A DNA stretch of 64,000 nucleotides, taken from assembly GCA_026018925.1 (NCBI GenBank), contig JAKSZU010000004.1:37901233-37965232 (forward strand), written 5' to 3'. This stretch comes from Tupaia tana (Eukaryota; Chordata; Mammalia; Scandentia; Tupaiidae). Below, piece after piece: positions 1-64,000 of the stretch. The translations under genes were made by a program, and so were the position numbers. The notes under the pieces were generated by a model. It was not told where the DNA came from. It made no database searches and worked only from the letters and a program-made list of their open reading frames with translations. Position 1 is the stretch's first letter. Every line of letters begins with the position of its first letter.

Positions 1-15
1 CACTTTTTTCCCCCC

Positions 16-17
16 AG
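16..17 (+). promoter_or_regulatory. IL23R: Probable splice acceptor of the exon carrying the IL23R start codon
   Basis: A run of T and C (positions 4-15) ends in AG at 16-17, 33 nt before the start codon. A short 5' UTR segment in this exon fits the human gene layout. It is inferred, because no transcript is available. Confidence 0.6.
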
Positions 18-50
18 AGAAAGTCACAGGACTTTTTCCTGCTTTCAGAC

Positions 51-114
51 ATGAATCAGGTTCAATGGGATGTGGTAATAGGTCTTTACATCCTCTTCAG
101 CTGGTGTCATGGAG
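51..114 (+). CDS. IL23R: IL23R first coding exon: start codon and signal peptide
   Basis: Encodes residues 1-21, starting MNQVQWDVVIGLYILFSW: a short polar start, a hydrophobic core (VVIGLYILF) and a small-residue end (CHG), so an ER signal peptide. The human start, from memory, is MNQVTIQWDAVIALYILFSW, so two residues (TI) are missing here. A polypyrimidine tract and AG at 16-17 suggest the exon begins at 18, leaving 33 nt of 5' UTR in this exon (18-50). The donor is GTATAG at 115. The exon ends one base into codon 22, matching the next exon's phase. The start is fixed by identity with the human protein. Confidence 0.93.
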
Positions 115-519
115 GTATAGTATTTTACATATCTGTCTGTATCTTTTATTCAACAAATAGAATATTGAGTGTTTATTGTATTCAAGGCATAATGCTAGGA
201 CCCCTGAAGATTATAAAACTTTAAAGATTGGGAAAAATGTGTACTTAAGTATTAGGTGGAATAAAACAAAAAACAACCCACTTCCCTCTAAATACAGGCT
301 TACTTCCTCAAATATCCCTGATTGACAACCTTCTAACTCATTTATGAATATTTCTACCAAGGTGCTTATTACCTTAGACGTGTTCTAGCTTTAGATTAGT
401 ATAACTGTTTTATGATAATGCACCAAACATTTTAACTTAATTCTACAACTTTTTCATTTAATTTAATTTTGAGAGAGAGAGAACACATGCTTGGCAGGGG
501 AAAGATATTTTTTTCTTGC

Positions 520-735
520 CAGAGAGTATATGTGCTTGAGAGAGATAGAGAGAAAGGGAGAGTACTCCCCTTCCCTAACAGGGCATAGTCATGCTGCAAT
601 CCTTTTTCTTCTATTGATATTTCTCTTTCCTGTCAGAAAGGCATGTTTTCAAGTTTTTAGAGCCAATATTTAAACCATGGTCAGCCTTGTGAGATCCAGT
701 TTCTAATGCACAGTGCTTAACCACTATGTATGGAA
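520..735 (-). mobile_element. Old tRNA-derived SINE (type V), antisense
   Basis: Reads in reverse: the GAGAGATAGAGAGAAAGG tract, TACTCCCC, a body with CATAGTCATGCTGCAATCC, and a degraded head (AACCATGGTCAGCC, CTTAACCACTATG). No clear TSD. A further tail-like GAGA tract sits at 470-500. Confidence 0.6.
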
Positions 736-759
736 CCAGACAAAATGAGATCTTTTTGA

Positions 760-948
760 TGGAGTGTTGCTACCATGTGTCATGATCCTTATACTCCAGC
801 CTCCCAGTGAGCCAAGCTCACAGGTGCACACCATTGCTCCTGACTTACTAGGTTAGGCCAGGAACCAAACCCCGGCTTCCCATGTGGCTCCAGCCACCAT
901 AAAATGATACCCTCCTGATTGTGCCCCTATAGCTGGGCCCATAGATCA
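760..948 (-). mobile_element. Old tRNA-like SINE, head-type remnant
   Basis: The reverse complement of the right part has a tRNA-like head (GGGCCCAGCTATAGGGGCAC, then GGTTTGGTTCC in the B-box place). It is more diverged than neighbouring copies and its family is uncertain. Confidence 0.4.
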
Positions 949-989
949 TTTATGAATGGTCACTACATGCCATGCTCTCCGCTAGCTGA

Positions 990-992
990 TGT

Positions 993-1026
<34 letters not shown>
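990..1026. repeat. (TG)n microsatellite
   Basis: An almost pure TG/GT run with one TATG interruption near its start. Confidence 0.9.
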
Positions 1027-1029
<3 letters not shown>

Positions 1030-1039
1030 ACCAGCAATC

Positions 1040-1112
1040 TGTCATTTCTAAAATATAACATTTATTGCTTAGATATTGTCATTTCTAAAATATAACATTT
1101 ATTGCTTAGATA
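1040..1112. repeat. Tandem duplication, two units of 37 bp
   Basis: The block starting TGTCATTTCTAAAATA is repeated head to tail at 1040 and 1077, differing only at its last base, just after the TG array. A very recent local duplication. Confidence 0.9.
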
Positions 1113-1591
1113 CAGAACAGCTTTCTTTTCATTCTCGATTTAGAAGTTTTATGCAGCTGAATACAAAGAGGAACCAAAAGTACCAAAACCAAACTAGTAA
1201 TTCTCTGTTCATGTAGCACAAACCAGTTTTGTACATAACCTGTAGCAGCAGTTTTAAGTTGCCTCTAGGAAAACATGAATTCTACACATTTATTATTGTT
1301 TCTTGTTTAATGCATGGATGGAAATCACTAGGATCAACTTTCTTCTTGAAGAAAGAGAGGAGAGGAAAGAGATCAACTGAGGGTCAGACATGTGATGAAT
1401 CTTTATGGAATTAACGTCCAACTGTCTGGTAGCTGCCCCACCCAAGGCTGCATTGAAAAGAGCCTTGAGGGATTTTTTTGTTTCCTTTCCACAGTCAGGT
1501 GTTTCATGTAGTGACTGAATCTCAGCATCATGTCCATTAATCAGAGAAGGAAAAAAAGAGAGAGAAAAGTTGCACCTGAAAAAGCTTTTCA

Positions 1592-1687
1592 GGGGGACTG
1601 GCAGGTGGTGGAGTGGTGGTTAAGGGTGCTGGACTCCCACATGGCCAACCATGGTTTGAGTCCCGGATCTGGAGGTTTGCTTTCTCA

Positions 1688-1750
<63 letters not shown>

Positions 1751-1800
1751 CTCTCTGGTCAAATTAAACTAACTAACTAAATAAATAAAGTTAAATAAAA
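1592..1800 (+). mobile_element. tRNA-derived SINE, type S
   Basis: Head GGGGGACTGGCAGGTGGTGG, B-box-like GGTTTGAGTCCCGG, then a long (TC)n run (about 1690-1745) grown from the CT tract, GGTCAAATTAAA and a TAAC/TAAA tail. Confidence 0.85.
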
Positions 1801-1945
1801 TAATTTTTAAAAGTTTTAAATGAAACATGTTTTAGAAGATCTATACCTATCTATCAATCTATCTATATATCTTTCCTTTATTTTTAAAATAAAAGCCCTG
1901 AGAAAAGAAAGAGAATCAAACTAAATGTATAGAAATAAATTAGCT

Positions 1946-2218
1946 AGGAACCAGCAGTTAGCGTAATGGCTATGTTGCTGGACTCCCACGTAGTTGACTG
2001 CAGTTCGCGTCCCGGACTAGGTGGCTTAAAACTCACGCCAGGCGCGTGTGCGTGCGTGCCCAAGATCCCGAGAGGAGAATGGAGGAGAAGGGATTGTGGT
2101 ATGACCATGCCCCCTGGGGGGTGATTTCTCGCTTTCTGTCTCTATGTCTCTCTCTGTTTGTCTGGCGAGCGCATGAGCCCTATAGCAAAAAAAAAAAAAC
2201 AACTCTCAAAAAAAAAAA
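1946..2218 (+). mobile_element. tRNA-derived SINE, type L, with TSD
   Basis: Full-length L element, from head AGGAACCAGCAGTTAGCG to CCTATAGC and two A-tracts. It is bounded by a perfect 15-bp TSD (AGAAATAAATTAGCT at 1931-1945 and 2219-2233), so it was inserted by L1-type retroposition. Confidence 0.92.
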
Positions 2219-2239
2219 AGAAATAAATTAGCTGGACAT

Positions 2240-3430
2240 GCAAAGTAAGCTATCATTCACTCAGAGATGAAACAAAGCACAAATTTCAGTTTAATATTGG
2301 GGATGAGGGCAGAACAACAAATAAAGCATATATTTCCCAACCTCACTAATAACATGTGACAAGACCTTACCGACTACGAGTGTACAGATCGAGGCTAAAT
2401 AACGCTTTAAGTCAATAGGGATTATTGCAGCTGCAGCCCAGGCTGTGGATGTGACCGGAGCTGATTTCTGTTGCATCTCACTGTAGCCTTGAGATCCCCC
2501 CACCATACTGCAAGGTTAATGTGGAGAGTTTCTGCTAGCCTTTCACTCCTTGCAACCTTGCACAGTACATTATGTGCAGTTATTGCTCCTATCAGGTGAT
2601 TAACGAACATCTGGCCCTACTGCGTGTTAGACATTTTAGGGGTCCTAAGAGACAGGCATAGGCAGTTTTGAGGAATCCAGAAAGGGAATCATTAGAAGTT
2701 CAGGGAGATAGCAGTCTGTATTTGGGAGTTTCTGCTACGGACAACAGTGTCCTGGGGGAAAGACTAACAAGACCATGAATGAATTTTTTTCAGGCAAGTT
2801 TACTCAGTATAATGACAAAAGAAAAGCTATCACATGTAGGTTGGGACACAATTATATTGGAAATACAAATTTGTTCCATCATCAGAACTAGAACTCTCCA
2901 GAAGGATGATATTGGACATTCCCAGATTTAGGGCAAGAGCTATCCAAGAAAGTTTAAGGGAAATAAGATACCAGCTAATTTTTTCCAGCTTCTTGAAATA
3001 TGCAAATTCATTCAACTTTGTACATTCAAGTGAGCATGGAAAAGTAAGACAAGTACCTGTGACATGGTACTAGAGAACTTTCAACTATCCATTAGAAATT
3101 ATTTTATATATGATTGTTCAATTTGCTATGAATATTTTTAATATCATCCAGACTACATTTTCCCAAGTTCCCTAATAGAATAGTACACTAATCCTTTTCA
3201 TCCCTACTCCAACATTTAAATATTTATAATTTATAGGTAAATATTCACTACATAAACAAAAATATTCAATTACATTTTATTATACAACATGTTAATCTTT
3301 AAGTTGTGTGTTCTAAAGATAGGTACACTTTTAAATCAAATATTGACTTGTGATTATTATTACTTTCATAAAGTTTAGAAATTTTAATACTCTACAGGTA
3401 TTTCCAGATAAAGCCTATAATAAATTTGAC
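2240..3430. other. Intronic sequence, nothing recognised
   Basis: AT-rich intron between SINE copies. No conserved reading frame, RNA gene or clear repeat seen on either strand; short open frames here have no protein-like pattern. Confidence 0.6.
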
Positions 3431-3435
3431 AGAAC

Positions 3436-3600
3436 AGGGCCAACAGATGATGTAGCAGTTATGTTACTGGACTCCCATATGATTTACTGCTGTTTGAGTC
3501 TCAGATCCAGTGGCTTGGAACTCATGTTGGGTGCATGTGTGTGCATGCCTAAGATCATGGCAAGTACATGTTTCCTAAGGCAAAAAACTCTTTAAAAAAT
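3436..3600 (+). mobile_element. tRNA-derived SINE, type L, internally deleted
   Basis: Head (CAGGGCCAACAGATGATG...TGTTTGAGTCTCAG) and start of body (GCATGCCTAAGATC) are followed directly by a tail remnant. The middle of the body is missing. Confidence 0.7.
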
Positions 3601-3670
3601 TGACAAGACTTCCAGCATGCTTTTCTTGATGTGAATTTCATTTCATTAATATTGCATTGTATTGCCATTT

Positions 3671-3838
3671 GGGGACTAGCAGGTGGTGTGGTGGCTGGGG
3701 CGCTGGACAATCTCACGTGGTCGACTGCGGATCAAGTCCCGGACCTGATGGCTTGCTTTCTCACTTTCTCTCTCTCTCTCTCCATCTCTCTCTGGTCAAA
3801 TTAAAATGAATAAATTAAATTAAATAGTTATTTAAAAA
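3671..3838 (+). mobile_element. tRNA-derived SINE, type S, with TSD
   Basis: GGGGACTAGCAGGTGGTGTG head, CT tract, GGTCAAATTAAA, A-rich tail. A 22-bp TSD with two differences flanks it (3649-3670 and 3840-3861, beginning ATATTGCAT). Confidence 0.9.
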
Positions 3839-4009
3839 AATATTGCATCGTATTGTCATTTAAGTTTATAGAAATTATTTTAAAGTATTTTAAAAAGTAA
3901 TACATTCGCTATATAATTTTTAAAACACAGAAATATGCAACTAAAAATGGAAAAATTACTCTAACATAGAGATTAGGATATTAAAACTAATTTTTAATAA
4001 TTATTTTAT

Positions 4010-4305
4010 GGGACCAGCAGTTAGTGTAATGGCTCTGTCGCTGGACTCCCATGTAGTTGACAGCGGTTCACGTCCCAGACCCGGTGGCTTAAAACTCATG
4101 CCGGGCTCGACCACAGTTCTAGTCCCAGACCTGGTGGCTTAAACTCATGCCAGGTGCGTGCGTGTGCGTGTGTGCCCAAGATCCCGAGAGGAGAATGGCG
4201 TGGCCATCCACCCCAGGGGGTGATTTCTCGCTTTCTATCTCTCTGTCTCTCTCTGTCTGTCTGGCGAGCGCACATGCCCTATAGCAAAAACCTCTCCAAA
4301 AAAAA
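4010..4305 (+). mobile_element. tRNA-derived SINE, type L, with duplicated B-box segment
   Basis: Standard L element with about 49 bp repeated: the segment with the B box and GGTGGCTTAAA occurs at 4056-4104 and again, diverged, at 4105-4154. TSD AATTATTTTAT on both sides. Confidence 0.88.
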
Positions 4306-4324
4306 ATTATTTTATTTATTACCA

Positions 4325-4455
4325 TTATTATTTTTATTTGACAGAGAAGGAAAGAAAGAGAAAGTGAGAAAGCAAGCTGCCAGGTCCAGGACTCAAACTG
4401 TGATAAGACATGTGGGAGTCCAGTGCCTTAACCACCATGTCACCTGCCGGCCTCC
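4325..4455 (-). mobile_element. tRNA-derived SINE, type S, antisense
   Basis: Reverse-oriented S element (TTTTATTTGACAGAGAAGG, AAGCAAGCTGCCAGGTCC, ending CACCTGCCGGCC), abutting the tail of the preceding L copy, so the two stand tail to tail. Confidence 0.85.
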
Positions 4456-4514
4456 ACATGGAAATTGTTAATATCTTAGTATCTCTTTTTAATTCATCCA
4501 CCTATGTACTTCTT

Positions 4515-4790
4515 TTCTTTCTTTCTTTCTTTTTTTTTTTTTTTTTCTTAAAGGTTTTTGCCTTAGGGTGTGTGTACTTGCTGGGGAGAGAGAAAGAGAC
4601 AGAGATGGTAAGAAATCTTCCCCCAGCAGGTATAGCCATGCCATAATCCCTTCTCCAGTTTCCTCCTGGGATCTTGGGCACGCACACACATGACCCCAGC
4701 ATGATTTTCAAGACAACAGGTCCAGGACTCAAACCATGGTCATTCATATGGGAGTCCGGCAATGTAACCACTAAGCCAGGTGCTGGGCCC
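4515..4790 (-). mobile_element. tRNA-derived SINE, type L (older), antisense, with TSD
   Basis: T-run, CTTAGGGTGTGTG, body ATCTTGGGCACGCACAC, head ending GTGCTGGGCCC. TSD (A/C)TGTACTTCT at 4505-4514 and 4791-4800. Confidence 0.85.
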
Positions 4791-4795
4791 TGTAC

Positions 4796-4960
4796 TTCTA
4801 ACACTGAGCCTGTATAAAATACATTGTTTTACAACTTGCATTTTTATCTACTAATATATTCTGAAGATTTTCCTATGTTATTTAATTAATTATGACTTTC
4901 ATATGGTTATCAAGTCTTAGGTTTTTGTTATTGGTAAGAATATAGTTTTGTTTATGATAT
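4796..4960 (-). mobile_element. Ancient L1 3'-region remnant
   Basis: TTTTACAACTTGCATTTTTA and the following stretch resemble the reversed 3' region of old mammalian L1 elements. Short and diverged. Confidence 0.4.
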
Positions 4961-4989
4961 TCATAACTTGCTGGTAAATGCCTTTATCT

Positions 4990-5430
4990 AAAATAGAACA
5001 AAATATGGGTTAAGTAGCTAGAGACAGAGTTTGGATCTTGCGGTGTGTAGTGTTATTTCTAATCTTACTTTTGAAAAATGGTGAAGCTTCAGATGCTTTA
5101 GTTCTCCACCTTGAGGTAGAAAAGCTAATTACATTTGTTTAAAGACATTTAACAGCTACCCCTAGTTCTGTCACGCTGCTGAGCATCAACAGAAGCATGA
5201 TCCAAAACGTATTTTCGCCTACTATTTGAACTGAAACCTAACCTTTTTCCTGGCTTTAAGTTTTAAGCAAATTTCTCTGAACATTTTTTGATTTTGATCT
5301 ATTAAAACTAAAACTATTTTGAATTTAAAAAATACCTACTAATGCCTATTTAATGACTGCAGTGAACCATACAGCCCCAGCTAGGTGCTACTTTGTAGTA
5401 TGTTCACTTTACTCACTGAGGTTTAAGCCT
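4990..5430. other. Intronic sequence, nothing recognised
   Basis: No conserved frame, RNA gene or clear repeat on either strand. Confidence 0.5.
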
Positions 5431-5450
5431 AAAGTCAGACATGCATTCTT

Positions 5451-5710
5451 TTTTTTTTTTTTGGAGACGTTTTCGCTATAGGGCGCGTGTGCTCGCCAGA
5501 CAGAGAGAGACAGAGAGACAGAAAGCGAGAAATCACCTCCCAGGGGGGATGGTCACGCCGCAATCCCTTCTCCTCCATTCTCCTCTCGGGATCTTGGGCA
5601 CACATGCACACGCGCCCGGCGTGAGTTGTAAGCCACCGGGTCCGAGACGCGAACCGTGGTCGACTACGTGGGAGTCCAGTGACATAGCCATTACGCTAAC
5701 TGCTGGTTCC
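5451..5710 (-). mobile_element. tRNA-derived SINE, type L, young, antisense, with TSD
   Basis: Close to consensus with many intact CpGs. Perfect 15-bp TSD CAGACATGCATTCTT at 5436-5450 and 5711-5725. Confidence 0.95.
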
Positions 5711-5799
5711 CAGACATGCATTCTTAAATTGATATTGAAAGTCTTTAAATTAATTAAGATCTTTAGTGAATCGATAAAATGTGAAAAAAAAAAAAAAAA

Positions 5800-6040
5800 G
5801 ACATGGAAAACAATTGTATATACCAGAGATAGTGTGGGAGAAGGGAGGGAGTTGGCACAGGGTGAGAGGTAGAGAATCAAGTGTGGGGGGGTAAATATAT
5901 AAGAAACAAGAAATAGAAAATTATTTGTTGATGATAACATGGTAATATCCTTGATTGAGGCAATATACAATGTATACTAGATGGAAAATCTCATTTTGTA
6001 CACTGTATTGATGTATAGGGAATGTAAATAAATAAATAAA
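5800..6040 (+). mobile_element. L1 3'-UTR tail (5'-truncated L1)
   Basis: Contains TTGTTGATGATAACATGG followed by GGTAATATCC. The same landmark recurs, reversed, in the L1 fragment at 38853-39465 and in the composite elements. Ends in an AAAT-rich tail. Confidence 0.65.
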
Positions 6041-6042
6041 TA

Positions 6043-6305
6043 ATTTTTTTGGAGAGGTTTTTTCGCTATAGGGCGCATGCGCTCACTAGACAGACAGAGA
6101 GAGAGACAGAGAGACAGAAAGCGAGAAATCACCCCCCGGGGGGATGGTCACACGGCAATCCCTTCTCCTCCATTCTCCTCTCGGGATCTTGGGCACGCAC
6201 GCACACGCGCCCGGCATGAGTTTTAAGCCACTGAGTCCGGGACGTGAACCACGGTCAACTACGTGGGAGTCCAGTGACATAGCCATTATGCTAACTACTG
6301 GTCCC
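6043..6305 (-). mobile_element. tRNA-derived SINE, type L, young, antisense
   Basis: Near-consensus L element reversed (GAGAGGTTTTTTCGCTATAG to ACTACTGGTCCCC), inserted in the AAAT tail of the L1 fragment, with AATAAATAAATAA on both sides as probable TSD. Confidence 0.92.
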
Positions 6306-6574
6306 CAATAAATAAATAAATTTTAAAAAAAGAAAAAGAGCTGACTGTACGATTATTGACTGTATAAAATAAATTAAAATAATAAACCATTTTTATTAGA
6401 AAAACATACTGCAATACATTGACCAATGAAAAGATACACTTAGTCCTAAGACTTAAAAATAGAAATCATTTAATTAACAGAAAAGAATACATTTTAAATG
6501 TGACAGTATCTTCTTCCGAGTCTCTTGTTTCAGTGTTTTACATAGAATTGATTATTTTCTCAATTTATTTCCAG

Positions 6575-6871
6575 GAATTACAAATATAAACTGCTCTGGC
6601 CACATCTGGATAGAACCAGCCACAGTTTTTAAGATGGGTATGAATATCTCTGTGTATTGCCAAGCAGCGATTAGGAACTGCCAACCAAGGAAACTTAATT
6701 TTTATAAAAATGGCAACAAAGAAAGGTTTCATATCTCAAGTATTAATAAAACAACAGCTCGGCTTTTGTACAGAAACTTTTCAGAACCACGTGCTTCAGT
6801 GTACTGCACTGCGGAATGTCCAGGACTTTTTCAAGAGACACTGATATGTGGAAAAGACATTTCTTCTGGAT
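6575..6871 (+). CDS. IL23R: IL23R coding exon 2: Ig-like domain
   Basis: Residues 22-120 form the N-terminal Ig-like domain, which in IL23R makes the main contact with the p19 subunit of IL-23. Cysteines lie at 28, 50, 57, 99, 103 and 113. Sequons lie at N27 (NCS), N45 (NIS), N79 (NKT) and N89 (NFS). The last is a gain relative to human, which has NFL as I recall. Landmarks are GMNISVYCQAA, INKTTARL and CTAECP..FQETLICGKDISSG. The acceptor is CCAG at 6571-6574 and the donor GTAAGT at 6872. Length is 297 nt, phase 1 to 1. Confidence 0.97.
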
Positions 6872-6984
6872 GTAAGTGTTGGGGCACAATTGAAATGAAA
6901 ACAATAACTAGTCTAACAATGAACTGGTACTTAATAGTTTTTTCTAAAAGTAGGGTTAATTGATATAGCTTACTTTGTGTTTAA

Positions 6985-7188
6985 ATTTGCCACAGGGCAT
7001 ATGCACTACCAGAGAGAGGCAGAAAGAGAGGGATGGGGAGAAAGTACCATCCAATGGGGTTTGGTCACGTGGCAATCCCTTCTCCATCTCTTCATCCTGT
7101 CGAGATGGATGTGCCCAGAATGCTTTTGAAATCACAGGCACTGGGATTTGAACAACAAAGTTGACCATATGGGATCTGGCTTTCTTCT
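6985..7188 (-). mobile_element. Old SINE (type V), antisense; outer layer of a SINE nest
   Basis: CACAGGGCATATGCACTACC to GGGATCTGGCTTTCTT, then broken by newer SINEs. Its head end probably resumes at 7989-8032 (GGATCTGGCTTTCTTAACC ... AACTAGCCC). Confidence 0.75.
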
Positions 7189-7194
7189 TCTTCT

Positions 7195-7228
<34 letters not shown>

Positions 7229-7732
7229 AGGAAGATTTTTTGCTATAGGGCTCATATGCTGGCAGGAGAGACAGAGAGACAGAATGTGAGGGAACCGGCA
7301 GTGAGCGTAATGGCTATGTCGCTGGACTCCCACGTAGTCGACCGCGGTTCGCGTCTCGGACCCGGTGGCTTACAACTCACGCCGGGCGCGTGTGCGTGCG
7401 TGCCCAAGATCCCGAGAGGAGAATGGAGGAGAAGGGATTGCGGCGTGACCATCCCCCCTGGGGGGTGATTTCTCGCTTTCTGTCTCTCTGTCTCTCTCTG
7501 TCTGTCCGGCGAGCGCACGCGCCCTATAGCGAAAAACCTCTCAAAAAAAAAAAAAAAAAAAAAAAAAGAATGTGAGAAAACATCCCCCAGGAGGGATGGC
7601 CATGCCACAATCCCTTCTCCTCCATTCTCCTCTCAGGATGCTGGGCACACATGCACAAATGCCCAGAGGGTTTTTCAAGTCATGGGCACTGGAATTTGAA
7701 CAATGAAGGGGACCACATGGGATCTGCCTGTC
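7189..7732 (-). mobile_element. tRNA-derived SINE, type L (older), antisense, split by another SINE
   Basis: Left part 7189-7290 (T-run, TTTTTGCTATAGGGCTC), right part 7577-7732 (AACATCCCCCAGGAGG to GATCTGCCTGTCTTTC). The gap is filled by the + copy at 7291-7566. Confidence 0.8.
7291..7566 (+). mobile_element. tRNA-derived SINE, type L, young, inserted into an older SINE
   Basis: Near-consensus, CpG-rich L element (GGAACCGGCAGTGAGCG to CCCTATAGCGAAAAACC plus a long A-tail). TSD AGAATGTGAG at 7281-7290 and 7567-7576. Confidence 0.93.
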
Positions 7733-7988
7733 TTTCTTTTTTAAATTTTTTTTTAGAGAGATTTTTGCTATAGGGTACATGCACTGACGGCAGAGACAGA
7801 GAAACAGAAAGCAAGAAATCCACCCCCAGGGAGGGTGGCCATGTCACAATTCCTTCTTCTCTCGGGATTTTGGGAACACAGGCACACGTTCCTGGTATGA
7901 GTTTTAAGTTGCTGGGTCCAGGACTTGAACTACGGTCGACTATGTGGGAGTCCAGCAACATAAGCATTTTATACCATCTGTTGGTCCC
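7733..7988 (-). mobile_element. tRNA-derived SINE, type L, antisense, in the same nest
   Basis: TTTTTAGAGAGATTTTTGC ... ACCATCTGTTGGTCCC. It lies between the older copy and a 44-bp head remnant at 7989-8032. A GGATCTG(C/G)CT..CTTTC motif on both sides is the likely TSD. Confidence 0.85.
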
Positions 7989-8049
7989 TGGATCTGGCTT
8001 TCTTAACCACTAAGCCATGGAACTAGCCCTGTAGTTCACTTCTTAGATT

Positions 8050-8490
8050 GCCTAAACACAGACGCTACAGTACAACCTTAACAGGTACCTGGGGCCAGAT
8101 TGAGGAACTACATGAGTTAAGGAGTCTAAGGGGACCTGTGAAATATGGAACAGACAGAGAGGGTCTACTGGGGGCAGCCACTTGGGCCCAGTGTTTATCG
8201 GTCTTTTGAGTCTTTAAAGAAAGACAGAAATATGAATTTTTAATATGATCTCTTCAATTTGTAAATGTTGCCAGTGTATTCAAGAAATGATTTTTTCCCT
8301 TTAGCCTGGCCAAATGCTGCATATATGAAGGTCGCACCCTTAGATTTAAAATCTTTGCACTCTATATCTGTTTTTTTTTTGTTGTTGTTCATTTTTTTTG
8401 TTTGCTTTTAATACTAATGCTATCAGCCTTGAAGTAGTTCACATTGAGAAATTTGGGGGCCAATATTTAGAAAGCATTGCAAAACTAGCT
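8050..8490. other. Intronic sequence, nothing recognised
   Basis: Unique sequence with T-rich stretches near 8370-8410. No coding or RNA signal seen. Confidence 0.5.
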
Positions 8491-8494
8491 TTGT

Positions 8495-8640
8495 GTTTCT
8501 AATAATCTTCTTACTAACTGTATGGTCTTGGACAAGTTGCTTAACCATTCTGAGTTTCAATTCCTTGTCTGTAAAATGAAGCTAATTATATTAGTTGCAT
8601 TAAGCACTGCATTTTATCCATTTATTTGAAAGCATATGAT
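8495..8640 (+). mobile_element. MIR SINE
   Basis: MIR core landmarks: GTATGGTCTTGGACAAGTTG, CTTAACCATTCTGAGTTTC and CTGTAAAATGAAG. Confidence 0.8.
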
Positions 8641-9745
8641 AAATTTTAAACTACAACACCAATGTCTAAATCCTTAAAAAAAATACATCATTTCGATTCT
8701 GACAGAATCCCTGATCATAATCCCATTGCCCAAATTGTGAATCACTGTCTGTTACTACAATTATTAATTAAGAAAAAAATTAGTCAAGTTGATCTTTAAA
8801 ATATATGCTAAATTCCATTTGTGTTCATAGTTTTCTGAAGGGGTTTAAATTACTACAGTAATATAGTATGACTTTTATAATTATATACTTAATACTCCGT
8901 TCTATTAATATAAAGGGTAGATCACAAATTCAGCACTGTTTTAACCCAGAAATTCACCTTTTATAACATGTGGGGCATTTTCAGTGACAGATAAAAAGGT
9001 TTTGGGTCTTCCTCCATACTTTGAGGATCAAATCTGAATTCTTGCTTCTTTCTCACCTCCAGACCTTGGCTAACAAGAGCCAGATCAATGTCACCACTAC
9101 CACTGAGCCCTCCTAGTGGCTGCCTGAAAAGCAGACTTCCTTGTTTTGTGCTGACGCCACTGTCCTACTTAAATCTGGGCTTTGGATTTTGCATGCTTTC
9201 AAAGGAGAGAACTATGGAAGTGGAGGGGTGAGCTGAGGAAGGACAGTACTAGGTTTTAGAGTCCAAGAATAAAGCTGGTAAACTGATGGCTTAAATCCAT
9301 GCTTTGCACATGCTAAACTTGCCCTAAATTGTGGAAATTTAATCACAGGCAGACATCTTATCTGATGTGTGAAATCTCCTGAGCTTGTCCACATCCTCAG
9401 GAAGCATAATCAGCCCTCAATGTTTAGCTACTTCACTATATCTTACTAATTAGCCTTTGGGGGTAGAAGTGGAGATGGAGAGAATATAGTTTCACTGGAG
9501 GATAAATCAGCAACTTCCACAGTTATGAAAAAAAGGTTAGTTGTTCATTTAAGCTAGAGAAAAAAATGAATCAAAATGAGTGCCACTTCTGCTAAAAGAC
9601 AAAATTTCAACAGATTTAGTTTTTAGGTTGATTACTTTTTATTTTAGATTCATAAATCTCATTCTTGAAAATACTTAACTGCTCCGTTGAGCATGAGGAT
9701 ACAGTTAGCTGTTTTTGTGTAAGGTGAAAATAAGGAATCATAATA
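8641..9745. other. Intronic sequence, nothing recognised
   Basis: About 1.1 kb with no convincing repeat, RNA or coding signal on either strand. Confidence 0.5.
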
Positions 9746-9749
9746 ATTA

Positions 9750-10012
9750 AGGGCTAGCTCCATGGACTAGTGGTAAAGGGAACTGAATCCCACATGGCTG
9801 ACCATGCAGTTCAAGTCTCAGACCCGATGACTTGAGGAAACACATAGGTACTCCGCGTGCATGCCCCAAATCCTGATGGGATAGAGAAATGGAGGAGATG
9901 GGATTGAAGTGTGACCACGCCCCCATTGAGGGAGTGCGTCCTCCTTTTCCCTCATTCTCATGCCCTCAGGATTATAAACAAACAAACAAACAAAAACAGA
10001 ATAATAAAAAGA
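9750..10012 (+). mobile_element. tRNA-derived SINE, type V
   Basis: GGGCTAGCTCCATGGACTAG head, AGTTCAAGTCTCAGACC B box, CCCCAAATCCTGATGGG, GGAGATGGGATTG, and an AAAC-rich tail. Confidence 0.8.
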
Positions 10013-11110
10013 GCAGTTTGGTTAACATCATGTCACTTCACGTTACTTTACTTGTAAAGTTTAAGGTAAAAAGAATTCTTTTTCATACCAGCTCAGATTG
10101 ACTGAGCCATTTTCCACTGATTGCTGTGAGTCTTCTGTTTTCAGAAAAACTGGTCTATTTAGGGCATTATCTGCTTCCTTAATAGTTTCAGTTTGATGAC
10201 ACGACATTTAGCAAGAGTGACTCCATTTTTGATCTGTTGGGGCCTAGTACAGGAACCCAGTCCAAAACAATTGCCTCTACAAGTATTATTTGATACCGCC
10301 TTCCTTGCGTTGTGGTTGCTGTGACTGATTACCCACAATAGCCCTCCCAATATTGGCTGAGGGGCCTCTGTCCCCAAACCCAACCCTAGACAGGATTTAG
10401 GTAAGAGAACAGACTCTGTGCCTTTTCCAGGTCAAACTAATGGAAACAAATTCTTTGCTGATGGCTGCTTAGAAAGAACATCACTCTTTCCATTTATTTA
10501 ATCTGGGAATTGTAATTTCTTACATAGGCCTCTGGTTATGAGTGTGAAAATGTAATCACTAGGTAAGAATTTACTCAAAGTCCTGAATTCAAGCTGAATG
10601 TGTTCTTGGCTCTGCCTTTTTAGCAAACAAAACTTTCTATTTAAATAGGTCAAAAAAAAAAAAAAAAGAGAGAGAGAAGGTTTTGAAGGTTTCTGCGGTA
10701 TTCTAGAAATCACATTGCTTTCACTGGATACTTTGATCACAGGATATCTGTCCTGTGAGCTTTACTATGTCAACTTATTGTCACTGTTTTTAACAAAATG
10801 ATTATATGTATTTTTTTAGACTAGACACAAATTGTAAAAGATAGAAGGAAAATGAGTCATTGCTTTCCATGAAGAGATATCCAAATATACTTAAAAGTTT
10901 ATGTGCTTGAACATGTAATTAGTAAAGTATAAACTACATTACTGTAGTTTCCATTTTTTGGCCACAATCTTAGAAACTGCTTTGATTCTTAATTATAATG
11001 AAACACACACATAGTGTGGGAAATTTGTTCTAATCGGGGTCACGGCAATCGTGGAATAAAATATTCCAAAATAAATATATTCACTTAAAAAAACAAATCA
11101 ACATAAATTG
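10013..11110. other. Intronic sequence; possible old LTR-like stretch near 10180-10400
   Basis: 10180-10400 (ATCTGTTGGGGCCTAGTACA, CTGTGACTGATTACCC) looks like a decayed interspersed repeat, perhaps an LTR, but I cannot name it. An A-run followed by a short GA run lies at 10651-10678. The rest is unique. Confidence 0.35.
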
Positions 11111-11114
11111 TACA

Positions 11115-11370
11115 GGGCTCCGCCTGGTGGCATAGCCAGTAGCAAAGAAAATGGATGTGCTGGAATCCACGTGGCTGACTATGGGTTCAGATTCCTGGGT
11201 CAGCTTGGAAATATACTGGGTCCAAGATCCTGATGAGCTGAGAGCTGGGGGGAGGGGACTACAGCATGATGAGACCCTGTTGAGAATGCTCTTTCTCCCT
11301 GCTTCTCTCTCACCATGCATACACAAGCATTTTCTATTATGAATAAAATAAATTTATTTTTTAAAATTCA
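11115..11370 (+). mobile_element. tRNA-derived SINE, type D
   Basis: GGGCTCCGCCTGGTGGCATA head, GGTCCAAGATCCTGATG body, GACCCTGTTGAGAATGCTC, ending in AATAAAATAAATTTA. Confidence 0.7.
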
Positions 11371-11484
11371 TACACGAACGGTCATCTTTTCATTTAATCA
11401 TTTATTTAAAAGTTTAAGCATCTTTGACTTAATTTCAACCATCTTTAAAAATATTTTTTAATAAGAGAGTGAAGTGGGGGATTT

Positions 11485-11668
11485 TTAAAAAATAGATTCA
11501 TGAGTTTGCCTGAGAGAGACGGAGACAGAGAGAGGGAAAGTGAGAAATCGTTCCCCAGGGGGATTGGCCACAACTCAGTCCCTCACACACACACTCACAC
11601 GCACCCCAAGAGGATGACCATATCACAGTCCCTTCTTCATTCTCCCTCCTGGGATTTTGGGCATGCAC

Positions 11669-11711
<43 letters not shown>

Positions 11712-11806
11712 TACACAGTGATTTTCAAGCTGTCAGGTATGGGACTTGAACTGTGGTTGGCCATGTGGGAGTCCAGTCCTTAACCAGAATGCTACCTGTT
11801 GGCCCC
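11485..11806 (-). mobile_element. tRNA-derived SINE, type L (older), antisense, with CA expansions
   Basis: GAGTTTGCCTGAGAGAGACG to TACCTGTTGGCCCC. The GCACACAC part of the body has expanded into a CA microsatellite (about 11668-11716), and a second CACACA patch lies at 11584-11602. Confidence 0.8.
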
Positions 11807-11879
11807 AAGGAAGGGTATTTTTTTTTTTGACAGCGTCTTACCTTTGTGATTCTCTGTCTCAGTCTCTCAGTTAGCTTGG

Positions 11880-12165
11880 CTTATAGGCTGCCAATGTATG
11901 GCCTATTAAGGTTGGTCCAAGACTGGAGACTGTATGGAAAGAGGGTGGGAGATGGAGGAGAGTGAAAGGAAATGAATCAAGGAGAAAAATAGGGAGGCAA
12001 GACGTTTGAAGGACAGAGAAGTGGAGGATTGTCTGTTGATGATAACATGTATGATATCTTCAATTGGACTGATGGGAAGTGGGTTCACGTTGGGTAAATT
12101 CATTTTACAAGTCACAGTGATTTACAGTGATTGAATGTATAAAATAATTTTTAAAAAAATTTGAG
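11880..12165 (+). mobile_element. L1 3'-UTR tail (5'-truncated L1)
   Basis: GGATTGTCTGTTGATGATAA at about 12027 is the same landmark as in the other L1 tails of the window. Ends in an A-rich tail. Confidence 0.6.
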
Positions 12166-12230
12166 ACTGACAAAAAAGAAATATCTTTTATCCCCATTAT
12201 CCCTTTTAAAAAAATTAGAATATATCTTTC

Positions 12231-12499
12231 TGGGACCAGCAGTTGGTGTAATTGCTATGTCGTGGACTCCCATGTACTCGACCACAGTTTTAGTCCCAGA
12301 CCTGGTGGCTTAAACTCATGCCAGGTGCATATGCGTGTGTGTCCAAGATCCTGAGAGGAGAATGGAGCAGAAGGGATTGTGGCGTGGCCATCCCCCCTGC
12401 GGGGGTGATTTCTTGCTTTCTGTCTCTCTGTCTCTCTTTGTCTTTCTGGGAAGCTCACATACCCTATAGCAAAAACCTCTAAAAAAAAAAGAAAAATGG
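12231..12499 (+). mobile_element. tRNA-derived SINE, type L, with TSD
   Basis: Full L element. Perfect 14-bp TSD AGAATATATCTTTC at 12217-12230 and 12500-12513. Confidence 0.93.
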
Positions 12500-12622
12500 A
12501 GAATATATCTTTCAAATTTCAGTCTCTCTCTCTCTCTCTCAATCTTTCTCTCTCTTTTTCCTTTTCTCATTCTTTCTCTCTTTCTCAAATGAAACCACTA
12601 CACTAAGCTTTTCTTTTCTTTC

Positions 12623-12875
12623 TTTTTTTTTTTTTTCAAGGTTTTGACTTAGGGTGTGTGTGCTCTCTAGAGAGACAGTGAGAGGGAAAGTGAGAAATCA
12701 CCCTCCTGGGGGATGGCCACAATGCAGTCCCTTCTCCTTCATTCTTCTGCTGGGATTGGGCATACCTACATATGTACTCAGTGTGATTTTCAAGCCACCG
12801 GATCCAAGACCAAACCCCAGCTGGCCATGTGGGAGTTACCATTATGCCTTACCATTATGCCACCTACTCACCTAT
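12623..12875 (-). mobile_element. tRNA-derived SINE, type L (older), antisense
   Basis: T-run, TTTTGACTTAGGGTGTG, ATCACCCTCCTGGGGGATGG, head ending in a local duplication of the ACCATTATGCC block. Confidence 0.8.
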
Positions 12876-12885
12876 ACTAAACTAC

Positions 12886-13080
12886 TTTACCATCTGCTTT
12901 TTTTCACTTCATCATATGATCTTTACTTAGTTCATTAAATATGTTTCTAATGCTTCCAAAGACCAGATACTTAAATTTTTCTAAAAAATTATTTTTAAAT
13001 GTACCTTAGGGGTGTACTTTGGTCTATCTGAATTAATTTAGGGGTATTGAGGTTGTTTCCAATTTTTTCATTATTATGTA
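12886..13080 (-). mobile_element. Ancient L1 3'-region remnant
   Basis: TATTGAGGTTGTTTCCAATT and the preceding stretch resemble the reversed 3' part of old mammalian L1. Confidence 0.5.
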
Positions 13081-13252
13081 CAGTAAGGCACATTCTTTTA
13101 GTCCTCCCTGAGCACTTGGGTCTTGCAAGTGTTTGTCCATGATCAGACCTACTGAGACCCTAGGTGGATCTTGGTGTGGAGATCTGTTGGGGGTCTCTCT
13201 CTCTTTCTCTCTCTCTCGGAAAAACAAACAAAAACAAACAAACAAAAAACAG
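13081..13252 (+). mobile_element. Decayed SINE (type D) just upstream of an IL23R exon
   Basis: GATCTGTTGGGGGTCTCTC, a CT tract and an AAAC tail match the 3' half of type D. It ends about 50 bp before the acceptor of the exon at 13301. Confidence 0.5.
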
Positions 13253-13300
13253 AACTTCATGTTTCTTGTGGCAGTTCCTAAGTTATTTGTTTTGTTGCAG

Positions 13301-13424
13301 ATCCACCAGATATTCCAGAAGAGGTAGCCTGCGTCATACATGAATATTCAGGCAACATGACTTGTACCTGGAATCCTGGGAGGCTCACCCACATAGACAC
13401 GAAGTATGTGGTGCATGTAAAAAG
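13301..13424 (+). CDS. IL23R: IL23R coding exon 3: first half of FNIII domain 1
   Basis: Residues 121-161 plus two bases of codon 162 (YPPDIPEEVACVIHEYSGN and onward). It holds the class I cytokine-receptor disulphide pattern: C131, then C142 followed by T-W144 (CTW). N139 is in a sequon (NMT). The acceptor is TTGCAG at 13295-13300 and the donor GTAGGT at 13425. A decayed SINE tail ending near 13252 lies only about 50 bp upstream of the acceptor. Confidence 0.96.
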
Positions 13425-13429
13425 GTAGG

Positions 13430-13790
13430 TTCCTTCTTTAGCAGTTTCACAAAAACATTTCCACTCCAGTTCAGCTAGGGTTCCGCCTCCAGCAGAGAAC
13501 CTAGAAATTAGACACCAACATCAAACGTATACCCTGATAATCCCCTACTTTCTCATTTTGACCAGTGCCCTCTTCTGGACATTCACGTTTGCCTTCTGTG
13601 GAGCGATGCATTCCACTCTCTCTCTGTTCTTTTTATTCACTGGTGGGTAGCTGGTGGCAAGGGCTGGATGATGGCAGAGCACAGCACAACACAATTTTAG
13701 ACTATTAAATCCCAGCTCTACTCTCCTTCTAGGTGTTAGACAATATAACCTCTCTAAATTGCCATTTCTTTATGTTTAAAATGGGCATAG
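13430..13790. other. Intronic sequence, nothing recognised
   Basis: No repeat, RNA or coding signal seen. Confidence 0.5.
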
Positions 13791-14055
13791 GGACCAGCAG
13801 ATGGTGTAATGGTTACATCACTGAACTCCCACATAGTTGACCACAGTTCGAGTTCCAGACCTGGTGGCTAAAACTCACATCAGGAATGTCCACATATGTG
13901 CCCAGAATCCTGACAGGAGAAGGAATTGTGTGGCGTGGCCAACCCCCTGGGGGTTGATTTATCACTTTCTGCCTCTCTCTGTCTCTCTGGGGAGCACATG
14001 TATCCTGAAGCATAAACATCTCAATAAGTAAGTAAGTAAATAAATAAAAATGAAA
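13791..14055 (+). mobile_element. tRNA-derived SINE, type L
   Basis: GGGACCAGCAGATGGTGTAA head, GTTCGAGTTCCAG B box, body and TAAG/TAAA tail. AAAATGGGC on both sides is a short TSD. Confidence 0.88.
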
Positions 14056-14059
14056 ATGG

Positions 14060-14345
14060 GCCTAAAAGTAGAACTGAATGCACAGGTTTATTCTAATTAA
14101 TTAAGTAGAATTTGGCTTTAAAGTGCTTACCATGTCATTCCACAGTCAGCGCTAAGTTTACGGAAGCTTTTAATTGTAACAATGACCCTCACATCTTAAA
14201 TTCAGTGTTGATAAAGAGTAGCTGTATTTCCTGGTTTGCTTAATATTGAAGGGGTTTCTGAGACACAGAACTTTCAGTTTTAAAATCTGGACAGTTGTGG
14301 GGAAACTGTACAAATTGATTACTTTATCCATGTTTCTTGGGCTGT
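14060..14345. other. Intronic sequence left of the composite retroposon
   Basis: Unique; nothing recognised. Confidence 0.5.
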
Positions 14346-14374
14346 TAGCTTAGTAATTTTTTTTTTTTTTTCAG

Positions 14375-14408
14375 TATGACCATCCCCCCTGGGGGGGGTG
14401 TGATTTCT
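14375..14408 (+). mobile_element. SINE fragment at the 3' end of composite copy 1
   Basis: TATGACCATCCCCCCTGGGG and the following bases match the L-type body around its hairpin. In the composite's own orientation it is antisense and sits between the L1-like tail and the final poly(A). Confidence 0.75.
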
Positions 14409-15258
14409 TTATTTTTTTTTAATATATTTTAATTTATTTTATACATTCAATTATTATACATCAGTTAGCTAGTAAAGTGAATTTTTCAACATGAAAACAT
14501 TTCACGCAAGTCCACTTGGGGATACAATAACATTTTCAGCACAGATATTAGTCCATTTCTGTCTCATAAATTTTTTTTCTTGTAAAAAGACTTTACTCAA
14601 CATGAAATACTTCTCTAACCTGTCCAGTTGAGAATACCATACACGTCATCATCAACAGGTAATAAACCATATCTGAATCCCACTAATGTTATGCCTATTT
14701 GTTCTCTTGCTATCCTCCATACTCCTCTCTTCTCCTGTCCCATTCCACATTGCCTTCCCCCCCCATCCTTGATTCCCTATCTCCCACCCTCAGCCATCTC
14801 CCATTCTCCTCCCATGCTGTCTCTGGTATCTAAGTTTGCCCTCTATACTGTTTTTCCCCCACACCTTATTGAATCGCCACCGACTCTAAGCAATCCAAAT
14901 ACCCTCATAGCAAACACAGGTGAATCACACATTTCCATGAACACAAGTCCAACTCTACACATCCTATAAATTAGCACCTAACTGTAGCTACATGTCCCCC
15001 TACAGTCATTGAGTGGATATATATATATATTTTTTTTTCTCCTGAAATTTCTTTTCTTTTTTTCTTTTTTTTTTTTTTGTAATTCGATTAACATTCCTTC
15101 CCTCAGCATCATCACATCATACAAAATGCAATCTCACATCCAGTACATACTGCACAGTGATTCAATCATGCCCATTACAAAAAAAAAAAAATTTTCCATT
15201 ACTAGTTCCTAGAATCACTTCCACCCCGCTTTCTGACCCTCTGTCCCTTCCCACCCTC
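14409..15258 (-). mobile_element. L1 3'-UTR-like tails of composite copy 1
   Basis: Two blocks (14409-15010, 15080-15258) separated by T-runs. The first has CATCATCAACAGG and a C-rich stretch (CCTCCATACTCC, CCCATTCTCCTCCC) in the same order as other reversed L1 tails in the window. Confidence 0.6.
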
Positions 15259-15664
15259 CTTAACAATAGGGAACATAGATTCTGTTCAGGGTTGGATTAA
15301 GGATGGGTCTTGTACAGTTCCGCAAATGTAGGTGAGTCTCCATGTAATACCGTTGCAAGCGGTTTTGGTAAGCAGAGATGATTATCAGTTGATGTGGCAC
15401 AGCATCTATCTTGTGACCACCGGGAATGGTGTTGTGGGGATCCATAACGTGAGCCATCCTCGGGTATCTGGCTTCCTTAAGAATGGTGGAGTAGATCTTG
15501 TTTTCCCCTGAGGTAATGTAGGGCTGGTAACCATCATCTTCTCATTGTCCATAGGTTGAGAAAATCCTCCTATACAATACATTTCTCAAATTGGTTTAAG
15601 ACAGCTAAAGTTTCCCTCTGTTGCTTATAGTTGCAAGTTCTCGATCCTTGTCTTTGGCTTCAGC
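15259..15664 (-). other. Unique core shared by the two composite retroposons
   Basis: About 406 bp, clearly homologous to 25296-25719 (TTAACAATAGGGA(A/G)CATAG at one end, CTTCAG near the other). The minus strand shows short open frames (65 aa at 15260-15457) that are not preserved in the other copy, so it is probably non-coding. Origin unknown. Confidence 0.7.
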
Positions 15665-16450
15665 CTGCCGCCTGTGGTCGGCGGCCACGCTCAGGCACAG
15701 GGGCCACGTGCCGGCCCGGCGGCCGTGCGCAGGCACAGGCCCGGTGGCCACGCGCCGTCCCGGTGGCCATGCGCAGGCTCGGGGGCCACGTGCAGGCCCG
15801 GCGGCTACACGCAGGCCCGGTGGCCACACGCAGACCAAGGTCCGGCGACAACACACGGACCTGGCGGCCACACGTAGGCCCGGGGGCCACGCTCAGGCCC
15901 GGCGGCCATGCTCAGGCCCGGTGGCCATGTGCAGGCCCAACTGCCACGCTCAGACCCAGGGGCCACGCACAGGCCTGGGGGCCACACGCATTTCCGGCGG
16001 CCACGTGCTGGCCCAGGGGCCACGCGCAGGCCTGGCGGCCACGTGCAGACACCAGTCCAGCTGCCACACTCAGGCCCGGCAGCCATTCTCAGACCCGGGG
16101 GCCACGCGCAGGCCTGGAGGTCACGCCCAGACCTGGCGGTCACGCACCGGCACAGGCCAGGCGGTCACGCACAGGCCTGGGGGCTGCGCGCTGGCCTGGC
16201 GGCCATGCACAGGACCGGCAGCCACCAGCAGACACTGGCCCAGCGGCCACGCGCAGGCCCGGCGGCCACGCACAAGCCCGGGAACCACGTCCAGGCCCGG
16301 CGGCCACGCCCAGGCCCCGTACCACGTGCAGGCCCGGCAGTGACACTCAGGCCCGGCAGCCACGTGCAGGCACAGGCCCGGCGGTCAAGCTCAGGCCCAG
16401 GGGCCAAGCGCAGGCCCAGTGGCCACATGTAGGCACAGGCCCGGCGGCTG
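15665..16450. repeat. VNTR-A: 19-bp GC-rich minisatellite, copy 1
   Basis: Degenerate tandem units of the form GGCCACGCGCAGGCCCGGC (19 bp), about 40 units, with occasional 6-bp AGGCAC insertions. Dense in CpG. The same unit builds the array at 25720-26115. Confidence 0.92.
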
Positions 16451-16540
16451 CAGGTCATCGCCGGAGAGGCGGCTGGGGCTGGGCAGCACAGGCCACGGAA
16501 CGCGAAGCGGCGCCTGCGCAGCGGGGCCGGCGCCCAGAGC
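16451..16540. other. Linker between the two minisatellite arrays
   Basis: About 90 bp of non-repetitive GC-rich sequence (GCCGGAGAGGCGGCTGGGG). GCCGGAGAGGCAGCGGGGG near 26243 in copy 2 is probably the same segment. Confidence 0.6.
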
Positions 16541-18500
16541 CCCTGCACACGTGCGGCGCCCAGAGGCCCAGAGCCCCCACGCACGCGCGGCTCCCAGAGG
16601 CCCAGAGCCCCCACGCACTCACGGCACCCAGAGGCCCAGAGCCCCCGCGCATGCGCGGCGCCCAGAGGCCCAGAGAACCCATGCACATGAGGTGCCTAGA
16701 GGCCCAGAGCCCCCGCGCACGCGCGGCGCCCAGAGCCCCCGCACATGCGCGGCGCCCAGGGACCCAGAGCCCGCACGCACGTGCGGTGCCTAGTGGCCAA
16801 GAGCCCCCGCGCACACGCGAGGCTCAGAGGCCCAGAGCGCCAGCGCGCGCACGGCACCAGGGGCCCAGAAGCCCAGAGGCCCAGAGCCCTCGCGCACGCG
16901 CGGCGCCCAGGGGCCCAGAGGCCCAGAGCCCCCGCGCACATGCGGCGCCCAGAGCCACCTGCGCACATGCGGCGCCCAAGGGGCCCAATGCCCCCGCGCA
17001 GGCGCGGCGCCCAGGGGCCCAGAGGCCCAGAGGCCCAGAGCCCCCGCGCACGTGCGGCGCCCCCCAGGGCGCCCAGAGGCCCAGAGCCCCCGCGCATGCA
17101 CGGCGCCCAGGGGCCCGGAGGCCCAGAGCCCCCCCGCGCAGTGCAGCGCCCAGAGCCCCCGTGCACGCGTGGCGCCCAGGGGCCCAGAGGCCCAGAGCCC
17201 CCGCGCACGCGCGGCGCCCAGAGGCCCAGAGCCCCCACGCACATGTGGTGCCTAGAGGCCAAGAGCCCCCGCGCACGCGCCGGGCCCAGAGGCCCAGAGC
17301 CCCAACGCACACGCGGCACCCAGAGGCCCAGAGGCACTGAGGCCCAGAGCCCCCGCGCATGCGCGGCGCCCAGGGGCCCAGAGGCCCAGAGCCCCAGAGC
17401 ACGTGCGGCGCCCAGAGCCACCCGCGGACATGCTGCGCCCGGGGGCCCAGAGGCCCAGAGGCCCAGAGCCCCCGCACACGTGCGGCGCCCAGGGGCCTAG
17501 AGCCCCCGCACACGCGCGGCGCCCAGCCCAGAGGCCCAGAGGCCCAGAGGCCCAGAGCCCCCGCACACGTGCGGTGCCCAGGGGCCTGCACACGCGCGGC
17601 GCCCAGCCCAGAGGCCCAGAGGCCCAGAGCCCCGGCGCATGCGCCGCGCCCAGGGGCCCAGAGGCCCAGAGCCTCCGCGCACGTGCGGCGCCCAGGGTCC
17701 GAGAGGCCCAGAGCCCCCACACGCAGCGCCCGGAGGCCCAGAGTCCCCGCGCACGCGCGGCCCGCCCAGAGGCCCAGAGCCCCCGAGCACGCGCGGCGCC
17801 CAGAGGCCCAGAGCCCCCGCACACGCGCGGCACCCAGAGGCCCAGAGCCCCCACGCACACGCGGGGCCCGGAGGCCCAGAGCCCCCGCGCACGCGAGGTA
17901 CCCAGGGGCCCAGAGGCCAGAGCCCCCGCGCACGCGGGGCCCAGGGGCCCAGGGGCCCAGAGCCCCCGCGCACACGCGGCGCCCAGAGGCCCAGAACCCC
18001 CATGCACATGCGGTGCCTAGAGCCCCAGAGCCCCCGTGCACACGCGGGGCCCAGAGGCCCAGAGCCCCCACGCACACGCAGCGCCCAGAGCCCCAGAGCC
18101 CCCGCGCACATGCGGTGCCTAGAGGCCAAGAGCCCCCGCGCACGCGCCGGGCCCAGAGGCCCAGAGCCCCAACGCACGCGCAGCGCCCAGGGGTCCAGAG
18201 GCCCAGAGCCCGCGCGCACGTGCGGCGCCCAGAGCCCCCGCGGACATGCGGCGCCCGGGGGCCCAGAGGCCCAGAGCCCCCACGCACGTGCGGCGCCCAG
18301 GGGCCCATAGCCCCCGCACACACGCGGCGCCCTGGGGCCCAGAGCCCCCGCGCACGCGTGGCGCCCAGTGACCCAGAGGCCCAGAGCCCCCGCGCACGCA
18401 CGGCGCCCAGGGGACCAGAGGCCCAGAACCTCCACGCACGGGTGGCGCCCAGAGGCCCAGAGGCCCAGAGCCCCCGTGCATGCGCGGCGCCCAGTGGCCC
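16541..18500. repeat. VNTR-B: 34-bp GC-rich minisatellite
   Basis: About 2 kb of tandem units of 34 bp (for example starts at 16622 and 16656). Each combines CGGCGCCCAGAGGCCCAGAG with CCCCCGCGCACGTG-like sequence. Length varies by extra 9-bp GAGGCCCAG sub-repeats. It is present only in composite copy 1. Very high CpG and G-run content. Confidence 0.93.
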
Positions 18501-18530
18501 CGCTTAGTAATATTTTTAAAGAATTTTTTC

Positions 18531-18792
18531 TGGGGACTAGAAGATAGTGTAATGGTTATGTTACTGGAATCCCACGTAGCTGACCATGGTTCGAGTCCCA
18601 GACCCAGTGGCTTAAAACTCACGCCAGGCACATGTGCATTAGTGCCCAAAGTCTGAAGAGGAGAATGGAGGAGAAGAGATTGCAATATGGCCATCCCTTC
18701 TAGAGGATGTTTGCTTGCTTTCTGTCTCTCTGTCTCTGGCGAGCACATGTGCCCTATAGCAATATTCTCTCTAGAAAATAAAATTTAAAAAA
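18531..18792 (+). mobile_element. tRNA-derived SINE, type L
   Basis: GGGGACTAGAAGATAGTG head, GTTCGAGTCCCAGACCC, GCCCTATAGC, A-rich tail. AAAGAATTTTT(T/C)C on both sides is the TSD. It lies just right of the composite element. Confidence 0.9.
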
Positions 18793-18849
18793 AAGAATTT
18801 TTCCTGTAGTATATTTGAAGTGCACTTTCTTCAACTACTTTTTTTTTAA

Positions 18850-18949
18850 AAAAGGCATTTGCTGGACCTTTACTATTTGATAAGCACAAGAAATTTATAT
18901 CTGCTACCTCATTTGACCTCCTATACAACTTCATGATATACTGTGGTCC
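18850..18949 (-). mobile_element. MIR-like fragment
   Basis: GATAAGCACAAGAAATTTAT and CTCATTTGACCTCC fit the reversed MIR order (low-count, decayed). Confidence 0.45.
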
Positions 18950-19250
18950 AGTGTGTCCCCCTAAAATTCCTATGTTAAAGCCTAACCCTCAGTGAAATAG
19001 TTTAAAAGGGGAGATCTTTGGGAAAGATGAGTTGTGAGGGAGCCCTCTTGAATGGGATTAGTGCCATTATAAAAGAGGCCTGGGTGAGCTTGTTTGCTCC
19101 TCAACCATGTGAGGACACAGCAAAGATGCCGTCTATGAAGCAGAGAGCAAGACGCCCTCACCAGATACCCAGTCTACGGGTGCATGATTTTGGACTTACC
19201 AAACTCCAGAACTGTGAGCAGTACATTTCCATTGTTTATCATTAGCCCCG
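18950..19250 (+). mobile_element. MLT1-type MaLR solo LTR fragment (fossil)
   Basis: Ancient ERVL-MaLR LTR, order as in MLT1: GTGTCCCCCTAAAATTCC, ATGGGATTAGTGCC, ATTATAAAAGAGGCC, CCATGTGAGGACACAGCA, CTCCAGAACTGTGAG. Old, incomplete, no internal region. Confidence 0.75.
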
Positions 19251-19339
19251 GAACTGTGAAAGCACTGCCATCAAGGATAAGTCACACCAGTGAATAGTAT
19301 ACAATACCCTGAGTACTATGTGCTGATCTTCCCGTGCAT

Positions 19340-19480
19340 TTGTTGGTTCTCAGCGCTACCTTGTAATGGAGCTATTATTATTGTTACCATTTTACAGATG
19401 GCCTGGGAAGCTTGCTTTCCCTCTCCAAAGTCATTTGACTGTGAAGTAAGGGAGCTGGTTTCTAACAGAGATCTCCCTAG
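19340..19480 (-). mobile_element. MIR SINE fragment
   Basis: ATTATTGTTACCATTTTACA followed by GATGGCCTGGGAAGCTTGC matches the reversed MIR core. Confidence 0.6.
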
Positions 19481-19849
19481 CTCCACAATTGGAGGCTTAA
19501 CCTTTACCCCTTATCTCTAGAGTAAAATAGTCCCCCAGAAGTGAAGAAAGAAAGAAAGAAAACTAGAGTTTCATTGCTAAGTCAACTTTAAGAAAGTAAA
19601 AATAAGAGCAATGTGAGAGCAAACCCTACACTTTAAACTTACAGATAAACCAGGTAGTACCTGATTGACAGAGAAAGCCTAATGCCTAGTTCATGATCTC
19701 TTGGAAGTGGAGAATATCTCACGGATCTGCTGATCCTGGTTGGCTGGCTACTATTCTTCTGCAAATTTGGCTGGTTCTCACATCACTCCTGACTGATACA
19801 GGACAGGGAAAAAGTAAAGGGAGAGCCATTAAAAAGTCATCATTTGGGG

Positions 19850-20018
19850 GCTGGCAGATGGCATGGTGGTTAAAGGCACTGGACTCTCACATGGCCAACC
19901 ATGGTTCAAGTCTCAGACCTGGCGGCTTGCTTTCTCTCACTTTCTCTCTCTGTCCCTCTCCAGTCAAATTAAAATAAGTATGTAAATAAATAAAGTTAGA
20001 TAAAATAATTCTTAAAAA
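19850..20018 (+). mobile_element. tRNA-derived SINE, type S, left member of an inverted pair
   Basis: GGGGCTGGCAGATGGCATG head, GGTTCAAGTCTCAGACC B box, CT tract, TCAAATTAAAATAAG, AAAT/AAAG tail. It meets a reversed S copy tail to tail. Confidence 0.9.
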
Positions 20019-20050
20019 ATATTTTTTAAGAATTATTTTATCTAACTTTA
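19991..20050. repeat. Perfect 60-bp palindrome at a SINE-SINE junction
   Basis: Arms 19991-20020 and 20021-20050 are exact reverse complements with no spacer. They are the matching tails of the two flanking S elements. Confidence 0.95.
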
Positions 20051-20206
20051 TTCATTCATGTATTTTTAATTTGACAGAGAGACACAGAGAGAGAGAAAGA
20101 GAAAGGGGAAGTGAGAAAGCAAGTGACCAGGTCTGGGACTTGAACTGTGGTCAGCCATGTGGGAGTGTCCAGCGCCTTAACTATCATGCCACTTGCTGGT
20201 CCCCAC
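20022..20206 (-). mobile_element. tRNA-derived SINE, type S, right member of an inverted pair
   Basis: AACTTTATTCATTC, TTTTAATTTGACAGAGAG, AAGCAAGTGACCAGG, CTTGCTGGTCCCC: a full reversed S element. Confidence 0.9.
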
Positions 20207-20219
20207 TCATAGGATATTA

Positions 20220-20675
20220 TAGACAATAATTTTATTTATTTATCTTCTAGTAATATAGTAATTTTTTACAAGTCTAGAAAGAGATGTTGAATATGTTCTA
20301 ATAAGGACTAATTTCCTAGCTCTTATATATATGTCAATAATAAATTCATTCACTTATTCAAACTACAATGTAAGCAAAAATTTTTGTTTCTTTTGTTCAT
20401 TGCTTTATCTGTTAAGCCTAGAATGAGGCCAGACACATATCAAGTACTTGATCAATATTTGCTGAGGGATTATTTTAATAACTACAAAAATATTTCCTAC
20501 ATTCTCCCCTCACAATCTAGTTAAATAATAATAGCATAAGGTGATTTATATTTAAAAATTATTTTTCTAAAATCCAACAATATACCAAAAAACCTGAAAA
20601 AAAATAAAACAAACTAATTCAAATTCTGAATTGATGGAATCCAGATCACTGGGATTTATCATACTTTAAAGAGAA
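20220..20675. other. AT-rich intronic sequence with a small MIR/L2-like patch
   Basis: GGCCAGACACATATCAAGTA then TTGATCAATATTTGCTGAGG (20425-20470) looks like the 3' end of MIR or L2. Otherwise nothing recognised. Confidence 0.45.
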
Positions 20676-20681
20676 CAGAAA

Positions 20682-20930
20682 GGGAACCAGCCATGGCCTC
20701 ATGGTGAAGGCAACTATATCCCACATGGCCAACTGCACAGACCTGGAGGCTTGAGAAACACACTGGGCACATGTGCATGCATGTCCAAAATCCCAAAAGG
20801 AGGGTGAGATGAAGAAAGATTGTGGTGTGACCATTCCCCAGGGGTTGCTTTCTTGCTTCCCCTACTCCTCATTTCTCTGTTGCTCCAGAGCATATGCATC
20901 CTCTGGCAAATAAAAAAGAAAAAGAGAGAG
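20682..20930 (+). mobile_element. tRNA-derived SINE, type V
   Basis: GGGAACCAGCCATGGCCTCA head, GGAGGCTTGAGAAACACAC, GTCCAAAATCCCAAAAGG, GCATCCTCTGGCAAAT, A-rich tail. Confidence 0.8.
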
Positions 20931-21076
20931 AGAGGAGATAAAGGATGTGAAAGATTAGCATAAAAATGAGGGAAAATGAGGAAATCCAAAACACAAGCTC
21001 CTATAAGCACAGACAAGTCAGTAAAGGAAACAAACATCGATTTATCTTACAATTGATTATAAGTAAACTTATGAGT

Positions 21077-21240
21077 TGAAAAAAGAAGAAGGAGGAGAAG
21101 AAGAAGAAGGAGAAGAAGAAGAAGGAGAAGAAGAAGAAGAAGAAGAAGAAGAAGAGAAAAAGAAAAAGAAGAAGAAGAAGAAGAAGAAGAAGAAGAAGAA
21201 GAAGAAGAAGAAGAAGAAGAAGAAGGAGAAGAAGAGAAAG
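21077..21240. repeat. GAA/GGA polypurine array
   Basis: About 160 bp of almost pure purine, mostly GAA with GGA variants in its first half and two AAA shifts. Long mirror-symmetric polypurine tract. Confidence 0.95.
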
Positions 21241-21244
21241 TTAA

Positions 21245-21780
21245 GTTCTCTAGTTTTCAAAAAGATCTTTCCCTCCAGAAATAAGTCGGCTAATAATGAA
21301 TGTTGTGACTGAGGGGAGTAAGTACTCTATCAGGTTAAAAAAGCTCTTCTAGCATTCTTAGGGTACTTTCCACTATGGTAGATAGAGATCAGCGTTTGTG
21401 AGGTTTCACTTCCAATTCATGTGGTTCTGTTTTCCAGTAAAATCGCCTTTATAGAGAAGCCTTTTACCTCAGCCCACCTCCTGGTGTCACCAGTGACAGA
21501 AATGCGGTGTTTTCTCTGTGGCATACATGTAGAGGGTCTCTTGGAGTTGGGTTGAAGTTGTAAAGTAGATGAATAATGTCTCTGCTGCTTCAAGAGCTTT
21601 CTTTGTGCCCAGCTCCTTTGTGATGCTTCCAGCACACAGAACTGCATAGTGATTCACCTACCCTCCTCTACCGCCTACATTTTGCCCTGTACCAATGGGA
21701 GTTGGCTGAAAACAAATTAACCTCTGCTGAAAGCACCTTCCTATTGCTGTCCTACTATCCTCAGCAGGTCTGTGTTCATG
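21245..21780. other. Intronic sequence, nothing recognised
   Basis: No convincing repeat or gene signal; short frames only. Confidence 0.5.
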
Positions 21781-21786
21781 TGTTCT

Positions 21787-22075
21787 TTTCTTTTTTTTAA
21801 ATATTTTTTTTATTTTAAATTTGCTAGCTAGACAGTGCACGTGCTCACTGGAGAGAGACAGAGAGAGGGAGAGAGAGAGAAAGAGTGAGAAAGCACTCCC
21901 CATGGGGGGTGGTTATGCTGCAATTCTTTCTCCTCTGTCTCTCCCTCCTTCTGGGATTTGGGGCATGAATGCACATTTGCCCAGCATATTTTCCAAGCCA
22001 CTGTGTCTGGGGCTCCAACCACATAGTCAGCCATGTGGTATCTAAATACTTGAACCATCACACCACTGGATGGTC
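21787..22075 (-). mobile_element. tRNA-derived SINE, type V, antisense, with TSD
   Basis: T/A-rich tail, CTCACTGGAGAGAGACAG, AAGCACTCCCCATGGGGG, GGCATGAATGCACATTTGCC, ending CACTGGATGGTCC. CATGTGTT(C/T)T flanks both sides. Confidence 0.85.
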
Positions 22076-22104
22076 CATGTGTTTTATCTCAGGAACTCTT
22101 GTAG

Positions 22105-22160
22105 TGTCTAGGGCAGTGCCTTCCACTGAATAAACGATTATTGAATGAAAATGAGTGAAT
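22105..22160 (+). mobile_element. L2 3' end fragment
   Basis: AGGGCAGTGCCTTCCACTG then GAATAAACGATTATTGAATG is the conserved L2 3' end. Confidence 0.6.
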
Positions 22161-22194
22161 AATGGCCCTGCGTTCTGTTCCCTTCAGGTCAACT

Positions 22195-22330
22195 TAGCAA
22201 ATATTTATTTAGCATTGTTTATCTTCCTGGCACCATGTTAAACACTGGAATTAAAAAGAAAAATGTACCATCTCTGTGCATGACAACCTCATGAAGTTTT
22301 CAGAATAACACCAATGGTGGAAATTTCAGG
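22195..22330 (-). mobile_element. L2 fragment, antisense
   Basis: GCAAATATTTATTTAGCATT, then CTGGCACCATGTTAAACACTGG follow reversed L2 order. Confidence 0.5.
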
Positions 22331-22424
22331 CACTGTGACAGACCAATAGAGAAAATATTTTTGCATTGGATATCATTGTAGATCCCCTAAAACTGCATAC
22401 TCTGCCAATTCCATGGCCTTCTTG

Positions 22425-22694
22425 TTTTGTTTTGTTTTGTTTTTAAGGCTTTTGCCATAGGATGTGTGTGCTCACCAGACAGTGACAGAGAGAGAGACAG
22501 TGAGAGGGAAGGTGAGAAATCTCCCCTAGCAGGATGGCTACACTACAACCCCTTCTCCTCCATTTTCCTCTTGGGATTTTGGACACACATACATGTGCAC
22601 CCGGTGTGAGTTTCAAGCCAGGGTCTGGGACTTGAACCACAATCAGCCATGTGGGAGTCCAGTGTCCCAACCACTATGCCACATGCTAGCCCCT
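22425..22694 (-). mobile_element. tRNA-derived SINE, type L (older), antisense
   Basis: TTTTGTTTT tail, TTTTGCCATAGGATGTG, CTTCTCCTCCATTTTCCTC, GACTTGAACCACAATCAGCC, ending ATGCTAGCCCC. Confidence 0.88.
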
Positions 22695-22920
22695 GGACTG
22701 CTCATTTTGGACACATTTTTTTTCTATATTTATTTCTAATAATAGGAAGGGATTCTTAGTTATGATTTCAAATACTTTTAAGGCTGAGACATTAGGTTTC
22801 AGTAATTCCTTTAGGACTCAATGAGCAGTTCAGATTTTAAATTTCATTTCCTCATTGATTGTGAGCCCAGAGAACCAACTATAGCTGGAGACAAGCACAA
22901 CCTCATTGACTAATAATGCT

Positions 22921-23169
22921 TTGATTTTGTTGCCAGTGGGTGCGTGGGCTTTATAGAGATAGTGAGACAGAGAGAGGGAGAGGAAAAAGGCATTTCTCAA
23001 TGGGACGTGGTCACACAGCAATGCCTTTTCTCTATTTCTCCATTTCATTGAAATTTGGAGTATGAACCTACATGGGTCAGAGTGTTTTCCAAGCCACCTA
23101 GGTCTAGGAGTCAAACCACATGGTTGGGCATGTGGGATCCCTTAACCACCAAGGCCATAAGGATAGCCC
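22921..23169 (-). mobile_element. tRNA-derived SINE, type V, antisense
   Basis: GTTGCCAGTGGGTGCGTGG, CAATGGGACGTGGTCACAC, TTTCTCCATTTCATTG, CTTAACCACCAAGGCC. Confidence 0.75.
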
Positions 23170-23389
23170 GATATTACCTTATATTCATGAGTATTAACCT
23201 CAACTGGGCTCAGTCTTCATTTCACTAGGTAAGTCATGCCCCCACCAAGCCAGATATTATGTCATTACTTTTTCTTTCATGTTCGTTCTCCAAAATCTTC
23301 CTCTCCTCATTATACCAATGACCTGGTTCATATCTTACCAAGAAAACAGAAGCAATGAGAAAAACCACAACCACCCTTATCTGCTGCCA

Positions 23390-24090
23390 CATCGACTCCT
23401 GTCCCTGATCTCCCTTCTATTATTATGCATGAGCCCCTGCTGCCCTCCAGCCAGCTCTCCCGGTACCAGGTCTCATCCCTAATCCCTTTCTATTTCCCTC
23501 CTACCAAAACCTCACTGGCCACCTCACTGTCCTGTAAACAGGCCAAGCAAACCCTGCCTCAGTGCCTTTGCCGACCGCCTTGAATGTCCTTCCTCCAGAG
23601 AGCTATAGGACAATTTCTGTCACTTTTTAAAAAATTATTTATTTTATTATTAATTAATTAATTTATTTATTTATTTTTATTTGACCAGAGAGAGACAGAG
23701 GGTGAGAGCGAGAGAGAGAGGAAGTGAGAAAGCAAGCCACCAGATTCAGGACTTGAACCCTGGTCGGCCATGTGGGAGTGTCCAGCACCTTAACCACCAT
23801 GCCACCTGCTGGTCCCCTCGTAATGTCACTTTCTCAGAAATGCTTCTTCCATATCCTCATGAGGAAAAAGAAACTCCCATTCCTACTCCAGGAAATTTCT
23901 AACCCCTTTACTCTGTTTTGGTTTTCTTCTGAACATTTATCATCATAAGACATATTATATAATTCTTTGTCTTCACCAGAATGTGTGCGCCATGAAAGCT
24001 GGAATCTTATCTGAATCTCTTGCTCACTGTAACCGAAGTCTGAGGACGTGCTTGGAACACAGCTGGTGTTAAATAAACAGAGAGTGGAAT
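23390..24090 (+). mobile_element. L2 3' region, split by a SINE
   Basis: L2 landmarks in order: CTCAGTGCCTTTGCC ... GAATGTCCTTCC (23550-23597), then after the SINE at 23630-23817, ACCCCTTTACTC, CACCAGAATGTGTGCG, CATGAAAGCTGGAATCTTAT and GCTTGGAACACAGCTGG with TTAAATAAAC. Confidence 0.7.
23630..23817 (-). mobile_element. tRNA-derived SINE, type S, antisense, inside L2
   Basis: TTAAT/TTAT tail, TTTTATTTGACCAGAGAGAG, AAGCAAGCCACCAG, CACCTGCTGGTCCCC. TGTCACTTT on both sides (23609 and 23825) is a TSD. Confidence 0.9.
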
Positions 24091-24094
24091 GAGC

Positions 24095-24705
24095 GCTCAC
24101 ATAAATGAGCCATCATCACCATAAATCATTAATGTTGGCTGAAAATGTATCAATTACAACTAGGGCTAGGCGTGTGGCAGCATTAGAAAAATAGAAGTCA
24201 TGCTGATTCCCTTCAATAAATAATCTATCAAATCTTTTCCTATAAAAAAGAAACAGAAATAAGAAATTCAAAAGCTTTGTAATATAAGATCTGTAGGAGA
24301 TACAGGAAAATCCAACTCTCTATTCATTTCAATATAACCTGCCTGACACCAGATGTGTTGGTGGTGGGTGGGGCAGTTTCCCACACCTACCAATTCTCTA
24401 GCCTCACCTTCCCAGTGCCAGGAGCTGGGTAGGAAGAAGGCATTTTCATGGAGGGTTTAGTTGTAACTCCCGATAAATTGTGATTGATGTGGCATGTGTC
24501 CTTCTGCTATCTTCTCAGGGCTGCCCGCTCATTACTTAGCCAACTGCCTACCACAATAATACCAGGATACAAAGACACTTCACTTTAGGGATTCTAAAGG
24601 TTTGAGGAGCTGTGTGCTAGGAGCCAGGTAGAGACCAAATATGTATTTCTTATTATATCAGAATTTCACAAGTTCCACGTAAAAATAGTCCTTAGGTGTA
24701 GTTAC
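24095..24705. other. Intronic sequence, nothing recognised
   Basis: Unique sequence up to the left TSD of composite copy 2. Confidence 0.5.
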
Positions 24706-24731
24706 TCATGATTCCTGGATTCTTTTTATTT

Positions 24732-25255
24732 ACATTTAATCATTGCACCTCTTTACAGTGTGCAACATGGTTTTTCCCAGCATGAATACAGTGCACATTA
24801 GTCAAGACAATGATATTACCATATACATTATCATCAACAGACAACTTTTCATTTTTGTGTCTATTAAGTGTGTTGTTTGTTCCCTGAATCCCTCCCTTCC
24901 ACACTCAATTACTCATTCCCATTACCTCTCCCATACTGTCTCTAGTATCTGCAGTTGCCATCCCTGCTATTATACCTTCCAGTTCTTTTTTTTTTTTTAC
25001 ATTTAATCATTGCACCTCTTTACAGTGTACAACATGGTTTTTCCCAGCATGAATACAGTGCACATTAGTCAAGACAATGATTATACCATATACACTATCA
25101 TCAACAGACAACTTTTCATTTTTGTGTCTATTAAGTGTGTTGTTTGTTCCCTGAATCCCTCCCTTCCGCCCTCAATTACTCATTCCCATTACCTCTCCCA
25201 TACTGTCTCTAGTATCTGCAGTTGCCATCCCTGCTATTATACCTTCCAGTTCTTT
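24732..25255 (-). repeat. Tandem pair of L1 3'-UTR-like tails, period 267 bp
   Basis: Block starting ACATTTAATCATTGC at 24732 repeats at 24999 with about half a dozen differences; a T-run separates them. The landmark ATCATCAACAGACAAC is the reverse of the L1 tail motif elsewhere in the window. Confidence 0.9.
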
Positions 25256-25295
25256 CAGTTTCTTTTTTTTTTTTCAATTATCAGCTCATATAGTT

Positions 25296-25719
25296 TTTAA
25301 CAATAGGGAGCATAGATTCTATTCAGGGTTGGATTAAGGGTGGGTCTCGTGCAGTTCCACAATTGTAGGTGAGTCTCCATGGAATACAGTTTCAGGAAAG
25401 CGGTTCTGGAAAGCAGAGGTGATTATCAGTTGATGCGGCACAGCATCCATCTTGTGATTACTGGGAATGGTGTTGTGGGGATCTGCAGCATGAGTCATCC
25501 TCAGGTATCTAGCTTCCTTAAGAATGGTAGAGTAGTTCTTGTTTTTCCCTGAGGTAATGCAGGGCTGGTAACCATCATCTTCTCACTGTCCATAGGCAGG
25601 GAAAATCCTCCTATATAATATATTTCTCAATTGATTTAAGACAGCTAAAGTTTCTTTCTGTTGCTTGTAGTTGCAAGTTCTTAATCCTAGTTTTCGGCTT
25701 CAGTTTGCCGCCTGTGGCC
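25296..25719 (-). other. Unique core of composite copy 2
   Basis: Homologous to 15259-15664 over its full length at roughly 90% by eye. No shared intact reading frame. Confidence 0.75.
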
Positions 25720-26115
25720 AACGGCCACGTGCAGGCCCGGGGGCCACGCGCAGGCCCGGCGGCCACGTGCAGGCGCAGGCCCGGTGGCCACATGCAGGCC
25801 CGGCGGCCACGCTCCGGTGCAGGCCCAGTGGCCATGCTCCGGCCCGGCGGCCACGCGCAGGCACAGGCCCAGCGGCCGCGCGCAGGCCCAGGGACCGCAC
25901 ACAGGCCCGGCGGCCGCACGCAGGCCCTGAGGCTGCACGCAGGCCCGGCGGCCACGCACAGGCCCGGCAACCACGCGTAGGCGCAGGTCCGGCGGCCACG
26001 CGCAGGCCCGGCGGCCATGCACTGGCTCGGCGACCACGCACAGGCCCGGCGGCCACGCTCAGGCCCGGCGGCCACGCACAGGTCCGGCGGCCACGCACAG
26101 GCCCGGCGGCCACAC
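25720..26115. repeat. VNTR-A: 19-bp GC-rich minisatellite, copy 2
   Basis: About 20 units of GGCCACGCGCAGGCCCGGC type (for example starts at 25742 and 25761), less diverged than in copy 1. Confidence 0.93.
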
Positions 26116-26359
26116 GCCAGCCCCAAGTGCACGAATGTGTGTGGGATCCAGCGCCACCTTCTGCTTGCCTGCCCGGCCCGAGAAAGGAAGGACGGCGAGC
26201 TCGGCTGGCCCGAGTCGGCGCCGAGCGTGGGACACACCCAGTGCCGGAGAGGCAGCGGGGGCCGCGTAGGCCCAACCGTGCGGCATGCGAGGCAGAGCCC
26301 CGGCCCGCCGCGCAGGCCCGGCCCGCCGTGCAGATGATTCCTGGATTCTTCAACTAAAA

Positions 26360-26760
26360 TAGCACTTTGCAGTCCAGATGCTAATATGGGTAGTCTTTAA
26401 AAGTAGAATTAAGTGACCTAGTAAGGATGGTTAATGTCAGTTTGAGAACACATTTCATTTTGATTCATAGGCTCAATATATGTGGTAAAAAAAATTAGCC
26501 ACAAACCAATTAAGAACATGTATGTGGTTTTCTCTAACTGGAAAATATTCAAAGATGCCCTACTTCCCACTTACATGTAGTTGCCACTTTCTTGTTTCAA
26601 ATTTAAATGTGTATTTATCATGAGGTTAGCATACCTTATGACAAGTTCTCTAATGATGTTTTCATGTTCTATCTTATTTCAGAAAGAATATAAGGCAACT
26701 ATGTAAACATCTAAATTTAATGGCATAATTTAACCATAGGCAAGCAATATAAAAGAAATG
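26360..26760. other. Intronic sequence, nothing recognised
   Basis: AT-rich, no recognised feature. Confidence 0.5.
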
Positions 26761-26763
26761 TTA

Positions 26764-27025
26764 CAAGGGCCAGTCAGTGGCCCGGTGGTTATGGTGGCTG
26801 GATCCCACATGACCAACTGCATAGTTCGAGTTCAGACCTGTGGCTTGAAAAATAGGCTGGGCACGTGTACTTGTGTGCCCCAAATCCTAAGAGGAACATG
26901 GAGGAGAAGAGATTGTGGTATGGCCATCCCCCTGGAATGGGGGAGTGCTTTATCAACTCCTCTCCCTCTCTGTTTCTCTCTAGAAGAACGCGCCCTCACG
27001 CCAAAAAAGAAAAAAGAGAGAAAAT
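26764..27025 (+). mobile_element. tRNA-derived SINE, type V/L intermediate
   Basis: AAGGGCCAGTCAGTGGCCCG head, TAGTTCGAGTTCAGACC B box, GCCCCAAATCCTAAGAGG, GGAGGAGAAGAGATTGTGG, A-rich tail. Confidence 0.82.
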
Positions 27026-27159
27026 TTACTGACTGAAATATAACAATGTGAAAAGTTTCATTTGCTTCTTTTAGAATTCCTAAAAGTCACATAAGTTACA
27101 TGCCTTTTAATTCATAACAATGGTTTACTTAATAGGTTCTGTATTATGTGAAGCCATCT

Positions 27160-27350
27160 GCTCCTTGCTATCTTTCTCCTTCACTCATAGTAACAGCAAG
27201 GTTATCATTCCTTTTTCACAGATGATAAGTAAGAGATGCTAAATAACTTGCTCCAGGTCCCGTAACTTGTCAAGAGGCAGAGCTGGGATTTGAACCAAGG
27301 TGTGCCTCTAAAACCCAAGCCCAGTGCTTTTAGTCACCATGATGTGCCCT
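27160..27350 (-). mobile_element. MIR SINE
   Basis: TCACAGATGATAAGTAAGAG, AGAGGCAGAGCTGGGATTTG then AACC: the reversed MIR core. Confidence 0.75.
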
Positions 27351-27555
27351 TCTTATCCTCTCATGGTGTTCACAGTGATCTCACTGTGGGTGAGGAAAGA
27401 GGCAGCCCTGGAAAATACACTGGAACTGAAAATTCTGAGTTGAATAAGAGTAGTTGCTGCACCTGCATACTGTGTAGTCCCCTCCCACCCCCGCCCAGCC
27501 ACACCCTTATGACGTCAACCTTTGATCTGCTGAGGTTGTACTGATCTGGCCATTT

Positions 27556-27556
<1 letters not shown>

Positions 27557-27594
<38 letters not shown>
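27557..27594. repeat. (CA)n microsatellite
   Basis: Pure CA run left of the SINE at 27606. Confidence 0.93.
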
Positions 27595-27597
<3 letters not shown>

Positions 27598-27605
27598 TTG
27601 TAAGT

Positions 27606-27855
27606 GGGGCCAGCTCATGGCATAGTGGTTAAGAAAGCTGGATTCCACATAGCCAACAATGCAGTTCCAATCCTGGAACCAGCAGCTTGGAAATCTTACT
27701 AGGTCATGTGTGCTCAAAATTCTGAGAGGATGGATAAATGGAGAAGGGATTGTGACATGACCATACCTAGTGGTGGAGGGTGCTTTCTCTCTGTCCCTCT
27801 CTCTGTCTTTCTGTCTCTTTCTGGCAAGCTCACGTACTCTCTGGCAAATTTTATA
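27606..27855 (+). mobile_element. tRNA-derived SINE, type V, between two CA arrays
   Basis: GGGGCCAGCTCATGGCATAG head, CAGTTCCAATCCTGG B box, GGATGGATAAATGGAGAAGG, CTCTCTGGCAAATTTTATA, then directly a CA run. Confidence 0.82.
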
Positions 27856-27896
27856 CACACACACACACACACACACACATACACACACACACACAG
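27856..27896. repeat. (CA)n microsatellite at a SINE tail
   Basis: CA run with one CATA interruption in place of the usual A-tail. Confidence 0.93.
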
Positions 27897-28091
27897 TCTG
27901 GTAGCATAAGGTTAGCTTCTCTTTTCTGTGTCTCAGCAAGCATGCTTCTTTGATTCCAAAAGACGTAAGTAACTGACAAGTTATAATTCTGGCTGGGATG
28001 TTTGGGGCTGGAGAAATTGAGGAGTTGCTGAGTAGACACATAGTAGTAATGGCACCTGCAGTGGAGCCCTGGGAATGAAATGACAGTGTTT

Positions 28092-28343
28092 TTTTTTTGT
28101 TTTAATATGCTATAGGACGAGTGCACTCGCCAGAGATTGGGTGTTGGGAGGTGGGGAGTGGGAATACTGCCCCTTAGGGAGATGGCCACACTGCAATCTC
28201 TTCTCCTCTATTCTCATGGCAGGATTCTGGGCACATATGCACATGTGCCTGGCATGTTTTTTAAGCCTCCAGGTCTGGGACTCAAAAAGCTAAGTTGGTC
28301 ATATGAGATCCAGCTGCCTTAGCCACCATGCCAGTGCTGGCCC
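28092..28343 (-). mobile_element. tRNA-derived SINE, type L/V, antisense
   Basis: T-run, ATATGCTATAGGACGAGTG, CACACTGCAATCTCTTCTCC, GGGCACATATGCACATGTGC, CACCATGCCAGTGCTGGCCC. Confidence 0.85.
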
Positions 28344-28436
28344 AACAGTGATGTTTAAGTTCCATTTTCCCAACAAATCCTATCAAGACAGTCCCCGGGA
28401 CACAGAACAGTTGATGATAGATCAAGAAATGAGGTT

Positions 28437-28583
28437 GGAGCTTGTCTAAGCAGCACAAATGCTGTAATTGGAATAGTATGAAGAAGATAGACATGACCTC
28501 CCACCATCCTTCCAAACTCCTATCCGCTCTCCCCCACCCCCTATCAAGGATGACATGCAAATCTGTGAAGCATTTCCATTCAT
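28437..28583 (+). pseudogene. U6 snRNA pseudogene with an internal insertion
   Basis: Left half follows U6 (GCAGCACAAATGCTGTAATT, GGAATAGTATGAAGAAGATA) and right half continues it (CAAGGATGACATGCAAATC, TGTGAAGCATTTCC). Between them, about 28499-28541, lie some 40 bp of foreign C-rich sequence. Many substitutions and no U6 promoter seen, so it is an old inactive retrocopy. Confidence 0.85.
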
Positions 28584-28589
28584 TAAAGA

Positions 28590-29395
28590 TAAGAATGTAG
28601 GGGACTTGGCTTTCCACATTGCTCAAATTTCAAGGTTATTGTCCTTCTAAATTAGTATATCTGTATCAATTTAAGTTTCACAATGCAATACAATTAATTT
28701 AGGAGTCTATAAATAACATACCAAATAGCTAATGTAATGGCCTAGACCTCTACCATAGCTTTCAGAAGAGGGAGAAAAGATCAATTAAAATAATAATCTT
28801 TCCGAACATGCCTAATCTTTGCTAATTGGTTGGCTCTTAAGGGTGAAGGAAAGAAAGTTGTTAAAAATGGCATGCTAAGAAAGGACAGCACGCCTTGTGA
28901 GAAGTGCTGATCTGCACAAGTGTGCCTCAATGTGGGTGCAGTAGGGCAGGCAGAGAAACTGGGGAGTGGGGGAAAGAAGTCACTATGCAGGTATGAGGAA
29001 GAGATGTAGGTCCCATGACCCAGAAGACAGGGTCTAGGTTGCCAAGGGAAGTGAAAATCTTAAGCATATAAGGACGAATGCTCACACGTGCACTCAGAGG
29101 ACTTCAGTTTGCATTTTAGAAGAGTAGCTTCATGGAAAAAAGTAAAGGCAAAAATCACAACAAAAGGATTAAAGACCAAGTGTAAACTTAGTGGAGCCCA
29201 ACTCAAACACTCCCATGTTACAATACAAATGGATCCGATTATAGATACTCATGTCTTTTAGACTTTGCGTGGGCCCAATATTTATTTCTGCAGATCTTCT
29301 CATGAGTTTTAAACCAACTGAGAGAAATCAGAGTCAGTAGGTGAAGTTACAAATATTGAAATATGTATAATATTTTAATTTTAAATATTTAATTT
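28590..29395. other. Intronic sequence, nothing recognised
   Basis: No repeat or gene signal recognised. Confidence 0.5.
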
Positions 29396-29399
29396 AAAG

Positions 29400-29690
29400 G
29401 TCAGCCCTAGAGCCTAGTGGTTAAGAGAGCCAGATCCCACATGACTAGTTGTGGTTTGAATTTCAGTCCTGGAGACTTGAAAAAACGTGCTAGGCCCATG
29501 TGCCTACATGTCCCAAATCCAGACAAGATAAAGAAATGGAAGAGAAGGAGTTGCAGTATGATCATACCCCATTGTGGGTGCTTTCTCCTGTTCCCTTTCT
29601 CTCTCCCTCTCTCTCTCTGCTTCTCTATCTCTCTGTGGCAAGTGCATGCACTCTCTGACAATTAAAAAATAAATAAAAAATTTAGGTTAA
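29400..29690 (+). mobile_element. tRNA-derived SINE, type V
   Basis: GTCAGCCCTAGAGCCTAGTG head, GGTTTGAATTTCAGTCC, ATGTCCCAAATCCAGAC, GGAAGAGAAGGAGTTGC, CTCTCTGACAATTAAAAAAT. Confidence 0.82.
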
Positions 29691-29904
29691 TAAATAATTA
29701 ATCCACATTAAAATAATTTGAAATATTTAAAAATATGTATTACTGATGAAGCTGATAGAGTCTTGGTATGTGGCAACAGGGAGCTGTCTAATATTGATTT
29801 TCCCAGAAAAGATAGATTTACTACATCTCCATTACAGCCAGCACTGGGCAGCTGCAGGCCCCTCCAGAGGGATTTACGCTTTTTAATTTTTTTTCCTTAA
29901 AAAA

Positions 29905-29918
29905 CTACTTTTTAAACT

Positions 29919-29958
<40 letters not shown>

Positions 29959-30096
29959 TTATTTATTTTAACTTGGCAAGAGAGGAACAGAGAGAGAGAG
30001 AAAGTGAGAAAGCAAGCCACCAGGTCCAGGACTCGAACCACGGTCTGCCATGTAGGAGTCCACCACCATTAACCTCCATGCCACCTGCTGACCCCT
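29905..30096 (-). mobile_element. tRNA-derived SINE, type S, antisense, with (TCTA)n tail
   Basis: The tail has become a TCTA tetranucleotide array (about 29918-29958). Body AAGCAAGCCACCAGGTCCAG, head CACGGTCTGCCATG, end CCTGCTGACCCC. Confidence 0.9.
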
Positions 30097-30194
30097 ATTC
30101 CTCTTAATTTTGAAGCATATTGGAGGAGCAACCCAGAACAGGTCTGAAAATAAAACAAAATTTGGTTCATTTTTCAGTAAAAGTTTGCGTATCT

Positions 30195-30344
30195 TACTAT
30201 CTTAGTCTATTATTGCATTTTTTATAGAGATTTTTGCTATAGGGTGTGTGTGCTCACCAGAGAGACAGAAAACAAGAAATCATTCCCCAGGGAGGATGGT
30301 CATGCCACAATCCTTTCTCCTCCATTCTTCTCTTGGGATTTTGG

Positions 30345-30380
<36 letters not shown>

Positions 30381-30925
30381 AGCATGAGTTTTAAGCCGCG
30401 GGGTCTGGGACTTGAATGGCGGTCAAATAAGTAGGAGTCCAGTGTCGTAACCATTACGCTATCTGTTGGTACCCGTTTTGCATTGTTAACAAAAAATACC
30501 TGAGTCTGGCGAATTATAAAGAAGTGGAGGTTTAATAACTCACAGCTTTGGAGTCTATAAAGTCCAAAAGTATCACAAAATGGCAAAAGGCAGAACTCTG
30601 ACTGGAGCAGAGCAGGGCATGGTCTACGTCCATGTGCCTTTCTGTCTGCCATTCTAGTCTTATCCCTTCTCTCATGTAGCCTCTGTAACTTGATCATGGA
30701 AGCCCTGATGTGCTGACATTATTACAACAAAGGCCTCACCCTGAGACACCATGCTGGAATTAAGTTTTCCCTTAATATCTTTACAATATAATCAATACAA
30801 TCAAGTCTCAACACATGACTTTCTGGGGGGACATCCAGTCGTCACCCACTAAGACCAAACTCCAAAACGTGAAACTTTGAGAGGAAAAACCATGATCCAA
30901 ACCACAACATAGGTTTAAAAAGACA
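30195..30925 (-). mobile_element. MaLR-type LTR (fossil), split by a SINE
   Basis: Reversed ERVL-MaLR (MST/THE-like) LTR: CTTAGTCTATTATTGC at one end, then after the SINE AATACCTGAGTCTGGCG, AATTATAAAGAAGTGGAGG, TTTAATAACTCACAGC. Ancient and broken; solo. Confidence 0.6.
30222..30472 (-). mobile_element. tRNA-derived SINE, type L, antisense, inside the LTR, with (AC)n
   Basis: TTATAGAGATTTTTGCTATA to TATCTGTTGGTACC. The GCACACAC segment of the body has grown into about 15 AC repeats (30347-30378). Confidence 0.9.
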
Positions 30926-30996
30926 GCATCAAAAATATTTCAGAATAATTCATTCAAACTAAATATCGATATAACTTGGATTTTTTTTTTTTTAAG

Positions 30997-31157
30997 TTTA
31001 GAGACAGAGGAAGAGCAACAATATATCACTTCAAGTTATATTAACATCTCCACGGATTCATTACGAGGTGGCAAGAAGTATTTGGTTTGGGTCCAAGCTA
31101 CAAATGCACTAGGCATGGAGGAGTCACAACAATTGCAAATCCACCTGGATGATATAG
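30997..31157 (+). CDS. IL23R: IL23R coding exon 4: second half of FNIII domain 1
   Basis: Completes S162 and encodes residues 163-215 (LETEEEQQYITSSYINIS..., KKYLVWVQATNALGMEESQQ). N178 is in a sequon (NIS). This is the C-terminal half of FNIII domain 1. The acceptor is a T-run followed by AAG at 30994-30996. A second AG five bases on (31000-31001) would shift the frame, so 30997 is chosen because it keeps phase and matches the human protein. The donor is GTAAAG at 31158. The intron before it is the longest (17.6 kb) and holds both composite retroposons. Confidence 0.95.
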
Positions 31158-31280
31158 GTAAAGAATAAGAAATTTTCTAATGTCTTTAATAGTACACAAT
31201 TAACTTGTGCTAGTCAAGTGAAGTCTGGATCTGAAAGTTTACCTAAAGTTCCTGTGGATCATCATTAAAACAAACCAGAG

Positions 31281-31515
31281 ACTGGACCAGCAGGTGGCCT
31301 GGTGGTTAAGAGGCTGGATCCCACACGGCCAACTCTGTGATTGGAGTCCTGAACCTGGTGGTGTGGAAGACATGCCAGTTGTCTTGTGTATGCGTGTCCA
31401 AAATCCCAGGGCGAGGACAAAGGGGAAGGGATTGTAGCACCCCTCCCAGGAGGCGGGGTGTCTCTATCTCTCTCTGGCAAGTACACTGTGGCAAAAATCT
31501 AAAGAGCAAATAAGC
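31281..31515 (+). mobile_element. tRNA-derived SINE, type L/V
   Basis: ACTGGACCAGCAGGTGGCCT head, GATTGGAGTCCTGAACC, GTGTCCAAAATCCCAGGG, TCTCTCTGGCAAGTAC. Lies about 120 bp downstream of the IL23R exon ending at 31157. Confidence 0.85.
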
Positions 31516-31671
31516 AAACAAACCCAGAAATTACCCATAATTCTAATTGCCCAGAACAACTCAGAGATGAGTACTGTTACCATTTTGTTGTATCTCCTTC
31601 CTGTTTTATCTCTACATGGGTACATATGTTTTTATGAGTAATTATTAGAAACTTATCTTCCAAGCATTTTT

Positions 31672-31825
31672 TTAAAGAATTATTTTATTTAACTTTATTT
31701 ATTTATTTACTTATTTTTATTTGACCAGAGAGGGACAGAACAAGAGAGAGAAAGAGAGAGGGAAAGTGAGAAAGCAAGCCATCAGGTTCGGTACTCGAAC
31801 CACCATGCCACCTGCCGGCACCCCA
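31672..31825 (-). mobile_element. tRNA-derived SINE, type S, antisense, head deletion
   Basis: TTTTTATTTGACCAGAGAGG, AAGCAAGCCATCAGG, then TACTCGAACCACCATGCC: about 30 bp between B and A boxes are missing. Confidence 0.88.
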
Positions 31826-32014
31826 AACATTGTTGTAAGGACCAGGGAGAATAAGATAGACAAGGTACTTTCCCTAAAATAACTCACAATCAACCAGGGA
31901 AGGTGGAAAGAAGCACAAATTACATTAAAGTGTGAGGAGTCTTATTGTGTAAGAAGTACAACATCCTAAAGCATTATACTTTATAACCCTTTTGAAGACT
32001 TTTCTGGAGTTTTT

Positions 32015-32315
32015 TTGTTTTGTGTTTATTTTGAAAAGTTTTACAAAATCATGGAAAATTGCACAGACTTATGTAGAAATCTCTTTGTTGACTGGCTAGA
32101 TTTAACAAATGTTAACATTTTTGCTGCAGATATTTTTAGACCCTCTCTTTTTTAGCTTACAATATATAACATTCTATTAATTACACTGTTACTTTTAATG
32201 TTGTCTGAGCATGTTATAGTTTAATCTTGTATTGTTGGAGATGAACAGTTTTTAATTTTTCACCATTATAAACTATATTGCAATGAACAACAGTGTGGTT
32301 AAATTTTTACATAGT
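32015..32315 (-). mobile_element. Ancient L1 3'-region remnant
   Basis: ACAAAATCATGGAAAATTGC, and later CACCATTATAAACTATATTG with CAATGAACAAC, resemble reversed old-L1 sequence. Confidence 0.5.
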
Positions 32316-32593
32316 CTTTTTTTCTTTCTTTTCTTTTTTTTCTCCCCAGAGTTTGGTGAGCTCACCAGAAAGAGAGAGACAGAGACAGAGACGGAGACAG
32401 AGGAAAAGTGAGAAAGCATGCCCTCCCTCATGGGGAATGGTCACAATATAATCCCTTTTCTCCCTCCTTTCTGGATTTTGGGCACATGCACATGCACCTG
32501 GCATGTTTCTCAAGCCGCCAGGTCCAGCACTTGAACCACAGTCAGCTGTTTGGGATCCAGCTACCTTAACAAACATGCCACCAGCTGGCCCCT
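32316..32593 (-). mobile_element. tRNA-derived SINE, type V/L, antisense
   Basis: T/C-rich tail, GGTGAGCTCACCAGAAAGAG, TCATGGGGAATGGTCAC, GGGCACATGCACATGC, CCACCAGCTGGCCCC. Confidence 0.85.
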
Positions 32594-32764
32594 TGGTAGT
32601 TTTCTTAAGATCTCGATAGATTCCAAAAAGTAATTACCTTTGAACCTTTTACAACTATGTGCAAGTCTTAAAACCAGAATTCTGCCATAATATCAAGTGC
32701 AAATCACTCTCTGGAGATCCTAGTACAAATGATTCCTGTTATTATTAAGGACGATTTCAGTAAA

Positions 32765-33260
32765 CTAACATTTATTGAGCACTTTCTTGTGTGCTAACTG
32801 CTTTTACATACATTCTTTTGGGGGGGGGGCGGAGAGTTTTCTTTTCTTTTCTCTTCTCTTCTCTTCTCTTCTCTTCTCTTCTCTTCTCTTCTCTTCTCTT
32901 TTCTTTTCTTTTCTTTTCTTTTCCTTTCTTTTCTTTTTTTATGCTATAGGGCGCGTATGCTCTCCGGAAAGACAGAGAGAGACAGAGAGACAGACAACAA
33001 GAAATCACCTCCCAGGGAGGATGACCACACCACAACCCTTTCTCCTCCATTCTCCTCTCAGGATCTTGGGCATGCACGCACATGCACCCAGCATGAGTTT
33101 AAGCCACCAGGTCCAGGACTCGAACCATGGTCGACTACATGGGAGTCCAGTGACATAACCTTTACACCAACTGCTGGTCCTGATGTATTATTTTATTTAA
33201 CTTTGATGACTATGTTGTAGAAGAGATTATTTATATACAAAAAAAAAAATTGAGACTTGG
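32765..33260 (-). mobile_element. MIR SINE split by an L-type SINE
   Basis: TAACATTTATTGAGCACTTT ... TTTTACATACATTC left of the SINE and TTATTTAACTTTGATGAC right of it continue the reversed MIR order. Confidence 0.6.
32836..33181 (-). mobile_element. tRNA-derived SINE, type L, antisense, with pentanucleotide tail
   Basis: Tail is a CTTTT/CTCTT array (32838-32937); body TTATGCTATAGGGCGCGTA; head GAACCATGGTCGACTACATG; end AACTGCTGGTCC. Confidence 0.92.
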
Positions 33261-33264
33261 AATT

Positions 33265-33860
33265 TAAAAATTTTGAGATTACAGAGGTAAGGAGTGTCTA
33301 ATTTAAAAAATTAAGATTGCAGAGGTTGGGAACATCTGATTTCAGTATTCTTGACTCATATCCTCAGTCTGTATGGGAAAAATAAAAACACACTACAAGG
33401 TATTTGACAACTTTCCTACTGATTAACGATCTAGAGGATATGAAGCCTTCTCTTTAGGCACACCATGGTTATGGGGGGAATCCCAAGGGTCTTCTAGACT
33501 TCACTGGACTATTATCTAGACTTCTCAACTGACTTCAACTACTGTATCTCAATTAATGGGATGTGTCTAAAAATCTACCCTTATGCTCTGAATATTGGAT
33601 TTAAAAACACATACTGTCACCTATGGCGATAAACAATAGCTCCATTTATTACATATTCCTGGAACTAGTGCTAGCTTGACTGCGATCTACACTTTTTCAT
33701 AAATTTACATTTTTTGGTAGAAGACAGTAATACATGCTTTCCTTGAAACAGGTTTCCCTTGATGGATGAAAGACATGTAAAGACTCATAGCCAGTACCAT
33801 TTTGGCTGTGTCATTTTTAGAGACCAAGTTATAATCAGTAATAGTATGACCGTGACGTAA
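33265..33860. other. Intronic sequence, nothing recognised
   Basis: No feature recognised. Confidence 0.5.
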
Positions 33861-33861
33861 A

Positions 33862-34125
33862 CCTTTTTCTTTTTCTTTACCTATGCTAGAGCACATGCAT
33901 GCACACCTGAGAGTTAGAGTGAGAGAGAGAGAGAGAGAGATGAGCGGACTCCACAGGGTCTGGTCATGCCATGGTCCTCCTCCTCATCCTCCAGCCCATC
34001 AGATCCTGGACACTGTGTATGCGCCCAGCGTGCTTCAGGCTGACTGGATAAGGGAGTTAGCCCCAGTTGCCACGTGGAATCTGGCTTCCCCTGAGCGGCA
34101 CATTAATCCTGCACCCAGAGCTGTC
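33862..34125 (-). mobile_element. tRNA-derived SINE, type D, antisense
   Basis: GCTAGAGCACATGCATGCAC, GA run, CACAGGGTCTGGTCATGCC, CCATCAGATCCTGGACAC, GCCACGTGGAATCTGGC. Confidence 0.75.
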
Positions 34126-34159
34126 TCATCGTTATGACATTATTGTGATCTTTCGAAAA

Positions 34160-34320
34160 AGTTTTTATTTATTTCTTCCATGAGCAAGAGAGAGAGAGAA
34201 GGAGAGAAAGAGAAAGACGTTACCTCCCACAGTGTCATGACTCCGGGACCCACCGCTGGTCTTCTCAACCCTTGATCACGAGCAATTATGTGCCCAGAGT
34301 ACTCAGTGTTTCTGTGCCAT
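34160..34320 (-). mobile_element. tRNA-derived SINE, type D fragment, antisense
   Basis: TTTATTTCTTCCATGAGCAA, GA run, CCTCCCACAGTGTCATGAC; head lost. Confidence 0.6.
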
Positions 34321-34329
34321 GATCTTAAT

Positions 34330-34520
34330 ATCATTGCATCCACTTAGCGAACACCTACTGTGTTCTAGACACTTCACAAGTGCATCACATTTAAGTCTAG
34401 AAACAACCACACTGGGTAATACTGTCCCCATTTTACGAATGAGGAACGTGATCAAATCATTTGCTCAGGTTTACTTGGCTAGTAAGGAGAGCCAGAGTTC
34501 ATCCCCAACTTGTTGACTTG
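34330..34520 (-). mobile_element. MIR SINE
   Basis: GAACACCTACTGTGTTCTAG, CCCCATTTTACGAATGAGG, GCTCAGGTTTACTTGGCTAG. Confidence 0.8.
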
Positions 34521-34739
34521 CCATAGTTAACTACCACCTTCCCACCCACAGAGGGAGAACCCCGTCTGGCCTCCACCTCCCGATATGACTTCAAGTACTG
34601 TTAACTAGGAGTTCGGAGTTGTTCTTCCTTCTCTTTTTCCTCTTTCTTTTCCTTCTCCTCCTCCTCCTTTCTTCCCCTACTTCTGTCTTTTCATTACCCC
34701 CAAATGGACTCAGAACTCAGGTTGAAAATATAGGCTGAG

Positions 34740-34970
34740 GGCCAGCTCAGTGGTGCTGCAGTGACACACTGCTCAAGGGAAACTGGATCCAAACAAAGAC
34801 TGTAGGTTTGGCTTCCATGTTGACCTGTACAGGCCAGGTGCAAGCTCTTAATCCTGGCTGGTAGGACAGTGGTGGGTGGGGGTGGCGTGGCTTGAGACCC
34901 TGTCAAGGCTGCTTGTCTCTTTGTGTCTCCACTTTCATAAAAGAAATAAACTTAAAAAAAAAAATAAAAG
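34740..34970 (+). mobile_element. tRNA-derived SINE, type D
   Basis: GGGCCAGCTCAGTGGTGCTG head, GGCTTGAGACCCTGTCAAGG, TTTGTGTCTCCACTTTCATA, A-rich tail. Confidence 0.7.
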
Positions 34971-34974
34971 GAAA

Positions 34975-35435
34975 AGATAAATACAGCTACACTGTGTAGG
35001 AGACTCCAGTCAACAAAACCACCAGATTATTAACAGACAAGCTGTTTCATTGGCGACACTTTACGAATGAGACTTTGCAAGTTACATAAATTTACTGTTC
35101 CTTGAAACTGAGAACAGAAGGCTCTCCTGGGAGCAATTTGCACATAATAGCTTCAGGGTTGGGCTTTAATTACATTGTGCTGAAGGCACAGTGGAGTGGC
35201 GTTAGAAACACCATGCCAAATGACATGTGAGAGGTATCCTTTCTAATTTCTCTTGTAGAGAAATGACATTTCAATACAGAAAGTACGGTGCCTTCTGCCT
35301 GCTATTTTGAACATTAATTCTCCCCATTGCATAAACATGGGTAAATTATGTTATTGCAAAGATACCAAAAAGGTATAATAGGTTCTTTATTTCAATACAA
35401 GTGAAATCCAAAAATATGACATCTGTGATGAATTT
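34975..35435. other. Intronic sequence, nothing recognised
   Basis: No feature recognised. Confidence 0.5.
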
Positions 35436-35439
35436 GACA

Positions 35440-35727
35440 GTGTTTTCTTTTTTTGTTGCCAGAGGGTATGTGCACCTGTGTGTGCGTGTGTGTGTGTGTG
35501 TCTGTGTGTGTGTGTGTCTGTGTAAGAGAGAGAGAGAATAAAAGAGAGAGAAAGCACTCCCTATGGGGTGTGATCACATCACATTCTCTTCTCCTCCATT
35601 TCTCCATCGGTTGAGATTTGGAGCATACCAGCACACACACCTAGCGTGTCTTTTTAAACTGAAATTGGCCATACGGGATCCAGCTCCCTAAGCAAGGGGC
35701 TTCACCACTGTGCTATGGGGCAAGGCT
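35440..35727 (-). mobile_element. tRNA-derived SINE, type V, antisense, with (TG)n
   Basis: TTTTTTTGTTGCCAGAGGG, a TG array (35477-35522), AAGCACTCCCTATGGGG, CTCCATTTCTCCATCGG, GCTATGGGGCAAGGCTGGC. Confidence 0.82.
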
Positions 35728-35953
35728 GGCAGTTTTTTTTAAAGGTAAGATCTAGTGGGCATGTTTAAAACCTAAGCAGTGAAAGTAAATATATTAACTT
35801 ATTCAGGTCTAAAGGCTTAGATCTCTATTGACCTGCTCTGCATGGAGAGTCTTACTGTGCTATCTACACTTCGTGTAGGATCAGACAGAACTTTGCTTTC
35901 TGTTCAGAATATTTCTTTTGCACAAAGGCCTCAGAATATTTATGCTGCTATAC

Positions 35954-36343
35954 TGTCCCGGCCCGCGGGACACTTGAACAGGTTTCCTGGGGGAGGGAGT
36001 GAGAGATGGGACAAACACACAGACACACAGAATAGAGAAAAGACGAGGTGCCGATCAAGTCTTGTTTATTAAGGAAGAACAGCAAGGTTATATACAAGGC
36101 TGGTGGGCATTGATTGATTGCCCGAAACGCAAATGAGATAAAAGAGCATGAACCAATCATTGGTGTGGGTGGATCTCTCTCGTTGCCTAGAAACCCAACC
36201 ACTTCCGGGGAGAATGGTTGGTCACATGATTTCTGAGAACCAGTTTGCTCAGTGAGGAAGTGAAGCCTAATGGTTTCCAAGATGGTGGATAGGTCAAGAT
36301 GGCAGATAGCTCAAGATGGCTTCCGTATGCAGTGTCCTCCACA
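35954..36343 (-). mobile_element. Solo LTR of an endogenous retrovirus (fossil), with TSD
   Basis: 390 bp, TG...CA ends, flanked by a perfect 6-bp TSD CTATAC (35948-35953, 36344-36349). Minus-strand orientation is set by a TATA-like TGTATATAACC and, downstream, AATAAA. It is a solo LTR with no internal region. A 6-bp TSD is commonest in betaretrovirus-like (class II) elements. Intact ends suggest it is comparatively young. Family not recognised. Confidence 0.85.
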
Positions 36344-36447
36344 CTATACCAGTGGCCCAGCCAAACTTAGAGATGGGAGACAGGAGGAGGGTACTTCAGT
36401 GGTTCTCAGTGGTCTCAGAACCCTGAGGATCCACTTCCTTGACTCTT

Positions 36448-36483
36448 TTTTAAAAAGAATTATTTATTTAATTTTATTTATTA

Positions 36484-36562
<79 letters not shown>

Positions 36563-36639
36563 CATATATATATATATACACACTAATATATATATACTAC
36601 TAGGTCTGGTGTCCCTACCACCATGACACCTGCTGGCCC
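36448..36639 (-). mobile_element. tRNA-derived SINE, type S, antisense, invaded by (TA)n, with TSD
   Basis: Only the ends remain (AAAGAATTATTTATTTAATT; CTAGGTCTGG; ACACCTGCTGGCCC). The middle is a (TA)n array with TACACA interruptions (36485-36598). Perfect 16-bp TSD CACTTCCTTGACTCTT at 36432-36447 and 36640-36655. Confidence 0.9.
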
Positions 36640-36964
36640 CACTTCCTTGACTCTTAAAATCTATGAATATTGATTCTTATTATAGGAAGTTTACACTCAC
36701 AAAAGGAAACCAGCTGGGAATTCAGATGATAAAAGTCACAGTAATGTCTTAGGTTAAACCAATTCTTCTACTTCTACTTCTAGCCTATGCTGGGTTAAGA
36801 GCAAAGATTTTAGTATAGAACTGTGCTTTTAGAGAGATAATCTTTATTTTTATATTTCTCTATCTAGCACATATCTGTGCACACAATTTTAGATAGCAAT
36901 AATCAATGGTATAATATAACACATTTTCCCAAGGAATACTTTATAAATTAAAGTAACTGAATGC

Positions 36965-37162
36965 CAAATGGTTTGTGGGCTCTCCAGGGAGAGAGAGAGT
37001 ACTCCCAACAGAACACGGTCATGCCGCCATCCTTTCTTCCTCCATTTCTTCATTCTGTCATGCTTTGGACAAGCATGCACATGGGCTTTGAACAGTGGTC
37101 AGTCATGTGGGATCTGGTTCTCTACACACAGTAGTCAACCACTGCACCACAGGGCTGGCCCC
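36965..37162 (-). mobile_element. tRNA-derived SINE, type D/V, antisense
   Basis: GGTTTGTGGGCTCTCCAGG, CACGGTCATGCCGCCATCC, TTTCTTCATTCTGTCATGC, CACCACAGGGCTGGCCCC. Confidence 0.72.
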
Positions 37163-37434
37163 CAAAGAGTGCTTTATAAACTTCAAATAAATGAAAAGAA
37201 AATAATTCATGGAGAATATTAAGCTTTGACAATGGCTCCTAGAAACACACACTGGCTCTTGAGTTTTTTGTTATATAATATATTGAGCCTAGTCATAGCT
37301 TCTCACAGTCCCATCATGCAGATGGGGAAAATGAAGAGAACCAATGACTCAATTCTGTCCAGACAGAGCAAATTTACAAGTATATATACAGTTAGATAGA
37401 CAGTAATGTGTGGCTTACCAATGGGGACATATAT

Positions 37435-37700
37435 ATATATTTTCTTGGAGACGTTTTTCGCGATAGGGCGCGTGCGCTCGTCAGACAGACAGAGAGAGAC
37501 ATAGAGACAGAGAGCGAAAAATCACCCCCCAGGGGGGATGGTCACACCACAATCCCTTCTCCTCCATTCTCCTCTCAGGATCTTGGGCACGCACGCACAC
37601 GCGCCCAGCGTGAGTTTTAAGCCACCGGGTCCGGGACGTGAACCGCGGTCGACTACGTGGTAGTCCAGCGACATAGCCATTACGCTAACTGCCGGTTCCC
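37435..37700 (-). mobile_element. tRNA-derived SINE, type L, young, antisense, with TSD
   Basis: Near-consensus with intact CpGs (GACGTTTTTCGCGATAGGGC ... AACTGCCGGTTCCC). Perfect 15-bp TSD CCAATGGGGACATAT at 37420-37434 and 37701-37715. Confidence 0.95.
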
Positions 37701-37715
37701 CCAATGGGGACATAT

Positions 37716-38567
37716 TTTGAGGAATGTGTCCTTAGGCAATTTTGTTGTGTGAATGTCAGAGAGTATATTTACACAAATCTAAATGGTATCACCTATTACA
37801 CACCTAGACTAAATGGTATAACCTACTGCTCCACCACTGTATATGAGGTCCACAGTTGATCAAGACGTTATTACGTAGGACACAGTGTATGCAGATTCCA
37901 GTTCACCATTTCTCTCAGTACAACAAAATAACTAGTAAGATAACCAATCAGAATTGCAGTCCCTTTTTGAAGGTTATTGTCATAGGACATAGTAACAATT
38001 TATAAAGTCTTAGAGTCTCTGAGACCTGCTTTGTTCAAATCATACTTTTAAGGATAGATTTATTTAGGGGAGAACAAAAGAAGTCAGCAATAGATATACA
38101 TATTCATACAAATTTCTCTATTACCCAAGGGAAGAAGACTATGATTGTGAAAGGTCTCAGTTTAACATTTTATCTAATCAGATTCTCTGGACCGAATTTG
38201 GATGCAAAACATCATCTCTCTCTGAAAGTGTAGATGCAGGAAAAAGATGGCATCTCCTTTAACTCTCTTTATACTCTTTCGTTAATAAGACCAGTTCTGA
38301 AATTTTTTTAGGATTATAAGAAGATAAAAAGTGGAGGAAGACAAGACTATTAGAGTTCAGTGTAAAAGAAATAGAGAATGGACTGCATAGAGTTTTCAAT
38401 AACAGTAAACAAGAAACATTTATTAATTGTTAATTAGATCATGAAGTTCTTTCCTTTTTTTTTTTGTACTTGAGTTTGAACGTGCGTATATATTGATGAA
38501 ATATGCCAATTTCTCCTTAGGCAAGTTTGAAACTGCTTAGGGTGTTCTGTTTTGTTTTGTTTTGCAG
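37716..38567. other. Intronic sequence upstream of an IL23R exon, nothing recognised
   Basis: About 850 bp with no recognised repeat. Ends in a T-rich tract with TTTTG repeats forming the acceptor pyrimidine tract. Confidence 0.5.
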
Positions 38568-38713
38568 TGATACCTTCTGCATCTGTCATAACCAAGGCTG
38601 AGAATATAAACACTACCGTGCCCAGAACCATAATTCACTGGACTAGCGAAACAACAATTGAAAAGGTTTCCTGTGAAATGAGATACAAGGCAACAACAAA
38701 CCAAACCTGGAAT
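38568..38713 (+). CDS. IL23R: IL23R coding exon 5: first half of FNIII domain 2
   Basis: Residues 216-264 (VIPSASVITKAENINTTVPR...). It begins the membrane-proximal FNIII domain; the stretch TTIEKVSCEMRYKATTNQTW is nearly identical to human. Sequons lie at N230 (NTT) and N260 (NQT). The acceptor is TTGCAG at 38562-38567 after a T-rich tract, the donor GTAAGC at 38714. The exon ends on a codon boundary (phase 0). Confidence 0.96.
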
Positions 38714-38852
38714 GTAAGCTAAACTTCCTTATTCCTTAGCACGTGAGCAAATGTTTAAAATAAAAGCCAACTCTCAGAGGCCACAGTGGACTTATAATGA
38801 TCCATTTTACGTGACTTTACTAGATTGTTTTCATGATATTCAAACCACAATA

Positions 38853-39465
38853 GTTTTTTTCTTTGACATTTCATCATTATATATCTCTATATATGCACAC
38901 AATATGGTTTTAGAAAGTATATATGTAGAATGTGACAGTCAAGTCAACAATATTACCATACACAATATTTTCAACAGAGAATGTTACATCCTTTTGTCTG
39001 TTAAGTGTTTCTTCCCTTTGCCTTTCCCATCCATCCTCTCTCATGCATTCCCCTTCTTTCTGGTATCTACACTCATTACCCTCCCTACTCTCATATCTTC
39101 AGATCTTTTCTTTCCGCCATAGAATGCAGACATATGGTATATATCAAGTGGAGATAAATAGTGTATATCTTTTAGAGTCTGGCTTGATTTTGCTTAGAAT
39201 TAAATCTACATTCATCCACTTTGAATCAAATGACAGGGTCTCATTGTTCCTTCTGGCCGAGTAGTATTTCATAGTGTATATGCACCACATTTTTTCAATC
39301 CAGTCATCAGTTCTTGAGCATTTAGGTAGGTTCTATGTTTTAGCAATTGTCCATGATGCTGTAATAAACATGGATGTGCAGATGTCTTTCCAACTGAGTG
39401 TTTTCCTATCCTTTGGGTAAATACCAAGGAGTGAGTCATACGGTTGTTCTATTTGTGGAAAAACT
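38853..39465 (-). mobile_element. 5'-truncated L1 (3' end of ORF2 and 3' UTR)
   Basis: Starts with a T-run (poly(A) of the minus strand), then the 3' UTR with ATTTTCAACAGAGAATG, then the ORF2 end: GGCCGAGTAGTATTTCATAG, TATATGCACCACATTTTTTC, GTAATAAACATGGATGTGCA. It links the L1 tail motif seen elsewhere to a true L1. Confidence 0.88.
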
Positions 39466-39734
39466 AATTTTAATAATGATTACCATATACTTCTAAGTAG
39501 GGAGCTGTTTCCTGAAAAGATCTTCTTGACTTTTGTTAATTGCTAAGTAAACAAATCTCTAACTAAGAGGAATCTATTAAGCTTTTTCTATTTCTAATTC
39601 AATGTTTCTCCTAAGAGTGAAATTTACATTGGTGATTATGGATATAAAATTTAAGTACTCTATGCTAAAATTTCAAAGGCATCCAGGGAAATAAAAAATG
39701 TTCAAAGACAAAAACTTAACATTTATAGATATCT

Positions 39735-39982
39735 TTTTTTTTTTTTTTTTTTTTTTTTTAGATTTTTGCTATAGGGTGTCTGTGCTTGCCAGAGATAAAG
39801 CAAGAAATCATTCCCCAGGGGAAATGGCCATGCCACAATCCCTTCTCCTCCATTCTCCTCCCAGGGTCTTGAGCATGTATGCACATGCACCCAGTGTGAG
39901 TTTCAAGGTACTGGGTCAGGGACTTGAACCGCAGTTGGCCACATTGGAGGCTAGCACCTTAATCACTGTGCCCACTGGCCCT
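39735..39982 (-). mobile_element. tRNA-derived SINE, type L, antisense
   Basis: T-run of about 28, TTTTTGCTATAGGGTGTC, ATTCTCCTCCCAGGGTCTTG, GACTTGAACCGCAGTTGGCC, CTGTGCCCACTGGCCC. Confidence 0.9.
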
Positions 39983-40214
39983 GATACAGATGTCTTTTTT
40001 AAAATAAAAAATGTACAATTCAAAATGTAAGATGTATTAGTAGTATATTATTTTTGTATAGGCCCCAATCATAGATAAGTTTAAAGTAACAGTGACTAAT
40101 AAAAGTGAATATCTAAACAAACAAGCTAAACAGCCATCCTTAAATATCAAGGATAAAATCACGTCATATGACAGTACCTATGAATAAGGTAATAAAAACT
40201 TGATTTTTATTTCT

Positions 40215-40317
40215 TGATTTCGTGCTTTCTGTCTCTCTCTGTCTCTCTGGCAAGTGTACATGCCCTACGACAAAAACTTCTAAAAAATAAATAAATGAAT
40301 AAATAAATAAATAAACC
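40215..40317 (+). mobile_element. tRNA-derived SINE, type L, 3' end only
   Basis: CTTTCTGTCTCTCTCTGTCT, CATGCCCTACGACAAAAAC, AAAT tail. 5'-truncated. Confidence 0.75.
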
Positions 40318-40488
40318 AACTCATTAATTTGAATTATGGGGTAATACTAGTCTGACTTAAGAAAAATTCCAATCTTGATGTATTTGAAAATAAATTACAT
40401 TTTATTATTTTCAAGTATAATAAACTGTCATTTAGTCCAAATAATTAAGGAATTTAGTTTCTGCCTTTACTTAATTAAGACTCATGCA

Positions 40489-40720
40489 GGGGTCAGTAGG
40501 TAGCATGATGGTTAAGCCAGTGGACTCTCATATGACCGACTGTGGTTTGAGTCCCGGACACAGTGGCTTGAAACTCATGCTGAGCACATGTGTGTTTGTG
40601 TCCAAAATCCAGAGAGGAGAATGGAGAAGGGATTGCAGTGCAGTCATCCCCTAGGGAGTGATTTCTTACTTTCCCTTTCTCTATCTCTCTCTGGCAGGTG
40701 CTCACGCCCTATCACAAAAC

Positions 40721-40753
<33 letters not shown>
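40489..40753 (+). mobile_element. tRNA-derived SINE, type L
   Basis: AGGGGTCAGTAGGTAGCATG head, GGTTTGAGTCCCGGACAC, GAGAGGAGAATGGAGAAGG, GCCCTATCACAAAACC, A-run of about 30. Confidence 0.9.
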
Positions 40754-40755
<2 letters not shown>

Positions 40756-40924
40756 TCATTCATTAGCTATAGATTACCAGTTTTGAGGCAGTTAGATAGA
40801 ACAGTATTTATTTAATACTAAAGCATACATTTAAATTAATTTTTTGGTCATTAACATGACTCCAAATGCTTCTACTGCTTCAGCTTTATCAGTCTGAATA
40901 TCAGTTTTGATATAGAGTAATATG

Positions 40925-41200
40925 GATTTTTAAAAATTTTTTTTTTGTTGTTTTTCTGGAGAGGTTTTTGCTATAGGGCACATGCTCTCACCAGAAAGAC
41001 AGAAAAAGAGAGACAGAAAGCGAGAAATCATCCCCCGGGGGGATGGCCACACTGCAATCCCTTCTCCATTCTCCTCCCAGAATCTTGGGCATGAACGCAC
41101 ACGCGCCCAGCATGAGTTTTAAGCCACCAGGTCCGGAACTCGAACTACAGTCGACTACATGGAAGTCCAGCCACATAGTCATTGCACCAACTGTTAGTCC
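40925..41200 (-). mobile_element. tRNA-derived SINE, type L, antisense, with TSD
   Basis: GAGAGGTTTTTGCTATAGGG to AACTGTTAGTCC. Perfect 13-bp TSD ATAGAGTAATATG at 40912-40924 and 41201-41213. Confidence 0.93.
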
Positions 41201-41294
41201 ATAGAGTAATATGCTTTTAAAGTGTCAAGAAGATGGAGGTAAAACTAAACAGACATACTCTAAATAATGCTCTTTAAAAATAAATTTCTGATTG

Positions 41295-41525
41295 GGAGGA
41301 GCCAGATCTGACTTGGTCAATCACAGTTTAAAGTCCAGCCTCGATGACATGAGAAACATGACTGGCCCATGGGCATGCATGCCCCAAATCCCAGCAGGAT
41401 GGAGAAATGGAGGAGAAGGGATTACGATGTTGCCACACTCCATTGAGGAGTGTTCTCCCTCTACCCCAAGCAAGCACCCTCTGGCAATTAAAACACACAC
41501 ACACACATACACACCCGACAACAAG
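41295..41525 (+). mobile_element. tRNA-derived SINE, type V
   Basis: GGAGCCAGATCTGACTTGG, CATGCCCCAAATCCCAGC, GGAGAAATGGAGGAGAAGG, CACCCTCTGGCAATTAAAAC and a CA run; A-box end decayed. Confidence 0.8.
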
Positions 41526-41539
41526 AACAAAATTAATTC

Positions 41540-41890
41540 CTGAAGTCAACTTGTTTGTTCACCCTCAATCATTTAAATTATCAATGTGAAAACTTTATTG
41601 TTCGAATTATACATAGAAGCGAGTCCATGTTCTGGTCATTTGCTCAATATCCAAGTGAAGATCCTATTGGACTCTTTTTGCATATGTGAAATTAAAGTAA
41701 ATTTTGAAATAACTCAAAATGAAATTCTCAAATCTTAGGTTTTGAGTTCATGGAATGTTGCTCTAGTAAGACACCTGGGGCCTTTGCATAGTGTCATACA
41801 GTGGAATGATACTAAGGATATTAGACTCCCTTATCTGGCATAAGTAGGAGGAAATAATAGACTGTAAGAAAATTTAGAAAATAGAAAGGA
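41540..41890. other. Intronic sequence, nothing recognised
   Basis: No feature recognised. Confidence 0.5.
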
Positions 41891-41899
41891 ACTAGAGAA

Positions 41900-42125
41900 C
41901 CCACATGAAGGTGTAGCAGTGAGGCATGATGCTGTGAGAAGCAATCCCATATGGGAAGGTTTCCAGTTCAACTCCAGAGACCTCCCTGAGTATACCAGGC
42001 ACAAACTTGCCCATGATCTGGAGCTGGTGAGGCTGCAGGTGGATTATGGCATCAAGACTCTGTTTGGGGGTTCTCTCTGTCTCCTTCATGGGAGAAATAA
42101 ATAAATATACTTTTTTAAAAAGAAA
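41900..42125 (+). mobile_element. tRNA-derived SINE, type D
   Basis: AGTTCAACTCCAGAGACCTC, CAAGACTCTGTTTGGGGGTT, CTCTCTGTCTCCTTCATGGG, AAATAAATAAATA tail. Confidence 0.7.
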
Positions 42126-42299
42126 GAAAAGAAAAGAATTATATTACCAGATGCCTGAATAGGCTTTCAGAAGCCAACTGTTGTACAGTTGAAACTCTTG
42201 TTCTCTGCTCCCCCTGGCGGTGCTGCTATGCCATCACTTTGTAACGCTAAATCTGAGCTCACAAACAAAACATGCTCTTTATCAGAAATGGCCAGTGAA

Positions 42300-42420
42300 G
42301 GAGAAGAATGAATATTTGTTATCTCATATAGTCTCCCTGACAACCCTTTGTGATAAAAAGCATTAGCTTCATTATATAAATGAGGAAATTGAACTTGAAA
42401 GCAGTCAAGTCAGGTTTTTT
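42300..42420 (-). mobile_element. MIR fragment
   Basis: CTTCATTATATAAATGAGGA and AATTGAACTTGAAAGCAGTC fit the reversed MIR core. Confidence 0.5.
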
Positions 42421-42925
42421 CAAACTTACAGGCAGCAATTAACTGCCTCTCAGAGACCCTGCATCACTTAAGGTATCCATAAACATTCAGAAAGTAAAGA
42501 ACAGGTTTCAGTTCAAAACCTTTATTCTGTTTCCTCTCTATCGTGGTTCTTCTAAATACAGCCAGTAGCACAGAAAAAGGTGAATTTGCACTTGAATTTA
42601 GATTACACAAATTGGTCAGGAATGGAGAGAATCAAGTGCTATTTTACGTTTGCTACTTTCAATGTCATCTGGGTCATGCATGAAACGTCTTTGCCTTCTC
42701 CTAGGGAGACAGGAAAGTTCAGGTGAAGAAGAGTGGGAGACACAAGGCCTACAGGTCCCTTCCTTCACTTCTATTCTGTGGTGACATGGCCTCCAGCTCT
42801 TCTTCAAAGTGGCAGGGCACTATAGCAGGAAACTGCCCCTAATAATATGGGCTCTAGAGCTCAAAGTCCAGCCTTGCTATTTTCTTTCTTATTCATTTTT
42901 AAATACATATCAAACCATAATCTTT
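42421..42925. other. Intronic sequence, nothing recognised
   Basis: No repeat or coding feature recognised. Confidence 0.5.
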
Positions 42926-42929
42926 TTTC

Positions 42930-42981
42930 TGTTTTTTATTCATGATAGAGCACATATGCACATGTGAGAGAGTGAGAGAAG

Positions 42982-43040
<59 letters not shown>

Positions 43041-43135
43041 GTACCCTCCACGGGGTCTGGTCACACCATAATCCCCTCCCTCCAATCTTCGAGCCTGTTA
43101 TATTGGACACTTGCACATGTGCCCAACATGTTTGT
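42930..43135 (-). mobile_element. tRNA-derived SINE, type D, antisense, with (AC)n(AG)n
   Basis: TCATGATAGAGCACATATGC, AC then AG arrays (42983-43034), CACGGGGTCTGGTCACACC; head truncated. Confidence 0.7.
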
Positions 43136-43259
43136 TATTTTTTGGTTATTCATCCTTGAGTTCTTTATCTTCTTTGTGCCTCAGTATTACCATATGTAAA
43201 ATGGGTATAAGATAAGCACTTACCTTATATGGTTGAGGAGGGAATAAAATGACATAAGA

Positions 43260-43535
43260 GGGGACCAGCAGTTGGCGTAATGGCTATGTCGCTGGACTCC
43301 CACATAGTCGACCACGGTTCGCGTCCCAGACCCGGTGGCTTAAAACTCACGCCGGGCGCGTGTGCGTGTGTGCCCAAGATCCCGAGAGGAGAATGGAGGA
43401 GAAGGGATTGCGGCGTGACCATCCCCCCTGGGGGGTGATTTCTCACTTTCTGTCTCTATGTCTCTCTCTGTCTGTCTGGCGAGCTGGCGAGCGCACATGC
43501 CCTATAGTGAAAAAACCTCTCCAAAAAAAAAAAAA
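43260..43535 (+). mobile_element. tRNA-derived SINE, type L, young, with TSD
   Basis: Near-consensus element with an 8-bp local duplication (CTGGCGAG twice) near its end. Perfect 14-bp TSD AAAATGACATAAGA at 43246-43259 and 43536-43549. Confidence 0.95.
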
Positions 43536-43549
43536 AAAATGACATAAGA

Positions 43550-43900
43550 AATTAGCCCAGACATCGGAATTGGGGTAATGTTCGGTACATGCTGGCCATT
43601 GTTACTATCTTTTAGCTTAACTTCCTGGGGAGCCACTTGGTAGGAGTGGTAATACAAAGGAATTGACCTGAAAATTCAACCTCCTCAGCTAAGCTTCCTA
43701 TAGACTGAGGTATCAATAGGAACCAGCCAGTCCTTCTGGTGATCCTGCAGCCCTGATGCAAAAGAAAGGAAATACATGTATGGTCGCAGTGAGGTCATCT
43801 TGTTGCAAGATGAGATCATCTTGTTGCAAAGACTTCCCTAAATCCTTTATTTAGCTGGCAATCATACTAGACCCCACTCTAAGCAGCAAAGTTTTATTGA
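43550..43900. other. Intronic sequence, nothing recognised
   Basis: Includes a small imperfect local repeat of GATCATCTTGTTGCAA type near 43790-43830. Otherwise unique. Confidence 0.5.
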
Positions 43901-43901
43901 A

Positions 43902-43973
43902 TTGTCAGGAAAGTCATGACACATTTTTGCATAGAAAAACATAGAAAAAATATGTCATGGCTTTTCCAACAAC
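43902..43973. mobile_element. Short inverted-repeat DNA transposon (mariner-like MITE), copy 1
   Basis: Arms GTCAGGAAAGTCATGACAC and, reversed, GTTGGAAAAGCCATGACAT enclose about 25 bp. No coding capacity. Same family as 44084-44144. Confidence 0.65.
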
Positions 43974-44083
43974 CTAGTGGTAGATCTGCTTTCTACCAGT
44001 TAAATACAGAAGTTTAGTACTTAAAATCTATGCCTGAGTTTTTATTATATCCTTAGAGTATGTATCAGCTATCTACTGCTAGG

Positions 44084-44144
44084 GTCGTCAGAAAAGTCAT
44101 GACACATTTTTGCATAGAAAAAAACACATCATGACTTTTCCAAC
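44084..44144. mobile_element. Short inverted-repeat DNA transposon (mariner-like MITE), copy 2
   Basis: GTCAGAAAAGTCATGACACA, TTTTTGCATAGAAAAA, then CATGACTTTTCCAAC: same arms and left interior as copy 1, with a shorter right interior. Confidence 0.65.
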
Positions 44145-44317
44145 TTTTCCATCCTCTGCTTACATCATGCTCACCAATAGTCCATCGTTCCAAACATGGA
44201 AACGTCTCTCCTCTTGGTTTTCCCAATACAGGAATGTCTTGGTTCTCTAATCGTATCTCTGGCTGCTCCTTCCTTTGTATTAATAAATTAACTCTCTTTT
44301 AATTCCCTTTACATAGC

Positions 44318-44594
44318 ATATTAGTCCATTATTGTGTTGCTAATAGAAATAACTGACACTGGGTGATTTACAAAGAACTAGATTTATTTGACTCACAATT
44401 CATGGCTAGAAAGTCCAAAGGCATACGGCTGAAATTAGACCAGGCTACAACATGTCTGACAGAGGCAGAAACCTACTCTCATGAAAATTAACCCCTTCCC
44501 TTGGGGCCGGCAAGTGGCATGGTGGTTAAAGGCGCTGGACTCCCACATGGTCGACCACGGTTCGAGTCTTGGACCTGGTGGCTTGCTTTCTCAC

Positions 44595-44648
<54 letters not shown>

Positions 44649-44895
44649 TGTCTCTCTCTGATCAAACTGGAAAATAATAATGATAATAATAATAAATAAA
44701 GTTAAAATAAAATATTAAAAAAAAAAATTAACCCCTTCCCACAAGCACTAGAACTCTCTATCTCTCACAAGATAGCATTACTCTGTTCATGAAACCAGTG
44801 CCTCCAAGATCCAATCACCAAGATCCAATCACCACCCACTAGTAGCAAATTCCCAAACATTAACCTTTGGGAGACAAACCATTATACAAAGATTA
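44318..44895 (-). mobile_element. MaLR-type LTR (fossil), split by a SINE
   Basis: Reversed LTR of the MST/MLT1 kind: TTAGTCCATTATTGTGTTGC, GGGTGATTTACAAAGAAC, TTTATTTGACTCACAATTC, and after the SINE AGATCCAATCACCA (tandemly doubled). Ancient, broken, solo. Confidence 0.6.
44503..44722 (+). mobile_element. tRNA-derived SINE, type S, inside the LTR, with TSD
   Basis: GGGGCCGGCAAGTGGCATGG head, GGTTCGAGTCTTGGACC, (TC)n run, AATAAT tail. TSD AAAATTAACCCCTTCCC on both sides. Confidence 0.92.
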
Positions 44896-44939
44896 TATCA
44901 ACAGAAATAACTAACTCTGCAGAAATAATAATTAATGCA

Positions 44940-45600
44940 GTTTATTTCTAAACATGAATGTGTGTGACCAGGCCTGGAGAAGAGACAAACATGCCTTTTC
45001 TTGGGATGATCAGATACAGGGGTTCCTTTTATTTGATTTTGAGAGTGAGAGACAATATTTGGAATTTGATGAAAAGAGTTCTTCCATTGGTCTGGCCCAA
45101 AAAGGCGAAACATCTGGAAGTAGGGGATTGTAACTTATAAGTGGGTTTTACAATCTCTAGGTTGGTGATTGAAAAGGGAGGGGGGTGGTCTGTGTATTGG
45201 GAAGGGATCAGCAATGAGTGTACTTGAACAGAGATAAGGGGGCTTGTGTATGTCACAAGATACTGCCCCAAGGACAGGATGTTGGAAGAGTTTTGTTATC
45301 AGTGAGTCAAAATGGTCTGTAAATGTTTGTGGGCATGACCCACCCATCACAAGGATACTATGCTAGGGACAGGATGTAAGAAGGTCCTGTTATCAACTGG
45401 GCCAAAATGGTCTGTTAATGTCTGTGGGCGTGACTCAACCCAGGCACTATTGAAGAGATTTCGTAAATAGGAAAAAGCAGTCAGATTTCTGTCCTCACAT
45501 AACATGTGGACATTTTCTTCAAACCTACTATCTCTCTCTCTCCTCACTGTGGCTCCTTTTGTTACTGATCAAATAAGTGTTGCTGCTTCTTCTTGCAGTC
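44940..45600. repeat. Unclassified old repeat with a diverged tandem duplication
   Basis: 45257-45346 and 45347-45440 are diverged copies (GACAGGATGT, AAAATGGTCTGT, TGTGGGC(A/G)TGAC in the same order). It may be part of an old LTR, but I cannot name it. Confidence 0.45.
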
Positions 45601-45642
45601 AATGAAATGAGAAGCAGAAGTAATATCTTACTAATATAATTA

Positions 45643-45691
45643 GTCTACGGCCATACCACCTGAACGCGCCCGATCTCGTCTGATCTCGGAA
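45643..45691 (+). pseudogene. 5S rRNA 5' fragment (retroposed)
   Basis: Starts exactly at the 5S 5' end (GTCTACGGCCATACCACC) and runs to about nucleotide 50 (GATCTCGGAAG), one C short of the CCACCCTG run. CTAATATAATT on both sides is a TSD. The 3' part of 5S, including most of its internal promoter, is missing, so it is not expressed as 5S. Confidence 0.85.
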
Positions 45692-46502
45692 GCTAATATA
45701 ATTGATTATAATTGCTAATATAATTGATTATAATTGATTTATAAAATCAGTAGCAGAATTATCTTACCTGGTAGTTGTACAATAGCTTTGATAAGAACTG
45801 ACTGATACCCTTAAATAAAAAAAAAATCTATGTTAGAGGCTTCACTGGAGGTTACATCATGTTATCACATTAATTTAGAAGATGAAACCCAGGATTTAAA
45901 GAAAGATTTAAGCCACATAAGAAGTAAAGCTTGAAAACAAAAATTTCATGCTCAAAGTTACAATCAAAAAGCCAGCAAGCAAAACTGAGGATGAAAAGGA
46001 ACAGTTAAAGAAAGATTTAAGCAATCTCTGGAATATAATTTGGATCAAGAAATAAAGAAAAAGGGTGAATTAGAGAAAAAGATAACAGGATTTAAGAAAC
46101 TCTTGGAAATAACAAGAAGTTAAATGAATATGAAAATGGATAAACTGGTTTCCAAGGAGATTTAAAAGCCAGTCGATTGAAATGGATATCCAATTTTATA
46201 GGCTAAAACCTAAGATTGACGATCTTACAGCAAAACTTCAGCAGGACTCATTATCTTTTAAAATAATACAAAAGGAATGTGTAAAAATAAAGAAGAGAGA
46301 ACTGAAGTTGGAACAAGAAGTAGTAAGCCTCACGAGTCATGGAAATAAATATGGTAGAACATGTTCAGGTAAAACAGTATAAGTGGGAGATTGGAGGAAG
46401 AACAAGACAGGATACAATAGAAAAATGAAAAGAAGTCAGCTGTTTGTACAGGCAGAAGCAACAACTCCAGAAAACTTAGAGCAGTTAAGAGAAAGTAATT
46501 TG

Positions 46503-46780
46503 GAGGCCAGCAGATGGCATAGCAGTTACATCACTAGATTCTTACATGGTTGACCATGGTTCAAGTCCTGGACCTGGTAGCTTGAAACTCATGCTGGGTA
46601 TGTGTGTGTGCATGCCCAAGATCCTGGGAGGAGAATGGAAGATAAGGGATTGCAGTGTGGACATACCCCTGAGGAATGATTTCTCACTTTCCTTCTCACT
46701 GTCTCTGTCTCTCTCTCTGGTGAGCGCACATACCCTATGACAAAAATTTCTAAAAAAAATTAATAAAAAAATAAAAGAGA
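46503..46780 (+). mobile_element. tRNA-derived SINE, type L, inside the retrocopy
   Basis: GGAGGCCAGCAGATGGCATA head, GTTCAAGTCCTGGACC, GGGAGGAGAATGGAAG, ACCCTATGACAAAAAT. Imperfect TSD AAGAGA(A/G)AG..AAT. Confidence 0.88.
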
Positions 46781-47059
46781 GAGAATAATTATGCTTCAAT
46801 AAGAAATCAGATGGAAATCAGAATTAAAGATTGAGAATCCAAACTCATCAAAATAAGAGCTTCTCAAGAAGATTCTAATAAAACAGAACTGGAAAAATAT
46901 AAGCAACTTTACCTAGAATATTAGATAAACTTAACAAATGCAACAGGAGGTGGGAAAAAGTATATAAAGACAAGCTATTGCTGAATTTGCATCTGTATCC
47001 TGTAGAGCTTCTCAAAGATCTGCTGATGAGTCAAACCAAATTCAAGATCGATTTTTTGG

Positions 47060-47328
47060 GGGACCAGCAGTTGGCATAATGGCTATGTTGCTGAACTCCC
47101 ACATAGTCAACTGCGGTTCGAGTCCTGGACCTGGTGACTTGAACTCACACTGGGTGCATGTGCATGCGTGCCCAAGATCCCGAGAGGAGAATGGAGGAGA
47201 AGGGATTGCGGTGTGGCCATCCCCCCTGGGGGGTGATTTCTTGCTTTCTGTCTCTCTGTCTCTCTCTGTCTTTCTGGTGAGCGCATGTGCCCTATAGCAA
47301 AAACCTCTCCAAAAAAAAAAAAAAAAAA
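47060..47328 (+). mobile_element. tRNA-derived SINE, type L, inside the retrocopy
   Basis: GGGGACCAGCAGTTGGCATA to GCCCTATAGCAAAAACC and A-run. TSD GAT(C/T)GATTTT on both sides. Confidence 0.92.
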
Positions 47329-47520
47329 AAGATTGATTTTGATTTTTGGGAGCATCACAAGAATTGGTACAGATCTTGAGAAAAAAGTGTATGATCTGAA
47401 CAATAAAGTTTTATTGACTGAACTGTTTAACAACCTTTTAATTGTTATCCATTAAATATAGGACATATTAAAATCTTTATTAAAAACATTATACCAATTT
47501 TTTAAAAAAAGACAGAAATG

Positions 47521-47777
47521 GGACCGGCAGTTAGTGTAATGGCTATGTCGCTGGACTCCCACGTAGTCGACCGCGGTTCGAGTCCCGGACCCGGTGGCTT
47601 AAACTCACGTCGGGCGCGTGTGCGTGCGTGCCCAAGATCCCGAGAGGAGAATGGAGGAGAAGGGATTGCGGCGTGGCCATCTCCCCTGGGGGGTGATTTC
47701 TCGCTTTCTATCTCTCTGTCTCTCTCTGTCTGTCTGGTGAGCGCCCGCACCCTATAGCAAAAACCTCTCCAAAAAAA
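47521..47777 (+). mobile_element. tRNA-derived SINE, type L, young, with TSD
   Basis: Near-consensus, many CpGs. Perfect 17-bp TSD AAAAAAAGACAGAAATG at 47504-47520 and 47778-47794, at the very end of the retrocopy. Confidence 0.95.
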
Positions 47778-47799
47778 AAAAAAAGACAGAAATGAGAAG

Positions 47800-48530
47800 C
47801 AGAGGCTGGAGAAGAAGGAAGTTTATTTCTGTAACCAGTTACATAGGGACAATCGGCAAGTACTATCAACTGAATATTGAAAAGCTCAAAAAGTTTTTAG
47901 TATTTATAGATAAAGATATGAGGAACAAATCATTCCTCACTACAATCAGTCAGAGTCAATTGCTTTTCCCTGAGTAAATCACCTGATTCCTACGAATATC
48001 CATTCCTGGCTTCTCATCTGACCGCTCCTCGAACAGAACTCCCTATGACTCAGCACCTGTCAGACTGATCTCATTAGAGGCCTTTCTTCATTTCAAAATG
48101 GCTGCAGTCCCGCTGCCTGGCTTCTCTGTCATCACTCTCCGGGGTTCAGCCATTCCTGCAGGCTGGAAAATGGAGCTCTCTCAGCATCTCTGAGGCTTAC
48201 ATTTCTAGGGCCTTGTTGGTAAGCTTTGTAGGGGAGTTTTAAGTTTCCTCTTTTCTCTCCAAAAGTCTGATAATCTGTAGTCTAGGAAATAAAACTGACA
48301 ACCAGATAAACAAGAAAAACGGATATACATTTATTACATGTATGTATATATGTGATCCATACAAAACATGAGACTCAAAGACGAGCCAAATGACTAAAGG
48401 TTTTATACCGTATAGAAAAGAAAAAACAAGCTCAGGGTTAAGCTAAGAGAGGGCTGGGGGCAGGGAGAAAAGAACAAGATTGTCCTGTTTTTCTGGACCA
48501 GGCATCAGACTTCCAATCCCCTTTGTCTTC
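47800..48530. other. Intronic sequence; possible old LTR around 48000-48480
   Basis: 48040-48480 has LTR-like composition (GGCTTCTCTGTCATCACTC, AATAAAACTGACAACC, TTTATTACATG), but I cannot match it to a family. Confidence 0.3.
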
Positions 48531-48531
48531 T

Positions 48532-48790
48532 TTTTTTTTAATTTTGAAGAGGTTTTCGCTCTAGGGCATGTGCACTCTCTGGAGAGACACAGAGAGAGAA
48601 ACAGAAAGCAAGAAATCACCCCCCCCCCCCATGGGGGATGGCCACACCGCAATCACTTCTCCTCCATTCTCCTCTCAGGATCTGGGGTATGCATGCACAC
48701 GTGCCTGGCATGAGTTTCAAGCTGCCGGGTCCAGACTCGAACTCTGGTCAGCCACATGGAAGTCAGAACCACTATGCCACCTGCTGCCCC
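48532..48790 (-). mobile_element. tRNA-derived SINE, type L, antisense
   Basis: T/A tail, GAGGTTTTCGCTCTAGGGC, a C-run of 13 in the hairpin, CATGCACACGTGCCTGGC, GCCACCTGCTGCCCC. Confidence 0.9.
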
Positions 48791-48999
48791 TGCTGCTTCT
48801 TATAATATGAATTATCCTAGGCAGATAAGGGAGAGAATCAGCAAAAGCATGCTTGCTTCTGCTACTTACTTTACTGATGCAAATAGATGTAAATTTATTT
48901 TATAAAAGGATAGCCTTTTGAAACTAATTCTGTGTCTGCAGCCCCTCTGAATAGTTATTTCCAAATTGGTCAAAACATACCTATTTTTGGAGTGGCATA

Positions 49000-49340
49000 T
49001 TTTGACCTCCCACATCTTCACAGACTCATTGGCACCTTAAACTTGTCAAAATTTGAGCTCACGAGCTTTCTCCGTGTGGAGCCAGGTTTTCTCCTGACGT
49101 TTTATTATGAAAATGTGAAACATAGCAAAGCAGAAAGAATTGCACCCGGAACACCCATGTACTGGCTACCTAGATTTCATGTCGATGCTCCGCGACTCCC
49201 AGGTGTCCCTCTGTCTATCCATCAGTCCATCTCATCTCAAAGGAAATTGCCAGCACTAACTGTTCCCCAAATAGTTACACTATTAACTATTGTTGGTTCA
49301 TTCCCCAGTTTTATGAAGGTATGATTGACAAAAAAAAAAG
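49000..49340 (-). mobile_element. Ancient L1-like remnant
   Basis: TTTTATTATGAAAATGTGAA and ACATAGCAAAGCAGAAAGAA followed by CCCATGTACTGGCTACC resemble a reversed old-L1 3' segment. Confidence 0.45.
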
Positions 49341-49596
49341 TGTGTATAGATAGTTATATATTGATATTAATATATAGATTTTTTTTTAATGAGTTTACAA
49401 TTGCTGGCAGTACTCTGTACCCAGCTCTGGTTACCATAGATCAAAAGTATTTGCAACATGGTTTATATTTACCATTTTTACCATACTTACCATTGTTTAT
49501 ACTTATTCTTTATCTATGAGTTCAGGAAAGGCAGGGCTATGCCATAATTATTTTTGTGTTTCCACTGATTTTTATAACGTCTAATTTGTGTAGATA

Positions 49597-49830
49597 AGAT
49601 ATAATTTTTATTGACAGAGGGTGCATGCATTTGCCAGAGAGACAGAGAAGGGGAGGGAAAGGAAGAAAATATCCCCCAATGGGGCATAGTTACATCACAA
49701 TCCCTTCCCCTCATTTCTCCATCCTATTGGGATTTGGGGCATACAGCTGGTAAGTTTTTTAAGCTACCAGGGCACCATGGTTTGGTATGTGGGATCCAGC
49801 ATCCTTAACCATTAGGCTAGGGGGCCAGCC
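49597..49830 (-). mobile_element. tRNA-derived SINE, type V, antisense
   Basis: GACAGAGGGTGCATGCATTT, TATCCCCCAATGGGGCATAG, TTTCTCCATCCTATTGGG, GGCTAGGGGGCCAGCCC. Confidence 0.82.
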
Positions 49831-49988
49831 CATGTAAATAATATTTTAAACATTAGCTATTATTATTATTTCCTTGAACAGTATCCAATCTCAGTAAAGC
49901 AGGGCAGGGAAATCAAGTAAATGGCTTGGCTGTCAATTCAAGTCAGTGGATTAATTTAATTTAATTAGCTTATTTCTCCAATTAAACT

Positions 49989-50170
49989 AAACCAGGGTGT
50001 TGGCAAAGTGTATTCAAAAGCCAGATGGTAAATATTTTAAGCTTTGCAAGACATAATGTTTCTGTCCTAGCTACTCAGTTCCATGTATTGTGAAAGCAGT
50101 TATGGGTAATATGAAATGAATGGGCATAGCTGTGTTCCAGTAGGATTTTATTTTTGGACACTGAAATTTG
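49989..50170 (+). mobile_element. Ancient hAT-type non-autonomous DNA transposon
   Basis: ACCAGGGTGTTGGCAAAGTG, GCCAGATGGTAAATATTTTA, AGCTTTGCAAGACATAATG, GGCATAGCTGTGTTCCAGT follow a widespread mammalian hAT-Charlie MER repeat. Which MER subfamily I cannot say. Confidence 0.6.
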
Positions 50171-50199
50171 AATTTCACATAATTCCCTTGCATTATGAA

Positions 50200-52670
50200 A
50201 TATTGGAGGGTTTTTTTTTAAAAAAAAAAAACTTTCTCTTCGCCGTCTAAAAACATAAAAGCCATCCCTAGTTTAGACTACAAAAAAAAAAAAAAAAAAA
50301 AAAAAACAAGTATTATTCTTTTCTGGAAGGACTGACAGGTCAGTTCATGGCTTCTGCAGCCTGTGCAGGGAGATGTGAACCTGAGAAGGAGCAATGGTGA
50401 ACTGGGAAGAAACACACAGACGCGCAAGTAGAGACAGACAGGGGTGGGTGGTCCAAGCACCTCTGACGGGAATAGCCATGGCCCTGAGCAGTTTCCAAGT
50501 CTATTCTTCGATAGGGCCACAAGGGGAAAGGGAGAAGTGGAGTGCCAGCTGCTTGGCTGTTATCAACAGAAGCCTTGGGACATCTTGTGTTTTGCTTTTC
50601 TATTCTACTCCTCTTGCCCCCCTGGCCTTCACTGGCCCACACATCCTTTAACCCCACTGGCCTTGCGGCGTTGGCACAAGAAAGCACAAGTGTGTCTCTA
50701 CCCATCTTTAAGGCCACCATTGTTCTGCTCAGATTCAGCCACTCCCTACACACAAGGATCAGATCCAGGGGTTTTGGATTTTAAAAGTCTAAATGTTGGT
50801 AGATTGAAAACTCTTAAGAACATATGATTAGTCACAATTAACAACCGTTCTCCTTTCCTCGCTACTAAATGTTAGATAAAAATTACTTGAGTAGAAAAAG
50901 GGAGAGATTCAGGGCAGCAGTAAAGGGGAGAAACCAAAAGAGTTTAGGTAGGGTGGGATACGAAGGAGGACCCTGGGTCACGTTCTGTATTGGTAGTGGG
51001 AGGTGGGAGACTATATTCTAGAATTCTCTGGATAGTCTGGACATTCTTCCTCTCTCCATCCAACAATGCTCCCAGGGACTTAGATGTAACCCTACGAAAA
51101 GAAACGCTCAAACTGGTGAGGAGATTAGGTTTCAATTATGCTAACCTTCAGAAGTGACCTTCTAAATCGAAATGAACTGTTATAAAATATAAAGTTATCT
51201 ATCTCTCACTCTTGAGATTGTACTGTCTGCATAGGCGTTCAACTAGGTCTGCTCTCTCTGTGTTTTCTTTTTACTTCTGAAGATACCACCGCGAGGCATC
51301 ATCTTTATTCGCAGGGCCCTAGGCAGTCTCCTGGTTTACCTCCTGGTTAAAACGAAACAAACCAAAACAAAAAAACCGTTCACATTTCTGAAAAATTCTT
51401 TCTTCTATTTTGGAATTCTGGCTATACTTTAATGTATTTGTTTTCTTCAAGAGGACTTTTCTATAAACATGATGTTAAGAAACATATTGGAGAATAACAA
51501 CTCCTTTACAAGGGAAGCTAGTGTAGAGCAGAATGCATTTGAAAGTCAGATCTTGGGCACGCGAAGGGAAATATCTCCTGGATTCCAGGGGCCCCCAGAA
51601 ATTCACCAGTCATATGTACAGAGCAGAAAATTCCAAGGCCATGAGTAGAGACAAAGCTTATGGAAAACCCTGAATGGTTTTTTTTTTTTTTTTTTTAGGA
51701 AGTATGACACTAATCTTTGAAACAGATATTTTTTTTTATGAATCTTACATTTTCAATGCAATGCACATTTTAAAGATGGATTTTTCAGATTAGGCTTTAA
51801 CAGAAGAATCCCTCCTCTTCAGGAGGAAGCTACCTCTTTGTTTCATTTTGATAGTTTGACTTCATCTTTCATGAGTAAATGGTAACTCCTTTTTCCTAGT
51901 TGTTGCATCAATGCCTACGTTTCTAGAAATATTTGATGTCTGCCTTTCAATAATGCCTCACTTTTTTTGGTATATCACTGTCTGAACATATTGAAGTGCT
52001 GTACAAATGACTTGGTTTCTCTCTCCCAGCTGAACCAGCTGGTTTGGGGGTCATTTTTTATTATGTTTTATGGTGGACGATAGTGCCCCACAAAAAAAAG
52101 ATTTTTAACTTTATTCCTCAGCTATTTTCTTTCATAAATTCCATTGGATTTCACAGTTCAACAGTCTCAAATGTTTTCTATTTTCTCTTACACATACACA
52201 TATATACATGTATTATTGGGTCTTGTATTAATAGAGCCTGCATAAACCTTCAATAAAGACCAGTTTAACAGCTTAGCTCATGAGTGTTTTTTTTTTTTTC
52301 CTAAAAGTTGTCATTAGTAAGTAAAATTGTTTCATCATCCAGGAGAATTATTGACCTACATATTCACGTTCCCCATTTCTCCATCCTATTAAAATCGATG
52401 ATTCCAAAATTTAAAATCTTTTACATTGTTTACTCTCTTGAGATTTGAGAGCAGTGTCAAACACAAAACACTGTGTATTTCACTTTTAATGTTTAAATGT
52501 ATTTCATTATATATGGCCATATTTTATATAAAGTATTTTATTCCTCTTTGTCTTCCCAGGTTCTAGAAGAGACCTCGGAACATACTAGGTGCTCCCTTCA
52601 TTTCTGCTCACTGGAATAACTGTTTGTTTTAAAAGCACACTGCATTTTATTACTGTTATCCGTTTGTTTT
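50200..52670. other. Intronic sequence upstream of the WQPWS exon, mostly unique
   Basis: A-runs at 50222-50232 and 50281-50306. 50330-50800 has several overlapping open frames on both strands but no protein-like pattern. The rest is AT-rich and unrecognised. Confidence 0.45.
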
Positions 52671-52672
52671 AG

Positions 52673-52829
52673 GTTAAAGAGTTCCACACCAATTTTACAG
52701 ATGTACAACAGTCTGAATTCTACCTAGAGCCAAATATTAAGTATGTATTTCAAGTGAGATGTCAAGAAACAGGTAAAAGGTACTGGCAGCCCTGGAGTTC
52801 ACCGTTTTTCCATAAAACACCTGAAACAG
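52673..52829 (+). CDS. IL23R: IL23R coding exon 6: FNIII domain 2 with WQPWS box
   Basis: Residues 265-316 plus one base. N271 is a sequon (NFT). The exon holds the family's WSxWS-like motif as WQPWS (residues 302-306) inside GKRYWQPWSSPFFHKTPET, as in human IL23R. That motif stabilises the membrane-proximal FNIII fold. The acceptor is TTTTAG at 52667-52672, the donor GTGAGT at 52830. It exits in phase 1, so the next exon must begin with two bases completing codon 317; it was not found downstream. Confidence 0.96.
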
Positions 52830-52891
52830 GTGAGTGTATTTATATATTTTAATCTCTTTGGCTTTTCCATTGACTTCTGTCTCTTTTCTAA

Positions 52892-52930
52892 GTGTGTGTG
52901 TGTGTGTCTGTCTGTCTGTCTGTCTATACA
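52892..52930. repeat. GTGT/CTGT microsatellite
   Basis: GT run followed by CTGT units, about 60 bp after the donor of the exon ending at 52829. Confidence 0.9.
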
Positions 52931-53074
52931 CATACATATATTTCTTTTTCCTTCCTTTTTCCTCTATGACTTCTAACATTGACTAAGTTATTTGAGGGCA
53001 AGTGATAACAGTTAAGTTGTCATTTTGCTTTGATATTATTAAGAGCATCTACAACTTATGTAATGATTCTTAGA

Positions 53075-53185
53075 CATTTCTGGGCATAAACTCCCCCTCC
53101 CTCAGGTGGTTGTTTAAGATGCATATTCATTGTTCTTGCTCCCAGAGGATCTGATTCCCTGGGTAGCGGGTGTGGAGGCTTTTCA
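53075..53185 (+). mobile_element. MER5-like hAT fragment
   Basis: AGATGCATATTCATTG then CAGAGGATCTGATTCC resemble the MER5A interior; weak. Confidence 0.35.
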
Positions 53186-53192
53186 GGAGTCG

Positions 53193-53254
53193 ACCTTTCT
53201 TACAAACATCCTGTGTAATTGGCCAACCTTTCTTACAAACATCCTGTGTAATTG
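53193..53254. repeat. Tandem duplication, period 33 bp
   Basis: ACCTTTCTTACAAACATCCT and the next 9 bases occur at 53193 and again at 53226 without change, spaced by 4 bp. Confidence 0.92.
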
Positions 53255-53311
53255 CGAGGCATATGACAATTTAGGACTTTACTTTCCAAACTACTATTAA
53301 GAGTTATATTA

Positions 53312-53549
53312 GGGACCAGTAGGTGATACAGTGGTTAAGGCACTAAACTTCCACACTGCTGGCCACAATTCAAGTCCCAGACCCAGCAACTTGAAAACCA
53401 CACTGGGCACATGTGCACATGTGCCTAAAATCCCAAGAGGAGAATGGAAGAGAAGGGCTTGCCACATAGGTATTCCCCCCTGAGGGGTGATTTCTCATCT
53501 TCCCTCTTTCTGTCTCTCTCCACTGAGTGCATACTCTGTATGGCAAAAC

Positions 53550-53591
<42 letters not shown>
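53312..53591 (+). mobile_element. tRNA-derived SINE, type L, with TSD
   Basis: GGGACCAGTAGGTGATACAG head to TGTATGGCAAAACC and an A-run of about 38. TSD AAGAGTTA(T/C)ATTA at 53299-53311 and 53592-53604. Confidence 0.93.
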
Positions 53592-53609
53592 AAGAGTTAC
53601 ATTAAATTG

Positions 53610-54220
53610 TTTAGGCCACTCTGATCAAATATATTATTCTAAGAGAGACACATATCAATCATGTCAATACACATTGATTGCCTGCTATATGAGAAGCAAT
53701 CAGGAGAGTTCAAACACTTCAACATGGGACTAACTACTTTTTCAGTAGGCTCTAGCTGATCTGTTATTTGTCTTTAGATATTTTATGCGTTCTACTCCTG
53801 AGATTATTAGCTTAATTTTGTATCTATTTACACATGTCACTCAATAACGTATTAGCCAGATTTCAGTTGTAATCAAATAATAAAATGAATCTATAATAAT
53901 TTTCAGAATATGCCATAATGGCCCTATTAACCTGACGATGCCTCCCCATGGTAGATAGCTTATACACTAGATTTCGAATTTCTTTACGGAGCTGAAGGAT
54001 TCATTATAACTATAATATTGTCAGTGTAATCGTTTATAATATATTGGAATTGTGTTTTATGTCTTTAAAGCAATTTGGCATATGTTATAAATATTGATGG
54101 CTGCGAATAAGTAGAGGAAGCCAAGAGCCAGAATAGCCGAAAAGTTCTTTTGGCGCCCCCTAGTGTCCAAATCTTAAGAAACATATTCAACATTAAGGAA
54201 ATAATTTGCAATACTATTGA
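53610..54220. other. Intronic sequence, nothing recognised
   Basis: AT-rich. No feature recognised. Confidence 0.5.
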
Positions 54221-54221
54221 T

Positions 54222-54444
54222 TCTCTTTATTTATTTACTTTTGCTATAAGGCACATGCACTTGCTGGGGTGGAGGGAAGGATGAGAAATCACCCTCCAGG
54301 GGGATGGCCACACTGCAATCCCCTCTCTCCATTCTCATCTTGGTGGGAATTTTGGGCACACATGCACCATCAGGTCTGGGACTTGAAACATGAATTTGGC
54401 CATGTGGGATCCAGCCACCTTAACTACCATGCCACTGGTTGTCC
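54222..54444 (-). mobile_element. tRNA-derived SINE, type L (older), antisense
   Basis: TTTTGCTATAAGGCACATGC, CACCCTCCAGGGGGATGG, GGGACTTGAAACATG, CACTGGTTGTCC. Confidence 0.85.
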
Positions 54445-54489
54445 TTCAGTTCTCATTTTTAAATGTTACGTTTTGTTTGTTTGTTTTAG

Positions 54490-54672
54490 TTTACTTATTT
54501 TTTTTCTTTCATGAACAAGAGAAAGAGAGAGAGAAACTTAGCACCACCAACAGGCTCTCAATGCTGCAATCCATCCCCAGCCTCAGCTAGCCCTAGACCA
54601 TGGGCATACATGTACCTTTTGTATTCAGTGAGGTCTCTGGACTTGAAGATGGAACTTTCCCATGTAGGTCAA
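54490..54672 (-). mobile_element. tRNA-derived SINE, type D, antisense
   Basis: TTTCTTTCATGAACAAGAGA, ACCAACAGGCTCTCAATGC, CATGTACCTTTTGTATTC. Confidence 0.6.
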
Positions 54673-54863
54673 CCGAGGAGAGAGAGAAAGCACACCTCTC
54701 CCCATGAGGTGTGGTCACATTACAATTCCTTCTTCTCCATTTCTCCATCTTGTTAGGATTTTGGGTGCACACACAGGCCCAGCATGCTTTTTAAGCTGCT
54801 AGGGAGTCAAACCACTCATTATGTGGTTCCACTGCCTTAACTACTAGGCTATGGGGCCAACCC
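54673..54863 (-). mobile_element. tRNA-derived SINE, type V, antisense
   Basis: AAAGCACACCTCTCCCCATG, TTTCTCCATCTTGTTAGG, CTAGGCTATGGGGCCAACCC; tail missing. Confidence 0.78.
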
Positions 54864-54902
54864 AATGTGATTTTATAATAGGCAGAATTTAGTTGATAAT
54901 TT

Positions 54903-55072
54903 TTTTAGAATTATTTAGCTAATTGTACTTATTTATCACTATTATTAGTAGTATTATTATTTAGTTACCCAGAGAGAGATAAGGGGGTAAGAAAGCAAGC
55001 TGCCAGATCTGGGACTCGAACAGTGGTCAGCTATGTGGGAGTCCAGCACCTAAACCACCATGCCACCTGCCA
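54903..55072 (-). mobile_element. tRNA-derived SINE, type S, antisense
   Basis: AGAATTATTTAGCTAATTG, AAGCAAGCTGCCAGATCTGG, GACTCGAACAGTGGTCAGC, CATGCCACCTGCC. Confidence 0.88.
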
Positions 55073-55199
55073 TTCTCTGATAATTCCATTTTTTTAAAAT
55101 TGAAATCTGGAATTGCCTAGCAAGATTATTCAAGTGAATAATAAATATTTACTTACCATATATGAAGCACGAGTGTATATAAACTTCTTTGGTGTTTAT

Positions 55200-55300
55200 A
55201 TCAACCAAATGGAACAGTGTAATTAGCAGCACTTTACAAACGTGGAAACTGAGGCATGATTTTCCTAAATAGCATATCACTAGTAGGTAATAGCATCTAA
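55200..55300 (-). mobile_element. MIR fragment
   Basis: CACTTTACAAACGTGGAAAC followed by TGAGGCATGATTTTCC. Confidence 0.55.
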
Positions 55301-55315
55301 ACAAGAGCTACAAGA

Positions 55316-55561
55316 TTTTTATTTATTTTTGCTAAAGGGCATATGCACTTGCCAGAAAGAAAGAAAGCACCCCTCAATAGGGTACGGTTATGCCACAATC
55401 CTCCTTCTCTCTTCCTCCGTCTTGTTAGGATTTGGGGCATGAAGGCAGATGTGCCTGGCATATCTTTTGAGCCATAGGGGTCCAGATTTGTACTGTGGTC
55501 TACCATGTGGGTTCCAGTTCCTTAAGCACAGAGCCTCACCACTGCACTGTGGTGCCAGCCC
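55316..55561 (-). mobile_element. tRNA-derived SINE, type V, antisense
   Basis: TTTTTGCTAAAGGGCATATG, CACCCCTCAATAGGG, CTTCCTCCGTCTTGTTAGG, CACTGTGGTGCCAGCCCC. Confidence 0.82.
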
Positions 55562-55599
55562 CAGGAGTGTCCTTTTATTCAATGAATAAGTTCTGTTAC

Positions 55600-55965
55600 C
55601 TTCTCAAATGTCACAATGTAATTTTTCAGCCCATGAATACAATGGGTAATGACTAATTCCGGTAATTAGTACACTCATCATCAATCTCAACCACCTGTAA
55701 CATTGCATACAGTATATTGTTCTTAACCACTTTCTTCCACTGTATGGTTAACATGAGGCATTTTTTTTAAACCTATCTACAAATTTGTTTCCATTCATCA
55801 ACATCCCTCTCTTCTCCTACCCCAAATCCTTCTCAGTGTCCAGTAGTCATTCTACATCTCTCCTTCTGTAAGGTCATTTTTCCCAGCCCAAGTGTTCTTA
55901 CTCAAAATACTGTGCATTTGCCTCACCATACATCAGCAAGCTCATCTGTTTCATTCTTTAACCAA
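55600..55965 (-). mobile_element. Old L1 (L1M-type) 3' UTR
   Basis: CACTCATCATCAATCTCAAC, GTAACATTGCATACAGTATA, TTGTTCTTAACCACTTTC, AAGTGTTCTTACTCAAAATA are the reversed 3' UTR of old mammalian L1. Confidence 0.65.
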
Positions 55966-55969
55966 TTAC

Positions 55970-56465
55970 ATCCTACTCTTCAGGTGGGGGGCCACAGAGG
56001 TTCTCTTTTAAAGATAAAGGTCTTGCACTTCAGGTAATAGGGAGCAGGAGCACCTCTCCTACCTTACAACGGTCTAAATGTAAAGTGCTTCTTTCCTAAG
56101 GAGAAAACTCACTTAAGAGACAAAAACCCAGTTAAAATGAAATATTCCTGAAAACACACATTTATGCAAGTTTTACCCATTAACTAAGAGGGACCATAGA
56201 CTATTTTCTTGGTACAAATTCCTTTCGAAGACACCTTAAATAAGACACAGTGAAAATGTATTAGGGAAAGTGCAAATATTACATCTTCTAGAAAATATGT
56301 CTTCTTTGTTGTTTGTAGAAGCAATGCAAGTATATGACTTAGAAATTCCTGCTATTTGCATTTTAATGAATTTAATACTAGTTTTTGCTTAAATGATTGA
56401 TGCTATAGTGTGTATACTATTTCATGTCCTGATTTTCTCACTTAATTTGCCTTGTTGTGTGTTTT
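55970..56465. other. Intronic sequence, nothing recognised
   Basis: No feature recognised. Confidence 0.5.
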
Positions 56466-56469
56466 AATT

Positions 56470-56697
56470 TTTCCCTTTATTTACAATAGAATGTGTGTGC
56501 ATAGATACGAGAGGGAGAGAGAGAAAGAGCCCTCTGCAGGGTCTGGTCATGCTTCAGTCTCTCCCCTCTAGTCCTCCAGCCATGGGATCTTGGGCACTAG
56601 CATGCGTGGTATGTGGCAGGCTGGGATTCGAGCCACGGTCACCATGTGGGATCCAACTTCTCTTGAGCTGTGCCCTACCACTGAGTCACAGCCCACC
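56470..56697 (-). mobile_element. tRNA-derived SINE, type D, antisense
   Basis: TAGAATGTGTGTGCATAGAT, CTGCAGGGTCTGGTCATGC, GGGATTCGAGCCACGGTC, GAGTCACAGCCCACCC. Confidence 0.75.
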
Positions 56698-56704
56698 CTT
56701 TTCC

Positions 56705-56900
56705 TTGCTGAGTTTTAAAAACCTGTTTGATGACTGCACAGCATTCCAGTGTATAGATAGCCTATAATTTATTTAATTTTTTATATTTAAATAATATACA
56801 GATTATTTTTCTTGTTTTCATTGTCAATAAGTCTTTTTGAATGGCTTTGTATATAAACTCTTAATTCTTTGGGTCTCAGAAGGAATTATGGGTACAACAG
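56705..56900 (-). mobile_element. Ancient L1 3'-region remnant
   Basis: GACTGCACAGCATTCCAGTG, TAGCCTATAATTTATTTAAT: reversed old-L1 motif. Confidence 0.5.
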
Positions 56901-56999
56901 TTAAGCACATTTTAAGATATCTGATGCATGCTGTCTAATCGTGCTTCAGCAAATCTTTACTATTGATCACTTTTTGAAAAGTATGCATAGAAAGACAGT

Positions 57000-57170
57000 C
57001 ATTCATTTAATCGCTCATGAAATATGAATTTAGCCTCTATCATGTGCCAGGCACTGGCTAGGTGCTTGCAAACCCTTTTTGAGCAAAGAAGATAAAGATC
57101 GCTGCCTTCGAGAAGTTTTGTTTTAGAATAGGCAGACAGTAAAAGCATAATAAATATCTAAGTTATATAG
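57000..57170 (-). mobile_element. L2 3' end, antisense
   Basis: CATTCATTTAATCGCTCATG, CATGTGCCAGGCACTGGC, TAGGTGCTTGC, GATCGCTGCCTTCGAGAAG. Confidence 0.75.
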
Positions 57171-57465
57171 CATTATATATAAAGATATAAATAAAACCCA
57201 CAACCATCAAACTTCACAGAGGATGTCTGAATTGCCTCATAGTTGAAAAAATAAAGTTGAAATACTTAAGTAGTATAGAACCTTATTTGATAATGGAGTT
57301 TTGGGACAGATGAAGAATTAAATATTTATTTGTATAGAATCACAGCCCAGGCAATAATGCTTCCTACATTCAGGAATTTCCTGAGTTAGTCTATAATATT
57401 CTTATGCGTTTATCACTGAATTGATTCATCTCAGTACAATGTGTTTTCAAAACTATGCTCAGATT

Positions 57466-57710
57466 GGGGCCAACAGGTGGTGTGGTGGTTAAGGCACTGG
57501 ATCCCATAGGGCCAGCTGTGTGGTTTGAGTCCTGGATCTGGTGGGTTGAAAATTACCATGGGCATTATATGTGTGTGCCCAGGATTCTGAGAGGAGGATG
57601 GAGGAGAAGGGACTGTGGCATGGCCATCCCCCTTGGAGGGTGATTTCTTGATTTCTCTCTCTGTCTCTGGTGAGTGACTCATCCTATGGAAAAAAAATAA
57701 AATTAAACTT
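57466..57710 (+). mobile_element. tRNA-derived SINE, type L
   Basis: GGGGCCAACAGGTGGTGTGG head, GGTTTGAGTCCTGGATC, GAGAGGAGGATGGAGGAG, CATCCTATGGAAAAAA. Confidence 0.9.
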
Positions 57711-57967
57711 AAAATTATCCCCAGATAGGATAGCAGGATAAATCTTGAAACAAGTATAGCTTGTCCTGTAGCTCCCAATAATTTCCTGTCATCTTTCCTC
57801 GGTTAATGTCTTTTCTTAGCTTTTAAAAGCCTGGTCTCAAAAAGAGACCAAACCAACTCAGTTATAGTAGTGGTTAAATAACTTTTAAGATTTATTCACT
57901 TTTTCTTTCTTGAGAGTATTCAGTCTTTAGTGGAAAAAAAAGCCTTGTGCTAATAAAGAAAAAGAAG

Positions 57968-58225
57968 ACAGCAGGGTGGCCTAGTGGTTCAGGCACTGAA
58001 CTCCCATGTGGTCAACTGCAGTTCAAGTCCTGGACCCAGTGGCTTGAAACTCATACCAGGTGCATGTGCGTGCATGCCCAAAATCCTGAAAGGAGAATGG
58101 ATGGGGAAGGGATTGCAGTGTGGCCATCTTCCTAGGGGGTGATTTCTCACTTTCTCTGTCTCTCTGGCCAGTGCATGTGCCATATAGCAAAAATTGAAAG
58201 AAAGAAAAAAAGAAAGAAAGAGAAA
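57968..58225 (+). mobile_element. tRNA-derived SINE, type L
   Basis: CAGCAGGGTGGCCTAGTGG head, AGTTCAAGTCCTGGACCC, GCATGCCCAAAATCCTG, GCCATATAGCAAAAATTG and an AAAG tail. Confidence 0.9.
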
Positions 58226-58369
58226 ACCAGTTCCTCAGACTATAATTTCAGACATTAGCAAGCACAAAGGGAAAGTTTCTCCGGGTTAGAGACCCATTTC
58301 TATCCCTGTATAATAGCAAGTGGCCAATTAAGTGATTCAATCTGGGTGACTTCAGGATAACAAGTAATA

Positions 58370-58530
58370 ATAGCTAATATTATTGGCTGCTTCCTCTCTG
58401 TTGGCACAATGATAAGCATTTTACATATGAATGAGCCTTTATTCTTCACTGCAGCTCTATAAAAGGAGTGTGATTATTATTCTAATCGAGCAGATGAGGG
58501 TGATGAGAAGGCCCAAGAGATAAAACAGTA
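58370..58530 (-). mobile_element. MIR SINE
   Basis: ATGATAAGCATTTTACATAT, GCAGCTCTATAAAAGGAGTG, GAGCAGATGAGGGTGATGAG. Confidence 0.65.
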
Positions 58531-58977
58531 TAAAACTGATACCTGGTCCAGCCCAGCCAACTCAGCTGTGGGATCCCGGCACCTGTCTTATTGATAGCTC
58601 TGGGAAGGTCAGCCCCTTAACCAAACCTTCCTCTGCACACTAGCCAATAATGAAACCATGCTGACAGAGCTTCATTTTGAATGGAGCTTCATTTTAATGG
58701 AGCATTTGTGATTAAAATGCAAACATATGAGAAAAGAGCCATGAGATGTTATTAAAATGTCTTTCTACTTGGCATGAATACAAAATGTGGATACCGTGTG
58801 GCTTCTGGTGATGAGGATAAAACCATAGGACTCCAGGAACCCTGGGATAGTGTGGAGGGGAGCAGTTAGATGAGGATACAGTGTAGGAGGAAAAGGCGGC
58901 CTAGCCCAAGACAGGACCATCGCAGGCAAATTCAGAGTGTTTTCCAGATGGTTCTGGCCAGCGGACTTTCTAGAAAG

Positions 58978-59452
58978 CAGCGTCTCTCAAAGTGGGGTCT
59001 GTGGACCGTCTCTTTAGAAACGTGTGGGCGCTCACTGGAAATGCGGGTGCCTGTCCCTCTTGCCCAGTGCTACTTCTGCGGTGAAATGTAAGGCGCGACG
59101 CTCTAGAGCTCAGACGCTCTCCAAGTCCTTCGTTGTTGGGAAGGACCATGTAATATGTGGGCTAAAATGAGGATGGAAAGCGGTGCGCCTGATCGGCCAC
59201 CTCCCGCCTTTGTCACAGTGGTTTTGGGGAAACAGAGGAGGGACACGTAGGAGTCTCAGGTAGTCAGCTCCAGCACTCGTGCAGCACCTCTCTGCCTCCT
59301 CTTTCCCATGAGCTCCTGGCCACCCCAGGCCACCTCGGTGCAGTTTCCCCAGGAGGCCTCAGTCTACCCTCATGCCATACACTACACTCCTCAGCCTAGG
59401 CCCGGCCCTGCCTTGGCATGCAAGGGTTCACCTGAGATTTTGAGAACCACTG
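58978..59452. mobile_element. Possible hAT (MER5/Charlie-like) element with inverted ends
   Basis: Left end CAGCGTCTCTCAAAGTGGGG and right end TTTTGAGAACCACTG are typical hAT-Charlie terminal inverted repeats. The 440 bp between are GC-rich, so they may be two separate fragments. Confidence 0.4.
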
Positions 59453-59524
59453 ATGGCTGCTGAAGCTGGAGCCTCTAAACCATCCATCTTGATCACTGTA
59501 TAACTTCCTGGATCTTTTCTTTCT

Positions 59525-59690
59525 TTTTTTTTTTAAAAAAAAATTTGTGTAGAGGGCATGTTCTCTGGGGGTGGTGGGGAGAGTAAGAAAGCACTCCCCA
59601 TGGGGAATGGTCACATCACAATCTTTCTCTTCCATTTCTCCCTCCTTTCAGAATTTTGGGCATGGGCACATACATACCTGGTGTTTTGTT
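59525..59690 (-). mobile_element. tRNA-derived SINE, type V, antisense, head missing
   Basis: GTGTAGAGGGCATGTTCTC, AAGCACTCCCCATGGGG, CTCCCTCCTTTCAG, GCATGGGCACATACATACC. Confidence 0.7.
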
Positions 59691-59711
59691 TTGTAATTTT
59701 TAAAGAATTAG

Positions 59712-59984
59712 TGGGGAACCAGCAGGCAGTGTGATGGTTATGTTGCTGGACTTCCATGTAGTCGACTGTGATTTGAGTCCTGGACCCAGTGGCTTAAAAC
59801 TCACGCCAGGCACGTGTGCATGCATGGCCAAATCCTGAGAGAAGACTGGAGAAGGGATCGTGGTGCGGCATCCTCCTGGAGGGTGATTTCTAACTTTCTG
59901 TCTATCTGTCTCTCTCTCTCTGGCAAGTGCTTAAGTGCATGTGCCCTACAGCAAAAATCTCTCTTAAAAAAAAAAAAAAAAAAA
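59712..59984 (+). mobile_element. tRNA-derived SINE, type L
   Basis: GTGGGGAACCAGCAGGCAGT head, GATTTGAGTCCTGGACCC, GTGCCCTACAGCAAAAATC, A-run; (T/A)AAAGAATTA(G/T)T flanks. Confidence 0.9.
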
Positions 59985-60486
59985 GAATTATTGGGTGTAG
60001 CGGTTATGTTGTTGAACTCCCCCTTGGCCGACCACGGTTTGAGCCCTGGTGCCAGTGGCTCCAAACTATTCCAGGTGGGACCAGAAATTGGCGTAATGGC
60101 TCTGTGGCTGGGTTCCTATATAGTCGACCGCAGTTCAAGTCCCAGACCTAGTGATTTAAACTCATGTTGGGTGCGTGTGCATGCGTGCCCAAGATCCCGA
60201 GAGGAGAATGGAGGAAAAGGGGTTGTGGCTTGGCCATCCCCCCTGGGGTATGATTTCTCACTTTCTATTTCTCTGTCTCTCTCTGTCTTTCTGGCGAGCG
60301 CATGCGCCGTATAGCAAAAACTTCTCCAAAAATAAATAGATTAATTAATTAATTAATTAAATTAAATAAAAACTATGCCAGGCGTGTGTGCATGTGTGCC
60401 CAAAATCCCAGGAGAAAAATAGAGGAGAAGGGACTGCAGTATGGTCATTCCCCCCCCAAGGGTGATATTTCTCACTTTCCCTTTCA

Positions 60487-60521
<35 letters not shown>

Positions 60522-60565
60522 CTTCTCTCTCTCTCCAGTGTGTGCATGTACCCTAATGTAAAAAG
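59985..60565 (+). mobile_element. tRNA-derived SINE, type L, split by another SINE
   Basis: Head part 59985-60076 (GTTTGAGCCCTGGTGCC), body and tail 60368-60565 (GTGTGCCCAAAATCCCAGG, TC tract, TGTACCCTAATG). The break is the inner copy at 60077-60367. Confidence 0.85.
60077..60367 (+). mobile_element. tRNA-derived SINE, type L, inner copy with TSD
   Basis: GGGACCAGAAATTGGCGTAA to GCCGTATAGCAAAAACTTC and a TTAA/AAAT tail. TSD AAACTAT(T/G)CCAGG at 60063-60076 and about 60369-60382. Confidence 0.92.
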
Positions 60566-60597
60566 AAAGATAAAAAAAAGAAACTTCTTTTAAAGAT

Positions 60598-60765
60598 TAT
60601 TTAATTTTACTTATTAATTTTTTTAAAATTTGCTATAGGGCACTCACCAGAGAGACAGAGTCAGACAGGAAAAGTGAAAAGTAAGTCGTCAGGTCTGAGA
60701 CTAAAACCACGACTGGCCATGTGGCAGTCCAACGCTTTAACCACCATGCCACCTGCTGGCTCTCC
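60598..60765 (-). mobile_element. tRNA-derived SINE, type S, antisense
   Basis: TTGCTATAGGGCACTCACC (an L-like end on an S-type copy), AAGTCGTCAGGTCTGAGAC, CACCTGCTGGCTC. Confidence 0.8.
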
Positions 60766-60767
60766 TC

Positions 60768-60862
60768 TGCTGTGTTTTTTTAAGCCACTAGGTCTGGGAC
60801 CTGAATTGTGCAGTTGGCCATGTGGGATCCAGCCACCTCAACCACCATGCCACCTGTGGGCC
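60768..60862 (-). mobile_element. tRNA-derived SINE head, antisense
   Basis: AAGCCACTAGGTCTGGGACC, GCAGTTGGCCATGTGGGATC, CACCTGTGGGCCC: head only. Confidence 0.75.
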
Positions 60863-60956
60863 CAGATATTCTGATCTTTAAGCAGTGCAGAATGAGCCCC
60901 AAATGAGGAACAAATATTTGTCCGTGGGGAAATCAACAATGAAATGTGAAAGTCAA

Positions 60957-61217
60957 TTTTTTTTTTTTTAGAGGTTTTTGCTATAGGGCGCATGCACTCA
61001 CCAGAAAGACAGAGACAGAAAGCAAGAAATCACCCCCCCCCCCCCAGGGGGGATATGGCCACGCCACAATCCCATCTCCTCCCAGGATCTTGGGCACGCA
61101 CGCACACACGCACGCACACACGCCCAGCGTGAGTTTAAGTCATCGGGTCTGGGACTCAAACCACGGTCAACAATATGGGAGTCCAGTGACATAGCCATTA
61201 TGCTAACTGTTGGTCCC
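60957..61217 (-). mobile_element. tRNA-derived SINE, type L, antisense, with TSD
   Basis: TAGAGGTTTTTGCTATAGGG to TAACTGTTGGTCCC, with a C-run of 14 and a GCACACAC expansion. TGAAAGTCA(A/G)TT flanks it. Confidence 0.93.
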
Positions 61218-61219
61218 TG

Positions 61220-62065
61220 AAAGTCAGTTCTATAAACTTGCTAGTCAATTCTGTAAACTTGCTGCTGATGTAAAAAAAGGTGAAGCAAGAACTTCTAGGT
61301 AGGGATGTATTTCAATTCTGAACTAGAATGTAGATCCCTTTGCAATGGAGAAAAGGCACAGGCTCTATAATCCCTTTAATGACAAGTTGGAGGCCTGAGG
61401 GCAGAGCAGTCACATTTTGTAATGACTAATTAACTTGCTTGAACGGCTACTTGCAGTATAAAATTTTCCCAGAGAAATTATATTAGTCCTTTTTTTGACA
61501 ACTTTCCAGAGGAAGGCAAGTATGAGCAAGACACTAAACAGCATTTTACTTTGTTCTCACAAACGTTACAGATTGTTACATTACCACTGACTTCTTAGAA
61601 ATGCTCATTAATTTTTCAGGGCTCTTCATACCAAAAGGAGAAAAACAAATATTATGTCAATAGAACCAAATATAGGTGCCACTAAATATAATACAAATTA
61701 GACAGTGGTGCCCAAAATGTGTTTTTCACAAATTCTGTTGCTTGTAATTAGAGATTGATGATTCATCTATATAGAGGTGGATTATAGCTTTGTAAATTCT
61801 TGATTATTAAACTGTGTTAAACAGAGACAGTGTTCCTTGAGTAACTAATTCCGTTAGGCATTTCACCTAGGTTTATTTCATCTCCTTCAGGCCCCGTCCC
61901 TAATAACACATCCAGTTTCTGCAGATTAAAATACAACTCTGAAGGCTTCCACAATTTCTCTGAGGTCTGCAACCTCCCAATACAAAATAAAGTTATGCTT
62001 TTCATAAGGAAGTAATGATCTCCTATATGGGTTTCTTATTGCTGCAGGAACAAAGAATCACACAC
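61220..62065. other. Intronic sequence, nothing recognised
   Basis: No repeat, RNA or exon recognised. Confidence 0.5.
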
Positions 62066-62067
62066 CG

Positions 62068-62166
62068 GAGGCCAGCTGGTAGCATGGTGGTTAAGGTGGC
62101 TGGATCCCACAGAGCTGATGGCACGATTCAGGTCCCAGACCTAGTGACTTAATAAACACACCAGGT
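62068..62166 (+). mobile_element. tRNA-derived SINE head fragment
   Basis: GGAGGCCAGCTGGTAGCATG, GATTCAGGTCCCAGACC, AATAAACACACCAGGTG; stops at the next SINE. Confidence 0.75.
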
Positions 62167-62360
62167 GGAGGCCAGCAGGTGGTGTGATGGTTACTGCCAA
62201 AGGGCCGAACATGGTTAAGGACTCCCATGCATCCTGCCACTGTTCAAGTCCCAGACCTGGTGGCTTACTCTCTCACTTTCTCACTCTCTCTCACTCTCTG
62301 GTGAGTACACATACCTTATAACAGATTAAAATTAAATAATAAAAATAAATAAATAAAATG
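62167..62360 (+). mobile_element. tRNA-derived SINE, type S with head insertion
   Basis: GAGGCCAGCAGGTGGTGTGA, extra bases between A and B boxes, GTTCAAGTCCCAGACC, CT tract, AAAT tail. Confidence 0.8.
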
Positions 62361-62374
62361 AAATAATTCTTTTA

Positions 62375-62460
62375 TTTTTTTTAAAGCTGCTGGGGCTAGG
62401 ATTTGAACCACATTTGGCCATAGGTGATCTATCTACCTTAACCACTAGGTTTGAGACTGA
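62375..62460 (-). mobile_element. tRNA-derived SINE head fragment, antisense
   Basis: AAGCTGCTGGGGCTAGGATT, TGAACCACATTTGGCC, CTTAACCACTAGG. Confidence 0.6.
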
Positions 62461-63565
62461 CCTGAAAACTGTCCATTCCTGCAAATACAGTTTTGCTACA
62501 CTTTGACACAAGACTCACTCTCTCTGCATGGTTCATGTCATATAGGAAAATTTCCCTGGTGGCTGTTGCTTCTTTCCCTTTCCTCTTTTATTCTTTTTCC
62601 TTAGTCATAAGATTGCCCTGTGTACACCTTACCTTCTTCTCTCCACACACCCAAGTGCTCACAGCCCAGGACAACAGTGATAATCCCTTGACTATGTCTA
62701 TGCCACCCACCCCGTTATCCTTGGTATACACGGTGACACCACCTGAGTCATCGTTTGACTTGCTTTTCAGGCTGTGGTCATGAGTTTGTTTGGACATATC
62801 ATTTGCTTGGCTCTGACTTCTGGTGCTTATTTACTTTTCTTTTCATACTTTTCTATACTTTTTGAGTCTCTTATAATTGGCCATTGTCTTTGCCTTGTTA
62901 ATCGACACGGGCTAATTTCAAATCTGGGCCTTTGGCCAGATAATGTTGAATTCCAACCACGGAGCTAAACTGTCCAGGCCCAGGGAGCTAGCATTTTAAT
63001 GCTGTGAAATTACTGAATTATTAAAAGGAAATTAGAAAGAGAGAAACAAAATGGAGGTGTTTGTGTTTTAAGAAAAATGGGACAGGAGATTAAAACCGCC
63101 AATAGTTTGAAAAATATACGTTTTGCCAACTTTCAAAATAAGGGGCCTCCACCAAGTTCATAGAAAGATGACATTGAAGTACACATTCATTTTGGTGCAA
63201 AAGAATTTTAAAATCCATACTTTTTTTTCATGATATATATTTTCCAGGAACTTTTTGAAGCCTTTCTCATATGACTAATCTCTTTTAAATATTTAGAACC
63301 TTCTCAAAGAAAAGTCCAGAAAGGTCCAAGAATCAGCTCAGATCATAGTCTTTATGAGTCAGGCCTTGGTTAACAATGGCTTTGACACCAAGATTGACAA
63401 GGGCAAATGTAAAAAAGTCTTTGTGTGTCTACTCTTTAGCCCAGTAATTCAACTCATAAAACTATAGCCTTAGGAAATTATCGTAACTATGGAAAGGACA
63501 TTTACATACAATTATATTTATCCAAAAGCTAATTCTAATAAGAATTTACAGCCAATCTAAAATTC
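62461..63565. other. Intronic sequence, nothing recognised
   Basis: Searched for the next IL23R exon (a protein continuing VPQVTSKAF) in all frames and not found. Confidence 0.5.
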
Positions 63566-63569
63566 CAGC

Positions 63570-63800
63570 AATAGTAGTAACTAATGTTTATTAAGGCTTT
63601 AATTTGTATAAAACATGTATTAAATGCCTGATAGGAATATCTCGTCAAATCTCATGAGCTTTAAAGCACTGCTATTATCCAATTTTACAAATGAAGAAAC
63701 GGACTCACAGAGTGGTTGGGCAACTTGCTCAGGGTCAGGCAACTCCAAGTGGTGGAGCCCAGACTTGAACTTATTTTCACTGAGTCCACAGTTGGTGTCT
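63570..63800 (-). mobile_element. MIR SINE
   Basis: CTAATGTTTATTAAGGCTTT, CCAATTTTACAAATGAAGAA, GGCAACTTGCTCAGGGTCAG, GTGGTGGAGCCCAGACTTG: long reversed MIR match. Confidence 0.85.
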
Positions 63801-64000
63801 GATAAACTACCAAGCTATACAGTTTCTCAATAAAAGTATGACTGAATAAATATAGGATGGACATGATGACGATTAAATAGCCTTAAAGATGATGTTCTGA
63901 CCAATTTTTAATAAGATGAGGAAACATTCATTAATGTTGAATGAAAAAGATTAGTGTAACCAGCCAACTAAGTCAAGGGGCTGCTTCTCACAATGAAATG

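Follow-up and report, generated by a model that had tools for sequence, protein, structure and literature searches.

Two composite elements, E1 (14358-18501) and E2 (24725-26333), lie on the minus strand of one intron in the window, the 64-kb stretch of DNA that was analysed as a whole. Plus-strand exon-like frames at ~13303 and ~31013 flank both elements, further such frames are found at 6583, 38699 and 52784, and the host gene is presumably IL23R. The original prediction had placed two minus-strand elements of the same order here, each with a 19-bp array, a core and its own target-site duplication (TSD), and this held, including the location of the elements. In both elements the order is a 5' GC-rich array or domain, a 19-bp VNTR, a unique core of 410 bp, a LINE-derived 3' tail and poly(A).

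E1 is one insertion, bounded by the TSD GCTTAGTAAT at 14348-14357 on the poly(A) side and at 18502-18511 on the 5' side, which is exact over 10 bp and followed by a single A/T mismatch and TTTT. Its poly(A) tail, poly(T) on the plus strand, occupies 14358-14371. Between this and the 3' tail lies an antisense SINE scrap (14372-14407) that resembles the SINE stretch at 7438-7480 and the repeat family D10, and that can be read, from its sequence, as a probable short 3' transduction. The 3' tail of E1 (14408-15259), which defines subfamily A, is of the HAL1-like 3' UTR type: of the 9 ORF1-bearing loci listed, 8 align in their 3' part with ~500 bp of this tail, at 74-83%. Upstream follow the core (15260-15678), the 19-bp VNTR (15679-16444; 37.5 copies of period 19 in the tandem-repeat scan, with a GC content of 0.76 and a CpG o/e of 0.69), a spacer (16445-16525) with a short CCTCTCCGGC motif that also occurs in B-type 5' domains, and a tandem array of period 34 (16526-18501; 54.4 copies). 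In addition to the VNTR, core and tail first noted, E1 thus includes the 34-bp array and reaches to 18501. In the tandem-repeat scan itself the 19-bp array spans 15679-16426 and the 34-bp array 16532-18424.

E2 is a separate insertion, with a 17-bp TSD, ATGATTCCTGGATTCTT, at 24708-24724 and, on the 5' side, at 26334-26350. Its 3' tail (24725-25296), which defines subfamily B, consists of a linker and two 267-bp L1-3'UTR-like copies that are ~96-97% alike. The tail matches 39008-38854, a stretch located after ORF2-like sequence, at 69-79%; it also aligns, at 70% over 227 bp, with an L1-like copy elsewhere in the genome (locus L017), in the 3' part of that copy. Hence, the claim that both elements end in L1 3'-UTR-like tails stands for E2 but not for E1, whose tail belongs to the ORF1-only, HAL1-like type. 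The core of E2 (25297-25719) is preceded by the 19-bp VNTR (25720-26117; period 19, 19.6 copies, with the scanned array at 25722-26117) and by a CpG-rich 5' domain (26118-26333). This domain is common to other B- and C-type copies: L042 has it, as do two elements of L010, and it is missing from L040 and L041.

Copy number and subfamilies

The two cores share 87.5% identity over 415 bp (15259-15670 versus 25297-25710) and have the common end ...CCCTATTGTTAA, after which the sequences diverge. The 40 scored genome matches of the E1 core are E1 itself and 39 copies at 97-99%; those of the E2 core are E2 itself and 39 copies at 97-98%. The core identity is only 87.5% because E1 and E2 belong to different subfamilies, with 41 fixed core differences between 21 A and 4 B copies. 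An initial reading of this value as a sign of old insertions was wrong, given that each subfamily has close copies. That E1 and E2 are local segmental duplicates of each other, as their shared intron, strand and 87.5% core identity could suggest, is extremely improbable, given that tails, TSDs and 5' parts all differ, that each element is closer (97-99%) to copies elsewhere, and that the differences between A and B copies are fixed. The dispersed copies also rule out a single locus.

When up to 2 mismatches are allowed, a 24-mer from the core occurs at 1,818 places in the 2.95-Gb genome, compared with 0 for the pattern read backwards, which excludes chance. The search of the assembly for dispersed copies thus yielded what had been anticipated, namely many copies with a VNTR upstream, poly(A) downstream and TSDs. 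The junction between core and tail of the E1 type (junction A) is found 198 times at up to 1 mismatch and that of the E2 type (junction B) 993 times at the wider limit of up to 2 mismatches, both with a backwards-read control of 0. Hence, a common 5'/VNTR part carries alternative 3' domains, and the A and B tails are fused to one and the same core base. There are at least two subfamilies, A and B, and a third form, C, that is without an internal core block of ~50 bp.

The A copies read were the top matches to E1, and the B copies were E2, L040-L042 and one copy in L010. Core and A tail start are kept in 20/20 A copies fetched, one of which (L015) has an internal tail deletion, and the 34-bp array precedes the 19-bp array in 19 of them. 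The modules stand in a constant order in the copies read. Across these 20 copies the VNTR varies in length, spanning 322-3399 bp at a GC content of 0.76-0.79. A copies start at varying points of the arrays, with no fixed 5' terminus in common among the copies read, and B copies start in the CpG-rich domain or in the 19-bp array. The mean pairwise core divergence of 21 A copies is 1.65%, a value that is biased low because the copies were picked as closest to E1. The family has been recently mobile.

The elements carry poly(A) and TSDs of L1-type insertion. Exact terminal repeats of at least 11 bp were found in 16/22 elements compared with 5/462 cross-paired controls. The six elements without such a duplication are L010, L015, L021, L023, L028 and E1, the last with 10 bp. 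The repeat of L024 is an A-rich word 96 bp past the tail, and therefore ~15 TSDs are convincing. Target sites are L1-endonuclease-like, for example TTTT/AAA in L014, L020 and L027. An empty site can be reconstructed for L019, which is inserted in an L1 ORF1 and whose flanks overlap by 14 bp on alignment to HAL1 ORF1, and nesting is seen in L010, where a C-type element sits inside an A tail and the overlap is 15 bp.

Relation to LINEs and origin of the core

HAL1 (half-L1) encodes only the ORF1 of L1, and its 3' UTR type is matched by the subfamily A tail. The subfamily B tail is L1 (LINE-1) 3' UTR-like, and the insertion hallmarks are the same as those of L1. In contrast to HAL1, the composite has no ORF1, has its own VNTR and core, and has another 5' region; in contrast to L1, it has neither ORF1 nor ORF2. 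Given that both tails are LINE 3' ends and that the 5' regions of HAL1-like elements and L1 in this genome are also tandem monomers, E1 and E2 could be internally deleted LINEs, with the VNTR and core as an ordinary L1 or HAL1 5' UTR. We regard this as very unlikely. The core found no match in any of the 10 ORF1 loci searched, each covered together with ~1 kb of sequence upstream of the frame (best E 1.6), and the L1 copy of L019, which has ORF1 and ORF2, carries a different monomer repeat in its 5' region, itself repetitive in the genome (5,330 first-look candidates, of which 40 were scored). In 20/20 A copies, moreover, the tail and not an ORF directly follows the core. In the LINEs examined the core is thus not an L1 5' UTR, which is in line with the original prediction. 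None of the copies read is an intact autonomous L1: those with ORF2, in L019 and L024, carry stops and frameshifts, and the intact ORF1 frames among them are in HAL1-like elements.

The core contains an open frame of ~82 codons that is kept in the A, B and C forms. This retention, the ~50-bp block missing from C, which could be an alternative exon, and the uneven distribution of C/B differences over codon positions (10, 11 and 3) would fit a captured host-gene exon, with the family as a spliced chimeric transcript that was retrotransposed repeatedly. However, the A/B differences are even over codon positions (10, 10 and 8), and the core had no significant match to Pfam (best E 0.18, below the cut-off) or PDB (best E 0.92) and 0 candidates in a search of 5.8 billion proteins, in which mammalian proteins may be only partly covered. 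The core also ends in TTAA, a poor splice donor. The A/B junction was considered as a splice donor and dropped, given that the exon would end in TTAA and that the HAL1 side, GTGTGAGAG, is without a pyrimidine tract. We therefore consider exon capture a possible but rather unlikely origin of the core. Scans of viral contigs for a core pattern and for a SINE pattern gave 0 each, as did an Rfam search of the window at gathering level.

Comparison with hominoid composites

The known VNTR composites form the SVA/LAVA/PVA/FVA group, in which the 3' domain is SINE-R, LA, PTGR2 or FRAM. According to PMC4432496, VNTR composites occur specifically in hominoid primates and have a common CT-hexamer/Alu-like 5' region and, in younger human SVAs, a VNTR in two parts. 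Like SVA, the elements described here are non-autonomous composites with a GC-rich VNTR, a unique 3' domain, poly(A), TSDs and L1-type insertion, although the units are 34 and 19 bp here compared with 30-50 bp in SVA. As in LAVA, PVA and FVA of gibbons, different 3' ends stand on one 5' and VNTR part, and LAVA also terminates in an L1 fragment; in those families, however, the 5' part is another one, whereas here the core is common and the LINE tail variable.

Despite the same design and the variable 3' ends on a common 5' part, membership of the hominoid group or a close relationship with it is highly improbable. An Alu consensus has no match in the 64-kb window, where another SINE is abundant with 44 matches, which indirectly bears out the earlier remark that the SINE content is not hominoid. 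This SINE is suggestive of a colugo, but the literature searched on this point, including PMC4198772, held nothing in support. In 336 kb, overlaps included, the same consensus has two matches only, of 34 and 62 bp, and both (L011 and L041) are located outside composite elements. The CT-hexamer/Alu-like 5' region was not found in the A or B copies read, in a comparison based on the described layout of the hominoid elements. Within the literature searches made, no description of such a non-hominoid family was found, and a term search of PMC5857283 gave nothing relevant.

Discussion

E1 and E2 are very probably members of a family of non-autonomous non-LTR composite retroposons that would be mobilised by L1 in trans. 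An RNA polymerase II transcript may start in the CpG-rich 5' region and then be polyadenylated, although the promoter is only putative, because the starts of the A copies read are scattered over the arrays and show no fixed 5' terminus. L1 ORF2p would capture the transcript in trans, and insertion would proceed by target-primed reverse transcription; L1 is only the presumed driver, because none of the L1 copies read is intact and autonomous. The L1- or HAL1-derived 3' end may have been gained by template switch or splicing, and subfamily A could have been made by a later tail swap.

Given that neither the sequence nor the host is related to SVA/LAVA, as far as tested, the design looks independently invented. 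The proposal of an independent invention of an SVA-like design is in this sense supported. We consider it likely that A, B and C represent a non-hominoid invention on a VNTR-core chassis, recently mobile and with swapped L1- and HAL1-type 3' ends, in parallel to SVA, LAVA, PVA and FVA.

If this is true, placing a GC-rich VNTR before a LINE tail would be a recurrent and functionally favoured way to parasitise L1, and with a second, unrelated high-copy family the role of the VNTR in L1 trans-mobilisation becomes testable. Features common to both inventions, namely GC- and CpG-rich arrays and an exchangeable 3' end, would be candidates for function, whereas those not in common, such as the Alu-like 5' part, would not be essential. 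The HAL1-like tail, in turn, bears on whether ORF1-only elements join the cycle.

Results

Repeat mapping and alignment show that two composite elements in the window, E1 (14358-18501, minus strand) and E2 (24725-26333, minus strand), have in common the module order of the original prediction, namely a 19-bp GC-rich array, a unique core of ~410 bp and a LINE-like tail. Only E1 has an extra 34-bp array upstream of the 19-bp array, and its span is taken as 14358-18501 because the 34-bp array belongs to it. Again as predicted, each element is flanked by its own separate pair of terminal duplications and both sit inside one intron. They are antisense to the gene, bracketed by exon-like plus-strand frames at 13303 and 31013, with others at 6583, 38699 and 52784. 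We take the gene to be IL23R-like.

A search of the 2.95-Gb assembly containing the window with the E1 core gave 2,926 first-look candidates, and the 40 scored were E1 and 39 others, which cover at least 405 of the 406 bases at 97-99%; the E2 core gave 2,913 candidates, with E2 and 39 others at 97-98% among the 40 scored. Whole-genome pattern counts are firmer evidence for a family than these candidate numbers. A core 24-mer occurs 1,818 times at up to two mismatches, in line with the many copies expected, while the junction of core and E1-type tail (subfamily A) occurs 198 times at up to one mismatch and that of core and E2-type tail (subfamily B) 993 times at up to two, the differing limits meaning that these are not a strict ratio. 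Under the same differing limits, core places exceed the two junctions together by 627, and the backwards-read controls of all three patterns gave 0 occurrences each genome-wide.

Besides E1, 39 places were scored with its core, and 20 of these (L009-L028) were fetched. The core runs directly into the same A tail in all 20, with an internal deletion of the tail in L015 and, in L010, a nested element after which the tail resumes. The 34-bp array lies 5' of the 19-bp array in every copy except L021 (19/20), VNTR spans range from 322 to 3,399 bp, and CpG observed/expected in the arrays is 0.69-0.88 versus 0.28 at 30000-60000 of the window. By motif scan, four of the 20 copies have a HAL1-like 3' end and 12 an E1-like one; L011, L026 and L028 have neither motif, and L010 lies outside the reach of the scan.

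Among B-type copies, a CpG-rich 5' domain, which has a short motif in common with the A spacer, is present in E2, L042 and one copy in L010; L040 and L041 start within the 19-bp array. The E2 tail (24725-25296) consists of two 267-bp copies with an A-rich stretch between them, L042 has one such unit and L040 a second, partial one; this differing unit number is tail multiplication within the subfamily. A third form, C, nested in L010, has a core without ~50 bp and a B-like tail. A stop-free frame of ~82 codons is kept in the A, B and C cores (15260-15541, 25297-25540 and L010); its substitutions between A and B show no coding-type pattern, no homologue was found, and C versus B differences are uneven over codon positions (10, 11 and 3).

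Exact shared words of at least 11 bp between 5' and 3' edges were found in 16 of 22 elements (20 A copies, E1 and E2) versus 5 of 462 cross-paired edges of different loci, so that the TSDs foreseen for dispersed copies are present, although the word of L024 is A-rich and 96 bp beyond the tail, which weakens its count among the 16. L010, L015, L021, L023, L028 and E1 (10 bp) had no such word in this comparison; L021 has a 15-bp candidate duplication beside an apparent 5' inversion, and L010 an 11-bp terminal match, AAACTAGTTTT, read by eye. L1 copies host or adjoin three of the insertions. The one in L019 interrupts ORF1 and has a 16-bp duplication, the one in L017 is past an ORF2 start at a site read as ORF2, and the one in L024 adjoins an L1 3' end. 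The terminal duplications and insertion sites are marks of L1-type target-primed reverse transcription, for which L1 proteins would supply the machinery. All ORF2-bearing copies read were broken.

The core might instead have been the 5' UTR of an ordinary L1. This reading was rejected: no core match was found in 10/10 ORF1-bearing loci, each covering ~1 kb upstream of ORF1, and the L1 interrupted at L019, with ORF1 and ORF2 pieces including endonuclease and FADD motifs, has a 5' region that is neither VNTR nor core. The L019 case is one ORF1 and ORF2 copy plus a repeat search of its 5' region, in which a 701-bp piece, possibly containing the first ~100 bases of ORF1, proved itself to be a repeat (5,330 candidates, of which the 40 scored match at 81-100%). 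One of its places, G000:C1197:79080049-79085884, carries an extended tandem run of these L1 monomers at ~215-bp spacing.

The L1 3'-UTR-like tails of the original prediction hold for B and not for A. The B tail matches window sequence following an ORF2-like stretch and, at 70% over 227 bp, the 3' part of an L1-like copy in L017. Of the nine ORF1-bearing loci among the matches listed (L029 falls outside these nine), eight align through their 3' part to the first 500 bp of the A tail, at 74-83%; the ninth, L031, has only short matches, none above 150 bp. Three loci read through (L030, L036 and L038) are HAL1-like: they have no ORF2, and within ~1 kb after a 340-codon ORF1 frame come the element's 3' end and an A-rich run; the passages of PMC5753468 on HAL1 describe it as coding for ORF1 only. 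The HAL1-like ORF1-only family, with an open ORF1 of ~340 codons, also includes L035 and many further matches. L038 has tandem 5' UTR monomers of ~120 bp, by eye, and in L029 a HAL1-like ORF1 passes into a ~158-bp GC-rich tandem repeat.

Discussion

Alu is absent from the 64-kb window, which speaks against a hominoid host. Dense SINEs with CT-rich ends, presumably tRNA-like, occur at many places across 1944-62360 (44 matches in the window with one copy as query), and short Alu-like pieces in L041 (2451-2511, 62 bp) and L011 (8723-8756, 34 bp) may be a sign that the host has a 7SL-derived SINE. SVA, LAVA, PVA and FVA are presented in the relevant passages of PMC4432496 as hominoid-specific, with a common CT-hexamer/Alu-like 5' region, a central VNTR and differing 3' ends. 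The present family works alike but is without their defining Alu-like part, and is therefore not classed with them.

Mean core divergence is 1.65% within 21 A copies, an underestimate given that they were chosen nearest E1, and 0.9-1.9% among four B copies, likewise chosen by similarity; A and B differ by 9.9%, with 41 fixed differences. First exons spliced onto SVA are described in part of PMC6139936; a splice origin of the core-tail join was considered here and not supported. The join could have arisen by template switch, and, since B and C have the sequence after the core in common, the HAL1-type tail of A was probably a later acquisition.
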